DNA of 64,000 nucleotides, from NCBI RefSeq assembly GCF_001921215.1, contig NZ_MSIF01000003.1:62001-126000 (forward strand). The letters are read 5' to 3'. The notes under the pieces were generated by a model. It was not told where the DNA came from. It did no database searches and was given only the letters and a program-made list of their open reading frames with translations. Shown here piece after piece: positions 1-64,000 of this stretch. The DNA is from Actinophytocola xinjiangensis. GTDB lineage: Bacteria > Actinomycetota > Actinomycetes > Mycobacteriales > Pseudonocardiaceae. The number at the start of each line of letters is the position of its first letter. Within the stretch, counting starts at the first letter, position 1. A program made the position numbers and the translations under genes.

Positions 1-2458
1 TGCGGGACTCGAACGAGTAGCACGACGGATCGGCCAGACCCCGCCGCACCACGAACGTCGCGTCGGACTTCAGCAGCGCGGGGCTCGCGGCGGTCACCAC
101 GTCGGTGCGGGCGACCCCCGCCTGGTGGCGCAGGTAGCGGTCGGTGAACCCCGGTGTCGTCACCCGCAGCGACCTCGTCTGGTCCACGGGCAGGTCGACC
201 GTGCTGCGCCACAGGGGAATCACCGACGCCCACGTCGTGTCGGGGCCGAAGCTCGTCGCCGTGTCCCACGGGTTGGGGCCGCCCTGCCGGGCCAGGTACA
301 CCGACTCGCTGTAGTGCCGCACGAACGCGCCGGGGTTGTTGTACGACTCCAGTGCCGTCGCGCCCTGGCCCGACCGGGCACAGAACGTCGCGTCGGCGGT
401 GAAACCGGCCGTGCCGTCCGGCGCGTCCAGCCGGACACGCCAGTTGACGTGGCGCAGGTACCGGCCCGGCTGGTTGCGCGACTCGAACGACAGGCACGAC
501 GCGTCCGCCAACCCGGGCCGCGCCAGGAACGTCGCGTCCCGGCGCAGCAGGTCCGTTCCGTTGTCCACGTCCGTGCGCGCGAGGCTGTCCTGGTGGCGCA
601 GGTACCGGTTGGTGTACCCGGGGGTCGTCACCCGCAGCGACACCGCCTCGCCCCGGCCGACCTCGGTGCCGGCCGCCTGGGCGAGCACCCGGCGGTTGAC
701 CTCGGCGACCCGCGCCGCGGTCATCTTCATGATCCGGCGGTCGTAGGTGTAGAAGCCGTTGACCTCGTTCTCCAGGTCGTACGGTTCGGTGTACACCGAA
801 CCGGACAGGCCCCGGGTCTGCACGAACCGGCCGACCTCACGGGTGATCTCGACGTACCGGTTGGTCAGCGACGTCTCGTCGGGATACAGGTCACCGTAGG
901 CGAACCCGGCACCCGGCTCCCACTCGTGACCGACCACCCGCCGGCCAAGGCCGCCGTACTCCCCCAGCACCGCGACCCGCGTCGCCGTCGGCAGGCGGGT
1001 GCCCGAGGACATCTGGTAGGCGTGGTCGTCGATGATGTCGCCGTTGGCCGGCTCGGGGTCGGACACGCAGCAGTTCGAGCCAGAGTTGTGGTTGATCAGG
1101 CGGCTGGAGTCCAGCGACCGCACCAGGTCGACGATCCGCCCGTTGTCGTACTCGCCCCAGCCCTCGTTGAACGGCACCCACTGCACGATCGACGTGATCC
1201 CCTTCAGGTTCTCCACCATCCGGGTCAGCTCGGACTCGAAGTTCGCGTGCGCCCGTGCCGGCACGTCGTCCACGGCGTCCAGGGCCGGCATGTCCTGCCA
1301 CACCATCAGACCGAGGCGGTCGGCCCAGTAGTACCAGCGGGCCGGCTCCACCTTGATGTGTTTGCGGACCATGGTGAAGCCCAAGGCCTTCTGGCGTTCC
1401 AGGTCGAACCGCAGGGCCTCGTCGGTCGGCGCGGTGTAGATCCCGTCCGGCCAGTAGCCCTGGTCGAGCGTGCCGAGTTGGAAGACGAACTTGCCGTTGA
1501 GCAGCGGTCGCATCACCCCGCCGACGACCGCCTTGCCCAGCGACCGCATGCCGAAGTACCCGGTGACCACGTCGGCGCCCATGCTCACCCGCAGGTCGTA
1601 GAGGAACGGGTCGTCGGGCGACCACAGGCGCGCGTTGGGCACCGGCACCCGCAGGTGCGTCCCGGTGGTGCCGGTGGCCGAGCCGACGACCGTGCCACCG
1701 GTGAGCACCTCGGCGCGGACCTGCTGGCCGGCACTGCCCTGGACCACCAGGTCGAGCACCCCGGCCGGGACGTCCGGCACGGTGTCCAGGCGGGTGATGT
1801 GGTTGGCCAGCACCGGTTCCAGCCACACCGTCTGCCAGATCCCGGACGCCGCCGTGTACCAGATGCCGCTCGGGTCGCGCCGCTGCTTGCCGATCGGATA
1901 CGTGCTGCCGTCGATCGTCGAGCGCGCGCCGACGATGATCTCGTTGCTCCCGGCGCGCAGGGCGTCGGTGATGTCGAAGGAGAACGGGTCGAACCCGCCG
2001 GTGTGCGTGCCGACCCGGGTGCCGTTCACCCACACCCTGGTCTCCCAGGTCACCGCGCCGAAGTTGAGCCTGACCCGCCGTCCGTCCCAGGTGGACGGAA
2101 TGGTCACCGTGCGGCGGTAGTACATGTTGTCCTCGTGCCGCTGGATGCCTGACAGCGCCGACTCGATCGGGTAGGGCACCAGCACGCCCTCCGGGAGGGT
2201 CTGCCCCACCGGTGGCGAGTCGATGTTCGGCGCGCCGGTGAACTCCCACACGCCGTTGAGGTTGAGCCAGTCCGCCCGCACCAGCTGCGGGCGCGGGTAG
2301 TCGGGCAGGGCGTTGGTCGGCGACACCTGGCTCGTCCACGGCGTGGTCAGCGGCGGTGTCTTGGGTAGCCACTCGGCCGCCTGCGCGGCCGGGGCGAGCG
2401 CGACGACGGCGGTCGCCGCGATCAGCGACGCCGCGGTGGCGGCGAGGATCCGTCTCAT
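1..2458 (-). CDS. Secreted glycoside hydrolase family 2 protein with C-terminal AbfB repeats (partial)
   Basis: An 819-codon fragment runs off the left edge. It has a Sec signal peptide (about residues 1-27, ending AQA) and a GH2 order of domains: N-terminal jelly-roll sugar-binding (about 60-215), Ig-like sandwich and TIM barrel. The GH2 acid/base Glu is in FNEGWGEYD (E432) and the nucleophile Glu in VLGEYGG (E500). From about residue 600, repeats of the RYLRH / SFESR type match AbfB (CBM42-like) arabinofuranose-binding beta-trefoils. It probably cleaves a beta-linked sugar from an arabinose-bearing polymer outside the cell; exact substrate (galactoside, glucuronide, mannoside) is not readable. 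The ATG is preceded by GGGAGAA and lies 10 bases after the GH76 gene, so it is the last visible gene of the lacI operon. Confidence 0.88.
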   Translation of the reverse strand, partial: MRRILAATAASLIAATAVVALAPAAQAAEWLPKTPPLTTPWTSQVSPTNALPDYPRPQLVRADWLNLNGVWEFTGAPNIDSPPVGQTLPEGVLVPYPIESALSGIQRHEDNMYYRRTVTIPSTWDGRRVRLNFGAVTWETRVWVNGTRVGTHTGGFDPFSFDITDALRAGSNEIIVGARSTIDGSTYPIGKQRRDPSGIWYTAASGIWQTVWLEPVLANHITRLDTVPDVPAGVLDLVVQGSAGQQVRAEVLTGGTVVGSATGTTGTHLRVPVPNARLWSPDDPFLYDLRVSMGADVVTGYFGMRSLGKAVVGGVMRPLLNGKFVFQLGTLDQGYWPDGIYTAPTDEALRFDLERQKALGFTMVRKHIKVEPARWYYWADRLGLMVWQDMPALDAVDDVPARAHANFESELTRMVENLKGITSIVQWVPFNEGWGEYDNGRIVDLVRSLDSSRLINHNSGSNCCVSDPEPANGDIIDDHAYQMSSGTRLPTATRVAVLGEYGGLGRRVVGHEWEPGAGFAYGDLYPDETSLTNRYVEITREVGRFVQTRGLSGSVYTEPYDLENEVNGFYTYDRRIMKMTAARVAEVNRRVLAQAAGTEVGRGEAVSLRVTTPGYTNRYLRHQDSLARTDVDNGTDLLRRDATFLARPGLADASCLSFESRNQPGRYLRHVNWRVRLDAPDGTAGFTADATFCARSGQGATALESYNNPGAFVRHYSESVYLARQGGPNPWDTATSFGPDTTWASVIPLWRSTVDLPVDQTRSLRVTTPGFTDRYLRHQAGVARTDVVTAASPALLKSDATFVVRRGLADPSCYSFESR

Positions 2459-2468
2459 GGGTTCTCCC

Positions 2469-4301
2469 TCATTCGGCGGTGAGCGCTTCGAGGCCGCTCG
2501 CCTGGGTACGCCAGTCGGTCGGGTTGGGGTCGCCGCCCGCCCACCGCTGGCCCAGCCGGTTGAGCGGGTCGCGGGCGGCTGACCAGACGGAGTCCGCCTG
2601 GGTGCGCAGGAACGCCCGGTGGGCCGGTGAACCGGTCACCGACGCCAGGTCGGCGAGGTAGCGGACGAAGATGCCCTTGAACTGCTTCTGGTTGTCGTCA
2701 CAGGTGTTCTGGTCGCAGCGTTCGGTCAGCACGCCGCCGCTGACCAGCACCGGGCTGGTGGTGCCGGCGTCGGCCAGCCGGACGGCCGCGTCGCGGTAGC
2801 CGACGTCGCCGGTGGCCCGCCACGCCTCGGTGAGGCCTCCGATGGCCAGGCCCTGGTTGTAGGTCCAGACCGGCTGGCCGTTGTTGCGGCAGTCGCGGGT
2901 CAGGCCGTCGTTGACCAGGTTCGCCGCGTTGACCAGACCGCTGCCCAGGTACCAGTCGGCGGCCGTGCGGGCGCGGCCGAGCCAGCGGGTGTCGGCGGGG
3001 ACCCGCCGGGCGAGCGACGCCGTGAGCCGCAGGTACTGGCCCGCGGTGACCGCGTTCTTGTAGGTGCGTTCGCGGTCCCACCACACGCCGCCGCCGCAGG
3101 TCGCCGGGTCCCAGAATCCGTGCACGTACTCGGCGATGGTGACGGCCATGTCGAGGTAGCGGGACTCGCCGGTGTGGTCGTAGGCCGCGACCCAGGCCAG
3201 CGCCCACCAGGCGCTGTCGTCGATCGAGCGGCTGACGAAGTCGCCCTCGATCGGGTCGGTGCCGCGCTCGCCGGCCGGGAAGCTGCCCCGGTTGCGGTCG
3301 AAGGTGCGGGCGATCACCCAGTCGTAGCGGCGGTCGCCGGTGCGGGCGGCGTAGGCGATGACGGCGGTGAGCGTGGCCGCCGAGTTCCACCAGCTGCCAC
3401 GCCACCAACCCTGGTACGGGTCGTAGGAGTACAGCAGGGCGTCGGCCGACGCGGCGGCGCGGGCCGAGGCCGGGCGCGCCCACGCCGTGCAACTGCCCTG
3501 CTGGTAGGGCTCGGCGCGGCCACACGCGCGGACCGCCCCGCCGTAGTGGCGGCCACGCGGGTCGCGGGTGGCGAACATCGTGGTGGTCGCGCCGGTGCCG
3601 GTGGCCGAGGTCCGGCCCAGCGACGAGCCGCCCGGCCAGCTGACACCGGCGTCCCAGGAGCGGTCCAGCCAGATCTCGTCGCCCGGGCCGCCGGCCTCGA
3701 TGGTGCCCCACGCCATCCCGCCCCGGTCGACGTGCAGCCGGATCGTGCGGCCGAACAGCGTCGTGGGCGGCACCGGTGCGAGGTCACCGTCGGCCAGGCC
3801 GGCGTCGGTGCGGTCGCAGCGGGTGTCGCACACCGTGGGGTGGACCCAGTCGGTGCAGGTCACCCCGGCCGCGTCACCGCACGCCCTGATCACGCCCCGG
3901 CGGTGGCCGCCGGGATCGGAGACGTTGTACATGAGGGTGCGGGTGCCGGTCCAGGACGGCGGGATGGCGGCCTTGCCGAGCAGGCCCTCCCAGGTGGCGC
4001 CGCCGTCCCAGGAACGGTCCAGCCACACCGCGTCGCCGGTGGTGCCCTCGTCGATGCTGCCCCACGCCATACCGTCCACATCGGACACGTGAAGGACCAG
4101 CCGGCGGCCGTTGAGGTCACGCTCGGGCACCGGGAAGGTCTCCTCCCCGGCCCGGGACGGGTCCAGGGTGTCGCAGTGCAGGAAGCACACGACGGCCTGG
4201 GGCGCCTGCGGAACCTGTGGGACCGGTGGGACCTCGGTCGCCGCCGGTACGTCGAGCAGGCCCACCACCAGGACCGTGGCGAGCAGTGACGCGGCCGTCA
4301 C
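2469..4301 (-). CDS. GH76 alpha-1,6-mannanase-like secreted protein
   Basis: 610 residues. The GTG start overlaps the stop of the upstream GH127 gene (GTGA), indicating translational coupling. Residues 2-21 form a hydrophobic signal or anchor. Residues about 60-275 hold two copies of a roughly 100-residue module sharing MAWG[ST]I, GD, WLDRSWD and a closing RACG; I do not recognise it as a named family. The C-terminal half is a GH76 (alpha/alpha)6 barrel with the paired aspartates of the family in SIDDSAWWALAW (D361-D362) and the CGGGVWW motif. GH76 enzymes act on endo-alpha-1,6-mannan, as in yeast mannan or the mannan core of actinobacterial lipomannan. Pairing with arabinose-directed neighbours suggests a mixed arabino/mannan substrate, which is inference. 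Confidence 0.87.
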   Translation of the reverse strand: MTAASLLATVLVVGLLDVPAATEVPPVPQVPQAPQAVVCFLHCDTLDPSRAGEETFPVPERDLNGRRLVLHVSDVDGMAWGSIDEGTTGDAVWLDRSWDGGATWEGLLGKAAIPPSWTGTRTLMYNVSDPGGHRRGVIRACGDAAGVTCTDWVHPTVCDTRCDRTDAGLADGDLAPVPPTTLFGRTIRLHVDRGGMAWGTIEAGGPGDEIWLDRSWDAGVSWPGGSSLGRTSATGTGATTTMFATRDPRGRHYGGAVRACGRAEPYQQGSCTAWARPASARAAASADALLYSYDPYQGWWRGSWWNSAATLTAVIAYAARTGDRRYDWVIARTFDRNRGSFPAGERGTDPIEGDFVSRSIDDSAWWALAWVAAYDHTGESRYLDMAVTIAEYVHGFWDPATCGGGVWWDRERTYKNAVTAGQYLRLTASLARRVPADTRWLGRARTAADWYLGSGLVNAANLVNDGLTRDCRNNGQPVWTYNQGLAIGGLTEAWRATGDVGYRDAAVRLADAGTTSPVLVSGGVLTERCDQNTCDDNQKQFKGIFVRYLADLASVTGSPAHRAFLRTQADSVWSAARDPLNRLGQRWAGGDPNPTDWRTQASGLEALTAE

Positions 4302-7066
4302 GACAGCTGCCAGAGGTGGTCGGGCGTCCCGGCGTCGGCGAACTGGACGACCTGCGCCGAGTCGGCGTGCGACATGCCGTCCACGGCCAGCACCTTGCCC
4401 GAGTTCGCGTTCTGCACCCGCCACAAGTCGTCGGTGCTCGGGCGCAGCCGCCACAGGTGGTCGCGGGTACCGTTGTCGGCGAACTGCACCACCCACGCGG
4501 AGTCGGCGCTCGACATCCGGTCCACCGCGAGCACCTTGCCGGAGTTGCGGTTGCGGATCCGGAAGTACCCGTCGGCGTCGGGCAGGAACTCCCAGTCGTG
4601 GTCGGCCGTCCCGTTGTCGGCGAACTGGACCACCCGCGCGGAGTCCTCGGTGGACATCCGGTCGACGCCAAGGACCTTGGTGGAGTTGAGGTTGCGGATC
4701 TGGACGAACCCGTCGGGCAGGATCCGCCACAGGTGGTCGGCGGTGCCGTTGTCGTCGAACTGCACGACCGGCGCGGAGTTCTGGGTCGACATCAGGTCCA
4801 CGCCAAGGACCTTGCCGGAGTGCCGGTTGCGCAGCCGGAACCAGCCGTCGCCGTTGTCCAGCAGCTCCCACACGTGGTCGGTCGCGCCGTCGTCATCGAA
4901 CTGCACCACCGGCGCCGAGTTCACCGGGGACGCACCGTCCACGGCCAGCACCCGACCGGAGTGCGCACTGGCGACCTTCACCCGGCCGTTGCCGCAGTCC
5001 ACCAGCCGCCAGCGGTGGTCGGCGGTGCCGTTGTCGTCGAACTGCACGATCCGCGCGCCGTTGGCCGTCGACATGCCGTCGATGGCCAGGACCTTGCCGC
5101 TGTTGCGGTTCTGGATCCGGCAGCGCACCCCCGGCGCGCCCCAGCCGAGCGTCCCGCCGGCCTGGGGGAACGCGGTGATCCGCAGCCGCGCGGCACCCAT
5201 CGGCACCAGGGTCACCGTGCGGGCCGGGGCCGTGGTGGCGACCGGGCCGCCGCGCAGGGTGGCGACGACGTTCTCGTCGTCGGCCGTCCAGTCCGGGACG
5301 TCCCTGGCCTGGGTGGTGATCCGGACCGGGGCGCCGTCGAGGGTGAACGGGTCGTCGAGGTCGCCGCCGGTGCCGACGGTCAGCGGCGCGCCGGGCACCA
5401 GGGCCACGTTCCACGCCGAGCCGGCGGTGACCTCGTACTCGGGCCACGCCTCGGTCCCCCCGTAGCGGCGCCACAGCTCGTCGATCCGCAGGGAGAAGGT
5501 CAGCGGACCCCGGTCCACCGACACCGCGTGGTTGTGCTGCCACACCCGGGTTCGCGGCGGCATCGGCAGGCGCAGGACCACCGTGTCGCCCTCGCTCCAG
5601 GTGCGGTGCACGGTGACGAACCGGGGGCCGCCGGCGGCCGGGACGGCGGTGCCGTTGACGGTCAGCGCCGGGTCGGGGCACCAGCCGGGCACGCGCACGG
5701 CGAACGGGAACGCGCGCGGCGACGGCAGCGAGAACCGGAAGGTGACGGTGTCGCCGAACGGGTAGTCGGTGCGTTCGACGACCGTGACCCCGCCAGCGCT
5801 CACCGTGCACGGCCCGTACAGCGCGGCCACCAGCCCACCGTCCGGAGTGGACAGCCACATCTCCTCGACGAAGTACGGCCAGCCCTGGCCGTAGTTGTGC
5901 GGACAGCAGCGGTACTGGTCGACGCCCGGCTGGTAGGCCTGCATGGCGAAACCGTTCTGGAACTGGCGGCGCCGCTTGGGCACGTCGTCGAGGTGCACGG
6001 AGTTGGCGCTGGTCACGTAGTGGCACACGCGCCCGAGCGGGTCCAGGCTGGGAGCGAGCGCGTTGAACGCCAGCTCCTCGGTGCGGTCGGCCCACAGCGG
6101 GTCGCCGGTGATCCTGGTGAGCAGCTCGTGGCTGGCCATCAGCTCGACCACACCGCAGGTCTCGAACCCCTGGCGCGGGTCGCCGTAGCCGGGGCGCAGG
6201 TTCTCGTCGCCGGCGAAACCGCCGCCGGGGAACTGGCCGTGGGCGGCCATGATCCGGTCGTACACCCGGTAGGGCGAGCCCCGGTGGGTGTCGTCGCCGG
6301 ACAGGCGCCAGTACTGGGCCGGTTCGCGGAAACCCTGCGCGATGTTGACGTTGTGCGGGGTGGGCAGGTTGTCGACCCAGTTCGCCGAGCGGGCGTGGAC
6401 GCGGTGCACGAGGTCGAGCAGCGCCGGGTCGCCGGTGCGTTCGTGCAGCCAGCACAGCACGTCGATGGTGTCGCCCCAGCGGGTGGTGCCCCAGCCGTCG
6501 GTGAACACCGCGTCGGGTTGGCCGGCCACGTAACGGAAGTAGCGGGTGAGCAGGTCGTCGACGCGCCGGTCGTCGTGGTACTCGGCCCACGAGCGCAGCG
6601 CGTGCAGCATCGGCATGTGCGGCCACAGGTCGGCGTGACCGGCCAGCGACGAGCGGTGCGCCGACGGGCCGAAGTAGCCGTCGGGGGCCTGGGTGGCGAT
6701 GACCGACTCGATCCAGCGTTCGGTGTCGGCCAGCACCCTGGCGTCGCCGGTGACGTAGCCGAGGTCGCCGAAGCCGCGTAGCCAGTAGGGAAGTTCCTCC
6801 CAGCCGGGGCGGTCGGGGTGCACCCAGCCGCTGTCGTCGTGGCGCAGGAAGTGGGAGATCTCCTGGAACCGGCCGTTGAGGCCCTCGCGCTGACGGTCGA
6901 GCTGGGTGGCGAGCCAGCCCTGGGCGCGGACGGCTCCCGGAAGGAGACGTTGGAACGCCGGGGGCCTGAGGGTGTCGGCACGCCGGTCGGCGGCCGCGCC
7001 GGGGGTGAGGAGGGTGCCGACGGCGATGGCGCCGCCGGCCAGGAACGTACGTCGAGGTACGGGCAT
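4298..7066 (-). CDS. Tat-secreted GH127-type (DUF1680) beta-L-arabinofuranosidase with six ricin-type repeats
   Basis: 922 residues. The N-terminus PRRTFLAGG is a twin-arginine signal, so the enzyme is probably folded, and perhaps metallated, before export. Residues about 35-640 match the GH127/DUF1680 family, including GFETCGVVE and the adjacent cysteines in YRCCPHNYGQGW (C387-C388), which in GH127 include the catalytic/zinc-binding cysteines. Residues about 647-921 contain six consecutive 45-residue ricin-lectin-like repeats with the pattern NSGKVLAVDxMS...VVQFxDNGTxDHxW, a carbohydrate-binding tail. GGAG precedes the ATG by 7 bases. It is the first structural gene after lacI (41-base gap) and overlaps the GH76 start by 4 bases. 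GH146 is an alternative family in the same clan. Confidence 0.87.
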   Translation of the reverse strand: MPVPRRTFLAGGAIAVGTLLTPGAAADRRADTLRPPAFQRLLPGAVRAQGWLATQLDRQREGLNGRFQEISHFLRHDDSGWVHPDRPGWEELPYWLRGFGDLGYVTGDARVLADTERWIESVIATQAPDGYFGPSAHRSSLAGHADLWPHMPMLHALRSWAEYHDDRRVDDLLTRYFRYVAGQPDAVFTDGWGTTRWGDTIDVLCWLHERTGDPALLDLVHRVHARSANWVDNLPTPHNVNIAQGFREPAQYWRLSGDDTHRGSPYRVYDRIMAAHGQFPGGGFAGDENLRPGYGDPRQGFETCGVVELMASHELLTRITGDPLWADRTEELAFNALAPSLDPLGRVCHYVTSANSVHLDDVPKRRRQFQNGFAMQAYQPGVDQYRCCPHNYGQGWPYFVEEMWLSTPDGGLVAALYGPCTVSAGGVTVVERTDYPFGDTVTFRFSLPSPRAFPFAVRVPGWCPDPALTVNGTAVPAAGGPRFVTVHRTWSEGDTVVLRLPMPPRTRVWQHNHAVSVDRGPLTFSLRIDELWRRYGGTEAWPEYEVTAGSAWNVALVPGAPLTVGTGGDLDDPFTLDGAPVRITTQARDVPDWTADDENVVATLRGGPVATTAPARTVTLVPMGAARLRITAFPQAGGTLGWGAPGVRCRIQNRNSGKVLAIDGMSTANGARIVQFDDNGTADHRWRLVDCGNGRVKVASAHSGRVLAVDGASPVNSAPVVQFDDDGATDHVWELLDNGDGWFRLRNRHSGKVLGVDLMSTQNSAPVVQFDDNGTADHLWRILPDGFVQIRNLNSTKVLGVDRMSTEDSARVVQFADNGTADHDWEFLPDADGYFRIRNRNSGKVLAVDRMSSADSAWVVQFADNGTRDHLWRLRPSTDDLWRVQNANSGKVLAVDGMSHADSAQVVQFADAGTPDHLWQLS
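4304..5128 (-). repeat. Six tandem coding repeats (ricin-type lectin modules) of about 135 bp
   Basis: The 3' end of the GH127 gene is built from six successive units of about 45 codons. Each encodes a version of NSGKVLAVDGMS followed by VVQFADNGTADHLW. Units 3 to 6 are most alike, in DNA as well as protein, which suggests expansion by recent unequal recombination. Such a tract is prone to copy-number change and assembly error. Confidence 0.85.
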
Positions 7067-7107
7067 GTCTGCTCCAGGGGCAGGGGTTTCCTGGTGCCGG
7101 TATTCGG

Positions 7108-8097
7108 TTAGGGGGTCGTGCTCTCGCGGATCTGCAGGGTGAACGGGATCGGGATGTCCTCGGGCGGGAAGTCCGGGTCGGCGCGCCGGCGGTGGACCAG
7201 GTCGACCGCCGCCTCGGCGAGCGCGACCTTGTCCGGGGCGATGGTGGTCAGCGAGGGGACGCTGTAGGCGCTGTGGTCGGCGTTGTCGAAGCCGACGATG
7301 GCGACGTCGCCGGGCACGCGCAGGCCCCGGTCGACGACCGCGCGGACCGCGCCCTGGGCGAGCATGTCGTTGAAGCAGAACACCGCGTCCGGGGGCTCGG
7401 GCAGGTCCAGCAGCCGGTCCATGGCCAGCGCGCCGTCGCGGTGGTGGTAGCGCAGCGCCTCGGCGACCAGGTCGTCGCGACGGGGAAGGCCGGCTTCGGT
7501 GAGCGCGGCGTGGTAGCCGGTCAGCCGCTGGGCGGCGGTGCCCCGGGTGGGGTGCTGGCCGATGACCGCGATCCGGCGGCGGCCGATGTCGATCAGGTGC
7601 CGCACGGCGGTGTGCGCGGCCAGGACGTTGTCGATGCCGACGTGGTCGAAGGGCAGCGCGAGCGGGTGCTCGCCGAGCAGCACGACCGGCACGCCGAGAC
7701 CGGTGAGGTCGTCGGCCTCGGCGGCTTGCGGGCTGACCAGCGCGCCGTCGACCAGGTGCGGGCCGAGGGCGGCGAGGGTGTCGCGTTCGCGTGCCCGGTC
7801 GCCCTGGGTCTGTTCGATGAGCACGTTCCAGTCGAGCCGGGCGGCGGCGGCGATGACCCCGCCGGCGAGCTCGCCGAAGTACGGGATGCTCAGCTCGGGC
7901 ACCACGAGGGCGAGGAACCCGGTGCGGCCCCGCCGCAGGTTGCGGGCGCCGACGTTGGGCCGGTACCCGGTGGCGACGAGCGCGTCCTCGACCCGGCGCC
8001 GGTTCTCCGGCTTCACGAAGTCGTAGCCGTTGACCACGTTCGACACGGTCTTGACGGACACCCCGGCGAGCACCGCGACGTCCCTGAGCGTGGCCAT
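7108..8097 (-). CDS. LacI-family transcriptional regulator of the glycan operon
   Basis: 329 residues. The N-terminal LacI helix-turn-helix is unmistakable (TLRDVAVLAGVSVKTVSNVV, residues about 3-22), followed by a periplasmic-binding-protein-like effector domain (about 60-329). It lies 41 bases upstream of the GH127 gene on the same strand and so probably represses its own operon until a sugar released by these enzymes binds. The start at 8097 lacks a Shine-Dalgarno sequence but lies 8 bases after a good -10 element, consistent with a leaderless message. Two palindromes cover this promoter. Confidence 0.93.
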   Translation of the reverse strand: MATLRDVAVLAGVSVKTVSNVVNGYDFVKPENRRRVEDALVATGYRPNVGARNLRRGRTGFLALVVPELSIPYFGELAGGVIAAAARLDWNVLIEQTQGDRARERDTLAALGPHLVDGALVSPQAAEADDLTGLGVPVVLLGEHPLALPFDHVGIDNVLAAHTAVRHLIDIGRRRIAVIGQHPTRGTAAQRLTGYHAALTEAGLPRRDDLVAEALRYHHRDGALAMDRLLDLPEPPDAVFCFNDMLAQGAVRAVVDRGLRVPGDVAIVGFDNADHSAYSVPSLTTIAPDKVALAEAAVDLVHRRRADPDFPPEDIPIPFTLQIRESTTP

Positions 8098-8104
8098 GCT
8101 TGTG

Positions 8105-8139
8105 AGGGTAACCCGGTTACAACGATGTGCCAACGTTGG
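8105..8139 (-). promoter_or_regulatory. lacI operon promoter with two palindromic operators
   Basis: On the minus strand a -35 TTGGCA (8128-8133) and -10 TACCCT (8105-8110) are separated by 17 bases, and the lacI ATG follows the -10 by 7 bases. A 13-bp palindrome GTAACCCGGTTAC (6-bp arms, 8108-8120) overlaps the -10 and spacer. A second perfect palindrome CCAACGTTGG (8130-8139) overlaps the -35. Their centres are about 20 bp apart, two helical turns, as expected for cooperative LacI-type autoregulation. Confidence 0.7.
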
Positions 8140-8642
8140 AAATCTGCCGCCCCCGACCGGTCGAGCCAGGGGGCGAACAGTCGTCGCCACCGGACCGTGA
8201 TTGGCGTGACGACACGCCGACGAAAGCGCCAGCACGCTGCGGTTCCACCCCTATCGGGTCCCGGATACGTTTCCACAGGGCACCCTAAAAATAGGTAGAC
8301 ATATGCTCAGCAATCAAAGCGTGAAACATGTAGCCTGCCGCCAGCAATATGCCGGACGAATGGTCACCGAGCCTCGTCCACAGGGCGCGTCAGTCGATCT
8401 TCGATCGCCCCGACCTGGCTGATCTCACACAGAACCAACATGGTATAAGGGAAGTCTCAGCGCGGAGAATATTCATTTATTGCCGGCGAGCAATGTGTAT
8501 GACGCGAGTTGATCACTGTTTGCCGTGTCAGCTGAGTCACCCCCAATCGGGCGATATTCCCGTGTCGATGCCCCAGATTCCGAACCCATCGGCTAGCTTT
8601 CTCAATGTTCGTTCTGGAATCCATGTGAAGGTGTGTGCAGCA
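8140..8642. other. Long AT-richer intergenic region ahead of the acyltransferase gene
   Basis: About 500 bases without a convincing gene. The left part is ordinary GC-rich DNA. From about 8280 to 8640 the composition drops sharply, with stretches such as CCTAAAAATAGG, GGTATAAGG and ATTCATTTATTG, unlike anything else in the window. It probably holds the promoter and leader of the acyltransferase gene. An in-frame upstream extension from 8349 is open but has poor codon bias, so I do not treat it as coding. Confidence 0.5.
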
Positions 8643-9860
8643 ATGTCCATGTCGGTTGCCCGTGATCTCCCCGTGACGGCTCTGTCGGCGAACGACGCCG
8701 TCCTCGCGCTCGTCCGCCCGGGCGGCGACACCCCGGTGGTGCTCGCCGTCCCCGGGCGGGACCAGTTGGCCCCCACCGCCTACCCGCGTCCCGAGCGGCG
8801 CCCGGTGTTCGACCAGACGCCGGCCACCGGCCTGCGCCGGGGCCGCACCTGCTTCGTCTTCGACGGCAACGGTTCCCAGTGGGCCGGCATGGGCTGCGAA
8901 CTGCTGGAGTCCGACGCGGTGTTCCGCTCGGAGGTCACCACCGTCGACCGGATGCTGACCCCCATGCTGGGCTGGTCGGTCCTCGACGAGCTGACCAACC
9001 CGAACCTGTCCAGCTGGGACCTGGTGGACGTCTCCCAGCCGCTGCTGTTCGCGGTCCAGGCCGGCATGGTCGCCTCACTCGCCGCCCGCGGCGTCGTCCC
9101 GCAGGTCGTCACCGGCCACAGCGTCGGCGAGGTCGCGGCCGCCTACTGCGCCGGCATGCTCGACCTGCACACGGCGTGCTGGGTGGTCGTCGAACGCACC
9201 CGCGCCCAGGCCGCGACGGCCGGCACCGGGCGGATGGCCGTCCTCGGCCTCGGCGCCCCGGACGCGGAGAACCTGTTGCTGGGACTGGGAACCGACGTCG
9301 TCGTCGCGGCCGCCAACAGCCAGCGCGACGTGACCCTGTGCGGCTCGGCCGCCGGGCTGCTCGTCGTCGGCGAGCACGCCGAACGCCAGGGCCTGTTCTT
9401 CCGTGACATCGGACTGGACTACCCGTACCACGGCCCGGCGATGGACGCCGTGCGCGACATGCTCGTCGAGGGCCTGGCCGGGATGGCCGGCGAGACCAGC
9501 CGGATGCCGATGATCTCGGCGCTGACCGGAGAACGCGTCACCGGTCCCGAGCTGGACGGCCTGTACTGGTGGCGCAACCTGCGTTACCGGGTCAGCTTCA
9601 CCGACGCCATCGACCGCGTCGTCGGCGACCAGGGCTGCGACGTGCTCGTCGAGGTCGGCCCGCACCCTGTCCTGGGCACCTACCTGCGCCGGATGACCGA
9701 GGACCTGCCCGACCCGGTGATCGTCGTGCCCACCATGTCACGCAAGAACCCCGGCGTCGACGCGCTCGACGCCGCCCAGCTGCGGCTGATGGAGGCCGGC
9801 GTGTGCCTCGACTGGACCGGGTTCCACCCCGAGCTGACCGATCAACTGGCCAGTGCCTAG
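8643..9860 (+). CDS. Free-standing polyketide-type acyltransferase (AT) protein
   Basis: 405 residues forming one acyl-CoA:ACP acyltransferase domain. Hallmarks are FDGNGSQWAGMG near residue 75 (GQGSQ-like), the nucleophile Ser in GHSVGEVAAAY (S160), and YPYH (260-263) at the position where malonyl-specific ATs have HAFH and methylmalonyl-specific ones YASH. C-terminal EVGPHPVLGTYLRR is also typical. No ketosynthase, ACP or other PKS gene is in the window, so it may act in trans on a distant synthase or make a simpler acyl carrier product. Starts at 8643 or 8649 are possible; GAAGG upstream supports 8643. A strong terminator follows. Extender-unit specificity cannot be assigned from the unusual YPYH motif. 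Confidence 0.85.
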   Translation: MSMSVARDLPVTALSANDAVLALVRPGGDTPVVLAVPGRDQLAPTAYPRPERRPVFDQTPATGLRRGRTCFVFDGNGSQWAGMGCELLESDAVFRSEVTTVDRMLTPMLGWSVLDELTNPNLSSWDLVDVSQPLLFAVQAGMVASLAARGVVPQVVTGHSVGEVAAAYCAGMLDLHTACWVVVERTRAQAATAGTGRMAVLGLGAPDAENLLLGLGTDVVVAAANSQRDVTLCGSAAGLLVVGEHAERQGLFFRDIGLDYPYHGPAMDAVRDMLVEGLAGMAGETSRMPMISALTGERVTGPELDGLYWWRNLRYRVSFTDAIDRVVGDQGCDVLVEVGPHPVLGTYLRRMTEDLPDPVIVVPTMSRKNPGVDALDAAQLRLMEAGVCLDWTGFHPELTDQLASA

Positions 9861-9889
9861 CGCTGCCCGTCGGCGGGTCGGGGGTCCGA

Positions 9890-9928
9890 GAGGAAGAGGG
9901 CGGCTCTGGTGGTGCCGCCCTCTTCCTC
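9890..9928 (+). terminator. Strong intrinsic terminator after the acyltransferase gene
   Basis: A perfect 15-bp stem, GAGGAAGAGGGCGGC (9890-9904) paired with its complement at 9914-9928, encloses a 9-base loop. It lies 29 bases after the acyltransferase stop codon. There is no long T-run, as is usual for actinobacterial terminators. It isolates the acyltransferase transcript from the tiny gene 40 bases downstream. Confidence 0.85.
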
Positions 9929-9968
9929 GTACCCTGAACCACATCCCAGGCCGTAGGGGAGGACACCG

Positions 9969-10043
9969 ATGTCCAAGCGCACGAGCAAGCGAGCCACCCG
10001 TAAGAAGCGGTCCGCCAACCACGGCAAGCGGCCCAACGGCTGA
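9969..10043 (+). CDS. Small 50S ribosomal protein of the bL37 type, 24 residues
   Basis: A 24-codon gene encodes a very basic peptide starting MSKRTSKRATRKKR and ending NHGKRPNG. The length and the NHGKRPN ending match bL37, the 24-residue protein described in mycobacterial 50S subunits (recalled, not searched). GGGGAGGAC lies 5-9 bases upstream of the ATG, an excellent ribosome-binding site. Because a terminator ends at 9928, the gene needs its own promoter in the remaining 40 bases or within the hairpin; TACCCT at 9930-9935 is a candidate -10. Its stop lies 3 bases from the end of the convergent MMPL gene. Confidence 0.78.
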   Translation: MSKRTSKRATRKKRSANHGKRPNG

Positions 10044-10046
10044 CGG

Positions 10047-12359
10047 CTAGGGGTGGCGGCGTTCCAGCGCCGCCCCCTCCACGTCGACGTTGGGCAGCAC
10101 CCGGTCCAGCCAGCGCGGCAGCCACCACGCCGAGCGCCCCAACAGGTGCATCAGCGCCGGCATCAGCAGCATCCGGATGACGAACGCGTCGATCAGCACG
10201 CCGACGGCCAGCCCGAAACCGACCGACCGGATGATGTTCGAGTCGGAGAACACGAACCCGCCGAAGACCGACACCATGATCAGCGCGGCCGCCGTCACCA
10301 CCGCCCGGCCAGCGCGGAACCCTTGTGCCACGGCGAGTTTCGGTGCCGAGCCGTGGACGTAGGCCTCCCGCATCCCGGTGGCGAGGAACAGCTGGTAGTC
10401 CATCGCCAGGCCGAACAGGATGCCCACCAGGATCACCGGCAGGAAGCTGAGGATCGGCCCGGTCGTGGTCACGCCGAACACCGAACCCAGCCAGCCCCAC
10501 TGGAACACCGCGACCGTCGCGCCGTAGGTCGCGAACAACGACAGCACGAAACCGCCGGTCGCCACCAGCGGCACCAGGATCGACCGGAACACCACGATCA
10601 TGATCAGCAGCGACAGGCCCACCACGACCAGCAGGTACACCGGCAGCACGTCGGCGAGATTCCCGGAGATGTCGATGTTGATCGCCGCCTGGCCGGCGAC
10701 ACCGAGCGCCACACCGGCGTAGGACGTCCCGTCCAGCACACCGTCACCGCGCAGGTCACGGACCAGCTGCTCGGTCGACTCGCTGTTCGGGCCGTCGACC
10801 GGCACCACCCGGAACGCGGCCAGCTCACCGCTGTCGGACACCGCGATCGGCGCGATCGCCTCCACACCACCGACCTCGTCGATCGCCTGGGAGATCTCCA
10901 GCTGGGCGCCGGCCCGACCGGCCTCGTCGAGGCCGGCGGGCAGGTCGGCGGTCACCAGCAGGGTGGCGTTGGTGCCGGCGCCGAACGCGTCGGCGGTGAG
11001 CTCGTAGGCCTGGTTGGTGGTCGAGCCGGCGGGCTCTGACGACCCGTCCGGCAGGCCCAGCCGCATGGACAGCGCCGGGATCGCGATCACCAGCAGCGCC
11101 AGCACGCTGGCCACGATGGTCAGCACGGCACGCGGCGTGCGCATCGGCTTCGCGTCCGAGCCCGAGGACGGGGTGGCCGCCAGCCGGGCACGGGCCCGCT
11201 CGCCAAGGACCCGCTCCCCCACCAGCCCGAGGATCGCCGGGGTCAGGGTCACCGCGACGAACACCGCGACCGCGACACAGACCGCGCCGACGGTTCCCAT
11301 GATGCCCAGGAACGAGACGCCGGTGATGTTCAGCGCCAGCAGCGCGACGATCACCGTCGAGCCGGCGAACAGCACGGCGTTGCCGGCGGTGCCGTTGGCC
11401 AGCGCCACCGACTCCCGCACCGACATCCCGTGGGCGAGCTGCCGGCGATGCCGGTTGACGATGAACAGTGAGTAGTCGATGCCGACCGCCAGGCCCAGCA
11501 TGACGCCGAGCACCGGCGTGATCGACGCCATCTGCACCACGCTGGAGAACCCGAGCGAGGCCAGCACCCCGATCCCCACCCCGACGACCGCCGTGACGAT
11601 CGGCAGCGCGGCGGCGACGACCGTGCCGAGCATGACCAGCAGGACCGTGCCGGCGATCACCAGACCGATGATCTCGGCGACGCCGAACACCTCCGGCACA
11701 CCCTGGGCGATGTCGGTGGAGTAGTCGACCGCGACCCCGTCCACCCGGTTGCCGTCGAAGAAGTCGATGACCCCGTTGCGGGTCTCGTCGGACAGCTCCA
11801 TCCTCGGCGTGCTGAACCCGACGTTGATCACGGCGACCGACCCGTCCGCCGAGACCAGGCGGATCCCGTCGGCCAGGTCGAGCATGCGCGAGGCCGCCTC
11901 CAGCTGCGCGCCCTGCTGCTCCAGTTCGGGGCTGGCCCCGCCGAACCGGGCGACCTGCTGCTCCAGCTGGGCCTTGCCGCCCTCGACCTCGGCGGCCTGC
12001 GCCGCCCGCTGCGCCTCGGCGGCGAACGGGTCGACCACCCCGGCGACGTCGGGCAGCTCCTGGCCGGCGCGCTCGATCAGGCCGGCGTAGGCGGTGCGTT
12101 GCTCGTCGGTGAACGCCGCGCCGTCCTCGGTGTGGATGACGACCATGCCCGAGGCGCCGCTGTACTCCGGTAACTCGCCCTCCAGCCGCTCGATGACCTC
12201 GGAGGACGCCGTGCCCGGGATGTCGAAGTTGTTGGCCAGGGTGCCGAACCCCAGCGCGAACCCACCCCCCGCGACCGCGAAGATCACGGCCCACACGGCG
12301 ATGACCCGCCACCCGTGCCCGGCCGCGTTCCGACCGATTCGATACAAGAACTCCGCCAC
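10047..12359 (-). CDS. MMPL/RND-family membrane transporter
   Basis: 770 residues with the classical MMPL layout: an N-terminal membrane helix, a large extracytoplasmic loop (about 40-190), five to six helices, a second large loop (about 430-550) and a last block of helices. Motifs such as GIDYSLFIVNRHRRQL and GLAMDYQLFLATGMREA carry the conserved Asp-Tyr pairs of the proton-relay helices. Such pumps export lipids, siderophores or drugs using the proton gradient. GTG start with GGGAG upstream. It is transcribed divergently from a TetR regulator, the usual arrangement for a substrate-inducible exporter. Confidence 0.92.
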   Translation of the reverse strand: MAEFLYRIGRNAAGHGWRVIAVWAVIFAVAGGGFALGFGTLANNFDIPGTASSEVIERLEGELPEYSGASGMVVIHTEDGAAFTDEQRTAYAGLIERAGQELPDVAGVVDPFAAEAQRAAQAAEVEGGKAQLEQQVARFGGASPELEQQGAQLEAASRMLDLADGIRLVSADGSVAVINVGFSTPRMELSDETRNGVIDFFDGNRVDGVAVDYSTDIAQGVPEVFGVAEIIGLVIAGTVLLVMLGTVVAAALPIVTAVVGVGIGVLASLGFSSVVQMASITPVLGVMLGLAVGIDYSLFIVNRHRRQLAHGMSVRESVALANGTAGNAVLFAGSTVIVALLALNITGVSFLGIMGTVGAVCVAVAVFVAVTLTPAILGLVGERVLGERARARLAATPSSGSDAKPMRTPRAVLTIVASVLALLVIAIPALSMRLGLPDGSSEPAGSTTNQAYELTADAFGAGTNATLLVTADLPAGLDEAGRAGAQLEISQAIDEVGGVEAIAPIAVSDSGELAAFRVVPVDGPNSESTEQLVRDLRGDGVLDGTSYAGVALGVAGQAAINIDISGNLADVLPVYLLVVVGLSLLIMIVVFRSILVPLVATGGFVLSLFATYGATVAVFQWGWLGSVFGVTTTGPILSFLPVILVGILFGLAMDYQLFLATGMREAYVHGSAPKLAVAQGFRAGRAVVTAAALIMVSVFGGFVFSDSNIIRSVGFGLAVGVLIDAFVIRMLLMPALMHLLGRSAWWLPRWLDRVLPNVDVEGAALERRHP

Positions 12360-12386
12360 ACGCCACTCCCGTCTCGACTACTCGGC

Positions 12387-12424
12387 ACGATACGTTGTGT
12401 CTCGCATTAGCCGACAACTAGGAT
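12387..12424. promoter_or_regulatory. Overlapping divergent promoters and candidate TetR operator
   Basis: Between MMPL and tetR, GTTGT (12394-12398) and ACAAC (12414-12418) form an inverted repeat with a 15-base spacer. For tetR, -35 TTGTGT (12395-12400) and -10 TAGGAT (12419-12424) lie 18 bases apart and the ATG follows 7 bases later, suggesting a leaderless message. For MMPL, TTGTCG (minus strand, 12412-12417) and TATCGT (12387-12392) are candidate elements with a 19-base spacer. One regulator dimer here could block both promoters. Confidence 0.55.
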
Positions 12425-12431
12425 CGCGAAC

Positions 12432-13013
12432 ATGGCAGGACCAGGGCGTCGGGGCCCGAAACGCAGCGAGGAGGCCCGCGTCGCCATCCTGGAAGCCGCC
12501 GCCCGCCGCGTGATGACCGACGGTTACGACCACCTCACGATGGAGGGCGTCGCGACCGAGGCGAAGGTCGGCAAGCAGACGATCTACCGCTGGTGGCCCT
12601 CCCGCAGCGCGCTGGTGGCCGACTGCCTGGCCGAGCGCCTGCTGCTCCCGGAACTGTTCGTCCCGGACGACTCCGGTGACCTGCACGCTGACGTGACCCG
12701 CTGGCTGGACAACATCGTCGGCTTCCTCAACGCCCCCGGCAACGCCGGGCTGCTGCACTCACTGGTCGTCGCCGCCGCCGAGAACCCCGACGTCGCCGCG
12801 ATCCTCAACGACCGCCTCGGCCTCTGGGAAATGCTCGACGAACGCTTCACCCAGGCCGTCACCGCCGGCCAACTCCCCCCCACCACCCCGGTCCCCGAAC
12901 TGGGCGACGCCCTGATCGGCGCCATCGTCCTGCGCGGCCTGCGCAACGGCGACCTCGGCCCCACCTTCACCCAGGGCCTGGTCCAACTCCTGCTCCCTCC
13001 CCGGGAGACGTGA
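12432..13013 (+). CDS. TetR/AcrR-family repressor, probable regulator of the MMPL pump
   Basis: 193 residues. The N-terminal TetR HTH is clear (ILEAAARRVMTDGYDHLTMEGVA, then KQTIYRWWPSR, residues about 17-62). The C-terminal half is a helical ligand-binding and dimerisation domain of the TetR_C type. The ATG lacks a Shine-Dalgarno sequence, fitting a leaderless start. Divergent location from the MMPL gene with an inverted repeat between them predicts local repression relieved by the pump substrate. Confidence 0.9.
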   Translation: MAGPGRRGPKRSEEARVAILEAAARRVMTDGYDHLTMEGVATEAKVGKQTIYRWWPSRSALVADCLAERLLLPELFVPDDSGDLHADVTRWLDNIVGFLNAPGNAGLLHSLVVAAAENPDVAAILNDRLGLWEMLDERFTQAVTAGQLPPTTPVPELGDALIGAIVLRGLRNGDLGPTFTQGLVQLLLPPRET

Positions 13014-13016
13014 CGC

Positions 13017-13877
13017 TCAGGGCGCCATCACGCGGATGACGGCGGACATGTCGTCCCCGGCGTGGCCGGCGGTGACGGCGGCCGCGAACTGGGCCCGCAC
13101 GGCGGCCATCAGCCGGTCGTCGACGCCGGTCTCGCGGAGGGCGGTGAGGATCAGGCCGGCGTCCTTGGCCGCGCCGTCGACGGCGAACGCCGGGGCGAAC
13201 TCGCCGGCGATCATGTTGCGGCCCTTGGCCTGGGCGTACCCGCTGTCGGTCGGGCCGCCGGAGATCACGTCGAGGAAGTGGTTGGGGTCCAGGCCAAGGC
13301 CCTCGGCCAGGGCGATGCTCTGCGCGGTGGCCGCGGTGATCGACAGGACCCACGCGTTGGCCACCAGCTTGAGCCGGTGACCGTCGCCGGGACGGGAGCT
13401 GACCCAGATGGTCCGTGCGGCGACGGCCGACAGGACCGTCGCCAGGCGCTCGCGCAGGGGCTCGGGGCCGGCCGCCAGGACGGTGAGCTTGCCCTGCTCC
13501 GCGGGCTGGCGGGTGCCGAGCACCGGCGCGTCGACGAACGACACGCCGAAACGGTCGGCCAACGACACCAGGTCGGCCGTCGCCTCCAGGCCGACGGTGC
13601 TGGACTGGAGCCAGATGGCCGACGGGTCGACGGCGGGCAGCGCGGCGGTCATCACCTCGGTCACCGCCGGGCCGTCGAACAGCATGGTCAGTACGACGTC
13701 CGCGCCGGCCACCGCCGACGGCGGGTCGGGGGCGACCAGGGCGCCGTCGGCCGCCAGCGGCTCGGCGCGCCGAGCGTCGCGGTTCCACACCGTCACGTCC
13801 ACCCCGGCCCGCAGCAGGCTGCGCGCCATCCCCGCCCCCATGATCCCCGTGCCGAGCACGGCCACCTTCTCGCTCAT
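13017..13877 (-). CDS. NAD(P)-dependent beta-hydroxyacid dehydrogenase (3-hydroxyisobutyrate dehydrogenase family)
   Basis: 286 residues. The Rossmann motif VLGTGIMGAGMARSL (about 7-21) and the family-wide catalytic lysine in LKLVANAW (K170) are present. GxxGxxxG-like and DAPVLGTR segments fit the 3-hydroxyisobutyrate / tartronate-semialdehyde reductase / imine-reductase-like superfamily; the exact substrate cannot be read. It converges on tetR with a gap of only 3 bases and is divergent from the semialdehyde dehydrogenase, with which it might share a short oxidative pathway. Confidence 0.85.
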   Translation of the reverse strand: MSEKVAVLGTGIMGAGMARSLLRAGVDVTVWNRDARRAEPLAADGALVAPDPPSAVAGADVVLTMLFDGPAVTEVMTAALPAVDPSAIWLQSSTVGLEATADLVSLADRFGVSFVDAPVLGTRQPAEQGKLTVLAAGPEPLRERLATVLSAVAARTIWVSSRPGDGHRLKLVANAWVLSITAATAQSIALAEGLGLDPNHFLDVISGGPTDSGYAQAKGRNMIAGEFAPAFAVDGAAKDAGLILTALRETGVDDRLMAAVRAQFAAAVTAGHAGDDMSAVIRVMAP

Positions 13878-14005
13878 GCCGCCGTTCTACCTACCGCACG
13901 CCGCCCCGCCCCGCCGGGCCGTGGCCAGGTGAGCAGGCCGCCGCGCCGGTCAGAACGGCGATTCGGGGTCGGCTGGACCGGGAGCCCTTCGCAAACGCGG
14001 CTTTA

Positions 14006-14022
14006 TTGCATACAGTATTCAA
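14006..14022. promoter_or_regulatory. GntR-type palindromic operator upstream of the semialdehyde dehydrogenase
   Basis: TTGCATACAGTATTCAA is a 17-bp palindrome of the form TTGnATACnGTATnCAA with 7 matching bases per arm. It is an AT-rich island in GC-rich DNA, 45 bases upstream of the dehydrogenase ATG. The ATAC-n-GTAT core resembles operators of GntR/FadR-type regulators. An FCD-type GntR gene exists at 55933 in this window, but no link is shown. Confidence 0.6.
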
Positions 14023-14066
14023 GTCCTGCCCAGCACGGTGTCAGCGGAACGGAGGCTCACGCCCCC

Positions 14067-15428
14067 ATGTACACACTCACCAACCCGGCGACAGGCGACC
14101 TGGTCGAGCGGATCCCCAACTCGACCGACGAGGAGGTCCAGGACGCGATCGAACGCGTGCACCGCGGGTTCTCCTCGTGGCGGGATCGCCCGGTCTCCGA
14201 GCGCGCGGCGATCGTCGCGCGGGCGGCCGAACTGTTCGCCGAACGCTCCGACGAGCTCGCCGAGACCATGACGCTGGAGATGGGCAAACGGATCAACGAG
14301 GGCCGGGGCGAGGTCGGCGTCGTCGTCGACATCTTCACCTACTACGCCGAGAACGCCGCCGCGCTGCTGGCCGACGAGCCACTGACGCTCAAGAGCGGCC
14401 CCGCGGTCATCGTCAAGCAGCCCATCGGCGCGCTGCTGGGCGTCATGCCGTGGAACTTCCCCTGCTACCAGGTCGCCCGCTTCGTCGCGCCGAACCTGGT
14501 CCTCGGCAACACGATCCTGCTCAAGCACGCCTCCATCTGCCCGCGCTCGGCGGCGGCCATCGAACGCGTGCTGCACGACGCCGGTGTGCCCACCGACGCC
14601 TACGTCAACATCTACGCCTCCAGCAGGCAGATCCCGGCGGTGCTGGCCGACCCGCGCATCCAGGGCGTGTCGCTGACCGGCAGCGAACCGGCCGGGATCT
14701 CGGTGGCCACCGAGGCCGGCAAGCACCTCAAGAAGACCGTCCTGGAACTCGGTGGGTCCGACCCGCTGATCGTCCTCGACAGCGCCGACCTGGACGAAAC
14801 CGTGCGGAACGTCGCGACCGCGCGGATGCGCAACTGCGGCCAGTCGTGCAACGCGCCGAAGCGGATGATCGTGCTTGCCGACCTCTACGACGACTTCGTC
14901 GACAAGCTGTCCAAGCACGTCAGCGACTACTTCCAGCCGGGTGACCCGGCCGACCCGGCGACCAGGCTGCCCCCGCTCGCGTCGGTCGCCGCCGCCGACG
15001 AGGTGGCCGGGCAGATCGCCACGGCCGTGAGCCAGGGTGCGACCCTGCGGGCCGGCGGCCACCGCGTCGAGGGACCGGGCGCGTTCCTGGAGGCGACCGT
15101 GCTGACCGACGTCACGCCCGGGATGGACGCCTACCACGAGGAGATCTTCGGCCCGGTCGTGGTGGTGTTCCGCGCGGCCGACGAGGACGAGGCCGTCCGG
15201 ATCGCCAACGACTCGCCGTTCGGGCTCGGGGCCAGCGTGTGGGGCACCGACCAGGCCAGGATGCGCCGGGTCGCCGAGCGGATCGAGTCCGGCATGGTCT
15301 ACCTGAACCGGGCCGGCGGATCGGTCGCCGACCTGCCCTTCGGCGGCATCAAACGCTCGGGCATCGGGCGCGAACTCGGCGCCGCGGGCATCGAGGAGTT
15401 CATGAACAGGAAAGCCATCCGGCTCTGA
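14067..15428 (+). CDS. NAD(P)+-dependent succinate-semialdehyde dehydrogenase-like aldehyde dehydrogenase
   Basis: 453 residues of the aldehyde dehydrogenase superfamily. LELGGSDP carries the general-base Glu (E227) and NCGQSCNAPKR the catalytic Cys (C261). MPWNFPCYQVARFVAPNLVLGNTILLKHA and the C-terminal PFGGIKRSGIGREL fit the succinate-semialdehyde dehydrogenase branch, which oxidises succinate semialdehyde to succinate in GABA or related amine breakdown. The ATG at 14067 follows GGAGGC by 10 bases. The gene is monocistronic, with an operator before it and a perfect hairpin after it. Other short semialdehydes are possible substrates. Confidence 0.9.
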   Translation: MYTLTNPATGDLVERIPNSTDEEVQDAIERVHRGFSSWRDRPVSERAAIVARAAELFAERSDELAETMTLEMGKRINEGRGEVGVVVDIFTYYAENAAALLADEPLTLKSGPAVIVKQPIGALLGVMPWNFPCYQVARFVAPNLVLGNTILLKHASICPRSAAAIERVLHDAGVPTDAYVNIYASSRQIPAVLADPRIQGVSLTGSEPAGISVATEAGKHLKKTVLELGGSDPLIVLDSADLDETVRNVATARMRNCGQSCNAPKRMIVLADLYDDFVDKLSKHVSDYFQPGDPADPATRLPPLASVAAADEVAGQIATAVSQGATLRAGGHRVEGPGAFLEATVLTDVTPGMDAYHEEIFGPVVVVFRAADEDEAVRIANDSPFGLGASVWGTDQARMRRVAERIESGMVYLNRAGGSVADLPFGGIKRSGIGRELGAAGIEEFMNRKAIRL

Positions 15429-15435
15429 CACCCGG

Positions 15436-15464
15436 CGGGGACCCCGCGAGCGGCGGGGTCCCCG
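15436..15464 (+). terminator. Intrinsic terminator after the aldehyde dehydrogenase gene
   Basis: A perfect 12-bp GC stem, CGGGGACCCCGC (15436-15447) with its complement (15453-15464) and a 5-base loop, starts 7 bases after the stop codon. It separates this transcript from the oxygenase operon downstream, so the latter needs its own promoter in about 15465-15516. Confidence 0.85.
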
Positions 15465-15516
15465 GTGTGTGGCGTGTCACGAGTGTCACCTGATTACTGT
15501 GTGCCACGATCTAGGG

Positions 15517-16362
15517 GTGGCCCTGGATGAGGTGGTGGACACCGAGCGTTATCCGCTGGCCGATCCGGGTGGATCGGCGTGGCGCGCCACGGTGGAGCGC
15601 ACACGTGCCGAGCTGGCCGACGTCGGCTGCAGCGTGCTCGCGGACTTCGTCCGGCCCTCGTTCCAGGAGCGGCTGCGGGCCGAGTGCGCGCGGATAGCGC
15701 CGCTGGCCCACGGCGAGGTCGAGCGGGTCAACGCCTACAACATCGCCGTGGACACGCCGCTGCCGGCGGACCATCCCGGGCGGGTGGTCATGGAGCGCGG
15801 CAACGCGTTCGTGGCCCGCGACCACATCCCCGCCGGCTCGGCCCTGCAGGTGCTGTACACCAGCCCGGTGTTCCAGCGCTTCGTCGCCGACTGCTTCTCG
15901 CTGCCGGTGCTGCACGAGCTGGCCGACCCACTGTCCGGCCTGTGCCTGAACGTGATCGCCCCAGGTCGGGCGCACCCGTGGCACTTCGACACCAACGAGT
16001 TCACCGTCAGCATGCTGACCCAGGAGGCCGACGAGGGCGGGACCTTCGAGTACTGCCCGAACATCCGCTCCGCCGAGGCGGAGAACTTCGACGACGTCGC
16101 CGCCGTGCTCGACGGCCGAGGCGAGCGCCTCGTGCGGCGCCTGGAGCTGCGGCCGGGCGACCTGCAGCTGTTCCTCGGCCGGTTCGCGCTGCACCGGGTC
16201 AGCACCGTGGGCGGCGAGCGCGCCCGCCACACCGCGATCTTCGCCTACAGCCAGCGGCCCGGTGTCGTCGGCAGCCCCGAGCGGACCCGGCAACTGTTCG
16301 GCAGGGTGCTGCCCGAGCACGAGGCCGCGCACCTGGTCCGCGGCGACCAACTCCTCGACTGA
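15517..16362 (+). CDS. BesD-family Fe(II)/2-oxoglutarate oxygenase, probably an amino acid hydroxylase
   Basis: About 281 residues. The core WHFDTNEFTVSMLTQ, then GGTFEYCPNIRS, LELRPGDLQLFLGRFALHRV and a late Arg closely resembles the HalD/BesD family of free-amino-acid halogenases and hydroxylases. Metal ligands are His156 and His226. The third ligand position is Asp158 (HFD); BesD-type halogenases have Gly or Ala there to admit chloride, so hydroxylation or another oxidation is predicted. The exact start is uncertain: GTG at 15517 is used, 15532 and 15499 are alternatives, and an upstream GTG at 15469 falls after the terminator stem and is unlikely. It is the first gene of a three-gene operon with a methyltransferase and a carnitine-type acyltransferase. 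Confidence 0.82.
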   Translation: MALDEVVDTERYPLADPGGSAWRATVERTRAELADVGCSVLADFVRPSFQERLRAECARIAPLAHGEVERVNAYNIAVDTPLPADHPGRVVMERGNAFVARDHIPAGSALQVLYTSPVFQRFVADCFSLPVLHELADPLSGLCLNVIAPGRAHPWHFDTNEFTVSMLTQEADEGGTFEYCPNIRSAEAENFDDVAAVLDGRGERLVRRLELRPGDLQLFLGRFALHRVSTVGGERARHTAIFAYSQRPGVVGSPERTRQLFGRVLPEHEAAHLVRGDQLLD

Positions 16363-16394
16363 CCAGTGACATGACAACTTCAGGAGGCTCGCAG

Positions 16395-17225
16395 GTGACC
16401 CTCGACGAGACCGGAAAGTTCTCGTTCGACCATGTCTACACCGAGCCAGATCCACGACCGTTCTTCCGCGCGCTGGGCGAGGTCGGCTACCAACTCCCCC
16501 AGCTGGCCAAACCACACCTGACGTCCCTGGTCGACGAGTACCGCGCCGGCCGAGGCGTCGACCAGCCGACCGTCGCCGACCTCGGCTGCTCCTACGGGGT
16601 GAACGCCGCGCTGTTCCGCTGCGCGGCGACCATGGACGACCTGTACGAGCACTACACCGCCGACGAGGCCGCCGGGCTCGACCGCGACGGCCTGCTCGAC
16701 CGCGACCGCGAGTTCCTGCGCACCCGCGACGACCGCGTGCCGCAGGCGCGGTTCGTCGGCCTGGACGTGTCGGCGCCGGCGCTGGCCTACGCCCACGACG
16801 CCGGGTTCCTCGACGAGACCGTGTCGGCCGACCTGGAGAACGAGGAGCCGACGCCCCGCCAGCGCGCCGTGCTCTCCGGCGCGGACCTGGTCGTGTCGAC
16901 CGGGTGCGTCGGCTACGTCACCGAGCGGACGATCACCAGGATCGCGACGCTGCCCGAGCGCCGGCCGTGGATGGCGCACTTCGTGCTGCGGATGTTCTCC
17001 TACGAGCCGATCGCCGACGCCCTCACCGACCTCGGCTACCGGACCACCGAGGCCCCTGGCCTGTTCCGACAGCGCCGGTTCGCCTCGGCCGAGGAGCAGG
17101 AGCGGATCCTCGACACCCTGCGCGACAACGGTGTCGAACCCGACGACCAGGAGACCGGCGGCTGGCTGTGCGCGCGGCTCCACCATTCCCGACCGATCGA
17201 CGAGTACAAGGACGACCTGACGTGA
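16395..17225 (+). CDS. Class I SAM-dependent methyltransferase in the oxygenase/acyltransferase operon
   Basis: 276 residues. SAM-binding motif I is VADLGCSYGVNA (about 57-68), with an acidic motif at VGLDVSAPALAYA. The N-terminal FSFDHVYTEPDPRPFF and PQLAKP segments look specific to a small family I cannot name. An ideal AGGAGG with 8-base spacing supports GTG 16395; an ATG at 16371 would add eight residues. It follows the oxygenase by 32 bases and overlaps the acyltransferase start (GTGA). Context predicts N- or O-methylation of the amino acid or small molecule that the oxygenase hydroxylates; trimethylation to a betaine would create a carnitine-like acceptor, which is inference. Confidence 0.82.
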   Translation: MTLDETGKFSFDHVYTEPDPRPFFRALGEVGYQLPQLAKPHLTSLVDEYRAGRGVDQPTVADLGCSYGVNAALFRCAATMDDLYEHYTADEAAGLDRDGLLDRDREFLRTRDDRVPQARFVGLDVSAPALAYAHDAGFLDETVSADLENEEPTPRQRAVLSGADLVVSTGCVGYVTERTITRIATLPERRPWMAHFVLRMFSYEPIADALTDLGYRTTEAPGLFRQRRFASAEEQERILDTLRDNGVEPDDQETGGWLCARLHHSRPIDEYKDDLT

Positions 17226-18988
17226 ACCTGTCTTCCCGCACGTTCGGCAACGAGGAGCACCTGCCCCGGGTGCCGGTGCCGACGCTGGCCGACTCCTGCC
17301 GGCACTTCCTGGAGTGGTCCGCGCCGCTGCTCACCGCCGAGCAGCGCGCGGAGACCGAGGCGGCGGTCGAGTCGTTCCTCGCGCCGGAGGGCGGGGCCCA
17401 CGAGTGGCAGGCGGCACTGGAGCGCTACGACGCGCGCCCGGACGTGCCGAGCTGGCTGGAGGACTTCTGGGACCACCGCTACCTCGGCCGCCGTGACCCG
17501 ATCGCGATCAACGCCAACTACTTCTTCCTGTTCGGTGAGTCCGACGAGGACCAGGTGACCAGGGCCGCGCGGCTGGTGTCCGCCAGCGTCGACTACAAGC
17601 TGCGCCTCGACGAGGAGACGATCCCGCCGGCCGTCCAGCGTGGACGGCCGCTGTCGATGGCCCAGCAGCGGTTCCTGTTCGCCACCGCGCGGATCCCGGG
17701 TGCCGTGCAGGACACCGCGCGGGCACCCTACAGCGCCGAGCACCCCGGCCCGGCGACCGAACGCCACATCATCGTGTTCTACCGGGACACGCCGTTCCGC
17801 GTCGACGTGGTGGCCCCCGACGGTCGCCCGTACGACCGCGAGGACATCGGCGACGCGCTGCGCACGATCATGAAGACCGGCACGTTCACCGACGACCGGC
17901 GCTCGGCGCCCGGCCACCTCACCACGATGCGCCGCGCGGACTGGGCTGCGGCCAGGGAGTCGCTGCTGGCCGACGAGGCCAACGCGGCGGCGCTGACGGA
18001 GGTCGAGTCGGCGCTGTTCTGCCTGTGCCTGGAGGACCTCGCGCCGGAGGGCACCAAGCAGGCCTGTGACCAGCTGTTGCACGGTGACAGCGGCAACCGG
18101 TGGTTCGACAAGTCGTTCTCGCTGATCGTGTTCGCCGACGGCACGGCGGGGATCAACGTCGAGCACTGCGGGCTCGACGGGACGACGATCCTGAGCTTCC
18201 TGGACACGATCCTCGGCGAGGAGCCCGGTGAACGCGCGACGGCGTCCGGCCAGCCGCTGATCTCCCCCGTCGAGTTCACCCTGGACGAGGACCTGCGCCG
18301 GACGGCCGGCGAGGCGGCCGACGCCTTCGCGGCGTTCGCCGCCGCCACCGCGACCGAGACGGTGTCGTTCCGCGACTTCGGGGCGGACACGGCGAAGTCG
18401 CTGGGGATGTCCCCCGACGCGTTCGCCCAGCTGGCCTACCAGCTGGCGCACCGCAGGGCCAAGGGCCTCACCGGCGCCACCTACGAGTCGATCGCGACCC
18501 GCCAGTTCCGCCACGGCCGCACCGAGGCGATGCGCGTGGTCACCCCCGAGATCTTCACCTTCGTCTCCACGATGGACGACCCGACGTCGGACCAGGACAC
18601 CCGCCGTGACGCCTTCCGCGCGGCGGCCGCGGCCCACGTGGCCCGCGCCAAGGAGTGCCAGGCGGGCGACGCCCCCGAGCAACACCTGTGGGAACTGGAC
18701 CGGATCGCCCGCCGCGACGGCGCGACCGAGTCCCACCCCCTCTACCACTCCCCCGGCTGGCAGGTGATGCGCGACGACTACCTGTCCACCAGCTCGGCGC
18801 CGTCGGCCAACGTCGAGTTCTTCGGCTTCGGGTCGACCAGCCCGCAGTGCATCGGCGTCGCGTACGTCCTGCTGGCCGACAGGCTCAACATCTACCTGAG
18901 CACGCCGACGCACGTCGCCGACCAGATGCACACCTTCGCCGCGGAGCTGGGCCGCGCGCTGCGCGAGCTGGTGGACCTACTGGGCTGA
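17222..18988 (+). CDS. Choline/carnitine O-acyltransferase family protein
   Basis: 588 residues with the full eukaryote-like carnitine acyltransferase signature. The catalytic His is in INVEHCGLDG (H315), matching the EHxxxDG element. YESIATRQFRHGRTEAMRVVTPE matches the TxRFxxGRxExxRxxTPE substrate motif, and DDYLSTSSAPSANVEFFGFG matches the STS carnitine-binding strand. The enzyme should transfer an acyl group between CoA and the hydroxyl of a carnitine-like quaternary ammonium acceptor. Such enzymes are uncommon in bacteria. The GTG start overlaps the methyltransferase stop (GTGA), and the gene end overlaps the convergent GyrI-like gene by 12 bases. Confidence 0.9.
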   Translation: MNLSSRTFGNEEHLPRVPVPTLADSCRHFLEWSAPLLTAEQRAETEAAVESFLAPEGGAHEWQAALERYDARPDVPSWLEDFWDHRYLGRRDPIAINANYFFLFGESDEDQVTRAARLVSASVDYKLRLDEETIPPAVQRGRPLSMAQQRFLFATARIPGAVQDTARAPYSAEHPGPATERHIIVFYRDTPFRVDVVAPDGRPYDREDIGDALRTIMKTGTFTDDRRSAPGHLTTMRRADWAAARESLLADEANAAALTEVESALFCLCLEDLAPEGTKQACDQLLHGDSGNRWFDKSFSLIVFADGTAGINVEHCGLDGTTILSFLDTILGEEPGERATASGQPLISPVEFTLDEDLRRTAGEAADAFAAFAAATATETVSFRDFGADTAKSLGMSPDAFAQLAYQLAHRRAKGLTGATYESIATRQFRHGRTEAMRVVTPEIFTFVSTMDDPTSDQDTRRDAFRAAAAAHVARAKECQAGDAPEQHLWELDRIARRDGATESHPLYHSPGWQVMRDDYLSTSSAPSANVEFFGFGSTSPQCIGVAYVLLADRLNIYLSTPTHVADQMHTFAAELGRALRELVDLLG

Positions 18989-19591
18989 GACCGGTTGCCG
19001 CAACACCGTCCGCAGCCGGGCGGGTTCGGTCCGCCGGGGATCACCGAGGTAGATCTCGTGGTGGTCCCCGGCCTCGCGCAGCCCGTTGGCCGGCAGGAAC
19101 TCGTCGTGCAGGGTGGCCAGAACGGGGCCTTCGTCGTCATAGGACCCGACGTGCAACACCTGGGCACAGCGGCCCTCCCGCAGGCTCAACGACCGCACCT
19201 CGGCGATGGCGGGGTTCCGTTTCTTCGCCATCGCCGAGGTCCGTGCGTCGTCGAGCTGCTCGCCGGTGATCCAGTCCGGCCGGTGGAGCAGCATCGTCCA
19301 GTTCCACGAAGCCTTGTCCCGCGCGGTGAAGACCGTGGGGTCCGCGTGCCACCACAGCCCTTCCAACGGTCCCACGACGAAGTCCCGCCCGGTGTCCCGC
19401 CGGGTGGCGAACTTGAGGGTGTAGGCCACGGAGTACAGGGCCTCCACCGCCGCCGCGTAGTCCGGCGAGGTGTTGGGGTCCCCACGCCCGTCCACGGCGA
19501 GGTAGGTCAGCTCGGGCACGTCGACCAGCACCCAGCTGGTGTTCCGGGGCGCGTACAGCCCCTTGTGCTCACGCTTGACATCAAACTTCAC
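18977..19591 (-). CDS. GyrI-like small-molecule-binding domain protein
   Basis: 204 residues. The segment KFDVKREHKGLYAPRNTSWVLVDVPELTYLAVDGRGDPN and the late EGRCAQVLHVGSYDDEGPVLATLHDEF are typical of the GyrI-like/SOUL-fold family found in stress proteins and at the C-terminus of regulators. The GTG at 19591 is chosen because CAGGAG lies five bases upstream; a longer start at 19618 has no ribosome-binding site. There is no DNA-binding domain, so it is probably a ligand-binding or hydrolase-like protein. It converges with and overlaps the carnitine-type acyltransferase gene. Confidence 0.83.
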   Translation of the reverse strand: MKFDVKREHKGLYAPRNTSWVLVDVPELTYLAVDGRGDPNTSPDYAAAVEALYSVAYTLKFATRRDTGRDFVVGPLEGLWWHADPTVFTARDKASWNWTMLLHRPDWITGEQLDDARTSAMAKKRNPAIAEVRSLSLREGRCAQVLHVGSYDDEGPVLATLHDEFLPANGLREAGDHHEIYLGDPRRTEPARLRTVLRQPVSAQ

Positions 19592-19627
19592 CGGAACTCC
19601 TGGTGGTCGGACGGCCACACCCGCTAC

Positions 19628-20779
19628 TCAGGCAGACCTCTCACGGCGACGGGCCAACTCGTCCCCCCGCCGAGGCTGTCCATAATCCCGGATCCCCTCC
19701 ACCAACCGCCCCACATCCCCACTCGGCCGAACCACGAAGCGCAGGAACTGACTGCTCATCCCCAACTTGTTCCCACACTCACGAATGAACACCTGGTGCC
19801 GACCGATCAGGTGGTCACGTAGCTCGACCCCGTCCAACCCCACCGGCAACTTCACCAACAGGAAGTTCCCCTGCGAGGGGAACACGGTGAACTCGGGCAA
19901 CTGCGACACCAACGCCCCCATGTTGTACCGGTCCCGCGCCAGCAACCGCAGGCTCTCCCGATACTCCGCCCCGTGGTCGCGCAGCATGAACACGACCATC
20001 TCCGCCAACGAGTTCAGGTTCCACTTCGGCAACGTCGCGCGCATCGTCGACGCCAGGCCGGGGTTGGCCACCAGGTACCCGAACCGGATGCCGTGCAGAC
20101 CGAAGTTCTTGCCGAGGCTCTTGAGCACGACGACGTTCGGCCGGATCGCCGCCTCCGTCGCGACCGACGGATCACGTTCGGCGTCGACGAAGTCGATGAA
20201 GGACTCGTCGACGACCACCAGGTCCAGGTCCGCCAGCTCGTCCATGAACCGCAGGACCTCACGCCGGGGAAGGTAGCCGCCGTCGGGGTTGTTGGGGTTG
20301 ACCAGGACCGCCACCCGCGAGCGCCGGGCCCGCACGAACCGCACGTACTCGTCGACGTTGAGCGCGAAGCGGTCCGCCTCGCGCAGCGGGAACATGTCGA
20401 CCCGTTTGCCGGTCTCCATCGGCTGGTCGGTCCAGCGGCCGAACGTGGGGATCGGCACGGCCACGCTCTCCCGGAACCACAGGTGGTCCATCCAGGTGAT
20501 CAACTCCGTGGACCCGTTGGCCATCGCCAGGGTCGCCGGGTTCAGACCGAGCAGGCGGCACAGCTCGGCGGCGATCGTGGCGGAGTCGCTCGGGTAGAAC
20601 CGGAGCACGTGCTCCAGGTTGGCCGCCATCTCGGCGAACATCGCCGGAGTCGGGAAGTACGGGTTGCACGGGATGCAGAAGTCGACCAGCTGCTCCCCCG
20701 TCCTTCTCGTCAGCTCGAACACCGACGGACTGTGGGCGGTCTGCTGGAACAGACCCGTTGCCGCGTGGTGGTTTCCCAA
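19628..20779 (-). CDS. PLP-dependent aminotransferase, class I/II (HisC/CobD-like)
   Basis: 383 residues of fold-type I. LVNPNNPDGGYL is the PLP-ring motif, VVDESFIDF carries the pyridine-binding Asp, and the Schiff-base lysine is in SLGKNFGLHGIRFGY (K224). The late conserved Arg of the C-terminal FLRFVVRPS element is also present. Architecture is closest to histidinol-phosphate aminotransferases and L-threonine-phosphate decarboxylases, but it stands outside a his or cob operon, so a specialised amino acid substrate is likely. A TTG at 20779 preceded by GGAG is the best start. It lies 36 bases upstream of the GyrI-like gene on the same strand. Confidence 0.82.
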   Translation of the reverse strand: MGNHHAATGLFQQTAHSPSVFELTRRTGEQLVDFCIPCNPYFPTPAMFAEMAANLEHVLRFYPSDSATIAAELCRLLGLNPATLAMANGSTELITWMDHLWFRESVAVPIPTFGRWTDQPMETGKRVDMFPLREADRFALNVDEYVRFVRARRSRVAVLVNPNNPDGGYLPRREVLRFMDELADLDLVVVDESFIDFVDAERDPSVATEAAIRPNVVVLKSLGKNFGLHGIRFGYLVANPGLASTMRATLPKWNLNSLAEMVVFMLRDHGAEYRESLRLLARDRYNMGALVSQLPEFTVFPSQGNFLLVKLPVGLDGVELRDHLIGRHQVFIRECGNKLGMSSQFLRFVVRPSGDVGRLVEGIRDYGQPRRGDELARRRERSA

Positions 20780-20838
20780 CTCGACTCCGTTTCGTCGCGC
20801 CCGCGTACAGGCGGATACGTAACGGAACTCGCGCCGGT

Positions 20839-22056
20839 TCACCCTGGGAAGGGCCGCCCGGTGGCGAGCAGGCCCAACGCCAGCTCGAACTTGTCCTTCG
20901 GGCGCGCCACCGTACGCCCGGTCAGCGACTCGATCTGCTTCATCCGGTAGATCACCGTGTTCCGGTGGCAGTACAGGGTCTGCGCGGCGTGCGTCGGTGA
21001 CCCGTCGCTGGCCAGCAGCGCGGCCAGGGTGTCCAGCAGGGTCTGGGCCAGCGGCGCCGGCTGGGCCAGCAGCGCGCCGACGGTCTCGGTCACCAGCACC
21101 GGCACCACCTCCGGGCTGCCGGCCAGCAGCACCTCGGGCAGCCGGTCGGTCAGCGGCACCACCCGCTGGGTGCCTCTTGGCAGCGACTCGGCGGTGCGCG
21201 ACGCCAGCTGGTAGGCGGTGGCGAACCCGGCGAGACCGTCGGCGCACGGCGCGAGCCCCACCCGACCGGCCACGCACGGTTCCAGCGCGCCCACCAGCTG
21301 TTCCATCGTCAGGCCGCCGCGCGGGACCAGGCCGAAGAAGCTGCCGCCGCGCACGTGCCAGTGGGAGGCCAGGCCCACCCGCTCCAGCCGGTCCTCCGGC
21401 GCGCGCAGCGGCTCGTCGAGCGGGTCGGTGAACGGGGCGACCACGCACACCACCTGCTCGTCCGGGCCGATGCCCAGTGCCTCGCGGGCCTCCCTGGCGA
21501 ACTCGGGGTCCGCGCCGCGCCCCTCGACCAGGCCGTCGAGGAAGTTCTGCTGGCGTTGGAGGTTCTGGCGCTGCAACCGGTTCGCCTCGCGGCGGTAGGC
21601 CTCGACCAGCACCGCGTTCTGCACGTCCAGCGCGGCCCACAGCTTCTGCCCGGCCAGCACCAGCAGGTGCTCGTTGATCTGGACCTTCTCGTCCCAGCCC
21701 TGGCGCAGCAGCGCCTCCCACAGCGTGCGGGTGCCCTGGGTGTAGGCGCTGAGCACCCGGTCCATCGGCACGCCCTGGCGCGCCCGCAGCCGGCCGGTCT
21801 CGCGCCACACGTCGGTCGCGCGCTGGTCGGTGTCGCCGAGGCCGGCCATCGCGCGGATGCCGCTGCGTACGTGCTCGCGGCTGCTGGCCCGCAGGTCGGC
21901 CTGCCGGTCGGGGCGCTGCTCGGACCAGTACGGGTCGCGTTCGAGCAGCGTGAGGGTGATGTCGTCGGCGATCGCGTCGGCCTGGCCGAGCAGCGACGCC
22001 CAGGCGCGTTCGATCTTCTCCGCCATCTCCGGCGGCGGGCGGCGGGCCACGTCCAT
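20839..22056 (-). CDS. PucR-family (CdaR-like) transcriptional regulator
   Basis: 405 residues. The C-terminal PucR helix-turn-helix is clear (THAAQTLYCHRNTVIYRMKQIESLTGR, about residues 355-380). A central GGDEF-like sensor region (about 170-300) and an N-terminal helical domain are typical of the family, which activates purine, urea, glycerate or amino acid utilisation genes. ATG 22056 is used; GTG 22077 is an alternative. It is divergent from the Liv-type ABC importer, which it probably controls, and 59 bases upstream of the aminotransferase start. Confidence 0.88.
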   Translation of the reverse strand: MDVARRPPPEMAEKIERAWASLLGQADAIADDITLTLLERDPYWSEQRPDRQADLRASSREHVRSGIRAMAGLGDTDQRATDVWRETGRLRARQGVPMDRVLSAYTQGTRTLWEALLRQGWDEKVQINEHLLVLAGQKLWAALDVQNAVLVEAYRREANRLQRQNLQRQQNFLDGLVEGRGADPEFAREAREALGIGPDEQVVCVVAPFTDPLDEPLRAPEDRLERVGLASHWHVRGGSFFGLVPRGGLTMEQLVGALEPCVAGRVGLAPCADGLAGFATAYQLASRTAESLPRGTQRVVPLTDRLPEVLLAGSPEVVPVLVTETVGALLAQPAPLAQTLLDTLAALLASDGSPTHAAQTLYCHRNTVIYRMKQIESLTGRTVARPKDKFELALGLLATGRPFPG

Positions 22057-22170
22057 GGCCGTCAGAGTGGCACTCACTGCACAGAACAACCAAGCGCGGC
22101 GAGCGAATTGGGTCGGTTCGCACGACGGATTTTGGGCGCCGCGCCCATGTCGTCGATCGTGCTCCGCGCA

Positions 22171-22179
22171 CCACAGTGG
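22171..22179. promoter_or_regulatory. CCACAGTGG palindrome in the pucR/ABC importer intergenic region
   Basis: A 9-bp perfect palindrome with a central A lies 31 bases before the importer start. It is the core of the GTCCACWGTGGAC motif seen elsewhere in the window. It could be a regulator site for PucR or an independent genomic motif. Confidence 0.35.
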
Positions 22180-22210
22180 GCGCACACATCCCAGCGTAGG
22201 GAGTCCGTGC

Positions 22211-22977
22211 GTGCCACCAACTGGTTTCGAGATGTCCGGTGTGACGGTCACCTTCGGCGGGCTCGTCGCGCTCTCGGACGTCTCGCTCTCGGTCGCCCCC
22301 CACCAGGTCCTCGGCGTGATCGGGCCCAACGGCGCCGGCAAGACCACCCTGTTCAACGTCGCCTGCGGGTTCGTGGCGCCCGACGCGGGTGAGCTGCGCT
22401 GGCGCGGTGAGGTCCTGGCGGACCTGCGGCCCCACCGGCTCGCCGGGCTGGGCATCGCCCGCAGCCTGCAGGACCTGGGGCTGTTCGACCGGATGACCGT
22501 GCTGGACAACGTGCTGGTCGGGGCCGGGCGGCACGTGCGCACCGGGTTCTGGCCGGCGCTGCTGGCCCTGCCCCGCCACCACCGTGACGAGCGCGCGCTG
22601 ACCGACCGGGCGCTGGCCGTGCTGGACGAACTGCACATCGCCGACGTCGCCGGCCGGTACGCCGCGAGCCTGCCCTATCCGGTGCGCAAGCGGGTGGCGC
22701 TGGCGCGGGCGCTGGTCGGCGAGCCGGACCTGCTGCTGCTCGACGAGCCGGCCGGTGGCCTGGCCGACGACGAGATGGCCGAGATCGGCGAGCTGATCCG
22801 GGGGCTGACCGCGCGCACGTCGGTGATGCTCGTCGAGCACCACATGGACCTGGTGATGAGCGTCTGCGACGACATCGTGGTGCTCGACTTCGGGCGGGTC
22901 ATCGCGCGCGGCGGCCCGGACCACGTGCGCGAGCACCCGGCGGTGCTGGCCGCCTATCTCGGTGAGGACGTGGCGTG

Positions 22978-22978
<1 letters not shown>
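22211..22978 (+). CDS. Liv-type ABC importer ATPase, LivG-like
   Basis: 255 residues. Walker A is GPNGAGKTTLF, Walker B LLLLDEPAGGL, and the C-loop is the degenerate LPYPVRKRVALARAL that LivG-type subunits typically show. GTG 22211 is chosen because AGGGAG lies 7 bases upstream; ATG 22232 is also possible. It is the first gene of a five-gene operon (two ATPases, two permeases, binding protein) for branched-chain amino acid, amide or urea-type substrates. Its stop overlaps the next start. Confidence 0.92.
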
Positions 22979-23682
<704 letters not shown>

Positions 23683-23695
23683 CCAGGGAGAACCC

Positions 23696-24574
23696 GTGCA
23701 GCAGCTGATCACGACCGTCCTCACCGGACTGACACTGGGCATGGTCTATGCCGCGTTCGCGCTCGCCCTGGTGCTGATCTGGCGGGCGACCCGGATCGTC
23801 AACTTCGCCCAGGCACCGATGGCGATGATCACCACCTACCTCGCGCTGGTGCTCATCGACGCCGGCCTGTCCTACTGGGTCGGCTTCGCCGTCGCGCTGG
23901 TGTCGGGCCTGCTGCTCGGCGCGCTGGTGGAGCGGCTGGTGGTCCGGCACCTGACCGGCAGTTCGGAGATCAACGCGGTGATCCTGACGCTCGGCCTGTT
24001 CATCGTGATCCACGCGCTGGCCGCGCTGGTCTTCGGTTCGCGCTACCGGTCGTTCCCGGCGCCGTTCGGGCTGCGCGGGTTCCAGGTCGGCGACACCACG
24101 ATCGCGCTGACCGGGTTCGGGGTGTTCACGATCGTCTCGGTGATGGTGGTGATGGGGCTGCTGGTGCTGCTGTTCCGGGGCACCGACCTCGGGCTGAAGA
24201 TGCGCGCGGCGGCGTTCGACCAGGAGATCTCCCGGCTGCTGGGGGTGCGGGTGGGCCGGATGCTGACGCTGGGCTGGGCGCTGGCCGCGCTGGTCGGGTC
24301 GCTGTCGGGGCTGCTGATCGCCGGCGGCGGGCTGGTCCACCCGTCCTACATGGACGGCGTGGTGGTGTACGGGTTCGTGGCGGCGGTGCTCGGCGGGTTG
24401 GAGAGCCCGCCCGGCGCGGTGGCCGGCGGGCTGATCCTGGGGCTGGCGCTGAGCCTGGTCAGCGGGTACGTCGGCTCGGAGCTGGTGCCGCTGGCCTGTC
24501 TGGTGATCCTGATGGCGGTCCTGCTGGTCCGCCCGGGCGGGCTGTTCTCCCACGTCCGCGCGCGGAGGGTGTGA
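23696..24574 (+). CDS. Branched-chain-type ABC importer permease, LivH-like
   Basis: 292 residues with about eight hydrophobic helices and the LivH hallmarks LTLGMVYAAFALALVLIWRATRIVNFAQ at the start and LAALVGSLSGLLIAG with VVVYGFVAAVLGGLESPPGAVAGG near the end. GTG 23696 has AGGGAG upstream. It packs with the LivM-like subunit to form the inner-membrane channel. Confidence 0.93.
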   Translation: MQQLITTVLTGLTLGMVYAAFALALVLIWRATRIVNFAQAPMAMITTYLALVLIDAGLSYWVGFAVALVSGLLLGALVERLVVRHLTGSSEINAVILTLGLFIVIHALAALVFGSRYRSFPAPFGLRGFQVGDTTIALTGFGVFTIVSVMVVMGLLVLLFRGTDLGLKMRAAAFDQEISRLLGVRVGRMLTLGWALAALVGSLSGLLIAGGGLVHPSYMDGVVVYGFVAAVLGGLESPPGAVAGGLILGLALSLVSGYVGSELVPLACLVILMAVLLVRPGGLFSHVRARRV

Positions 24575-24575
24575 C

Positions 24576-25658
24576 ATGGCGACTCTCGCCGACCGGGTCC
24601 TGGGCCGCACGCCGCTGCGCCGCCACCTCACGCTCGCCCTGCTGGGGCTGGTGGTGGTCGTGGTGGTGCTGGAGAGCACCGGCCAGTTCCGCAACGCGCA
24701 GTTCGCGGCCATGGCCTACTACGGCATCGCCGCCGGCGGGCTGACCATCCTGATCGGACTCAACGGGCAGATCTCGTTGGGGCACGGCGCGTTCATGGCG
24801 ATCGGCGCGTACACGGCGGCGCTGCTGCTGCGCGGCGACGAGCCGTTCGCGCTGCCGCTGGTCCTGCTGGCGGCCGCCGGGGTGGCGCTGGCCGCCGGGG
24901 CGCTGGTCGGGGTCGCGGCGGCCCGGCTGCACGGGCCGTACCTGGCGGGCGCGACGCTGGCCCTGGCGGTCGCGGTCCCCGGCATCCCGGTGTACTTCGG
25001 GGAGGCGCTCGGCGGCGAGCAGGGGCTGACCGTGCGCGTGCCGCGGATCCCCGACTGGTTCGCCGACGCGGTGTTCTTCGTCACCGGGCAGGACATGAGC
25101 AGCAGCCGGTACCTGGCCTACGTGGGCTGGTTGTGCCTGATCGTCACGTTCGTCCTGTTGGCCAACCTGGCCAGGAGCCGGGTCGGGCGCACCTGGCGGG
25201 CGGTCCGCGACCACGAGGTCGCCGCCGAGCTGGCCGGTATCGATCTCGGCCGGGCACGGGTGTTGGCCTTCGTCGTCAGCGCGACCTGCGCGGGCCTGGC
25301 CGGTGGGCTGCTGGCGCTCTCGGCCAGGATCGCCGCGCCCAGCGGGTTCACCCTCACGCTGTCGCTGCTGCTGCTCTCCGCGATCGTCCTCGGTGGGCTG
25401 GGCAGCCTCACCGGGGCGCTGATCGGCGCGGCGCTGCTCACCTTCCTCCCCCAGCTGGTCACCGGCTGGGGCCAGGACCTTGGCCTGAGCGATGTGCGGG
25501 CCGCCGAGCTGGCGCCGCTGATCTACGGCCTGGTCACGGTGCTCGTCGTGCTGTTCGCCCCCGCCGGGATCGCCGGCGGTGTCCTGGCCGCCCGTCGGCG
25601 CCGCGCGGCGCACCACGGTTCCCCGTCAGCAAGAACGGATTCGGAGGCACGACCATGA
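24576..25658 (+). CDS. Branched-chain-type ABC importer permease, LivM-like
   Basis: 360 residues. YGIAAGGLTILIGLNGQISLGHGAFMAIGAY is the LivM signature, with GRTWRAVRDHEVAAELAGID in the cytoplasmic coupling loop and LLLSAIVLGGLGSLTGALIGA near the end. It begins one base after the LivH-like stop and its stop overlaps the binding-protein ATG (ATGA). Confidence 0.93.
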   Translation: MATLADRVLGRTPLRRHLTLALLGLVVVVVVLESTGQFRNAQFAAMAYYGIAAGGLTILIGLNGQISLGHGAFMAIGAYTAALLLRGDEPFALPLVLLAAAGVALAAGALVGVAAARLHGPYLAGATLALAVAVPGIPVYFGEALGGEQGLTVRVPRIPDWFADAVFFVTGQDMSSSRYLAYVGWLCLIVTFVLLANLARSRVGRTWRAVRDHEVAAELAGIDLGRARVLAFVVSATCAGLAGGLLALSARIAAPSGFTLTLSLLLLSAIVLGGLGSLTGALIGAALLTFLPQLVTGWGQDLGLSDVRAAELAPLIYGLVTVLVVLFAPAGIAGGVLAARRRRAAHHGSPSARTDSEARP

Positions 25659-26980
25659 GGCGTTGGACGAAACGCTGGACGAGGGTCACCGCACTGGTCT
25701 GCGCCGGCGCGCTGCTGGCCGCCTGCGGGGCCGGCGAGGAACGCGAGCGGGACCCGGCGGTGGAGGGGTCGACGGTCGGCATCACCGACGACACCATCAC
25801 GATCGGCGGCCACTTCCCGCTGACCGGCGTCGCCGCGCCCGGTTACAGCGAGATCCCGAGCGGTCACCAGGCCTACTACGACTACGTCAACGCCAACGGC
25901 GGCATCAACGGCCGGAAGATCGAGTTCGTGGTCCGCGACGACGCCTACAACCCGACCACGACCAGCCAGGTCACCAACGAGCTGGTGCTCAACGAGGAGA
26001 TCTTCGCGATGGTCGGCGGGCTCGGCACGCCGACCCACGGCGCCGTGGTCGACTTCCTCAACGGCGAGAAGGTGCCCGACCTGTTCGTGTCCTCCGGGTC
26101 GCTGCAGTGGGGCGACCAGCCGGACAAGAGCCCGTTCACCTTCGGCTGGCAGCCCGACTACGAGATCGAGGGCAAGATCATCGGCCAGTGGGTGGCGGAG
26201 AACCTGCCGGACGCGAAGGTCGCCCTGTTCCTCCAGGACGACGACTTCGGTCGCGACGGCGAGAAGGGCGTGCGCCAGTTCATCGACGGCCAGATCGTCG
26301 AGGTGCAGAAGTACCAGTCGGGCAACACCGACGTCGCGCCGCAGATGGCCGCGTTGCAGGCCTCCGGCGCCGACCTGGTCCTCGGGTTCACCACGCCGTC
26401 CTACACCGCGCTCAGCCAGCTGGTGTCGCTGCGGCTGGGGTACCAGCCCAAGTGGTTCTACAGCAACGTGGGCGCCGACCCGGCGCTGGTCGGCTCGCTG
26501 CTGGCCCGGTTCTCCGAGGGCGCGGTGACCGACGGTACCCAGCTGCTCGACGGTGTGGTCACCACCGAGTACATCCCGGGCACCGACGTGCCGGACGACC
26601 CGTGGATGACGCTGTGGCAGAAGGTGTGGGACGAGCACGGCGGCGAGGGCGAGCTGACCAACTACCGGGTGTTCGGCATGTCCCAGGCGTACACGTTCGT
26701 CCAGGCGATGCTGGCCGCCGGGGAGAACCCGACACGTGAGGGTGTGGTGGCCGCGATCGAGAAGTCCGGAGCGGACTTCCAGGGCCCGGCGCTGGCCCCG
26801 TTCCGCTTCTCCGGCGAGAGCCACCTCGGCATCTCGGGCATGCAGGTCGTGGAGATCAAGGGCGGGGTGGGTCAGGAGCTGACCCCGGTCCTGGTCACCG
26901 ACATCGGCGACGCCCCGATCGAGGAGGACGACTCGGCCGCCGGTGACGCGCCGCCACCGAACGGGATCCCCGAGGGCTGA
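25655..26980 (+). CDS. ABC importer substrate-binding lipoprotein (Peripla_BP_6 / LivJ type)
   Basis: 441 residues. The lipobox LLAAC places the lipidated Cys at residue 24. The mature protein starts with the Liv-type ITDDTITIGGHFPLTG and continues as a two-lobed periplasmic-binding fold; NPTTTSQVTNELVLNEEIFAMVG and DDDFGRDGEKGVRQF are typical. An acidic, Pro-rich tail ends the protein. GGAGG precedes the ATG. Binding could be for branched-chain amino acids, urea, amides or aromatic acids; specificity is not readable. The operon is closed by a hairpin at 26989-27019. Confidence 0.92.
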   Translation: MRRWTKRWTRVTALVCAGALLAACGAGEERERDPAVEGSTVGITDDTITIGGHFPLTGVAAPGYSEIPSGHQAYYDYVNANGGINGRKIEFVVRDDAYNPTTTSQVTNELVLNEEIFAMVGGLGTPTHGAVVDFLNGEKVPDLFVSSGSLQWGDQPDKSPFTFGWQPDYEIEGKIIGQWVAENLPDAKVALFLQDDDFGRDGEKGVRQFIDGQIVEVQKYQSGNTDVAPQMAALQASGADLVLGFTTPSYTALSQLVSLRLGYQPKWFYSNVGADPALVGSLLARFSEGAVTDGTQLLDGVVTTEYIPGTDVPDDPWMTLWQKVWDEHGGEGELTNYRVFGMSQAYTFVQAMLAAGENPTREGVVAAIEKSGADFQGPALAPFRFSGESHLGISGMQVVEIKGGVGQELTPVLVTDIGDAPIEEDDSAAGDAPPPNGIPEG

Positions 26981-26988
26981 GCGGGTTC

Positions 26989-27019
26989 GTGCCCGGCCGG
27001 TACGGGGCCGGCCGGGCAC
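26989..27019. terminator. Bidirectional terminator between the importer operon and the DUF3574 gene
   Basis: A perfect 12-bp stem, GTGCCCGGCCGG (26989-27000) with its complement at 27008-27019 and a 7-base loop, lies between two convergent genes. Being symmetrical it can serve both transcripts. Confidence 0.85.
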
Positions 27020-27023
27020 CGGC

Positions 27024-27473
27024 TCAGAAGGACACCCGGTCGGTGCTGTCGGCCCGCAGCACCGACTGCTGCTCGAACTGGGCCTTGTAGTCCTCGCGGA
27101 TCTCCTCCAGCTCGCCGTTGGCGTCCCGGTCGTGGAACGGGTACAGGATGATCAGCACGTAGGAGTCCTCCTTGCCGCCCATCCACTGGCCGTGGCCCTC
27201 CAGCCAGGTCAGCCCGTCCGGGAAGGCGGGGGTGACCTCCTTGTCCAGGAACAGCTCGAACTCGGCCGGGGTGATCTCGCTGCCGTCGGGCCGGTTGCCC
27301 CCGAAGTACAGCTCGGTGCGCTTGTAGGTCTCGCCCGGTCCCGCCCCGTGCCCGACTCCCTGCCTCACACCGTCGGAGGACGCCGAGGCGGCGGTCCCGG
27401 CGGAGGTCAGGCCGAGCAGCAGGGTCGCGGACAGGGCGGCGATCGCGGTACGTCGTGTCGTCATGAACGACAT
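27024..27473 (-). CDS. Secreted DUF3574 protein
   Basis: 149 residues with an N-terminal signal peptide (hydrophobic AIAALSATLLLGLTSAGTA) and a mature region matching DUF3574: TELYFGGNRPDGSEITPAEFELFLDKEVTPAFPDG and a late VLIILYPF strand. Function of the family is unknown. Start 27473 or 27464 (MTTRRT) are equally poor in ribosome-binding signal, so a leaderless transcript is possible. It is divergent from the DnaJ-NERD gene with under 100 bases between them. Confidence 0.8.
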   Translation of the reverse strand: MSFMTTRRTAIAALSATLLLGLTSAGTAASASSDGVRQGVGHGAGPGETYKRTELYFGGNRPDGSEITPAEFELFLDKEVTPAFPDGLTWLEGHGQWMGGKEDSYVLIILYPFHDRDANGELEEIREDYKAQFEQQSVLRADSTDRVSF

Positions 27474-27564
27474 TCAACTAGCCGGGCACAAACCAGATCC
27501 CACTTCGTGGGCAGAGGCGGCGCGCCATAATCTCTTCTCTGGTGACCACGACGGAGAAACGGCG

Positions 27565-28622
27565 GTGTGCGTGCGCGAGGTGGACTACTACGAACTGCTC
27601 GGCGTGCGGCCCGGCGCCACGTCCGCCGAGATCAGGTCGGCCTACCGGTCGCTCGCGAAGGTCATGCACCCCGACGCGGGCGGTACGGCCGGCACCTTCC
27701 GGCTGCTGCGCGAGGCGTACGAGACGCTCAGCGACCCCCAGTCACGGGCCGACTACGACCGCGGTGAGGAGACCGGGGAGGACCAGGAGGTCCGCGTCCC
27801 CAAGCCGCCACCGCCGTGGCGGGAGGACACCACCCCGCCACTGCCGGTGATCGACCACCGGACGATCCCGTGGTGGGACATGGTGAGCCGGCGGGTCACG
27901 TTCGTCCCGACCGGCCGGCCGCCGGTCGGGCTGGTCGCGGGGGTGGTCGCCGGGTGGCTGGTGATCCTGTTCGTCCTGGTGACGGTGGGGGCACCGGTGG
28001 CGCTGATCGCGGGCTGGCTGGTGGTGCTGGCCGTCCTGGGGACGGTCGCGGCCCGGCAGTTGGCCGCCGCCGACCGGGCGGACCGGGCGTTCTTCGGGGA
28101 GTTCGGCACGCGGCGGGTGTTCGGCAGTCCGGGCACCGAGGAGGACGAGGCCGGGGAGCGGCTGACCGCCGATCTGCTGTCGCTGTACCTGGCGCGGATC
28201 CCGGCCGTGCGGGTCTGCCACGGGCTGGCCGGCGAGCCGGGGTCGGTGTTCGCCGACGTGGACCACGCGGTGCTGTGCGGGCGGCGGCTGGTGCTCGTCG
28301 AGTCCAAGGTGTGGCTGCCAGGTCACTACCGGATGGACGACGAGAACGTGGTGTGGCGCAACGGACATCTCTTCCGTGGTGGCACCTCGGGGCTGGCCTC
28401 GCGGCTGGCGGCCTACCGGGCGCTGCTGCCGTGGCTGGACGTGCGCGGCGTACTGCTGCTCCATCCGAGTCGGCCCGGCACGATCACCGTGGACGAGCAG
28501 GACGCGTTGGTCCAGCCGATGGAGCCGGAGGGGTTCGTCCGGGTGGTCGGCGCCTGGCTGGCCGGCGACCAGTCCACAGTGGACCGTACGGCGCTGGCGA
28601 CCCTGGTGGGCCAGGTCCGGTC

Positions 28623-28626
<4 letters not shown>
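27565..28626 (+). CDS. Membrane-anchored DnaJ-NERD fusion protein
   Basis: 353 residues. Residues 8-68 are a J domain with the invariant HPD (H35-P36-D37), expected to stimulate a DnaK-type Hsp70. Two closely spaced hydrophobic helices span about 122-161. The C-terminal region (about 190-320) resembles a NERD nuclease-related domain, with D233 and the ESK element E246-x-K248 fitting a PD-(D/E)xK layout. No CxxCxGxG zinc region is present. GTG 27565 is chosen because GGAG lies 8 bases upstream. A palindrome GTCCACAGTGGAC sits in its 3' coding end, and its stop overlaps the next start (GTGA). Confidence 0.8.
28572..28584. repeat. Intragenic 13-bp palindrome GTCCACAGTGGAC, copy 1
   Basis: Perfect palindrome with a central A in the DnaJ-NERD gene. 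It encodes Ser-Thr-Val-Asp using the rare Thr codon ACA. Confidence 0.7.
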
Positions 28627-31129
<2,503 letters not shown>

Positions 31130-31133
31130 GCTG

Positions 31134-32006
31134 ATGGTCACCGACCTGGCGACGAAGGCCGAGCTGGTCAAGCTGGCGCGCACGCTCGACCTCCCGACCG
31201 AGGACCTGCGCTTCGCCGCCACCCTCGACCAGCACCAGATCCGCCGGCTGCGCGAGCGGGTGGTCGCCGCCCTCTACGACGAGCACCGGACGGTCTTCCA
31301 GCGGGTCGCCACCATCACCACGCTGCTGCCGACCCCGGTGAACGTGCGGATCGCACTGCGCGCGTTCACCCCGTACCTCGCGGCCAGGATCGCCGGCGAG
31401 ATGGCCCCGGACAAGGCCGCCGAGCTGGCCGACCGGATGCCGGTCGACTACCTCGCCGAGGCCAGCCCGCACCTGGACCCGCGCCGGGCCGTGGCGCTGG
31501 TGGCCAGGATGCGCCCCGACCGCGCGGTGGCCGTCGTGCTGGAGCTGGTGGTGCGCGGCGAGTACGTGACGCTCGGCCGGCTGCTCGACGCGGCCACGTC
31601 ATGGCTGGTGCGCGAGGTCGTGACGGTGATCTCCGAGGACGCGCTGCTGCGGATCGCGTTCTACGCCGAGTCCGACGACCAGCTGACCAGGACGGTCGCC
31701 CTGCTGCCCGACGACCGGCTGCGCCGGGTCGTCGCGCACGCCCTCGACGAGCCGACCGACCTGCACGCGGTGGCGCTGTCGGTGATCGACCGGCTGACCG
31801 ACGACGCGCTGCGCGGGCGCCTGGCCGGCTACGCGGCCGAGGCCGACGACCGGACGCTGACCACGCTGCTGCACTCCGCGGTCGCCGAGGGCGCGCTCGG
31901 CCAGCTCGGCCGGGCGGTCGCCGCGATGGACGCGCCCGCCAGGCGCCGCGTCCTCGCCCTGCCGGCGATCGGCGGGCGGCTCAGTGAGCTGCTCCGCCGA
32001 GGCTAG
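31134..32006 (+). CDS. Soluble helical-repeat protein resembling the MgtE N-terminal domain
   Basis: 290 residues, almost entirely alpha-helical with no membrane segment. Successive 25-35-residue helical units such as AAELADRMPVDYLAEASPHL and PRRAVALVARMRPDRAVAVVLEL recall the superhelical MgtE_N fold of magnesium channels, but the CBS and membrane domains are absent. It may be a stand-alone scaffold or sensor. It follows the 72-residue protein and converges with ilvD, whose stop codon is the next triplet. Confidence 0.65.
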   Translation: MVTDLATKAELVKLARTLDLPTEDLRFAATLDQHQIRRLRERVVAALYDEHRTVFQRVATITTLLPTPVNVRIALRAFTPYLAARIAGEMAPDKAAELADRMPVDYLAEASPHLDPRRAVALVARMRPDRAVAVVLELVVRGEYVTLGRLLDAATSWLVREVVTVISEDALLRIAFYAESDDQLTRTVALLPDDRLRRVVAHALDEPTDLHAVALSVIDRLTDDALRGRLAGYAAEADDRTLTTLLHSAVAEGALGQLGRAVAAMDAPARRRVLALPAIGGRLSELLRRG

Positions 32007-33719
32007 CTAGTCCTCCACCGGGCGCGACCGCCCTGGCACGGGAAGTGCCGGGTTGGTGGTCGCGCCGGTGCTCGCACTGCCGACCTGCGCCTCGTACTTG
32101 GCCAGCGCGCCGGTGCGGTACGGGTTGGGCGCCGGCCGCCAGGCCTTCGCCCGGCGCTCGATCTCCTCGGCCGGCAGGTCGACGTCGATACGCCGGGCGG
32201 TGACGTCGATGGTCACCTGGTCGCCGTCGGCCACCGCCGCGATCGGGCCGCCCCGCACCGCCTCCGGCGCCACGTGTCCGGCCATGAAACCCCTGGTGGC
32301 GCCGGAGAACCGGCCGTCGGTGATGAGCGCGACGTCCTGGCCGAGGCCGGCGCCGACCAGCGCGCCGGTCACCGAGAGCATCTCGCGCATGCCCGGCCCG
32401 CCGGCCGGTCCCTCGCCCCGGATCACCACCACGTCACCGGGCCTGATCCGGCCGCCGAGGACCTCGGCCATCGCCGCCTCCTCGCTGTCGAACACCCGCG
32501 CCGGGCCCCGGTGCCAGAGCCGTTCGTGGCCGGAGAGCTTGACCACCGAGCCGTCCGGGGCGAGGTTGCCGCGCAGGATCGCCAGGCCGCCGGTCGGCTT
32601 GAGCGGGCGGTCCAGTGGCCGGACGACCTGCTGACCGGGGGTCTCCGGCGCGTCCCGGGCGGCCTCACCGAGGGTGGCGCCGGTGACCGTGGGGACGTCC
32701 GGGTCGAGCAGGCCGCCCTCGATCAGCCGGCGGGCCAGCAGCGGCACGCCACCGGCGGCGTACAGGTCGGTGGCCACGAACCGGCCGCCGGGTTTGAGGT
32801 CGCACAGCAGCGGGGTCGCGGCGCTGACCTCGTCCAGGTCGTCGATGGTGATCGCCACGCCCATCTCGGCGGCCACCGCCAGCAGGTGCAGCACCGCGTT
32901 GGTCGACCCGCCGGCGGCGGCGACGGCGACCATGGCGTTGCGCAGCGAGGCCCGGGTGATCAGGTCACGCGGGCGCAGGTCCCGCTCCAGCACGGTCATC
33001 GCCAGCCGGCCGGCGGCCGCGGCGACGTCACCCCGGTGCTCGTCCTGGGCCGGCACCATCGCCGAGCCGAGCGGGCTCAGGCCCATCACCTCGAAGGCCA
33101 TCGCCATCGTGTTGGCCGTGAACATGCCGCCGCAGGTGCCGAAGCCGGGCGAGGCGACCTCGGTCAGCTCCTCCAACTCCGCGTCGGTGATCTTCCCGAC
33201 GGCGTGCGCGCCGACCGCCTCGATCACCTCCTGCACGGTGACCTCCTGGTCGCGCCAGCAGCCGGGGCGGATGGACCCGCTGTAGAGCAGCACGCTGGGC
33301 ACGTCGACCCTGGCCATGGCCATCACCGCCGCCGGCAGCGTCTTGTCGCAGCCGGCGATGCCGACCAGCGCGTCGAAGCGGTGGCCGCGCGCGACCAGCT
33401 CGATGGAGTCGGCGATGACCTCCCGGGACACCAGCGAGGTCCGCATCCCCGGCGAGCCCATGGTGATCCCGTCGGAGATCGCGATCGTGTTGACCTCCAT
33501 GGGGGTGCCGCCGGCCGCGCGCACACCGTCCTTCACGGACCCGGCGAGCGTGCGGTGGTTGAGGTTGCACGGCATGGTCTCGGTCCAGCAGTGCGCCACC
33601 CCGACGAACGGGCGTTCCAGCGCGTCACCGCCGTAGATCCCCATGCCCTTGAGGAAGGCCCTGGCGTGAGCCCTGGCCGGACCCTCCACAAGAGACCGTG
33701 AACGGTGTCGCGGGTCCAT
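32007..33719 (-). CDS. ilvD: Dihydroxy-acid dehydratase (IlvD/EDD family)
   Basis: 570 residues. The three iron-sulfur cysteines are visible: C51 in TMPCN, C124 in AGCDKTLPA (with metal-bridging Lys K126) and C196 in [14 protein letters not shown]. The late [10 protein letters not shown] carries the catalytic Ser. In isoleucine/valine synthesis the enzyme dehydrates 2,3-dihydroxy acids to 2-oxo acids. No ilvB, ilvN or ilvC is nearby, and [10 protein letters not shown] differs slightly from the common SWNExTPCN, so a sugar-acid dehydratase role is possible. GGGAG lies 5 bases upstream of the ATG. Confidence 0.88.
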
Positions 33720-33729
33720 ACCGACTCCC

Positions 33730-35154
33730 TCACCCAGGGACGTAATCCTTGAACGCCACCGTAATCCGGTGATCGGTCGAGGGCCAGCCCGGCACGTTGA
33801 CCACCTCGGCGCGCTGTCCGCCCCGGTGGGTCAGCGCCAGCCGGACCGTCCCCCTCGCGGCCGGGTCGGCCGGCACGAAGACGTCGGCGGCGGCGAGGAA
33901 GGTGAGGTTGTCGAACGGGAACAGCTGGTTCTTCCCGAGGTCGGTGCGCTGGTCGGAGTCCGCGTAGCCGGTGGCGGTGCGGACGCCGACGTCGGTGAGG
34001 AACAGCGCGTTGACCTCGCCGGTGTTGCCGCCGGCACCGCCGGGACCGGTGCGCGGGGCGACGCCGGGGGTGAGCACGTTGATCGGCGGGGTGGTGTCGT
34101 GGCGGCGGTCGACGGTCAGCACGTCGCTCACCGGCTGGTCGCCCCACAGTTCCCGGCCGCGGACGACGGTCAGGTTGACGTGCCGGGGGTCGTGCTTGGT
34201 GTACGCCTCCAGCCCGGCGCCGGGGCGGCCGGTGTTGAGCCGCAGGAAGTGGTCGTCGCGGGTGAAGCGCTGCTGGTAGAAGTGGTGGACCGAGCCGTCC
34301 TCGCGGGTGACGGCGAACTCGTGGGTGCGCAGGCCGTGCACCCGCAGCGGGCCGAACTCGCCGGTCTCGCCGACCGGGAGGCTGGCGAGGGGACGGTGGC
34401 CCCGGCGCTGGCCGGTGTCCGCGTCGACCTCCCACACGTCCAGCCGGGTGCCGGCGTAGCCGGTGTTCTGCGGGAACAGCACGACGCGGCCGGAGACCTC
34501 GACCCGGCCGGGTGCGCCGGGCCGGACGTCGGTGGTCGCCGGCTCCCGGCCGAACCAGAAGCGGTGGATCTCGCGGAAGGTGCGCGCGGAGGACGCGGTC
34601 TCGGTGTGCGCGAGGTCCCGGAAGTAGACGTTACGGGCGCCGCCGATGGCGCCGACGACCCCGTGCACCGGGTCCGGTGGCGACTGCCACTCGCCCCACA
34701 CGGCCAGTGTCGGCACGCCGCCGGGTTCAGTGGGCAGGCTCCGGCCGTCGAGGTTGACGTACCGCGCGACCTCGGCGGCGTTGGCCGGGTCGGCGAGCCA
34801 GGCGTGGCTGACGGCCGTCCCCCGCGAGTGCGCGGCGAGCAGGACCTGGTCGGCGCCGGTGTCGTCGAGCACGCCGTCGACGAAACGGTCGAGGCCGGCG
34901 ACGGCGGCGGTGTTGTCCGGCACGCTGGAGTCGTACTCGTAGGCGTACAGCAGTGCCTGCGGGTACCCGTTGACGGCGAAGCGCTGGAACTGGGTGGCGA
35001 ACTGGGCGGCCGACCCGGAGTTGCCGTGGACGAACACGATCGGCAGCGTGGCCGGTGGTTGCGCCACGGCGGGCGCACCGGTGAGCAGGACGGTGAGGAC
35101 GACGGCGGCAGCGAGCGAAACCCGTGGCAGGCGCACGAGCCGGACGGTACACAT
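33730..35154 (-). CDS. Secreted alpha/beta-hydrolase (lipase/esterase-like)
   Basis: 474 residues with a signal peptide (about 1-31, ending AVA). [14 protein letters not shown] is the oxyanion-hole strand and [15 protein letters not shown] the nucleophile elbow (S110), a GxSxG variant with Ala first. A His near HTETASS (about residue 189) is a candidate for the triad. The C-terminal 260 residues are beta-rich, with a polyhydroxybutyrate-depolymerase- or lipase-like accessory layout. It is probably exported to cleave lipid or polyester. The gene ends 10 bases before ilvD and starts 24 bases after the S1 protease stop on the same strand. Confidence 0.82.
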
Positions 35155-35178
35155 CCGCGATGTGTTTCACCAGAGGCG

Positions 35179-36285
35179 TCAGAGCGGGATGTAGACCCCG
35201 AAGTCACGGTCGGCCGTGCGGAAGTCCTGGAAACCGATCCGGGCGCCGGCCACCCGGGTGACCGTGCCCTTGGCGATCACGCCGCCGCCGGCGGCGGGAC
35301 CGTAGACCGGGCCGCCGCTGTCGCCAGGGCGGGCCGCCTGCTGGCCGTTCATCTGCTCGCCCTCGACCAGGTCCTCGCGGTCGGCGTAGAAGAACAGCAC
35401 CTTGATGTTGCACACCGGGTTGCCGGTCTCCCGGGCACTGGTCACCCCGGACTGGCACAGGTACTCGCCGACGTAGACGTCGCCCCAGCCGCGCACGATC
35501 TCGGTGGTGTTGCTGTCCCCACCGCCGACGTACTGCCGGTTCACCACGTTGCCGGTCGGGATCAGCATGATGTCGTGGTCGGCGTGCTTGGCACCGGCGT
35601 TGCCGATGAACTCCCCCGTCGGGTCGGTCACCCGCACCCCGGGGTTGCCGCAGTGGCCGGCGGTCAGCAGGAAACGCTGGTTGGCGCCGTTGCGCACGGC
35701 GAAACCGGAGGTGCAGGCGGCGTTGCCGAGCACGATCGTCGCGCCGCCCTTCCACGGCGGGGCGTCGTTCTGCCGGGACACCGGGGCCAGCGGCTCCTCC
35801 ACGACCGTGCGCACCGGGACGCCGGCCACCGAGGCGGCCGCGCTGGCGGCCACCGGCGCGGTGGTGCCCAGCACCAGGCCACTGCCGTCGGCGGGGAGCT
35901 TGATCGCGTGCACCGCCGGGTCACCGGCGGCCTCCAGCCGGGCGGCCGCCGCGCGCAGTTCGGCCTCGGAGTGGCGGGCCGGCTCGACCTGGACCTCGGC
36001 CACGTCACCGGCCCGTTCGACGGCGGCGGCGACCCTGGCCGGCAGGGCGCCCTTCCACCACAGCTCCACGTGGTCCTCGGCCAGGGAGATGCCGGCGAAA
36101 CCGCCGGCCGGGCCCCGGCGCACCTCGGCGGAGACGACGTCGGCGGCCTCCACCAGCGGCAACTGGGCCCGCATCCGGTCCGGCTCCGAGGTCCCGGCGG
36201 CGGCCGAGGTGGTGGGCACGATCAGCAGACCGGCCGTGCCCACCAGGGCCGCCATGAGCGCGACTCCCTGACGTAGTGCACCCAT
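35179..36285 (-). CDS. Secreted trypsin-like (S1/S1E) serine protease with propeptide
   Basis: 368 residues. A signal peptide (about 1-30) and a propeptide region (about 31-175) precede a chymotrypsin-fold domain. Triad: H211 in LLTAGHC, D238 in DHDIML, S323 in RPGDSGGP. Cysteines C191/C212 and C277/C292 could form the two disulfides usual in streptogrisin-type enzymes. GGAGGGGT lies upstream of the ATG. Two direct TGGTCCAGACC repeats lie 47-74 bases before the start, the type known from Streptomyces chitinase promoters, so amino-sugar control is plausible. Confidence 0.92.
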   Translation of the reverse strand: MGALRQGVALMAALVGTAGLLIVPTTSAAAGTSEPDRMRAQLPLVEAADVVSAEVRRGPAGGFAGISLAEDHVELWWKGALPARVAAAVERAGDVAEVQVEPARHSEAELRAAAARLEAAGDPAVHAIKLPADGSGLVLGTTAPVAASAAASVAGVPVRTVVEEPLAPVSRQNDAPPWKGGATIVLGNAACTSGFAVRNGANQRFLLTAGHCGNPGVRVTDPTGEFIGNAGAKHADHDIMLIPTGNVVNRQYVGGGDSNTTEIVRGWGDVYVGEYLCQSGVTSARETGNPVCNIKVLFFYADREDLVEGEQMNGQQAARPGDSGGPVYGPAAGGGVIAKGTVTRVAGARIGFQDFRTADRDFGVYIPL

Positions 36286-36331
36286 GACGACCCCTCCGTG
36301 TTCGAACGACTACGGACCGCACATCAGTCTA

Positions 36332-36359
36332 TGGTCCAGACCAAGTATTGGTCCAGACC
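36332..36359 (-). promoter_or_regulatory. Pair of chitinase-type direct repeats / DasR-like sites before the S1 protease
   Basis: TGGTCCAGACCA (36332-36343) and TGGTCCAGACC (36349-36359) are direct repeats offset by 17 bp, each itself GGTC-n2-GACC palindromic. The 12-mer TGGTCCAGACCT is the known direct repeat of Streptomyces chitinase promoters, and TGGTCTAGACCA is the core DasR (dre) consensus. They lie upstream of the protease and just after the 3' end of the beta-helix gene. Confidence 0.72.
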
Positions 36360-36368
36360 GTCGACCGC

Positions 36369-39300
36369 TCACGGACCCTGGTTGATCACGAACTGCGACC
36401 CCGGTTCGACCACGACGTCGCCGTCGGCCGAGTTGGTGATGGTCACGTTCGTGAGCGTGGCGCTGCCCCGGGCACCACCCATCGCGAGGATCCCGGCCCC
36501 GTTGTTCGAGTCGTCGATCGTCACGTTGGTGATCCCGACGTTCGGCACGTTGCCGCCACCGGTCTTGAACTGGATCCCGTCGTAGGTCGAGTCATGGATC
36601 TCGGTGTCGCGCAGTGTCACACCGGGAATGTCCCTGCTCTGCGCGAAGAACGTGATCGCACCGAACTCCTGCTGCTCGCCCCAGAACACCCCGCCGCACC
36701 GGAACAGCGCGTTGTTGGCGATCAGCGTCTGCCCGGAGAACGGCAGCGGGTCGTGATCGGTCGCCAGCATGATCCCGGGGTAGTTCATCGTGTCGTACAC
36801 CAGGTTGTTCTCGATCTTGTTCCCGTAGCCGCCGTAGATCGCGATCCCGTTGGCCCGCCAGGGAAGCTGGATCGTGTTGTTGACGAACTCGTTGTCGTGC
36901 GCGACGTCGACGCTGGTGTCCTTGACGTACTGGTTGGCCCACACCGCGAGCGAGTCGTCGCCGGTGGTGCGGAACGAGGAGTTGAACACCCGCGAGTTCC
37001 TGGTGCCGTTGGTGAAGTTGATGCCGTCGGCGTAGGTGTTGCGGATGCGCATGCCGGTGAACTCCAGGCCGTCGGCCGGACCCCACAGCGCCGGGATGTT
37101 GCTGTAGTCCCGGCCGACCCAGACCCCGACGTTCGCGTGCTCGATCCACACGTTGGAGATCCTGGTGCCGGTGCCGAAGCGGCCGTTGAGGCCGACCCCG
37201 CCCTCGGCCCCGCCACCGCCCCGGATCCGGCCGGAGCCGAAGATCGCGATGTCGGAGATCTGGGTGTTCTTGTCGATGTCGAACCCGAAGTTGCCCTCGT
37301 GCGGGTGGTTGATGCCGCCGGCGTCCTGCGGCTGGGTCAGCGTGTAGAACTGCGAGTGCCACATGCCGGCGCCCCGGATGGTGACGTTGCTGATCCCGAT
37401 CTGGTTGTACTGCCCGTTGTTGTCCGGGTCGTCGGTCAGGATCTTCTGCTCCTGGCGCCACTGGCCGGCCGGGACCCAGACGCAGGAGATCACGCCGTTC
37501 TGGTCGTCGGTCACCGCGCGCTGGATCGCGGCGGTGTCGTCGTTGCCGTCGTCGGGCACCGCGCCGTACTCGGTGATCGACGTGCACTCCGCCGGCTTGG
37601 ACAGCGGCGGCGCGACCTGCTCCAGGTCGACCAGGTCGATGATCTGGAACGCCGCGTCGTCCCCGGCGTCACGCTGGAGCCGGAACTTCGTGCCGGCCGG
37701 GTAGGAGCGCGAGAGCAGCGCGTGCGACTCGTCGAACAGCCGCCGGGCGTCGGCCTGCGGGGAGTTGGTCAGTCCCTCCGGGTCGTCGGTGTTGCCGTAG
37801 AGCCAACTGTGCCGCGAGGACAGGGTCAGCTTCCGGTCGAAGGTTCCGTTGACGTACAGGCTGATCGTGTGTTCGGCCCCACCGCCGCCCGCCGCGTCGG
37901 GGACCGAGTTGCGGACCACGATGGAGTTCGACGGGATGGTGGAGGTGAACTCGACGTACTGGCCGGTGGAGGTCAGCCGTACCGACTTGCGCCCGGAGGA
38001 CTCGGTGGCGAAGTTGGTGTGCCCGAAGGTGCGCAGCGGATCGGTTTCCAGCAGCGTGCCGTCGTACTGGGCGTCCTCGGCCTCGTACTCGACGTAGGGC
38101 ACCGACGCCCCGCGTCCGACGACGATCGAGTGCGACGCCACGTTGTTGCTCTCGTTGGTCTCGGCGACCGCGCCGGTCGCGTCGGCCTGGGCGGTGATCG
38201 TGGCGCCGCCGCTGGTCGCGGTCCAGGTGCCGTTGACCGCGACGTTCACCGTGGCACCGGCGGCGATCGATGAGGTGGCGGTGTCCAGCGTGGTGCCGGC
38301 GACGACCAGCCTGGTCACCGACGCGGCCGCCGCCGAGGTGCCCCGGTTCTCCACCGCGACGGCGAAGCTGACCCTGGTACCGACCGCCGGGTTGGGCGGG
38401 GTGGCGGTGATGCCGGTGATCCGCAGGTCCGGGCCGGGCGCCTGGCTGACGACCAGCCGGTCCGGCGAGGTGAAGGTGTTGTTGGTGTCGTCCTGCTCGA
38501 CGACGGTGTTCGACGGGTCCACTGTGGACGACACGGTGTAGCTGCCCTCGGCGCGGCTGCCCGCGTCCAGCGACACCGTCGCCGACGCCCCGGCCGCCAG
38601 TGGCGCCACCGGGACGCTGCCGGCCACCGAGCCGCCGAGCGCGAAGTTGACGGTCGTGGCCGGGGCCGCGACCGGGCCGGTGTTGCGCACCGTCGCCGAC
38701 AGCGAGATCTCGCTCGACTCGTCGGGCGCGGTCGGCGTCCAGGCCAGCGAGGCGACCGTCAGGTCGGGGTTGGGGGCCGAGGTGCCGATGACCTGGAACT
38801 CGGCGACCTGTCCGCCGGGTGCGCCGGAGTTGGCGTGGAACCGCAGTCGCACGTCGGCGGCGCGGCCGTTGACCGGCAGGGTCACCGTGTTCTGGTTGGT
38901 GGCCGGGTCGAAGACGTGGTCGGCGCGGGCGAGCAGCGTGGCGAACTCGCCGGAGTCCTGGTCGCGGCCGAGTACCTCGAAGCTCTGCGTGCGCCGGCCC
39001 CAGATCGGGTCGGGGTTGAGCTTGACCACCACCGAGGTGATGTCGGCGTTGGAGCCCAGCTTCACGGTGAGCGTGGACGGGTAGCCGGCGGCGGACTCCC
39101 AGTACGAGCCGGCGTTGTCGTCGTTGGCGTTGGTGGCGACGAAGTTGTGCACGGTCGAGGAGGCCTCGATCGGCCTGCCGACGGCCAGGTTCTCGCCTTC
39201 CTGGCCCTGCCCGACCCGGGTCACCCGGTTGCTGTCAGCCGACTCGTTGCCGGCGGCGTCCCGCGCGCGCACGAAGTACTCGACGGTCGCGGACGCCGGC

Positions 39301-40040
39301 TGGGTCTCGGTGTGGCTGAGCTGGTCGCCGGGCACGGTGGTGACCAGCGCGTTGTCGCGGTACACCGCGTAGGCGGTGACGCCGGTGTCGTCGGTGGCCG
39401 CGCTCCAGGCCAGGCGGATCTGCCCGGACGCCGGCTGGGTGTAGGTCAGGGTGCCGGGCGCGGTCGGCGCCTGGGTGTCCCCGGAGACCGGCCCGTGCAC
39501 CTCGAACTCGGCGAGCTGCGCGGCCGGCCAGCCGGTGTTGGCGGTGACGGTCAGCCGCAGGTAGCGGGTGGTGATCGCGGTGAACTGGATGGCGACGGTG
39601 TTGGCCGAGGCCGGGTCGAACCGGTGGCCGGTGCTCGCGGCGACCGTGGTGAACGTGGTCCCGGTGGTGCTGGCCTGGACGGTCAGGGTCTGGGTCCGCT
39701 GGCCCCACGAGGCCGGCAGCTTGAGCACCACCCGGTCGACGCGGGCCGAGTCGCCGAGGTCGGCCTGGATCCACTGCGGGAAGGCGTTGTTGGCGGACTC
39801 CCAGTAGGTCGACTGGTTGCCGTCACGGGCGTTGCCGACGGGGTACTCGGGCAGCGAGCTGCTGGCCGAGAGGGTCGCGTCCAGCACCGCGCTGGCGGCC
39901 GGGGCGGACGTGGCCGCGGGGGACGCGGTGGGCGCGGTGGGGCCGGTGGCGGCCGAGGCGCTCGGCAGGAGGCCGACGACGAGCAGTAAGGCCGTGAGCA
40001 GGCCGGTGACCAGCCGCCATCGGGGCAGCGTGCGTTCCAT
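36369..40040 (-). CDS. Large secreted multidomain beta-helix glucanase-like protein (GH87-like)
   Basis: 1,223 residues. A signal peptide (about 1-35) is followed by discoidin/CBM32 (about 55-190), FN3 (about 195-285), a second CBM32 (about 290-430), two CARDB modules (about 435-670), a CBM6/35-like beta-sandwich starting EYEAEDAQYDG (about 680-850) and a right-handed parallel beta-helix to the end, with TEYGAVPDDGNDDTAAIQRAV at its start as in GH55/pectate-lyase-like caps. The FRTTGDDSLAVWA element with paired Asp and the CBM6/CBM32 context resemble GH87 alpha-1,3-glucanases; other beta-helix enzymes are possible. GAGGACACCC precedes the ATG at 40040. Confidence 0.82.
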   Translation of the reverse strand: MERTLPRWRLVTGLLTALLLVVGLLPSASAATGPTAPTASPAATSAPAASAVLDATLSASSSLPEYPVGNARDGNQSTYWESANNAFPQWIQADLGDSARVDRVVLKLPASWGQRTQTLTVQASTTGTTFTTVAASTGHRFDPASANTVAIQFTAITTRYLRLTVTANTGWPAAQLAEFEVHGPVSGDTQAPTAPGTLTYTQPASGQIRLAWSAATDDTGVTAYAVYRDNALVTTVPGDQLSHTETQPASATVEYFVRARDAAGNESADSNRVTRVGQGQEGENLAVGRPIEASSTVHNFVATNANDDNAGSYWESAAGYPSTLTVKLGSNADITSVVVKLNPDPIWGRRTQSFEVLGRDQDSGEFATLLARADHVFDPATNQNTVTLPVNGRAADVRLRFHANSGAPGGQVAEFQVIGTSAPNPDLTVASLAWTPTAPDESSEISLSATVRNTGPVAAPATTVNFALGGSVAGSVPVAPLAAGASATVSLDAGSRAEGSYTVSSTVDPSNTVVEQDDTNNTFTSPDRLVVSQAPGPDLRITGITATPPNPAVGTRVSFAVAVENRGTSAAAASVTRLVVAGTTLDTATSSIAAGATVNVAVNGTWTATSGGATITAQADATGAVAETNESNNVASHSIVVGRGASVPYVEYEAEDAQYDGTLLETDPLRTFGHTNFATESSGRKSVRLTSTGQYVEFTSTIPSNSIVVRNSVPDAAGGGGAEHTISLYVNGTFDRKLTLSSRHSWLYGNTDDPEGLTNSPQADARRLFDESHALLSRSYPAGTKFRLQRDAGDDAAFQIIDLVDLEQVAPPLSKPAECTSITEYGAVPDDGNDDTAAIQRAVTDDQNGVISCVWVPAGQWRQEQKILTDDPDNNGQYNQIGISNVTIRGAGMWHSQFYTLTQPQDAGGINHPHEGNFGFDIDKNTQISDIAIFGSGRIRGGGGAEGGVGLNGRFGTGTRISNVWIEHANVGVWVGRDYSNIPALWGPADGLEFTGMRIRNTYADGINFTNGTRNSRVFNSSFRTTGDDSLAVWANQYVKDTSVDVAHDNEFVNNTIQLPWRANGIAIYGGYGNKIENNLVYDTMNYPGIMLATDHDPLPFSGQTLIANNALFRCGGVFWGEQQEFGAITFFAQSRDIPGVTLRDTEIHDSTYDGIQFKTGGGNVPNVGITNVTIDDSNNGAGILAMGGARGSATLTNVTITNSADGDVVVEPGSQFVINQGP
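38517..38529. repeat. Intragenic 13-bp palindrome GTCCACTGTGGAC, copy 3
   Basis: Perfect palindrome within the CARDB part of the beta-helix gene. Read on the coding (minus) strand it again encodes Ser-Thr-Val-Asp, with the rare Thr codon ACA. Confidence 0.7.
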
Positions 40041-40085
40041 GGGTGTCCTCTGTTCGGTGGTGACGAGCAGGCAGGGAAGGACACC

Positions 40086-40103
40086 GGTCCGAAGTTTCAG
40101 ACC
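40086..40103 (-). promoter_or_regulatory. 18-bp imperfect palindrome upstream of the beta-helix enzyme gene
   Basis: GGTCCGAAGTTTCAGACC has matching outer arms GGTC/GACC and inner arms GAA/TTC (7 of 9 positions per half). It lies 46 bases before the ATG at 40040, where an operator for a LacI- or GntR-type regulator would be expected. The outer GGTC/GACC halves recall the dre-like repeats at 36332. Confidence 0.5.
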
Positions 40104-40201
40104 GTAGCCAAGCAATTTGCGTCGATCAGTCGACTTCTTGCGAACCGGGCCTCAAAGGTTGCACACGGGTGACCGGTTCGTCAACGGTGGGTCAACCGGA
40201 C

Positions 40202-40765
40202 CTACGGCCGGAAACCGTCCAGGGCCAGCGTGAGGAGGCGATCGGTCTCGTCGGCGCGGCCGGGGAGATCCTCGGTCGCCCAGGCGATCGCGTTGACCAG
40301 CCGCAGCAGGTCCTCCGGCCGCGCGTCGGCGCGCACGGCGCCCCGGCGGCGCGCGCCGTCGAGCAGGTCGGCCCACGCCGCGCGCATGCCGTGACAGGCC
40401 GCCGACAGCGCCGAGGTCTCGTCGGTCAGCACGGCGCGCACCGGCTCCGCCAGGCCACGGAAGACGGTGACGTGGGCGGCGAAGGCACGCAGCCACGTGA
40501 CCAGGGCCGCGTCCGGCGCGGGATCGTCGAGCAGGTCGCGCGCCTGGGCGGCGAGGGCGTCGTAGCAGTCGGCGAGCAGCGCCACCAGCAGCGCCTCGCG
40601 CGTCGGGAAGTGGCGGTAGAGCGTGGCCGGGCCGACCCCGGCCCGGCGGGCGATGTCGTTGAGCGAGGCGTCGACGCCGTGCCGGGCGAACACCTCACCG
40701 GCCGAGGCGAGCACCCGCTCGCGGTTGCGCCGCGCGTCGGCCCGGGGCGACGCCGGTGTGTCCAT
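40202..40765 (-). CDS. TetR-family repressor divergent from an LLM oxidoreductase
   Basis: 187 residues. The HTH is classical (VLASAGEVFARHGVDASLNDIARRAGVGPATLYRHFPTREALL, about 18-61). The C-terminal helical domain resembles the TetR_C group common in Streptomyces redox regulators. It is divergent from the LLM gene, with two identical operator copies between them, which strongly implies that it represses both genes. Confidence 0.92.
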   Translation of the reverse strand: MDTPASPRADARRNRERVLASAGEVFARHGVDASLNDIARRAGVGPATLYRHFPTREALLVALLADCYDALAAQARDLLDDPAPDAALVTWLRAFAAHVTVFRGLAEPVRAVLTDETSALSAACHGMRAAWADLLDGARRRGAVRADARPEDLLRLVNAIAWATEDLPGRADETDRLLTLALDGFRP

Positions 40766-40784
40766 GTCCGCCCCTCCCGGAGGT

Positions 40785-40841
40785 TTGCCAAAACGGAGAA
40801 CCGTTCCATATCGTAGCGGCAGCCAAACGGAGAACCGTTCC
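40785..40841. promoter_or_regulatory. Duplicated TetR operators in a divergent promoter
   Basis: The 17-mer AAACGGAGAACCGTTCC occurs twice, at 40791-40807 and 40825-40841, 34 bp apart. Each contains the inverted repeat AACGG-AGAA-CCGTT (40792-40805 and 40826-40839). Copy 1 lies between a -35 TTGCCA (40785-40790) and -10 TATCGT (40809-40814) of the LLM gene. Copy 2 lies just before the LLM ribosome-binding site and would overlap the tetR promoter. Confidence 0.8.
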
Positions 40842-40863
40842 GTTTCAGTTGAGGAGGAGCGCG

Positions 40864-41796
40864 ATGCGGGAACGACTGGGACGCACCGGGGTCTGGCTGG
40901 CGCCGCCGACCCTCGCCGTCACCCCGGCCGACGTCGAACGCCGGGCCGCCACCCGGATCGAGGAACTCGGCTACGGCTCGCTGTGGAGCGGCGAGACGAT
41001 CGGCGGCAAGGAGGCCTTCGCCCACCACGGGATCCTGCTGGCCGCCACCCGCACGCTCGTCATCGGCACCGGCATCGCCAACCTGTGGGCCCGCCACGGC
41101 GCGGCCATGCACGGCGGCGGCGCCACCCTGGCGCAGGCCTACCCCGGCCGGTTCGTGCTCGGCCTCGGGATCAGCCACCGCCCACTGGTCGAGCACAGCG
41201 GCCAGAGCTACGACCGCCCACTGCGGCGGATGACCGCCTACCTCGACCAGATGGACGCCGCCGCCGACGGCGCACCACCCGCCCCGTTCCCCCGCGTCCT
41301 GGGCGCGCTGCGACCGCGCATGCTGGAACTGGCCAGGGAACGCACCGACGGCGTCCAGCCGTTCCTGGTCCCCGTCGAACACACCGCCCGCGCCCGGCGG
41401 ATCCTCGGGCCGGACAAGCTGCTCATCCCCCACCAGGCCGTCGTGCTCGACACCGACCCGGTCAGCGCCCGCGCCACCGCCCGCGCCAACCTCGCCGCCC
41501 GGGGCCTGCCATCCCCCTACGCCAACAACCTGCGCGACCTCGGCTACGACGAGGACGACCTCGCCGGCAGCCTCAGCGACCGCCTCCTGGACGCCATCGC
41601 CGTGTGGGGCGACGAGACCACCATCGCCCGGCGCGTCCAGGAACACCTCGACGCCGGTGCCGACCACGTCCTGGTCCACCCCCTGGCCGGCGCCGGCACC
41701 GTGCCCGACCCACGCCCCGACGACGTCCCCGCCATGGTCGAGGTCCTCGAACGACTCGCCCCGGCACTGCCGCTGGGGCCCTCACCGGCCGGCTGA
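40864..41796 (+). CDS. LLM-class (luciferase-like) F420-dependent oxidoreductase
   Basis: 310 residues. RIEELGYGSLWSGETIGGKEAFAHHGILLAATRTLVIGTGIANLWAR and PGRFVLGLGISH are hallmarks of the bacterial luciferase-like TIM barrel, in the subgroup that uses coenzyme F420 (TIGR03620-like). It probably reduces or oxidises a small xenobiotic or metabolite. GAGGAG lies 8 bases before the ATG at 40864. Duplicated TetR operators predict tight induction. The last 15 bases overlap the convergent DUF4383 gene. Confidence 0.9.
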   Translation: MRERLGRTGVWLAPPTLAVTPADVERRAATRIEELGYGSLWSGETIGGKEAFAHHGILLAATRTLVIGTGIANLWARHGAAMHGGGATLAQAYPGRFVLGLGISHRPLVEHSGQSYDRPLRRMTAYLDQMDAAADGAPPAPFPRVLGALRPRMLELARERTDGVQPFLVPVEHTARARRILGPDKLLIPHQAVVLDTDPVSARATARANLAARGLPSPYANNLRDLGYDEDDLAGSLSDRLLDAIAVWGDETTIARRVQEHLDAGADHVLVHPLAGAGTVPDPRPDDVPAMVEVLERLAPALPLGPSPAG

Positions 41797-42234
41797 GGTC
41801 CGTGTCCGCCGCAGGTGCAGGTCGTGCACGCGGCCTATGTAGGCGTACCCGCAGGCCACCGCGCTCACCACGTACAGGATCACGTTCCACCAGGTCAGGT
41901 TGAGCGGGTCGCCGCCGTCGTTGGCCGACATCGCGACGATGCCGAACGCCGCCATCGCCGTGAATGTCACGCCCAGCACCGGGGTGAACGCGAACGCGGC
42001 GCTACCGACCGCGGCGAACAGGCCGACCAGTCCGACGACACCGTGCACGACGTTGGCCAGGGTGCTCACACCGAACACCCAGAACACGCGGTCCGGCTCC
42101 GACCAACCGAAGTCGTGCCACCCGACCTTGACCGTCCCGGCCACCGCGAGAACCACGTAGACCAGACCCACGGCCAGGATCACGCCGTCGGTGCGCGAGG
42201 GCCGGATCGACGGTCCGGTCTCGGACTCGGTCAT
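41782..42234 (-). CDS. DUF4383-like four-helix membrane protein
   Basis: 150 residues with four predicted membrane helices (about 17-37, 52-75, 82-102, 112-135). The pattern VFGVSTLANVVHGVVGLVGL followed by a second GAAG-like helix and NxxxWWN fits DUF4383. The family function is unknown. Its 3' end overlaps the LLM gene. Confidence 0.72.
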   Translation of the reverse strand: MTESETGPSIRPSRTDGVILAVGLVYVVLAVAGTVKVGWHDFGWSEPDRVFWVFGVSTLANVVHGVVGLVGLFAAVGSAAFAFTPVLGVTFTAMAAFGIVAMSANDGGDPLNLTWWNVILYVVSAVACGYAYIGRVHDLHLRRTRTSAGR

Positions 42235-42319
42235 GGGTGTTGCGTGCCCGTTCGGACAGCCGGCAAACCCCTGCCGGTCACCTTCCGCGAAGCCCGGGAT
42301 TCGTGTTGACTGTGCGCTT

Positions 42320-42763
42320 ATGGTCGTATCCGGTCGGATGACCCATCACTACGACGGTGAGCTCGTGGTCTTCCTGATCGGGATGACCATCAACAAGTTC
42401 TGGCGACCCGACCTGTGGCTGCCGGTCCTGCGTGCCATGCCCACGATGCTGCGGGAACTCGGCGAGGCCGAGGACTCCGGCCTGCTCGGCCACCGGCTCA
42501 TGCTGGAGGGCCCGCACCCCACGGTCGTCCAGTACTGGAACAGCCTGGAGAAGCTCTACGAGTACGCCGCCGCGCCGCACGCCGGGCACTGGCCGGCGTG
42601 GAAGGCGTTCAACCGCCGCGCGGTCCGCGCCGCCGACGCGGTCGGCATCTGGCACGAGACCTACCTGTCCCGCTACGCCGAGACCGTCTACGTCAACACA
42701 CCGCGACTGGGGCTGGGGCGCTGCACCGAACTGGTCCCGGTGGCCGACAAACCCCGGGCGTGA
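42320..42763 (+). CDS. DUF4188 (monooxygenase-like) protein
   Basis: 147 residues. GELVVFLIGMTINKFWRPDLWLPVLRAMPTMLREL and GPHPTVVQYWNSLEKLYEYA match DUF4188, a dimeric ferredoxin-like family usually called monooxygenase. Start ATG 42320 has no clear ribosome-binding site; ATG 42338 (MTHHYDG) would give a typical family N-terminus and is nearly as likely. It is a single gene between two minus-strand genes. Confidence 0.82.
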   Translation: MVVSGRMTHHYDGELVVFLIGMTINKFWRPDLWLPVLRAMPTMLRELGEAEDSGLLGHRLMLEGPHPTVVQYWNSLEKLYEYAAAPHAGHWPAWKAFNRRAVRAADAVGIWHETYLSRYAETVYVNTPRLGLGRCTELVPVADKPRA

Positions 42764-42782
42764 CGAGTCAGGCCGTGACCAT

Positions 42783-43436
42783 TCAGGCTCTGGGAAAGGG
42801 AATGGTCAGCTCACTGCCCGCCGGGTAGCCGATGGTCTCGGCCACGTCGTCGGGCAGGGCCTCACGACTCACCCCGACCTGCAACAGGATGTCGCGGAGC
42901 TGGTCGGGGCGGGTACGCGGCAACAGGTCGTGGATCCCCGCGCGAAGGCGGTGGTAGCGGCGCACCAACTGCGCCATGTCCACCTGCCGGCCGGTGCGCA
43001 GCGCCGACCAGGTCTCCTGGTAGGACCGGGCCCTGGTGGTCAGCTGGACGAGATCGAGCAGGCTGGTGCCCGGCCGTTCCCGCTGGATGTCGATGTACTC
43101 GCTGCCGTCCAGCGGCGGATGCGGCCAGCCCCGGTGGTAGTCGGCGCCACCGGCCGTGGAATACACCCAGACGAACACCGCCCGCTCACCGTCGGGGCGC
43201 ATGGTGACCGCCCGCTCCGGCACGTCGTAGGCGGCGGCGACCGCGGCGACGATCGTCTTCGCGGCGGCCAGCACGCCCACGGCCCACCGGCCGTCGGCCG
43301 GCTCCACGTGCCCGCACCAGCCCTGCGGGGTCACCAGCGCGGTCAGCCCCGACCCGGGCAGCGGCCCGTCCTCGCCGGCGATCTCGCGCGCCCACACCGA
43401 CTCGATCTCCGCGCACCCCGCGCGATAGTCGTCCAC
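42783..43436 (-). CDS. Hypothetical actinobacterial protein
   Basis: 217 residues; I do not recognise it. It is soluble, with a mixed alpha/beta first half (ALVTPQGWCGHVEPADGRWAVGVLAAAKTIVAAVAAAYDVP) and a helical second half (RSYQETWSALRTG, RRYHRLRAGIHDLLPR). GTG 43436 is the best start by codon bias, although ribosome-binding signal is weak. It lies 52 bases downstream of the amphi-Trp gene on the same strand and may be co-transcribed. Confidence 0.65.
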   Translation of the reverse strand: MDDYRAGCAEIESVWAREIAGEDGPLPGSGLTALVTPQGWCGHVEPADGRWAVGVLAAAKTIVAAVAAAYDVPERAVTMRPDGERAVFVWVYSTAGGADYHRGWPHPPLDGSEYIDIQRERPGTSLLDLVQLTTRARSYQETWSALRTGRQVDMAQLVRRYHRLRAGIHDLLPRTRPDQLRDILLQVGVSREALPDDVAETIGYPAGSELTIPFPRA

Positions 43437-43488
43437 GGTCCCATTATGGGCGGGACGACGATCGCCGTCGCCCCGCCCACGGGGGATC

Positions 43489-43746
43489 TCAGACGACCTC
43501 GTCCTGCTCGGCGTCCTCACCGTCGTCATCGAGCTTCCACTTGAGCTGGAACTCGATCTCCTCCTCGTCGTCACCGCGCTCGTGCTCGATGGAGAACTGC
43601 GCGCGCGCCGGGACCCGGAACCGCTCCCCGGCGATCTGGATCCGGAAGGACGTCTCGGACTCCAGCGCGTCGGCCAGCCGCCGCAGCTTGGCCACGACGT
43701 CGGCGGTGGAGTAGATGCGCTCGACGTCCCGGGTTTCCTTCGCCAT
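43489..43746 (-). CDS. Amphi-Trp domain protein
   Basis: 85 residues. YSTADVVAKLRRLADALESETSFRIQIAGERFRVPARAQFSIEHER followed by EEEIEFQLKWKL matches the small amphi-Trp domain, an alternating acidic/hydrophobic beta segment ending in Trp. Function is unknown. GGAGGACAC precedes the ATG at 43746. The C-terminus is strongly acidic. Confidence 0.82.
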   Translation of the reverse strand: MAKETRDVERIYSTADVVAKLRRLADALESETSFRIQIAGERFRVPARAQFSIEHERGDDEEEIEFQLKWKLDDDGEDAEQDEVV

Positions 43747-43880
43747 GTGTCCTCCGATCGCGGGCACCCACGGGGTCGGGCGCCGTGGCCCGTCATTCAA
43801 CCCTGGATCCTTCCGCTTACCTTCACGGCCCCGTCTCCGGAGCATGGACCACACCGAACCGGAGAAAGGGGAAAACACCC

Positions 43881-44255
43881 ATGACCGAGCCGAAACCGCC
43901 CGGTGTGCGGCGCACCACGGTGACCGCGCTGGCCGTGGTCGTCGCCGCGCTGGCCGCCGCGGCGGGCCTGTTCGTCGCCCTGTTCCTGGTCCAGCGATCC
44001 GACATCGGCGAACTCGAGACCGAGATCGCCGGCACCGAACGCGCGCTGGCCGACGACCGCGCCGAGCTGACCGCCAGCGAATCCACCCTGGACGAGCTGG
44101 ACCGCGAACGGGCCGAGCTGGACGCCATCATCGCCGACCTGCGGCCGTGCGCCGACGCCGCCCGGTCGGCCATCGACATCAGCGGCACCGCCGACCAGGA
44201 CGAGTTCGACGCCGCGTTCGACCAGATGCTCACCCACTGCGGAGACCAACCATGA
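43881..44255 (+). CDS. Single-pass membrane protein with coiled coil, paralogue A
   Basis: 124 residues: a short basic N-terminus, one membrane helix (about 14-37), then a heptad-rich coiled coil (DIGELETEIAGTERALADDRAEL to ERAELDAIIADL) and a C-terminal pair of cysteines in LRPCADAARSAI and DAAFDQMLTHC. GGAGAAAGGGG lies upstream. It shares this plan and its ending with the next gene, with which it overlaps (ATGA). Function unknown; possibly a sensor or partner for the kinase downstream. Confidence 0.78.
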   Translation: MTEPKPPGVRRTTVTALAVVVAALAAAAGLFVALFLVQRSDIGELETEIAGTERALADDRAELTASESTLDELDRERAELDAIIADLRPCADAARSAIDISGTADQDEFDAAFDQMLTHCGDQP

Positions 44256-44719
44256 CGCACTACCCCGGCCCCCAGCCCACCGTGCCGATGACCTATCCGC
44301 CGACGCCCGGCCCGCCGACGCCGCGACCCGCGATCGGTCACCCACCGTCGGCCTATCGGCCGCTGCCGCCACCGCCCCGGCGGGCCAGCCGGCGCACCGC
44401 GCTCGCACTGGGGGTGAGCGCGGTGGCCCTGCTGCTCATCGCCGGCCTGTTCACCGCGCTGTACGTGATGGCCAGCGGGGAACACGACGACACCGCCGCC
44501 ACCCTCGCCGACCGGCGCGCCGAGCTGAGCGGGGTGACCGAGCAGCTCACCAACGCCGACCGCCTCGTCGACGCCGGCACCGGGCGCAACGCCGACCTGG
44601 ACGACACCCGCACCGAACTGGCCGCCTGCGTCGAGGCGGTGCGCTCCCTGCTGTGGGACGACCTCGACGACGCCGGCCAGGACGCGGCGCTGGACGAGAT
44701 GTTCGCCCTGTGCCAGTAG
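44252..44719 (+). CDS. Single-pass membrane protein with coiled coil, paralogue B
   Basis: 155 residues. A 45-residue Pro-rich cytoplasmic tail (PPTPGPPTPRP, PLPPPPRRAS) precedes one membrane helix (about 50-72) and an extracytoplasmic coiled coil, ending with ELAACVEAVRSLL and DAALDEMFALCQ. The last 45 residues align with the end of the preceding protein, including both Cys, so the two are diverged duplicates. It is followed after 49 bases by the giant kinase gene. Confidence 0.78.
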   Translation: MTHYPGPQPTVPMTYPPTPGPPTPRPAIGHPPSAYRPLPPPPRRASRRTALALGVSAVALLLIAGLFTALYVMASGEHDDTAATLADRRAELSGVTEQLTNADRLVDAGTGRNADLDDTRTELAACVEAVRSLLWDDLDDAGQDAALDEMFALCQ

Positions 44720-44768
44720 GGCTTTCGCTGCCCGTAGGCTGGGCGCGATCTTACTGGGGGAGGCCACC

Positions 44769-47700
44769 GTGAGCGGCGACGTCGCGCCCGAGCTGTTCGG
44801 GCCGTACCGGATCGAGGAGTTGCTCGGGCGCGGCGGAATGGGTGAGGTCCACCGCGCCTACGACACCGTGAACCGGCGCTACGTCGCCCTCAAACGCCTG
44901 CCGGGCGCGGCCGGTGAGGAGTTCCGGGCCCGGTTCCGCCGCGAGGCCCGGATCGCCGCCGAACTGTCCGCGCCGCACATCGTGCCGATCCACGCCCACG
45001 GCGAGATCGACGGGCAGCTCTACCTGGACATGCGGCTGGTCGACGGCCAGGACCTCAAGCGCCTGCTGGCCAACGGGCCGCTGGATCCGGTGCGCGCCAA
45101 CGAGATCCTCGTCCAGGTGGCCAGCGCGCTGGACGCCGCGCACGCCAGGGACGTGCTGCACCGCGACGTCAAACCGGCCAACATCCTGCTCGACGCCGAC
45201 GGCACCGCCTACCTCGCCGACTTCGGCATCGCCCGGTCGGTCGCACCGGACGTCACCAAGCTCACCCAGACCGGCGAACAGATCGGGACCCTGGACTACA
45301 TGGCGCCCGAGCGCCTGATGCGCGACGACGTGGACGCCACGTCGGACGTGTACTCGCTGGCGTGCGTGCTGTTCCAGTGCCTCACCGGCCGGGTGCCCTT
45401 CCCCGCCCCGGACACCGTCGGCAAGCTCGCCGCCCAGCTCAACGACCCGCCGCCGTCGCCGTCGCTGTTCGACCGGCGCATCCCGCCGGCCATGGACCTG
45501 GTCGTGCGGACCGGGATGGACAAGGACCCCCGGCGCCGCTACCCCACCGCCGGTGAACTGATGGCCGCCGCGAGTGCGGTCACCGCCGAGGCACCGACGG
45601 CGGCGGTGATCGACCTGCCGGCCGGCGCCGACCCCGGCCAGACCTACTTCGTGCGGCTGCTGGCGACCATGGGCGGCCAGCTCACCGCCGACCCCCCGAC
45701 CAAGGTCGTGCACGACCGGTGCCCCTACCCCGGTCTGCAGAGCTTCGGCACCACCGACAGCGACTGGTTCTTCGGCCGTGAACAGGCGGTGCGCGACCTG
45801 CTGGCCAGGCTGGCCAGGCAGCACGCCGACGCCGGGCCACTGCTGGTGGTCGGCGCGTCCGGCGCCGGCAAGTCCTCGCTGCTGCACGCCGGGCTGCTGG
45901 CCGCGCACACCAGGAACGACCCCGGCGCGCCCCGGCTGGCGATGACCCCCGGCGAACACCCGATCGGCACCCTCGCCGCCCGTCTCGCCGCGCTCACCCA
46001 CACCGACCCCCAACAGCTGGCCTGGCAGCTCTTCGAGCACCCGGAGCGGTTGGGCGCGCTGTGCCGGGGCGCGACCGCCGCCTCGGACGCGCCGCTGGTG
46101 ATCGCGGTCGACCAGGTCGAGGAGCTGTTCACCCAGACCACCGACCCGCGCGAGCGGGAGGCGTTCGTCGTCGCGCTGGCCAACGCGTGGCCGGCCAGGG
46201 TGGTGCTGGCCGTGCGCGCGGACTTCGTCGAGCACTGCATCACCCTCGACCCGCTCAAGCCGGCACTGGCCGCCCCGTACGTGCTGGGTCCGCTGACCGC
46301 CGACGAGCTGGCCCAGGTCGTCACCCGGCCGGCCGAGGCGGCCGGGCTGCTGGTCGAACCGGGCCTGGTCGACCGGCTGATCACCGACGTCGGCGCCGGG
46401 CGCGACCCCGGCGCGCTCCCCCGCCTGGCGCACGCGCTGCGCGAGACGTGGCACAACCGGTCGGGCAACGTGCTGACCCTGACCGGCTACCAGCGCACCG
46501 GTGGTGTCGACCGCGCGGTCGCGCTCACCGCCGACGGCGTCTACTCGCGGCTCACCGAGCACGACCGGTACGCGCTGCGGGCCGCCATGCTACGGATGGT
46601 GACGCTGCTCGACGGCGGCGGCATCGCCCGGCGGCAGGCCAGCCGCGCCGACATTCCCGCGCCGGTACTGGAAAGTCTGGTCAGCGCCCGGCTGGTGACC
46701 GTCGACCAGGACAGCGTGACGCTGTCCCACGACGCGCTGCTGACCGCCTGGCCCCGACTGGGCGAGTGGGTCGCCGAGGACCGGGCCGGCCTGCTGGTGC
46801 GCCAACAGCTCGACGAGGCCGCAGCCGGGTGGCGGGCCGGCGGGCACGACCGGGGCGACCTGTACCGGGGTGCTCGGCTGGTGGCCGCGCTGGACTGGGC
46901 GGCCGGCCGCGCCGACCTCACCCGCGACGAGACGGCGTTCCTGCACGCCAGCGACCGGGACCGGCGGCGGCGGACCAGGCGGCTGCGCGGGGTGGTCGCG
47001 GGCCTGGCGACCCTGCTGGTGCTGGCGCTGGTCGCCGGGTTCGTCGCGGTGCTCGCCTACGACGAGGCCACCCGCGAACGCAACGTGGCCCTGTCGCGCC
47101 AGCTGGCGGCCCAGTCGCTGGCGGTCGGCGACGTCGACCCGGTCGACGCCATGCGCAAGGCAGTCCAGGGGTGGCGCACCAGCCAGACCCCGGAGGCGCG
47201 CGGCGCGCTGCTGTCGGCGCGGATGCTCAGCTATCCCACCGAGTTCGACGCCGGGCTGACCGGCGTACGGGCCGCGGACATCAACCAGGACAGCTCGCTG
47301 ATCGCGATCGGCAACGGTGACGGCGAGATCGTGCTGTGGGACGTCGAGGCCGGGCGGCGGCGCGAGGTCCAGCTGACCAACACCGGGGCGGTGGCCGCCG
47401 TGCGCTTCTCGCCGGACGGCACGCTGCTCGCGACCTCCAGCCTGGACTCGGAGAACCAGGACTCCGGCGTGTACGTGTGGGACGTGGCCACCGGCCAGCA
47501 GGTGAGCCGGCTGCACGACGTGTACCCGGCGATCGGCGCGGTGGCCTGGCGGCCCGACGGCGAGGCCGTCGCGGCGGTGACCATCCGCGAGGACGGCACC
47601 GCCTGGGTTCCCGAGTGGAACCCGAGGACCGGCAAGGTGATCCGCTGGGTGGCCAGCGACGCGCAGGTCACCTTCGCGCTGGCCTACGGCGTGGACGGCG

Positions 47701-49214
47701 ACCGGCTGGCGGTGGGGCGGGCCGACGGCGGCGTCGAGCTGTGGGAACCGGCGACCGGCCGGCGGATCAGCAGCCACTTCGACCACCAGCGGACCTCCTC
47801 CAACGCGGAGATGACCCCGGTCCTGGTGGCGATGTCCAAGGACCTGCTGGCCACCGCGAGCTCCTCGGACAACATGATCCGGTTCTGGCATCCCCGGACC
47901 GGCGTGCTGCTGCGCCAGACCCCGGACGTCACCCGGCACGTCACCGATCCCGGCCAGGGCCCGTCGGCGATGACGTTCAACACCGACGGTTCCATGCTCT
48001 ACACCAACAGCGACACCGCCACGATCAGCCTGTGGAACCCGATCAGCGGCGCCTACCTCGGTGGGCTGCCGCAGGGTCGGCGTTCGGGGACCGCCGGCGG
48101 CGGCACGGTGCTCGCGGTCGCCGCGTCCGGCGACGGGCGGACCAGGATGGCGGCCAACAGCGACGGCACCGTGCTGCGCTGGTTCACCAACGACGGCTGG
48201 CACATCGAGCCGAGTGGTTCGATCACCGGGCTGGCGTTCCACCCCGACGGCCGGCGGGTCACCGCCGGCGAGGCCGACGGCACGCTGTACACCTGGGACA
48301 CCCGCACCAACGAACAGGTCGGCCGGCCGGAGAAGTCCGACAGCGCGATCTTCGGCGTGCTGTACACACCGGACGGTACGCGGATCGTCGGCTCGGAGAA
48401 GGCGACGTTCAGCGTGGTCCCGCCGGGGCTGGGGATCACGCCGGAGCGCTCGGTCAGCATCGAGGGCCGGATGTTCCGGGGCGCCATGGCCGTCTCCCCC
48501 GACGGCCGCTGGCTGGCCGCCGCGCACGAGGCCCTCCAGGACACCGAGTCCGGCGAGGACCACCGGATCACCGTGTGGGACGTGGCGACGCTGACCGAAC
48601 GCGCGGAGCTGGTGCTGGGCGACCAGTGGCCGGTCCGGCTGCTGTTCTCCCCCGGAGGCGACCAGCTGCGGGCGCTCACCAACACCCCGCTCGCGCCGAC
48701 GACCGGGGCCGGCATCGGCGAGGACGCCGCGTCGAGCATGGTCACCTGGAAGGTCCCGTCGTTCACCGACGACCAGCGACGCCCGCTCGGCGAGGACACC
48801 GTCACCGCCATGGTGTTCACCCCCGACGGCGCGTCGCTGATCACCGGCGGCACGGGCGGGACGATCGAGCTGCGGGATCCGGTCACCGGGGAACGGCGCG
48901 AGACCTTCGGCGAGCACCCGTCCGCGATCCGCGCGCTCGCCGTGTCCCCCGACGGCCGGACCGTCGCGTCGGTGACCACCGAGGACGCCTACGTACGACT
49001 GTGGAACCTGGCCGACCGCCAGCTGCTCGCGGTCCTCGACGGCCACGGCGCGTCGGTCAACCGGCTGGAGTTCTCCCCGGACGGCTCGCGGCTGGCCACC
49101 GGCTCGACCGACACCGACGTCGGCCTGTGGGTGGTCGACCCGGACGAGGCGGCCGACCAGATCTGCGCGGACCTGCGCGCGGCGCACACGCCCGGTCTCG
49201 ACGGGGTCTGCTGA
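44769..49214 (+). CDS. Giant Ser/Thr protein kinase-STAND NTPase-WD40 protein
   Basis: 1,481 residues. An N-terminal Pkn-type kinase (about 8-275) has GRGGMGEV, catalytic HRD with D133 and DFG-like DFG (D151). Next comes an nSTAND1 P-loop domain: CPYPGLQSF, Walker A GASGAGKSS (K368) and Walker B LVIAVDQVEELF, then a winged-helix-like region to about 700. One membrane helix (about 740-765) leads to an extracytoplasmic WD40 propeller array (about 820-1,475) with many GxxxxLWD-like repeats. This is a signal-transduction sensor: WD40 outside or shielded, NTPase switch and kinase output inside. GTG start after GGGGGAGG. Genes on both sides fit a signalling module. Confidence 0.92.
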   Translation: MSGDVAPELFGPYRIEELLGRGGMGEVHRAYDTVNRRYVALKRLPGAAGEEFRARFRREARIAAELSAPHIVPIHAHGEIDGQLYLDMRLVDGQDLKRLLANGPLDPVRANEILVQVASALDAAHARDVLHRDVKPANILLDADGTAYLADFGIARSVAPDVTKLTQTGEQIGTLDYMAPERLMRDDVDATSDVYSLACVLFQCLTGRVPFPAPDTVGKLAAQLNDPPPSPSLFDRRIPPAMDLVVRTGMDKDPRRRYPTAGELMAAASAVTAEAPTAAVIDLPAGADPGQTYFVRLLATMGGQLTADPPTKVVHDRCPYPGLQSFGTTDSDWFFGREQAVRDLLARLARQHADAGPLLVVGASGAGKSSLLHAGLLAAHTRNDPGAPRLAMTPGEHPIGTLAARLAALTHTDPQQLAWQLFEHPERLGALCRGATAASDAPLVIAVDQVEELFTQTTDPREREAFVVALANAWPARVVLAVRADFVEHCITLDPLKPALAAPYVLGPLTADELAQVVTRPAEAAGLLVEPGLVDRLITDVGAGRDPGALPRLAHALRETWHNRSGNVLTLTGYQRTGGVDRAVALTADGVYSRLTEHDRYALRAAMLRMVTLLDGGGIARRQASRADIPAPVLESLVSARLVTVDQDSVTLSHDALLTAWPRLGEWVAEDRAGLLVRQQLDEAAAGWRAGGHDRGDLYRGARLVAALDWAAGRADLTRDETAFLHASDRDRRRRTRRLRGVVAGLATLLVLALVAGFVAVLAYDEATRERNVALSRQLAAQSLAVGDVDPVDAMRKAVQGWRTSQTPEARGALLSARMLSYPTEFDAGLTGVRAADINQDSSLIAIGNGDGEIVLWDVEAGRRREVQLTNTGAVAAVRFSPDGTLLATSSLDSENQDSGVYVWDVATGQQVSRLHDVYPAIGAVAWRPDGEAVAAVTIREDGTAWVPEWNPRTGKVIRWVASDAQVTFALAYGVDGDRLAVGRADGGVELWEPATGRRISSHFDHQRTSSNAEMTPVLVAMSKDLLATASSSDNMIRFWHPRTGVLLRQTPDVTRHVTDPGQGPSAMTFNTDGSMLYTNSDTATISLWNPISGAYLGGLPQGRRSGTAGGGTVLAVAASGDGRTRMAANSDGTVLRWFTNDGWHIEPSGSITGLAFHPDGRRVTAGEADGTLYTWDTRTNEQVGRPEKSDSAIFGVLYTPDGTRIVGSEKATFSVVPPGLGITPERSVSIEGRMFRGAMAVSPDGRWLAAAHEALQDTESGEDHRITVWDVATLTERAELVLGDQWPVRLLFSPGGDQLRALTNTPLAPTTGAGIGEDAASSMVTWKVPSFTDDQRRPLGEDTVTAMVFTPDGASLITGGTGGTIELRDPVTGERRETFGEHPSAIRALAVSPDGRTVASVTTEDAYVRLWNLADRQLLAVLDGHGASVNRLEFSPDGSRLATGSTDTDVGLWVVDPDEAADQICADLRAAHTPGLDGVC

Positions 49215-49267
49215 GCGCGGAAACTTCCCCCTGTCACGGCGCCGCCGGTTGCCTAACGTCCTGGAAC

Positions 49268-49636
49268 GTGACTACCGCAACGACATCCCGCCCCCGGCTG
49301 ACCGTCGGCCTGACCGTCCTGTTGGTACTGGTCACGCTGGCCAACCTGGTGGGGCTCGCGCTGATCGTGATGACCTGGGTCGACGAGGTCAGCCACGGCG
49401 CCGACCTCGGCGACGGCGAGCTGAACGCCGTCCTGGCCGCCCTGGTGCTCACCGCCGGGGCACTGGCCGGCATCGCCGGTGCGTGGCTGCGCCACAAGTG
49501 GGGGCCCCGGCTCTACCTCGCCGCCCAGCTGATCGGGTTCGTGGTGCTGCTGGCCAACGAGGCCGTCGGCCCGCTGAACCTGGTTCCGCTGGTGCTCGCC
49601 GGAGTGCTGTGCTGGATCGCGGAGAGTGCCTGGTGA
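49268..49636 (+). CDS. Small membrane protein of the kinase locus
   Basis: 122 residues with three to four membrane helices (about 12-36, 54-72, 80-100, 100-118). I do not recognise the family. GTG 49268 is supported by codon bias. It lies 53 bases after the kinase-STAND gene and overlaps the FHA-like gene (GTGA), so the three are probably one transcription unit. Confidence 0.72.
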   Translation: MTTATTSRPRLTVGLTVLLVLVTLANLVGLALIVMTWVDEVSHGADLGDGELNAVLAALVLTAGALAGIAGAWLRHKWGPRLYLAAQLIGFVVLLANEAVGPLNLVPLVLAGVLCWIAESAW

Positions 49637-50481
49637 GTACGCTGATGGCCGGTCTCGGGGTGAGGAGCGGCATGCTGGCTGTCATGGTGCGCGGGGGTGA
49701 CCTGCACCCGGTTCGGCTCCAGTCCGGGGAGCGTCTGGTGTTCGGCCGGGACCCGCACGGTGCGGTCAGCTCCGGCCAGGGCCGGGTGGCGGTGCGGCTG
49801 CCGCACTGCGCGCGGCACGTCTCGGGGGTGCTGGCCGAGCTGGTGGTCGGCGAGGAGGCGGTGACACTGCGCTGGCTGGGCGGCAACGAGGGCCGGCTGT
49901 CCAGCCTGCTCGACGCCCCCGGCGGCGCCCGGCGGGTGACGCTGGTGCGGGAGATGTCGGCGATGCTCGACCACGGCAAGAACGAGCTGGTGGTGCTGGC
50001 CGGCAAGCAGGTCGGCATCGAGCTGTTCACCGACCTGCTGCTGACCTTCACCGTCACCACCACGACCGGTGAGGACGGCACGCTGCTGGCCGCCCGCCGC
50101 CGCGACACCGACCTCAAGCCGCACGTGCGGCGCGGCCTGCTGACCCGGCACTCCAAGGAGTGGTTCGTGGCGCTGGCGCTGGCCGAGCCGTGGCTGATCG
50201 GCGACGACGACTCGCCGTTCCCGCCGACCAACCGGCGTATCTTCGAGCGGGTGCTGGAGTGGCGCGGCGGGCACGCGTGGAACCTGGACCGGCCGCAGCG
50301 GGTGGACGACGCGATCCGCGCGGTGTCCCAGATCGCTTTCGGTGAGCTGGCCGACCCGTACGCCGAAGCCCGCACCGGCCGCATCCAGAACCCCCGGTTC
50401 GCCGTCGGGAAACGCATCGCGGAGTACCGGCTGGTCACCGCCGAGGACCTCGAAGAGGTGGAACGCGCCGCGCGCACGTGA
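49633..50481 (+). CDS. FHA-like domain protein, putative partner of the Ser/Thr kinase
   Basis: 282 residues. The first 100 residues look like a divergent FHA domain: PVRLQSGERLVFGRDP, then a basic strand VAVRLPHCARHVSGVLAEL in place of the usual SRxHxxL. The rest is helical, with RRGLLTRHSKEWFVALALAEP and a C-terminal ITAED-like helix resembling a winged HTH. FHA proteins bind phosphothreonine, so it may be a substrate or effector of the kinase encoded just upstream. GTG 49633 overlaps the preceding stop and has GGAG upstream. Confidence 0.72.
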   Translation: MSTLMAGLGVRSGMLAVMVRGGDLHPVRLQSGERLVFGRDPHGAVSSGQGRVAVRLPHCARHVSGVLAELVVGEEAVTLRWLGGNEGRLSSLLDAPGGARRVTLVREMSAMLDHGKNELVVLAGKQVGIELFTDLLLTFTVTTTTGEDGTLLAARRRDTDLKPHVRRGLLTRHSKEWFVALALAEPWLIGDDDSPFPPTNRRIFERVLEWRGGHAWNLDRPQRVDDAIRAVSQIAFGELADPYAEARTGRIQNPRFAVGKRIAEYRLVTAEDLEEVERAART

Positions 50482-50484
50482 CGG

Positions 50485-50499
50485 CCGGAACAATTCCGG
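50485..50499. repeat. Short inverted repeat after the FHA-like gene
   Basis: CCGGAA-CAA-TTCCGG begins 4 bases after the stop codon. The 6-bp arms are perfect but the hairpin is weak as a terminator; it may instead be a protein-binding site at the WhiB upstream region. Confidence 0.4.
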
Positions 50500-50570
50500 T
50501 GCGAACCCGCGTTGTACGGCGTACGGTTGATCGTGCGCGCGCTCCCCGGAGCACCGCACGGTCCCTTTCT

Positions 50571-50591
50571 GTACCGCGACCATCGCGGTAC
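50571..50591. promoter_or_regulatory. 21-bp palindrome upstream of the whiB-like gene
   Basis: GTACCGCGA (50571-50579), a 3-base spacer CCA, and TCGCGGTAC (50583-50591) form a perfect inverted repeat 79 bases before the WhiB-like ATG. A smaller palindrome GTACGGCGTAC lies at about 50514-50524. Both could be operators or leader hairpins controlling the regulator. Confidence 0.6.
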
Positions 50592-50669
50592 GCAACCACC
50601 TGAACGAGGCTCGCCAGGATCACGCTTGCGCGGGCTCACCCCCACGCCGTGATGGGAGGCGGCTTACCG

Positions 50670-50930
50670 ATGGACTTCTATGACGACTGGCGGCACGACG
50701 CCGCCTGCCGGGACGAGGATCCCGAACTGTTCTTCCCGGTGTCCGAAATGGGCCCCGGCGCGCGCCAGACCGCCGAGGCGAAGGCCGTCTGCGCCCGCTG
50801 CCCGGTCCGCGCGCGGTGCCTGGACCACGCCGTGGACAACGGCCTGGACTTCGGCATCTTCGGCGGCGCGACCGAACGCGAGCGCCGCGACCTGCTGCGC
50901 CGCACGCGCGCCGGCCGCTCGGCCGCCTGA
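50670..50930 (+). CDS. WhiB-family iron-sulfur transcriptional regulator
   Basis: 86 residues. Four cysteines C13, C41, C44 and C50 give the C-x27-C-x2-C-x5-C cluster-binding pattern, followed by the GIFGGATERER turn (G[VI]WGG in most relatives; Trp is Phe here) and a basic C-terminal tail for DNA contact. WhiB proteins bind sigma-A and sense redox or nitric oxide. GGGAGGCGG lies 8 bases upstream. It is monocistronic, with palindromes before it and a terminator after it. Confidence 0.95.
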   Translation: MDFYDDWRHDAACRDEDPELFFPVSEMGPGARQTAEAKAVCARCPVRARCLDHAVDNGLDFGIFGGATERERRDLLRRTRAGRSAA

Positions 50931-50954
50931 CACACCGCCCGACACAACGAGAAC

Positions 50955-50993
50955 GGTGGCGGGTGACCACCCCCTGGTCGGCCACCCGCCACC
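50955..50993. terminator. Bidirectional terminator between whiB-like and the ABC exporter
   Basis: GGTGGCGGGTG (50955-50965) pairs perfectly with 50983-50993, extendable by three bases with one mismatch. It lies between convergent genes, 24 bases after the WhiB stop and 12 bases from the permease stop. Confidence 0.82.
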
Positions 50994-51005
50994 GCCTCTC
51001 CCCCC

Positions 51006-52088
51006 TCAGTCGACGCTGGCCCAGGCCTTGGACAGCGCGACCTTCCCCCCGGTCCGCAGCAGCGAGCCCTCGAACAACCGGCTCGCCAGCAGCACCACCG
51101 CCACCACCGTGGCGGCCAGAAGTCCCAGTGACACCAACGCCTCCCAGGCCTGGGCGTCCCCGGCGAACATCCGCACCGGCATCGCGATGGCCGAGGTGAA
51201 GGGCACATAGGACAGCACGGCCAGCACCGGTTCGTTGTCGAACAGGAACGACACCGCGAAGTACGGGCCCATCACCAGCAGCATCACCACGCCCATGGTC
51301 GAACCGAGGTCCTCCTGGCGGCTCACCAGCGATCCGGCGACCGCCCACATCGCGGCCAGCAGCACGAAACCGACGCACAGGAACGGCACGAACCAGCCCA
51401 GTGCCGGCGCGATCAGCGACAGCAGCGCCTGCTGGTCACCGAGCCGCAGCGCGATCGGCGCGGCGATCGCCAGCACCACGACCTGGCCGAGGGTCAGCAA
51501 CGCGTGGCCGATGATCTTGCCGGCCAGCAGCGCGCGGACCGGGACCGTCGCCACCAGGATCTCCACGATCCTGGTCTGTTTCTCGGTGACCGTGCTCTGT
51601 GCGATCGCCGTGCCGCCAAGACCGAACAGCAGGAACATCAACGAGAACACCATCACCACGAGCCGCTGGACGTCCTGGCTGACCGCCGCCTGGTCGAGCA
51701 GGTCCACCGGCGGCGCGGTGTTCAGTTGGGCGACCACGTCGTTGGGCACGTCCTTGAGGGCGACCACCCGCACGCCGGTCACCGAGTCCCCGGTGGTGTC
51801 CGGCACCACCGCCGCCTCGACCTCCTCCGTGCGGACGAGGTCCTCGGCGGCGGTCAGGTCGGCCACCTCGCGCACGTCCAGGTCCGCGCCGGCGAGCACC
51901 TCGACCGCCCTCGGGCCGACCGCGGCCACCTTGTCCGGGTCGCCGCCGAACACCGACGGCAGGATCGTCGCGGCGAACATACCGGCGATCAGCACCCCGA
52001 GCCCGATCCAGAACCCCTTGGAACGTAAGAAGGTCTGGATCTCGCGCTCCGCGACCAGCCGGGTGGCGGAGCCGAACGAACCAGCCAT
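51006..52088 (-). CDS. ABC-2 type exporter permease (NatB-like)
   Basis: 360 residues. One N-terminal helix (about 27-47), a soluble extracytoplasmic domain (about 50-170) and a block of five helices follow the ABC2_membrane_3/NatB plan; VTEKQTRIVEILVATVPVRALLAGKIIGHALL is the family signature. It overlaps the ATPase gene stop (ATGA-type, 52088) and forms an exporter for drugs, peptides or sodium. The nearby two-component system suggests that it is induced by envelope or antibiotic stress. Confidence 0.92.
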   Translation of the reverse strand: MAGSFGSATRLVAEREIQTFLRSKGFWIGLGVLIAGMFAATILPSVFGGDPDKVAAVGPRAVEVLAGADLDVREVADLTAAEDLVRTEEVEAAVVPDTTGDSVTGVRVVALKDVPNDVVAQLNTAPPVDLLDQAAVSQDVQRLVVMVFSLMFLLFGLGGTAIAQSTVTEKQTRIVEILVATVPVRALLAGKIIGHALLTLGQVVVLAIAAPIALRLGDQQALLSLIAPALGWFVPFLCVGFVLLAAMWAVAGSLVSRQEDLGSTMGVVMLLVMGPYFAVSFLFDNEPVLAVLSYVPFTSAIAMPVRMFAGDAQAWEALVSLGLLAATVVAVVLLASRLFEGSLLRTGGKVALSKAWASVD

Positions 52089-52969
52089 CAGATGACCTCC
52101 TTGAAGATCTCGTCCAGGGTGGGGACAACGGGGGTGAAGGCGCGGACCGGGCCCCGGTCCAGCGCCGCGCGCAGCACCCGCTGCTCGACCTCGCGGTCGT
52201 CGGGCTCGAACACCGCGCGGGGACCGTCCAGGTCGGCGATGCGCACGCCCGGCTGGTCACGCAGCCAGCCGGCGTCACCGTCGACCACCAGCTCGTAGCG
52301 GGTCGTGCCGTACTTGGCGCGCAGCTCGTCGCGGGCGCCCTGGGCGGCGATCGAGCCGCCGGAGATGATCACCAGGTCGTCGCAGAGCCGTTCGACGACC
52401 GCGAGCTGGTGGCTGGAGAACAACACCGGCACGCCGCCCGCCGCCCGCTCACGCAGCACGCCCAGCACGGTGTCGACCGCGATCGGGTCCAGGCCGGAGA
52501 ACGGCTCGTCGAGGATCAGCAGCTCCGGGTCGTGCACCAGCGCCGCCGCGACCTGCACCCGCTGCTGGTTGCCCAGCGACAGCGCCTCCAGCTTGTCCTC
52601 GCCCCGCTGCGCCAGGTCCAGCTGTTCGAGCAGCCGCGCGGTGTTGGCCTTCGCCTTCACCGTGTCCAGGCCGTGCAGCCGGCCGAGCCACGTGACCTGC
52701 TCGGCCACCTTCATCTTCGGGTACAGCCCGCGTTCCTCCGGCATGTAGCCGAACCGCTGGCGCACCTGCTGGTTCACCGGCTGGTCACGCCACCGAACCG
52801 TGCCGCCGTGGGCGGCGAGCACCCCCAGAACGATCCGCATCGTGGTCGTCTTGCCGGACCCGTTGGCTCCGAGGAACCCGGTCATGCGCCCGGACCGCAC
52901 GTCGAAGGACACCTCGTCGAGCACCCGTTTGTCCCCGAAGCTCCGGCTGACCGCCGTTACCGTCAACAT
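52088..52969 (-). CDS. ABC exporter ATPase (NatA-like)
   Basis: 293 residues. Walker A LGANGSGKTTT (K40), signature LSLGNQQRVQVAAALVHDPELLILDEPFSGLDP and switch His in FSSHQLAVVERL are intact. The C-terminal 80 residues are a DUF4162-like extension (DELRAKYGTTRYELVVDGD to PTLDEIFKEVI), typical of the natA-type subfamily. It lies 83 bases downstream of the response regulator stop on the same strand, with a perfect 22-bp palindrome in the gap. Confidence 0.94.
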   Translation of the reverse strand: MLTVTAVSRSFGDKRVLDEVSFDVRSGRMTGFLGANGSGKTTTMRIVLGVLAAHGGTVRWRDQPVNQQVRQRFGYMPEERGLYPKMKVAEQVTWLGRLHGLDTVKAKANTARLLEQLDLAQRGEDKLEALSLGNQQRVQVAAALVHDPELLILDEPFSGLDPIAVDTVLGVLRERAAGGVPVLFSSHQLAVVERLCDDLVIISGGSIAAQGARDELRAKYGTTRYELVVDGDAGWLRDQPGVRIADLDGPRAVFEPDDREVEQRVLRAALDRGPVRAFTPVVPTLDEIFKEVI

Positions 52970-53027
52970 GGCGACCAGCCTAGGAAGCCGGCGCGGACCG
53001 CCGCGTCCGGCGCGCGACCCACCCCGG

Positions 53028-53049
53028 GGGTCCTCCGCGCGGAGGACCC
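53028..53049 (-). promoter_or_regulatory. 22-bp perfect palindrome between the response regulator and the ABC exporter
   Basis: GGGTCCTCCGC (53028-53038) abuts its exact complement GCGGAGGACCC (53039-53049) with no spacer. It begins 4 bases after the response regulator stop and lies 59 bases before the ATPase start. It could be a terminator (9-bp stem, 4-base loop) or a dimer-binding operator for the response regulator. Confidence 0.6.
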
Positions 53050-53052
53050 GCG

Positions 53053-53712
53053 CTACGCCGAACCCGGCGCCACGACCCCGTTCTCGTAGGCGTACACCAC
53101 GGCGTGGGTCCGGTCACGCAGGTCCAGTTTGGTCAGTACCCGGGAGACGTGGGTCTTGACCGTGGTCTCGCCGAGGAACAGCTCGGCGGCGATCTCGGCG
53201 TTGCTCGCGCCCCTGGCCAGCGCCACCAGCACCTCGTACTCGCGGTCGGTGAGCTGCGGCGGGCGGCTGCTGGTGCGCGGCCCGCGCGGTTCGCTGAACC
53301 GCGCGATGACCCGGCGGGTGACCTCCGGTGAGAGCAGCGCGTCGCCGCGCGCCACGATCCGCACCGACTCGACCAGGTCCTCCGGCGAGGCGTTCTTCAG
53401 CAGGAACCCGCTGGCCCCCGACCGCAGCGCCTCGAACAGGTAGTCCTCGCGGTCGAAGGTGGTCAGGATCACCACCCTGACCTCGGGGTGCTCACCGAGG
53501 ATCCGCCGGGTCGCCTCCAGCCCGTCGACGCCCGGCATCTGCACGTCCATCAGCACCACGTCCGGGAGCAGCCGCACCGCCAGCTCCACCGCGGCGAGCC
53601 CGTCGCCGGCCTCGCCGACGACCTCGATGTCCCGCTCCGTCCCGAGGATGACCCGGAACCCGGCCCGAACCAGGTCCTGGTCGTCCGCCAGGACGACCCG
53701 CAGCGCGGTCAC
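53053..53712 (-). CDS. NarL/LuxR-type response regulator
   Basis: 219 residues. Receiver domain with acidic pocket D10-D11, phospho-acceptor D56 in VVLMDVQMPGVDG and K105-like LKNASPEDL. The C-terminal LuxR HTH spans about 153-212 (LTDREYEVLVALARG, SNAEIAAELF, TVKTHVSRVLTKL). GTG start overlaps the histidine kinase stop (ATGA-type). It probably activates the adjacent exporter genes. Confidence 0.95.
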   Translation of the reverse strand: MTALRVVLADDQDLVRAGFRVILGTERDIEVVGEAGDGLAAVELAVRLLPDVVLMDVQMPGVDGLEATRRILGEHPEVRVVILTTFDREDYLFEALRSGASGFLLKNASPEDLVESVRIVARGDALLSPEVTRRVIARFSEPRGPRTSSRPPQLTDREYEVLVALARGASNAEIAAELFLGETTVKTHVSRVLTKLDLRDRTHAVVYAYENGVVAPGSA

Positions 53713-54995
53713 GACCCCACCTCCGCCGTCGCGGCGGCCGGGAAGCTCGCCCGCACCCGGTAACCCGAGCCCTGCCGGGGCCCGGTCTCCAGCTCGCCGC
53801 CGTGCACCGAGATCCGCTCCCGCATGCCGAGCAGCCCGAACCCGCCGGAGGACCGTCCGGTCTCGGCCGCGCCCCGCCCGTCGTCGGTGACCTCGACCTC
53901 CAGCGTGCTGTCGAGATAGCGCACCCGGACCTCGGCCCGGCGCGCGCGGGCGTGCTTCACCACGTTCGTCAACGCCTCCTGCACCACCCGGTAGGCCGAG
54001 AGCGCGACCCCGTCGGGCACCGGTCTCGGCTGTCCGTACACGCCGTGCTCCACCTCCAGCCCGGCCGAGCGGGCGGCCGTCACCAGGTCCGGCAGCTGGT
54101 CGAGTCCGGCCAGGTTCTCCCGGCCCGACTCGGTGTCCCCGGCGCGCAGCACGCCCAGCAGCCCGTGCAGCTCGCCGATGGCGGTGCGCGCGGTGTCCTC
54201 GACCGTGCGCAGCGCGCTGCTGGCCAGCTCGGGGTCCGAGGCCAGCACCCGCCGGGCCGCGCCGGCCTGCACCCCCATCACCGACACGTGGTGGGCGACG
54301 ACGTCGTGCAGGTCACGGGCGATCCGCACCCGCTCGGCGACGATCGCGCCCCGGGTGTTCTCCTCCTGCGAGTGGCGCAGTTCCTCGGCGCGGCGTTCCA
54401 GCTCGGCCTGCCGCCTGGCCGACACCCAGGCCAGCTCACCGAAGAAGTAGGCGGACAGGAAGTACACGACGTTGAACGCGATGCCGTGCAGCACCGAGGC
54501 GAGGACCGGGTCCAGCGGCCCCATCGCGCCGGGCAGCGGTTCGGGGGACGGCTGGGACAGGAAGACCACCAGGCTCAGCCCCAGCCAGCCGAACATCACC
54601 GCGATCACGCCGATCCGTGACCAGCGGGCCACCGTGCGGTTGCGTTCCCACGCGCCGCTGGTGTAGATGGCGAGGAACAGCGCCACCGACGGCACCAGGT
54701 TGTCCCCGGTCTGCCGCAGCTGCACCACGATCAGCAACGCCCCGACCACCAACAGTACGACCAGTGGGTAGCTGCGCCGCACGACCAGCGGCGCGGTGAT
54801 CGCCGCCGCCCACATCAGCTGTTCGGCCAGCGCCGGGCCCGTGCCCCAGACCTGCATGCCCATGCTGTTGACCAGGACGGTCATCAGCAGCCCGCCGGCC
54901 AGCACACCGAGCCCGCTGAAGACGTCCCCGCGTCGCTGGGCAGCCGTCGGCCGGGGTCGCTGCCACTGGCTCCAGCTCTCGGTCCCACTGTCCAT
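53709..54995 (-). CDS. NarL-type sensor histidine kinase (HisKA_3)
   Basis: 428 residues. Six or so N-terminal helices form a membrane sensor without a large extracytoplasmic domain. VRIARDLHDVVAHHVSVMGVQAGAARR carries the phosphorylated His of the HisKA_3 class, and DGRGAAETGRSSGGFGLLGMRERI is the ATP-binding G2/G3 region. ATG 54995 is used, with GGGACAGG upstream; ATG 55019 would add eight residues. Intramembrane-sensing kinases of this type commonly control a neighbouring ABC exporter. Confidence 0.93.
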   Translation of the reverse strand: MDSGTESWSQWQRPRPTAAQRRGDVFSGLGVLAGGLLMTVLVNSMGMQVWGTGPALAEQLMWAAAITAPLVVRRSYPLVVLLVVGALLIVVQLRQTGDNLVPSVALFLAIYTSGAWERNRTVARWSRIGVIAVMFGWLGLSLVVFLSQPSPEPLPGAMGPLDPVLASVLHGIAFNVVYFLSAYFFGELAWVSARRQAELERRAEELRHSQEENTRGAIVAERVRIARDLHDVVAHHVSVMGVQAGAARRVLASDPELASSALRTVEDTARTAIGELHGLLGVLRAGDTESGRENLAGLDQLPDLVTAARSAGLEVEHGVYGQPRPVPDGVALSAYRVVQEALTNVVKHARARRAEVRVRYLDSTLEVEVTDDGRGAAETGRSSGGFGLLGMRERISVHGGELETGPRQGSGYRVRASFPAAATAEVGS

Positions 54996-55135
54996 GAGCC
55001 TGTCCCTGGGCCTGTCCATGGCCGAGAACGGTAGCCGAGGCGTTCACCGACCCGAAGCATCCTCGGCCGGTACTGCCGCGTCCTTGGCTACGACGGCGAG
55101 TAGCGTGGATGCCGAACGAGCCGAGGTGGGCTGTG

Positions 55136-55534
55136 ATGTCCGAACGACCGGGTCACGACGACGTTCCCGGAAGGCCCCAGCAGCTCATGGTGCGGCGGAT
55201 CCCCTACCGCGCCGACCTGCTCGTGGTGACCGTGGCCGGCGAGGTCGACCTGCGCACCGCCCCCGTGCTGGCCGAGGCGTTCGACTCCGACACGATCCCG
55301 GTCACCGTCGTGGACCTGACCCGGGTCACGTTCCTGTCCGCCGCCGGCCTCGGGGTACTGGTCGAACAGGCCGAACGCGCCCAGACCGAGCACCGCCACC
55401 TCGGCCTGGTGGCCCAGGACCGGGTCGCCATCCGCGTCCTGCGCTCCAGCGGCGTCGCCGCCGCCATCCCGACCTTCGACTCCCTGTCCGACGCGATGCG
55501 GGAGCTGGGCGCGCGGGCCTCCGACCAGCCCTAG
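55136..55534 (+). CDS. STAS-domain anti-sigma factor antagonist
   Basis: 132 residues. VTVAGEVDLRTAPVLAEAF and VVDLTRVTFLSAAGLGVLVEQ form an SpoIIAA-type STAS fold; S68 in FLSAAGL is the conserved phosphorylatable Ser. It should bind or be phosphorylated by an RsbW-type anti-sigma kinase, none of which is nearby. GAGG precedes a GTG-ATG pair at 55133/55136. Its TAG stop shares CTAG with the convergent small gene. Confidence 0.9.
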   Translation: MSERPGHDDVPGRPQQLMVRRIPYRADLLVVTVAGEVDLRTAPVLAEAFDSDTIPVTVVDLTRVTFLSAAGLGVLVEQAERAQTEHRHLGLVAQDRVAIRVLRSSGVAAAIPTFDSLSDAMRELGARASDQP

Positions 55535-55800
55535 GCACCGCGTGCCGTGCCGCTCCCGCCCCGGCACGGCGGCCGAACACCGACCCGGCGGTCAGCCAGG
55601 ACCCAGCCGGGGTAGGTGAAGCAGAACAGTCCGACTCCCGTCTCGCCGCAGGCGCAGAGGCCCGGGATCGGCTCGCCGGTCTCGTCGACGACCTGGTGGG
55701 TGGAGTACTGCTCGCGGGCGGTTTCGCTCCGCCCGGAGACGACGGTGCGGGTTTCCAGGTCCCTTTCTCCGTGAGGTTGTTCGGCATGCCCGACGCCCAC
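55531..55800 (-). CDS. Putative small cysteine-containing protein
   Basis: 89 residues; I do not recognise it. The middle, REQYSTHQVVDETGEPIPGLCACGETGVGLFCFTYPGWVLADRR, is compositionally protein-like and holds a CxC and a third Cys that could bind metal. Support for reality: a -10-like TATACC (minus strand, 55808-55813) lies 7 bases before the GTG at 55800, and its stop shares CTAG with the STAS gene, the same arrangement as the rfbB/FAD oxidase pair. No ribosome-binding site is present. Confidence 0.5.
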   Translation of the reverse strand: MGVGHAEQPHGERDLETRTVVSGRSETAREQYSTHQVVDETGEPIPGLCACGETGVGLFCFTYPGWVLADRRVGVRPPCRGGSGTARGA

Positions 55801-55932
55801 ATTGCCGGTATACGTTTCTACACAGCGGGATCCGAACGCTCGTCACCCTGATGGGTGGAGTTGGTTCACCGGCTCTGGGCAGCGAGTATCCTGCTGCATA
55901 CCTGTGTTCGCCCCTGGTAGACAAGGAACGAC

Positions 55933-56607
55933 GTGGACAGAGCATCACCCGAGTTCTCCGACTCGGGGCCCGCGGCCCGGCCCCTACCGGATCCTTACGA
56001 GCAGCTCAAGGAAGCCATCTACGTCGGCGACCTGAAGCCGGGCCAGCACATGGTGGAAACCGCTCTCGCCCAGTCGTTCCAGGTCAGCCGCACGCCCATC
56101 CGCGAGGCGCTCACCCGCCTGGAGCAGGACGGGCTCGTGGTGCGCACCGGCACCGGCCTGACCGTGCGGGAACGCAGCCCCGGCGAGGTGCTCGACATCT
56201 GCGAGGTCCGCATCCTGCTGGAGGGCGCGGCCGGCCGCACCGCCGCCGAACGCCGCACCAACAACGACATCTTCGAGCTGCGCAAGGCGCACCGGCGCTA
56301 CGTCGCCGCCAGCGAGAAGGACCAGCGGGCCAGGGTCGCGGCGAACCGTGCTTTCCACAAGGCGGTGTGGAACGCCGCGCACCAGCCGGCGCTCGCGGAC
56401 CTGTTGCAGCGCATCGAACTCCAGCTCGGCCGGTTCCCGATCACCACGCTGTCCTACCCGGGCCGCTGGGAGCAGAGCCTCGAACAGCACGAGGCACTGG
56501 TCGCCGCCATCGAGGCCCGCGACGGCGACCAGGCGGCCACCATCGCCAGCCAGCACTTCGCCGACGCCCGCGACATCCGCCTCACCCTGTGGGAGAACGA
56601 GGTCTAG
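55933..56607 (+). CDS. GntR-family (FCD-type) transcriptional regulator
   Basis: 224 residues. Winged HTH QLKEAIYVGDLKPGQHMVETALAQSFQVSRTPIREALTRLEQDGLV (about 24-70), then an FCD effector domain (about 80-220) with NRAFHKAVWNAA and QHEALVAAIEARDGDQAATIASQH, the usual metal/carboxylate-binding fold. GTG 55933 has AAGGA at a 5-base spacing. No adjacent metabolic operon is obvious; it may act elsewhere, for example on the GntR-like operator at 14006, which is only a suggestion. Confidence 0.93.
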   Translation: MDRASPEFSDSGPAARPLPDPYEQLKEAIYVGDLKPGQHMVETALAQSFQVSRTPIREALTRLEQDGLVVRTGTGLTVRERSPGEVLDICEVRILLEGAAGRTAAERRTNNDIFELRKAHRRYVAASEKDQRARVAANRAFHKAVWNAAHQPALADLLQRIELQLGRFPITTLSYPGRWEQSLEQHEALVAAIEARDGDQAATIASQHFADARDIRLTLWENEV

Positions 56608-56645
56608 CTCCAAGGCCGGGTAGTCCATCCTGACACGCACGACCG

Positions 56646-57653
56646 TCAGGGTCGAGGCTCCTTCACCGGCCGGAGCCGACGGGCCACCAGCACGCCCAGG
56701 TGGATCAGCAGGGCGACCACGGCCAGCAGCAGGTACTCGATCGCCGGAATGCGCACCACCTCGTCCAGGTCACCGAAGCCGCGCCAGGAGTAGACCCCCA
56801 CCACCGCCGCGACGAACCCGGCGAACAGCCACCACCGGGTCCGCGCACCCAGGCCGAGACCGTGCATCTGGGTCAGCACGAACACGCCGAGGAAGCCGAA
56901 CAGGAACATCGGCCACATCCCGTCCGGGCCGGAGTTCATCACCGCCACCAGCGTGCCGTGCACCGCGACCAGCAGCTCCAGGCTCAGCGTCCACCAACGG
57001 TTCGTGTGCGCGGTGGTGAACACCAGACCGCTCTGCAGCAACAACAGGAACACGTAGAAGAAGCCGATCAGGTGGCCGCTGGTGCCCTCCATCGGGTGGT
57101 ACCAGAAGGTGTAGATGACCGCCCAGCTGAACAGGTAGCCGTGGTAGCGGCGCAGGACGTCGGTGACCGTCGCCGGGATCGGCGCCCGCCGGCCGGCGAA
57201 CAGGCCGCGCCGGCGGTTCTCCATCAGCAGCACCACCACGAGCAGCAGTACCACCGAGCCCTGCGAGCTGAAGATCGACACGTCCTGGGCGAGGCCGTCG
57301 TAGAACAGCTGGGTCTGCGCCAGGTGCAGCAGGACGAACCCCAGGTTCGCGGCCAGCGAGATCAGGTTGTACCGCTTGAGGCCGCCGGTATAGCGGCGGA
57401 TCCGCGTCTGCGCGTAGTGGATCAGGCCCCAGGAGACGAGTTGGTGGGCGGCGTAGCCGAGCCAGGCCGACAGCCGCGTCCACACCGTGGGCTCGGGCAG
57501 CTTCCAGTAGTACCAGGACGCCCCCTGGTCCGGCAGCAGCACCACGTCACGTAAGGCCTGGCCCTGCCACCAGACCACCCCGGTCAGCACCACGACGGCG
57601 AACACACCCAGCACCAGCGCGCGGTCCGCGCGGAACGACCCATCCTTCAGCAT
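56646..57653 (-). CDS. Integral membrane protein of unknown function
   Basis: 335 residues with about eight to nine membrane helices. Aromatic-rich segments such as WYYWKLPEPTVW and YTFWYHPMEGTSGHLIGFFYVFLLLLQSGLV are distinctive but I cannot name the family. The start is placed at ATG 57653 because a -35 TTGTTC (minus strand, 57685-57690) and -10 CATAAT (57661-57666), 18 bases apart, would make the upstream ATG at 57662 lie inside the -10; the message would then be leaderless. It is divergent from the molybdenum hydroxylase genes. Confidence 0.8.
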   Translation of the reverse strand: MLKDGSFRADRALVLGVFAVVVLTGVVWWQGQALRDVVLLPDQGASWYYWKLPEPTVWTRLSAWLGYAAHQLVSWGLIHYAQTRIRRYTGGLKRYNLISLAANLGFVLLHLAQTQLFYDGLAQDVSIFSSQGSVVLLLVVVLLMENRRRGLFAGRRAPIPATVTDVLRRYHGYLFSWAVIYTFWYHPMEGTSGHLIGFFYVFLLLLQSGLVFTTAHTNRWWTLSLELLVAVHGTLVAVMNSGPDGMWPMFLFGFLGVFVLTQMHGLGLGARTRWWLFAGFVAAVVGVYSWRGFGDLDEVVRIPAIEYLLLAVVALLIHLGVLVARRLRPVKEPRP

Positions 57654-57660
57654 GCTGAGC

Positions 57661-57690
57661 ATTATGTCCGTTCTTCAGTAGGCTGAACAA
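57661..57690 (-). promoter_or_regulatory. Promoter with inverted repeat in the membrane protein/molybdenum hydroxylase divergent region
   Basis: Minus-strand -35 TTGTTC and -10 CATAAT flank an 18-base spacer that contains the inverted repeat TTCAG-tagg-CTGAA (57674-57687). The repeat would be occluded by RNA polymerase, so it is a likely operator, for instance for the MarR encoded at the end of the plus-strand operon. Confidence 0.6.
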
Positions 57691-57731
57691 TCACGCGGGC
57701 CGACACGGCGCGCCTGACGGAGGGCGATACG

Positions 57732-58202
57732 GTGGACCGGTATCGATTGCACGTCAACGGCCGGCAGCGGGAGGTACGGGTCCCCGGGGACACCCCGCTG
57801 CTGTGGGCACTGCGCGAGGAACTCGGCCTGACCGGGCCGAAGTACGGCTGCGGGGTCGGCGCCTGCGGGGCGTGCGTCTCCCTGGTCGACGGGCAGGCCG
57901 CGCGCCCGTGCGTACGGACGGTCGAGGAGTCCGAGCACACCAGGATCACCACCATCGAGGGCCTGTCCGCGCGCGGCGACCACGCCGTGCAGCGCGCGTG
58001 GCTCGAACTGGACGTCGCCCAGTGCGGCTACTGCCAGCCAGGACAGATCATGGCGGCCGTCGCCTTGCTCGCCAGGACACCCGACCCCGACGACGAGCAG
58101 ATCGCCGAGGCGTTGCGGGACAACGTGTGCCGGTGCGGCACCTACCCCAGGATCCGGGCCGCCGTGCGCCGGGCCGCCGAACTCGCGCGAGGTGACCGAT
58201 GA
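57732..58202 (+). CDS. [2Fe-2S] subunit of a two-component molybdenum hydroxylase (IorA-like)
   Basis: 156 residues. N-terminal plant-type cluster cysteines C40, C45, C48 and C60 ([11 protein letters not shown]...C) and the second, all-helical cluster C98, C101, C133 and C135 (CGYC...CRC) are complete. It passes electrons from the molybdenum centre of the next protein. No FAD subunit is encoded, which is typical of IorAB-type enzymes. GGAGGG lies 7 bases before the GTG at 57732. The stop overlaps the next start (ATGA). Confidence 0.94.
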
Positions 58203-60238
58203 TCACCCGACGCTCCTTCCTCGGCACCGCCGGCGCGCTGGTGGTCGCCGTGTCCGCGCCGGTCCCGGCCGGCGCCACCACCGGCGGCGGCGGACCGCTC
58301 GCGCCGACCGTGTTCGTCCGGGTCGACCGCCGGGGCACGATCGTGGCCACCGTGCCCAAGCCGGACACCGGCCAGGGCGTGCGGACCCTCGCGGCGGTGC
58401 TGGTGGCCGAGGAACTCGCGGTCGGCGTCGCCGACGTGACCCTGGAGCAGGCGCCGGGCGACACCGCGACCTACGGCCCCCAGGGCATCGCCAACTCCAC
58501 CTCCGCCCGCCAGCTCGCGCAACCGCTGCGCACGGCCTCGGCCACCGCCCGCTGCCTGCTGGTCGCCGCCGCGGCCGCGCACTGGGACGTGCCGGCTGAG
58601 GAGTGCGCCGCCCGGGACGGGCGGGTCACCCACCCGCGCCACCGGCCACTGCCCTACCGCGACCTGGTCGCCGACGCCGCCGCGCTCGACCCGGCCACCG
58701 TCCCGGTCACCCTGACCCCGCCGCAGGACTGGCGGCTCATCGGGCGCACCCGCGCCGGGCGGGCCGACGCGCGCGACATCGTCACCGGCCGCGCCCACTA
58801 CGGCATCGACACCCGGCCCGAGGGCGGCCTGGTCGCCGTCGTCGCGCGGCCGCCGTGGATCGGCGCGCTGGTCGAGTCGGTCGAGGACACCGGGGCGCTG
58901 GCGGTGCCCGGCGTGGTCGCGGTCGTCCGCCTGGACCCGCCGGGCGCCGGCCAGGGCGGGGTCGCGGTGGTCGCCGGGTCGACCGCCGCCGCGCTGCGCG
59001 GCCGGGAGACGCTGCGGGTCACCTGGCGGGGCGGCACCCCGGACGCGGACAGCCGCGAATGGCTCGCGGACCTGGCCGCCGCGCTGCCGGCGGCACCGCC
59101 CGGCGACCTCCAGCGGGTCTACCGGCTGCCGCTGCTCGCGCACGCGCCGATGGAGCCGATGAACGCGACCGCGCACGTCACGGCCGACGGTCTTCGGGTG
59201 TGGGCGCCGCACCAGGACCCCGGCGGGCTGGCCACCCAACTGGCCCGCCAGCTCGGCCTGCCGGAGGCGTCCGTGCTGGTGAACGCCACGCTCGCCGGCG
59301 GCGCGTTCGGCCGGCGCATCGAGCCGGACCCGGTGGCCGAGGCCATCGCCTGCTCGCGCGCGACCGGTCGGCCGGTGACCGTGCGCTGGACCCGCGTCGA
59401 CGACACCCGCCACGACTCCTACCGCCCGATGTCGGTACACCGGCTCAGCGCCACGCTCGACGCCGAGGGCGTCCCGGTCGGCCGCCACCACGAGGTGGTG
59501 ACCTGGCCGCTGACCGTGCTGCCGGTGTTCAACAACCCGGCGATCGTGCGCGCCAGCGGCGACCACTTCCCGTACACCGTGCCCGGCGAGGTGTCGGTAC
59601 TGCTGCGGGAGTCGCCGCTGCGAACCGGGTTCTGGCGTTCGGTGTACGCCGGCCAGTTCGGCTACGCCGAGGAGTGTTTCCTGTCCGAGATCGCCGGCCG
59701 GGGCGGGCACGACCAGGTGGACCTGCGGCGGCGGCTGCTGCCGGCCGACTCCCGGCTGCGCCGGGTGCTCGACGTCGCCGCCGCGCGGGCCAACTGGACC
59801 CGTGGGGTCGACGCGCCGCTGACCAGGGGCGTGGCCTGCCACCTGGACTACGGCTCGGCGATCGCGGTCGTCGTGACCGCCGACCCGACGCGGCGTCGGG
59901 TGGTCGGCGTGCACGCCGCGGTCGACGTCGGGGTGGCCGTGCACCCCTCCGGTGTGCGGGCCCAGGTCGAGGGCGGGATCATGGACGCGGTGTCCACTGT
60001 GCTCGGAGCGCAGGTCACGGTGCGCGCCGGCGCGGTCGTCGAGTCCACGTTCGGTGACTACGCGTGGGCCAGGATCACCGACTGCCCGGACATCGACGTG
60101 GCGATCGTGCCGTCCACCGCGCCGATCGGCGGGCTCGGTGAGCTGGCCTACCCGCCGGCCGCCGCCGCGATCGCCTCGGCGCTGGCCGCCGGCGGCGACC
60201 CGGTCACCGGCATGCCGTACGGGACCCCCGTCGGCTGA
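58199..60238 (+). CDS. Tat-exported molybdopterin-binding hydroxylase large subunit (IorB/aldehyde-oxidase-like)
   Basis: 679 residues. N-terminal TRRSFLG is a twin-arginine signal, so the holoenzyme is probably moved across the membrane with the Fe-S subunit. [14 protein letters not shown] and [14 protein letters not shown] are molybdopterin-contact motifs, and [19 protein letters not shown] carries the near-C-terminal catalytic Glu. It is slightly shorter than usual IorB (about 740). The substrate may be an N-heterocycle or aldehyde; not readable. No XdhC-like maturation gene is adjacent. Confidence 0.92.
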
Positions 60239-60263
60239 GCCGGGGCGGTGAGAGGATGGCCGG

Positions 60264-60707
60264 GTGGCTGTTGACGCCGAGGACATGCGCTCCGATGTGG
60301 ACACCTGGCCGACCGGGCGGCTGCTGTCGGTGGCCGCCCGGATGGTCGAGGCGCGGTTCGACCACTACCTCGCCGGGCTCGACCTGACCCACGCCGGGCT
60401 CATCGCGCTGCACCACCTGGCCGACGGCGAGCTGTCCCAACGACAGCTCGCCAAGCTGTGCCGGGTGACCGACCAGACCATGAGCCGCACGATCGAACGG
60501 CTCGGGCGCACCGGCCACGTCGTGCGCGAACTGGATCCCGACGACCGCCGGCGCACGATCGTCGGGATCACCGGACTGGGCGCGACGGCGCTGGCCGCCG
60601 CGCGCACGGCCGAACGCGAGTCCGAGCGGCTGCTCGGTTCGGTCGAGGACTACGACCATTTCCGCCACCAGCTGATCAGCCTGATCGCCATCGCCGACGG
60701 CCGGTGA
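60264..60707 (+). CDS. MarR-family transcriptional regulator
   Basis: 147 residues. The winged HTH is intact: LSQRQLAKLCRVTDQTMSRTIERLGRTGHVVRELDPDDRRRTIVGIT, with the DxRR wing. It lies 25 bases after the molybdenum hydroxylase gene on the same strand, with GAGAGGA before the GTG, so it probably autoregulates that operon. The inverted repeat at 57674-57687 is a candidate site. Confidence 0.93.
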   Translation: MAVDAEDMRSDVDTWPTGRLLSVAARMVEARFDHYLAGLDLTHAGLIALHHLADGELSQRQLAKLCRVTDQTMSRTIERLGRTGHVVRELDPDDRRRTIVGITGLGATALAAARTAERESERLLGSVEDYDHFRHQLISLIAIADGR

Positions 60708-60713
60708 GCGCGC

Positions 60714-61715
60714 TCAGTCCGGCAGGTCCGGCGGCTGTACCCAGCCGTGGAACGCGGCCCGCAACCCGGCCTGGAACCGGGTCCGCGCGCCGAGCCGGTC
60801 CATCATCTGCCGCACCCGCCGCTGCAACGTCCGGTACGACAGACCGGTCTGCCGGCTGATCGCCTCGTCACCGAGCCCGGCGGTGAGCAGGGCGACGAGC
60901 GTCGCCTCGAACGCGGTCGGCACCAGGTGGCCGGCCACCGTCGGCGGTGTGCCGTTGTCCGAGGAAATCGGCACGGCCTGGCGCCACAACGCCTCGAACA
61001 GCGAGCACAGCGCGTCGAGCAACTCCGAGGGGTGCACGATGACGCAGGCCTCGATGGTGTCCCCGTCGGCCTGCATCGCCACCAGCGCCAGCCTGCGGTC
61101 GGCGACGAACATCTTCACCGGCACGCCCGACATCACCCTGGCCTGTTCCCCGGCGGCCGCGACCGACTCGTAGTGGCCCGTCCACCAGCCGGGGATCTCG
61201 ACCGTGGCCTGGTCGTAGATCACCCGGTAGGTCACCCCCCTGGCGAGAGTGACGAGTTCGGTCTGGTTGGTCCGGATCGGGTCGCCGACGTGCGGTGGCC
61301 GGTCGGTGCCGCACAACTCCGTCTGGACGCCGTGCATCAGCTGGACGGCCCGCTGCTCCACCGCCTCCCGCCCAGTGATGATCTCGACCAGTTCGGCTGG
61401 GTGGCGGGTTGACGCCGCACGGCGGTAGGTCTCGGAGATCTGCGCGGCGGCCACCCGCGCCCGCCGCAGTTCCGACTCCTTCTGCTCGATCAGGGTTTCC
61501 AGGGCGACCTCCGGCGGCGCCGGGGTGAACCGCGCCAGCAGTCCCGGCATCCGGCTGGCGAGACCCAGGGTTTCCAACGAATCGAGCGAATCCTGGATCT
61601 GTTGCGGACTGAGCCTGGTCATGGTCGCCAGCGACTCGACGGACGTGCCCGGCTGGCGGATGAGCGACTGGTAGACCAGCTGACCGGTGGGGTCGAGCCC
61701 GAGTACGTCCAACAT
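60714..61715 (-). CDS. TrmB-like N-terminal/LuxR-like C-terminal transcriptional regulator
   Basis: 333 residues. N-terminal winged HTH resembling TrmB (about 10-70, TSVESLATMTRLSPQQIQDSLDSLETLGLA), a helical linker with an amphipathic segment, a ligand-like middle domain and a C-terminal LuxR-type HTH (LGDEAISRQTGLSYRTLQRRVRQMMDRLGARTRFQAGL). Regulators of this plan often sit divergently next to secreted subtilases in actinomycetes, as here. ATG 61715 is used; GTG 61730 is an alternative. It converges on MarR with a 6-base gap. Confidence 0.85.
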   Translation of the reverse strand: MLDVLGLDPTGQLVYQSLIRQPGTSVESLATMTRLSPQQIQDSLDSLETLGLASRMPGLLARFTPAPPEVALETLIEQKESELRRARVAAAQISETYRRAASTRHPAELVEIITGREAVEQRAVQLMHGVQTELCGTDRPPHVGDPIRTNQTELVTLARGVTYRVIYDQATVEIPGWWTGHYESVAAAGEQARVMSGVPVKMFVADRRLALVAMQADGDTIEACVIVHPSELLDALCSLFEALWRQAVPISSDNGTPPTVAGHLVPTAFEATLVALLTAGLGDEAISRQTGLSYRTLQRRVRQMMDRLGARTRFQAGLRAAFHGWVQPPDLPD

Positions 61716-61803
61716 GTACCGATCTTGCACCGGCGCACGCCGCCAGTCACGGCGTGTTCACGTCGGTGACGACAACGCGCCACAGCGAGATCTTCCGCTC
61801 CCT

Positions 61804-61845
61804 GACGTCATTGGACATCTTCGTCCGGTCATCTCCAGACGTCAT
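61804..61845. promoter_or_regulatory. Direct GACGTCAT repeats upstream of the subtilase
   Basis: GACGTCAT occurs at 61804-61811 (within the palindrome TGACGTCA, 61803-61810) and again at 61838-61845, 34 bp apart. Both lie between the divergent regulator and the protease ATG at 61864, with GGAG just before the ATG. They are candidate binding sites for the divergent TrmB/LuxR-like protein. Confidence 0.5.
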
Positions 61846-61863
61846 GCCAGCGAAGGAGCACCC

Positions 61864-64000
61864 ATGAGACGTCGACAATGGCGGTTACGCGGCGCGGTCG
61901 TGACAACGACCATCGCCGCGCTCGGCCTGTCGGGCGCGGTCGCGGGTTCAGCCGATCCACCCACCGATCCCCCGACGGTTCCAGCCCCCGCCGCACCCGC
62001 CTCCGGGGCGAGCACGACGGTCACCCTGCTCACCGGGGACGTCGTCGAGTACACAGTGGATCGAAACGGCCAGCGCCGGGTCGCGCTGTCACCGGTCTCG
62101 AACCCCGACCGCCTCGGCGTCGGCTTCATGTCGGTGCCCGAGGGCGACGCGTACTACGTCTACCCCACCGACGCCCTGCCCCTGATCAACTCGGGCCGGC
62201 TCGACCCGACCCTGTTCGACGTGGCCTACCTCGCGGAGAACGGCTTCGGTGACGACGCGACCGACGCCCTGCCGGTCATCGCCCAGTACGGCGCGTCCGT
62301 CCGCTCCGCCGGCGCCCTGTCGGCCAGGGCCGACGCCCTGCCGGCCAGCGACGACGTCATCCCGCTGGCCAGCGTGCGCGGCGCCGGCATCGACATCGCC
62401 AAGGACGAGGCCGGCGAGTTCTGGTCGGCGATCACCGGCTCCGCCAAGAACAGCCGGGCCGGCGCGACCACGCTCGACGCCGGGCTGAGCAAGGTGTGGA
62501 TGGACCGCCGGGTCACCCCCACGCTCGACCGCAGCACCGCCCAGATCGGCGCACCGCAAGCCTGGAAGAGCGGCTACGACGGCACCGGCGTCAAGGTCGC
62601 CGTCCTGGACACCGGGCTCGACTTCGACCACCCCGACTTCGAGGGCCGGGTCATCGCCTCGGAGAACTTCACGGTCGACGCGTCGATCCACGACGGTTTC
62701 GGCCACGGCACCCACGTCGCGTCCATCGTCGCCGGCAGCGGCAAGGCCTCCGACGGCCGCTACCGTGGCGTCGCCCCCGGCGCCTCGCTGATGATCGGCA
62801 AGGTCCTCGGCGACCTCGGCACCGGCTCCAGCAGCGCCGTGATCGCGGGCATGGAGTGGGCGGCCGCCAACGGCGCCGACGTCGTCAACATGAGCCTGGG
62901 CGGCGGCCGAACCGACGGCACCGATCCGCAGAGCCAGGCGGTCAACAACCTCACCGCCCAGTACGGCTCACTGTTCGTCGTCGCCGCCGGCAACAGCGGC
63001 CCCGGGCCGCAGACGCTCGGTGCGCCGGGCGTCGCCGACGCGGCACTGAGTGTCGCCGCCGTCGACCGGAACGACTCGATGGCCTCGTTCTCCAGCAGGG
63101 GCCCGCGGATCGGCGACTTCGGCCTCAAGCCCGACATCGCGGCCCCCGGTGTGGGGATCACCGCGGCCCGGTCCGAACCCAGCATCATGGGCGGCGACCC
63201 GGGCGCCCGCTATATGAGCGCGAACGGCACGTCGATGGCCTCCCCGCACGTCGCCGGCGCGGCCGCGATCCTCGCCCAGAAGAACCCGGAGTGGACCGCC
63301 GGCAAGCTGAAGCCCGTGCTGGTCAGCACCGCCAAGGACGCCGGCCACCGCAGCTACGAGCAGGGCGCCGGGCGAGTCGACATCCCCCGCGCCCTCAGCC
63401 AGCAGGTGTACGCCACCGGCAACCTCGACTTCGGTCAGCTCGCCCACCCGCAGACCGAGAAGGTCGACCAGACCGTCGGCTTCGTCAACGACTCCGACGA
63501 GCCGGTGACCCTGGACCTGTCGGCGTCGCTGTCCACCGAGGCCGGCCCGGCGCCGGACGGCATGCTGGCGATTGATCAGGACCAGGTCACGGTCCCCGCC
63601 AACGGCTCCGCGAAGGTCACCGTCACCGTCGATCCCACCATCGGTGAGCCGACCTGGTACGAGGGTGCGCTGCGCGCCAGTGCCCAGGGCATCGAGGTCG
63701 GCGCGGCCATCGGCTTCTACAAGGAGCCGGAGTCCTTCGAGGTCACCGGAAAGGTGATCCTGCCGGACGGCGTGCCGGTGGACTCGGTCCAGGCCTTCTT
63801 CTTCACCCGCGACGACGGTCGGCTCGACCGGACCATGTCCGTGCGCGCCGCGCCGGCGGTCGAGACGACGGCCCGACTGCACGGCGGCAGGCACACCGCC
63901 TCCGTCCTGATCGGCTGGGTCGACGAGAACGGCTACAACAACGCCGTCGGCATGAAGCCGGAGTTCGACGTCACGGGCGACACCACGGTGACCATCGACC
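61864..64000 (+). CDS. Secreted subtilisin-like (S8) serine protease (partial)
   Basis: 712 visible residues; continues past the right edge. Signal peptide (about 1-30), a propeptide/N-terminal domain (about 50-225), then the S8 catalytic domain with D249 in VLDTGLDFDHPDFEG, H281 in GHGTHVA, the oxyanion Asn in AAGNSGPG and S457 in NGTSMASPHVAG. After about residue 540, Ig-like/FN3-like beta-sandwich domains begin (VGFVNDSDEPVTLDLSASL and on). It is probably a large extracellular protease. GGAG precedes the ATG. It is divergent from a TrmB/LuxR-like regulator. TACACAGTGGATC at about 62050-62062 resembles the intragenic palindrome. Confidence 0.95.
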   Translation, partial: MRRRQWRLRGAVVTTTIAALGLSGAVAGSADPPTDPPTVPAPAAPASGASTTVTLLTGDVVEYTVDRNGQRRVALSPVSNPDRLGVGFMSVPEGDAYYVYPTDALPLINSGRLDPTLFDVAYLAENGFGDDATDALPVIAQYGASVRSAGALSARADALPASDDVIPLASVRGAGIDIAKDEAGEFWSAITGSAKNSRAGATTLDAGLSKVWMDRRVTPTLDRSTAQIGAPQAWKSGYDGTGVKVAVLDTGLDFDHPDFEGRVIASENFTVDASIHDGFGHGTHVASIVAGSGKASDGRYRGVAPGASLMIGKVLGDLGTGSSSAVIAGMEWAAANGADVVNMSLGGGRTDGTDPQSQAVNNLTAQYGSLFVVAAGNSGPGPQTLGAPGVADAALSVAAVDRNDSMASFSSRGPRIGDFGLKPDIAAPGVGITAARSEPSIMGGDPGARYMSANGTSMASPHVAGAAAILAQKNPEWTAGKLKPVLVSTAKDAGHRSYEQGAGRVDIPRALSQQVYATGNLDFGQLAHPQTEKVDQTVGFVNDSDEPVTLDLSASLSTEAGPAPDGMLAIDQDQVTVPANGSAKVTVTVDPTIGEPTWYEGALRASAQGIEVGAAIGFYKEPESFEVTGKVILPDGVPVDSVQAFFFTRDDGRLDRTMSVRAAPAVETTARLHGGRHTASVLIGWVDENGYNNAVGMKPEFDVTGDTTVTID

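Follow-up and report, generated by a model that had tools for sequence, protein, structure and literature searches.

Among the described enzymes closest to the locus analysed here are the BesD, HalB and HalD amino acid halogenases and the lysine hydroxylase of structure 7JSD. These share with the first gene of the locus (gene 1) the fold, the H-x-W-H-x-D/G motif, the second iron histidine and the 2-oxoglutarate (2OG) arginine, and the BesD residues R77 and H137, on the carboxylate side, align with residues of gene 1 (R77 depending on gap placement), whose iron ligand Asp is as in 7JSD. Gene 1 departs from the BesD group by short insertions ahead of the motif region, and from BesD itself in that W241 and D239 are without counterpart and E123 and D143 are replaced. 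Equally relevant are human carnitine acetyltransferase (CrAT; 1NM8) and choline acetyltransferase, which share with the third gene (gene 3) homology over the whole length, the catalytic His, the STS motif and Y452/T465/F566 (CrAT numbering), whereas gene 3 shows the replacements R518 to Q, A106 to R, Y110 to R, T467 to A and M564 to F/W, and does not conserve K419. The roles of CrAT positions 106, 467, 518 and 564 are assumed throughout: R518 is taken to be the arginine contacting the carnitine carboxylate, and a bulky residue at M564 presumably keeps the acyl pocket short.

Locus layout and gene linkage

Within the window, meaning the whole 64,000-nucleotide stretch of Actinophytocola xinjiangensis DNA that was analysed, three genes lie tightly packed on the plus strand. 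Gene 1 (15517..16362) specifies a 281-residue Fe(II)/2OG oxygenase assigned to the BesD/HalD superfamily and to the HxD (hydroxylase) type by Pfam, Foldseek and alignment; gene 2 (16395..17225) specifies a class I SAM-dependent methyltransferase, and gene 3 (17222..18988) a 588-residue carnitine/choline-type O-acyltransferase with an altered acceptor pocket. The GTG at 16395 is most likely the start of gene 2, ATG 16371 being less favoured, which leaves a 32-base gap after gene 1; AGGAGG at 16382..16387 (plus strand) is the likely ribosome-binding site, and the gene 2 protein used for analysis (P0002) was taken from ATG 16371, the less likely start. The stop codon of gene 2 (17223-17225) and the GTG start of gene 3 (17222) overlap in the sequence GTGA. 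Re-checking of the coordinates upheld the compact plus-strand layout with this gap and overlap, as described in the initial annotation, and the HxD metal triad of gene 1 (H156, D158, H226), the SAM motif of gene 2 and the acyltransferase motifs of gene 3, including H315, were likewise located as it had reported. A GC-rich hairpin without a T-run (15433..15467; -33.1 kcal/mol, z -4.3) lies in the stretch that separates the operon from the aldehyde dehydrogenase gene upstream of it, and it is possible that the upstream transcript ends here; no T-run terminator, sigma-70 promoter or known RNA family was found in or near the operon. The aldehyde dehydrogenase was rejected as a member of the conserved unit, since it was matched at only 4 other loci, in 3 genera.

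The three genes recur in the same order and on the same strand at 77 of the 80 nearest loci (the best 80 of 197), representing nine named genera, so that the co-occurrence in other genomes which the initial annotation had proposed as a check was found far beyond chance. Among 297 genomes of the host's family the acyltransferase is present in 104, and at 103 of its 105 loci the oxygenase lies upstream in the same small operon. With the oxygenase, methyltransferase and acyltransferase abbreviated as O, M and C, the gene orders are OMC (58 loci), OC (31), OCM (14) and C (2). By genome, the pair occurs in 102, the acyltransferase alone in 2 and a full-strength oxygenase alone in 0 (Fisher p ~1e-78 over 297 related genomes, kinship ignored), these counts representing related genomes and not independent events. 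The linkage table excludes 14 weak or fragmentary oxygenase rows (<165 bits), which are the sole oxygenase rows for 8 genomes and include a 41% relative (G157) and a fragment beside a methyltransferase (G283), both where the acyltransferase is absent, as well as 3 weak methyltransferase rows (G102 twice, G107). The conserved core is the near-obligate oxygenase-acyltransferase pair. In the phylum at large, 5 of 396 genomes carry a carnitine acyltransferase (host and one marginal match counted), in agreement with the earlier remark that such enzymes are uncommon in bacteria, but in the host's family the share rises to the 104 of 297 given above.

The methyltransferase was undetected in 28 of the 102 pair genomes and is located elsewhere in the genome in 3, and an obligatory trio was rejected on the former count; the annotated role of methylation as an obligatory middle step is not supported. 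The fixed order then proposed (hydroxylation, N-methylation, acylation) finds support only in part, methylation being read as optional. Because its placement varies (between the two other genes at 58 loci, after them at 14, absent at 31) and the two operon-linked forms fall into separate clades (tree of 55 of 112 methyltransferases), the methyltransferase is considered accessory to the pair. A search of 13 chosen genomes, without an internal positive control, yielded no methyltransferase.

When ORFs of at least 90 aa from the 80 loci and the window were used as queries (E 1e-20 with coverage of half the query, the trio region excluded), 69 matched at least one other genus and none more than two, on which basis a fourth conserved gene beside the trio was rejected. 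A looser ORF comparison gave matches in up to 25 loci, many of them in antisense or shadow frames.

A self-contained pair lacking a conserved megasynthase would suit reversible acyl buffering or detoxification, in which the acceptor would serve to store or export short acyl groups, a role that carnitine has in eukaryotes; this reading differs from the pathway proposed below in purpose and not in chemistry. The carnitine acetyltransferase reaction is reversible according to PMC11852590, which also speaks for buffering; across genera, however, the pair has no conserved linkage to an exporter, beta-oxidation or CoA gene, and we regard such a purpose as unlikely.

The oxygenase and the methyltransferase

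Gene 1 scored 44.1 bits against Pfam HalD (PF23169; cut-off 26), and with its structural model (pLDDT 93.5) the 38 best Foldseek matches among the 50 listed were BesD-group chains, the identity to BesD-group structures being 14-19%. The iron ligands H156, D158 and H226 and the 2OG arginine R237 are retained in all 32 copies aligned. The first two ligands are part of H153-P-W-H156-F-D158 (15973..15990, plus strand), where H153 aligns with BesD H137 and HPWHFD is present in 119 of 119 copies, while the third, H226, is encoded at 16192..16194 (plus strand; 32/32). Sequence and model together support the placing of gene 1 in the BesD-like fold group, as an HxD enzyme of hydroxylase type. Pfam matched no TauD/BBOX-type domain in gene 1, and the 50 listed structural matches include no chain of that type.

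On the carboxylate side of the substrate, H153 is kept in 32 of 32 copies and R94, the placement of which is gap-dependent, aligns with BesD R77 (R in 31 of 32, K in one). The BesD acids on the ammonium side are replaced (E123 by L in 30/32, D143 by T in 32/32), D239 falls in a gap, N222 is aligned with Ile, and the W241 position, in a poorly alignable C-terminal part, is V in 28 of 32. The set of ammonium-binding acids of the lysine/ornithine subfamily (E123, D143 and also D239) is consequently absent from the 32 aligned members. The annotated expectation that gene 1 acts on free amino acids as BesD enzymes do does not transfer directly: the equivalents of R77 and H137 are kept, but E123, D143 and W241 are not, at an identity of 14-19%. 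Of eight diverged gene 1 relatives, four had informative gene surroundings, which contain two genes resembling histidine ammonia-lyase, one resembling dimethylargininase, and an ABC transporter whose binding protein is of family 3. H153 is absent from the diverged relatives, as is R94 in the alignment used.

The gene 2 model (pLDDT 92) and the glycine-rich SAM motif DLGCSYG indicate a class I fold. Structural searching returned 281 matches at E <=0.001, and the 50 listed are mostly methyltransferases, with query-normalised TM-scores of 0.30-0.44 and identities of 10-16%. Gene 2 of the window fell below every Pfam and NCBIfam cut-off; across its family (n=42), Methyltransf_25 was matched in 17 and Methyltransf_12 in 15 (E <=0.01). 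Nothing informative emerged from PDB sequence searches with gene 2, from an NCBIfam search with all three genes or from a plasmid search with gene 3.

The acceptor pocket of the acyltransferase

Gene 3 matched Pfam Carn_acyltransf (PF00755) at 530.6 bits (cut-off 22.3), and CrAT is its best solved relative (whole-length, E 2.5e-71). The catalytic base H315 (18164..18166, plus strand; CrAT H343) is invariant in the 107 copies compared, which represent 107 of 125 alignment rows following exclusion of 18 short or duplicate loci; a tree was built from 50 of 109 sequences. In CrAT numbering, H343, Y452, T465, S554 and F566 are kept throughout the family, but R106, R110, A467, Q518 and F/W564 are replacements. 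The presence in gene 3 of the carnitine-acyltransferase catalytic machinery is supported.

The replaced positions are located on the plus strand at R86-Y-L-G-R90 (17477..17491; for CrAT A106 and Y110), Q487 (18680..18682; for R518) and F534 (18821..18823; in the place of M564 and predicted to keep the acyl pocket short). Both arginines and the glutamine occur in 107 of 107 copies, and the aromatic residue is F in 105 and W in 2. Ten other actinobacterial carnitine acyltransferases (L134 and L182-L190; L191 and L192 excluded as too short) share the Pfam family and the phylum with gene 3 without its signature: R518 is kept in all ten, which have no R at the positions of R86 and R90 and carry G, A or S at 106; one has A467, and in three position 564 is aromatic. 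No oxygenase was found in the ~1.5 kb flanks of these ten loci, and among six of the genomes searched whole only G960 contained one, diverged and unlinked. At positions 106, 465, 467 and 518, where choline acetyltransferase presumably has Met, Val, Asn and Asn, gene 3 has R, T, A and Q and so lacks that pattern; we take its pocket to fit neither the carnitine nor the choline type. By its residues, gene 3 is distinct from ordinary carnitine acyltransferases. The signature is identical at OMC, OC, OCM and C loci, from which a common acceptor class, with or without the methyltransferase, would follow.

These replacements bear on whether the locus is an ordinary carnitine system, with gene 1 as gamma-butyrobetaine hydroxylase, gene 3 as carnitine acetyltransferase and gene 2 methylating lysine or GABA. 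That CrAT is the best solved relative, and that the lone copy L194 adjoins a betaine-type importer, would agree with such a system, yet it is set aside as very unlikely on the acceptor pocket (R518 to Q, A106 to R and Y110 to R in 107/107; R518 in 10/10 non-signature enzymes) and on the BesD-type, not TauD/BBOX-type, character of gene 1. Plain carnitine is accordingly an unlikely acceptor; the product annotated as acylcarnitine-like stays plausible as such, although its acceptor pocket is unlike that of carnitine enzymes.

CrAT K419, one of two lysines at the CoA 3'-phosphate, is at a position not conserved in the gene 3 family, so the acyl donor could be a thioester other than acyl-CoA. A carrier-bound donor would fit a cassette that tailors a larger natural product, whether peptide, polyketide or nucleoside, assembled elsewhere. 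Many hosts of the gene set are secondary metabolite producers, and fungal polyketide synthases can carry carnitine-acyltransferase domains, both of which count for tailoring; set against it are the free lysine or ornithine contained in BesD-group structures and the lack of any non-trio ORF matched in more than two other genera, and we judge it quite unlikely.

Three genomes (L147, L148 and L194) carry a signature acyltransferase without a detected oxygenase. An amino acid permease gene lies directly upstream of L147 and L148, and L194 faces a betaine/choline-type ABC importer, these transporter neighbours representing 3 genomes of 2 lineages. The permease is among the observations that would suit acylation by the pair of a free, non-quaternary hydroxy amino acid, of which gene 2 would then methylate the carboxylate, amine or another group, the product being an O-acyl amino acid or methyl ester; the others are the free lysine or ornithine bound by BesD-group enzymes of known substrate (judged from structure titles), the retention of R94 and H153 in gene 1, and the optional methyltransferase. 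This appears rather doubtful, given that gene 3 keeps Y452, T465, S554 and F566, that known carnitine/choline acyltransferases have quaternary-ammonium alcohols as acceptors, and that the importer beside L194 is of the betaine type.

Proposed pathway and comparison with known systems

The product of this actinobacterial gene set is probably a betaine or amino acid, distinct from carnitine, that is both hydroxylated and acylated. Linkage, motifs, folds and residue replacements are established directly; for the chemistry, a two-enzyme core with an optional methyltransferase, yielding an O-acyl-hydroxy betaine with a short acyl group and a carboxylate read by R86 and/or R90, is given a little less than an even chance. 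In its favour count the near-obligate pairing, the BesD-like features of gene 1, the uniform gene 3 signature, the transporter genes beside lone acyltransferase copies and the neighbours of the diverged gene 1 relatives; against it count the few lineages with such transporters, the missing H153 and R94 in the diverged relatives, the departures of gene 1 from BesD at W241, D239 and N222, the occurrence of A467 and an aromatic 564 in some non-signature enzymes, and the unconserved K419. With Fe(II), 2OG and O2, gene 1 would add a hydroxyl to an aliphatic carbon in a small zwitterionic substrate; this could be an amino acid, but an amino-acid betaine whose side chain bears no free ammonium is more likely. 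H315 of gene 3 would next activate the new hydroxyl, to which a short acyl group, perhaps acetyl- or propionyl-sized, would be moved from acyl-CoA. The predicted product would be analogous to acetylcarnitine or acetylcholine, presumably with a quaternary nitrogen. Its carboxylate may be read by R86 and/or R90 in place of R518, in which case it would sit elsewhere than in carnitine. Methylation by gene 2 would supply or decorate the compound in most, not all, hosts; the reaction order given here is the putative one.

We tentatively propose, as a possibility short of an even chance, that the carnitine/choline acyltransferase superfamily has a third acceptor class, widespread in Actinomycetota, in which the carboxylate-reading arginine has moved from 518 to 106/110 and which acylates a hydroxylated amino-acid betaine from a near-obligate BesD-type partner. 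If so, bacteria would make a so far undescribed family of acetylcarnitine/acetylcholine-like esters, and the enzymes would show a third mode of acceptor recognition. The pathway would be compact, widespread and self-contained in genera known for antibiotics, would join an amino-acid-type C-H hydroxylase with an enzyme family whose most familiar members act in mitochondria and synapses, and would offer biocatalysis a new hydroxylase; it would also predict a small ester, of quaternary or amino-acid type, for which existing metabolomes can be searched. The proposal is directly testable through the protein signature, which is HPWHFD in gene 1 and RYLGRR and APEQHLW in gene 3. The gene set of these many actinobacteria is seemingly undescribed: no description was found among the papers listed in one open-licence library, PMC10187165, PMC13244439, PMC11852590, PMC10076611 and PMC13255071 included, and within that scope the annotated absence of a described pathway of this composition holds.

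Among known systems, class I SAM methyltransferases such as BioC, TmtA, MmtN and GNMT have the fold and SAM motif in common with gene 2, but none is close, and the fold matches are too general to indicate N-methylation of an amino acid. The trimethyllysine and gamma-butyrobetaine hydroxylases of L-carnitine biosynthesis are another kind of 2OG oxygenase than gene 1, and the gene set differs further from that pathway in its acceptor pocket and in having no additional conserved linked enzyme. The working principle is common to both: in L-carnitine biosynthesis, too, 2OG-dependent hydroxylation yields an alcohol that is later O-acylated.

Layout and conservation of the operon

The positions of all three genes in the initial annotation were borne out: gene 1 (15517-16362, plus strand; 281 aa) matches Pfam HalD above cut-off, as expected for an Fe(II)/2OG oxygenase of the BesD/HalD superfamily, and gene 3 (17222-18988, plus strand; 588 aa) is an O-acyltransferase with a whole-length match to Carn_acyltransf of 530.6 bits. 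Between them on the same strand lies gene 2, encoding a class I SAM methyltransferase, whose start is set at GTG 16395 by an AGGAGG sequence at 16382, which yields the 32-base gap to gene 1 described earlier. The gene 2 protein of the window reaches no Pfam cut-off; it carries a DLGCSYG SAM motif, and its relatives match general methyltransferase models. Between the operon and the aldehyde dehydrogenase gene preceding it lies a stable hairpin. Searches of the host genome for PF00755 and for HalD each returned one gene, both within this operon.

Using the gene 2 protein as query, with one genome per species, 197 confirmed relatives were obtained, and the analysis retained the best 80. Its nearest named relatives, L002 and L005, suggest that the host lies close to Actinophytocola. 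The initial annotation had proposed looking for the trio across actinobacterial genomes, and 77 of these best 80 loci indeed contain all three genes on one strand in identical order (Amycolatopsis 19, Nocardia 17, Streptomyces 15, Actinomadura 12, Frankia 7, Actinophytocola 3, and one each in Kutzneria, Actinokineospora, Actinoplanes and a Micromonosporaceae member). The three exceptions (L003, L004 and L060) have gene 2 and lack genes 1 and 3. With these 80 loci and the window as queries, ORFs other than the trio find matches in two further genera at most. The gene 1 profile matches 32 of 296 sampled genomes of the class, 29 of these above 450 bits, and the acyltransferase family is rare in a phylum-wide sample (5/396 genomes). 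The enzyme set is real and conserved, and seemingly undescribed; no description of such a gene set was found in one open-licence paper library, which omits most subscription journals.

As regards the surroundings in the window, an MMPL-family transporter gene lies divergent from a TetR-type regulator gene (10050-13010), while a GyrI-like small-molecule binding protein gene and a class I/II aminotransferase gene (18977-20842, minus strand) are both convergent with the operon, the former sharing its last 12 bases with the 3' end of gene 3. Genes for a branched-chain amino acid type ABC transporter (ATPase, two permeases and binding protein; 22975-26977) are located approximately 4 kb downstream, and this transporter is not conserved beside the trio in the neighbourhoods of the best 80 of 197 relatives.

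An oxygenase-acyltransferase pair and its methyltransferase

Among the 297 genomes of the host's family, a carnitine acyltransferase is present in 104 (105 loci), a gene 1 match in 110 and a gene 2 match in 86. Weak rows were excluded before counting co-occurrence, whereupon oxygenase and acyltransferase were found together in 102 of the 297 genomes, the acyltransferase only in two, and a full-strength oxygenase alone in none. With linkage defined as gene midpoints at most 4 kb apart, the order at the 105 acyltransferase loci is oxygenase-methyltransferase-acyltransferase (OMC) in 58, oxygenase-acyltransferase in 31, oxygenase-acyltransferase-methyltransferase (OCM) in 14 and acyltransferase alone in two, the strand being constant throughout. 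The fixed role and place in the reaction order originally assigned to the methyltransferase are not well supported, as 28 of the 102 genomes with the pair have no detected gene 2; it is located elsewhere in three (G030, G256 and G170), and 11 of the 297 genomes carry it without an acyltransferase.

In the gene 2 tree, a branch with full support divides the OMC from the OCM proteins, with 11 unlinked copies on the OCM side and three on the OMC side, and in the acyltransferase tree one clade is common to nine OCM loci, nine pair-only loci and the two lone copies, the other nine pair-only loci being placed outside it. Methylation therefore probably joined the pair twice, as an accessory function; that gene 2 was instead lost repeatedly from an ancestral trio is less likely. 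At G283:C1:2257646-2258707, a methyltransferase adjoins an oxygenase fragment in a genome with no acyltransferase match, an arrangement that resembles a degenerate operon copy.

The structural matches listed for the confident gene 2 model (pLDDT 92) span many kinds of class I methyltransferase, at 10-16% identity, and point to no particular methylated atom. The host also carries a histidine-methyltransferase-type gene (PF10017) and a BCCT-type transporter gene, and quaternary amines may thus reach it from other sources.

Active site of the oxygenase

The 38 best PDB matches of the predicted gene 1 structure (pLDDT 93.5) are HalB, BesD, HalD, HalA and lysine hydroxylase, at 14-19% identity. Gene 1 was aligned to BesD itself, as encoded on the S. 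cattleya plasmid, and PMC13244439 supplied the residue roles. The iron ligands H156, D158 (Gly in BesD) and H226 and the 2OG arginine R237 are retained. Two residues on the side facing the substrate carboxylate have counterparts in this alignment, R94 for R77 and H153 for H137, the R94 match depending on where gaps are placed. The acids binding the lysine ammonium in BesD are absent (E123 is replaced by L139, D143 by T159, and D239 aligns to a gap), nor does gene 1 retain W241 or N222. HPWHFD occurs in 119 of 119 gene 1 copies. This combination of kept and missing residues is compatible with a hydroxylase whose substrate bears a carboxylate and has no free ammonium on its side chain; a neutral amino acid or a betaine would be examples.

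The context of eight diverged gene 1 relatives, four of them at 33-41% identity, was also inspected and was informative for four; H153 is absent from these proteins. One lies behind a dimethylargininase-like gene (L169), one adjoins an ABC transporter with a family 3 solute-binding protein (L170) and one precedes another 2OG oxygenase gene (L171). At L174 (4398-9941), two histidine-ammonia-lyase-like genes come after the oxygenase and may form with it a separate amino acid pathway; the gene upstream, as read from sequence, resembles a LysR-type regulator.

Acceptor pocket of the acyltransferase, and lone copies next to transporter genes

The best solved relative of gene 3 is human carnitine acetyltransferase (CrAT; E 2.5e-71). 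We take CrAT R518 to be the arginine binding the carnitine carboxylate, positions 106 and 467 to matter for choline versus carnitine, and M564 to be the residue limiting acyl length. According to PMC11852590, full-length CrAT numbering equals that of 1nm8 plus 21, and the enzyme prefers C2-C4 acyl-CoA; according to PMC13255071, Tyr86 and Tyr89 of 1nm8 (here 107 and 110) touch an inhibitor that sits at a tunnel entrance and extends towards the catalytic His322.

Across 107 non-redundant copies, the gene 3 family keeps CrAT H343, Y452, T465, S554 and F566. Arginine at both 106 and 110, alanine at 467 and glutamine at 518 are found in 107/107, while residue 564 is F in 105 copies and W in two. 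Positions 106, 467 and 518 show an identical pattern in all four arrangements (78 OMC, 18 pair-only, nine OCM and two lone copies). Thirteen acyltransferase loci from another actinobacterial family served as comparison: L181 bears the full signature, two were too short, and R518 is retained in each of the 10 alignable loci that lack the signature, where residue 106 is G, A or S, with R at 110 in none, A467 in one and Tyr564 in three. These substitutions suggest for gene 3 an acceptor other than carnitine or choline, with a carboxylate that would be read by R86/R90 (CrAT 106/110), and a short acyl group. Of the lysines for the CoA 3'-phosphate, the family keeps K423 and not K419, which leaves a small chance that the acyl donor is another thioester.

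These 10 non-signature loci (L134, L182-L190) make up a second carnitine acyltransferase group, in which several loci adjoin a gene resembling, from its sequence, a peptide-type ABC transporter ATPase; neither CoA-phosphate lysine has an aligned lysine there, the alignment being uncertain in that region.

The oxygenase was undetected in three genomes with a signature acyltransferase (G040, G074 and G984). G040 and G074 belong to one genus, and in both the gene immediately upstream of the lone acyltransferase encodes an amino acid permease. In G984 (L194, 2618-8234), ABC importer genes are convergent with the neighbouring lone acyltransferase; they include an OpuAC-type binding protein (Pfam above cut-off) related to solved ones for glycine betaine, choline, carnitine and ergothioneine, and give NCBIfam matches to OsmF and ProV below their cut-offs. 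In these two lineages, import of the acceptor may replace its synthesis, which would make the acceptor amino-acid or betaine-like. The core proposal of the initial annotation, a zwitterion that is hydroxylated and then acylated, is well supported by the linkage and by the residues.
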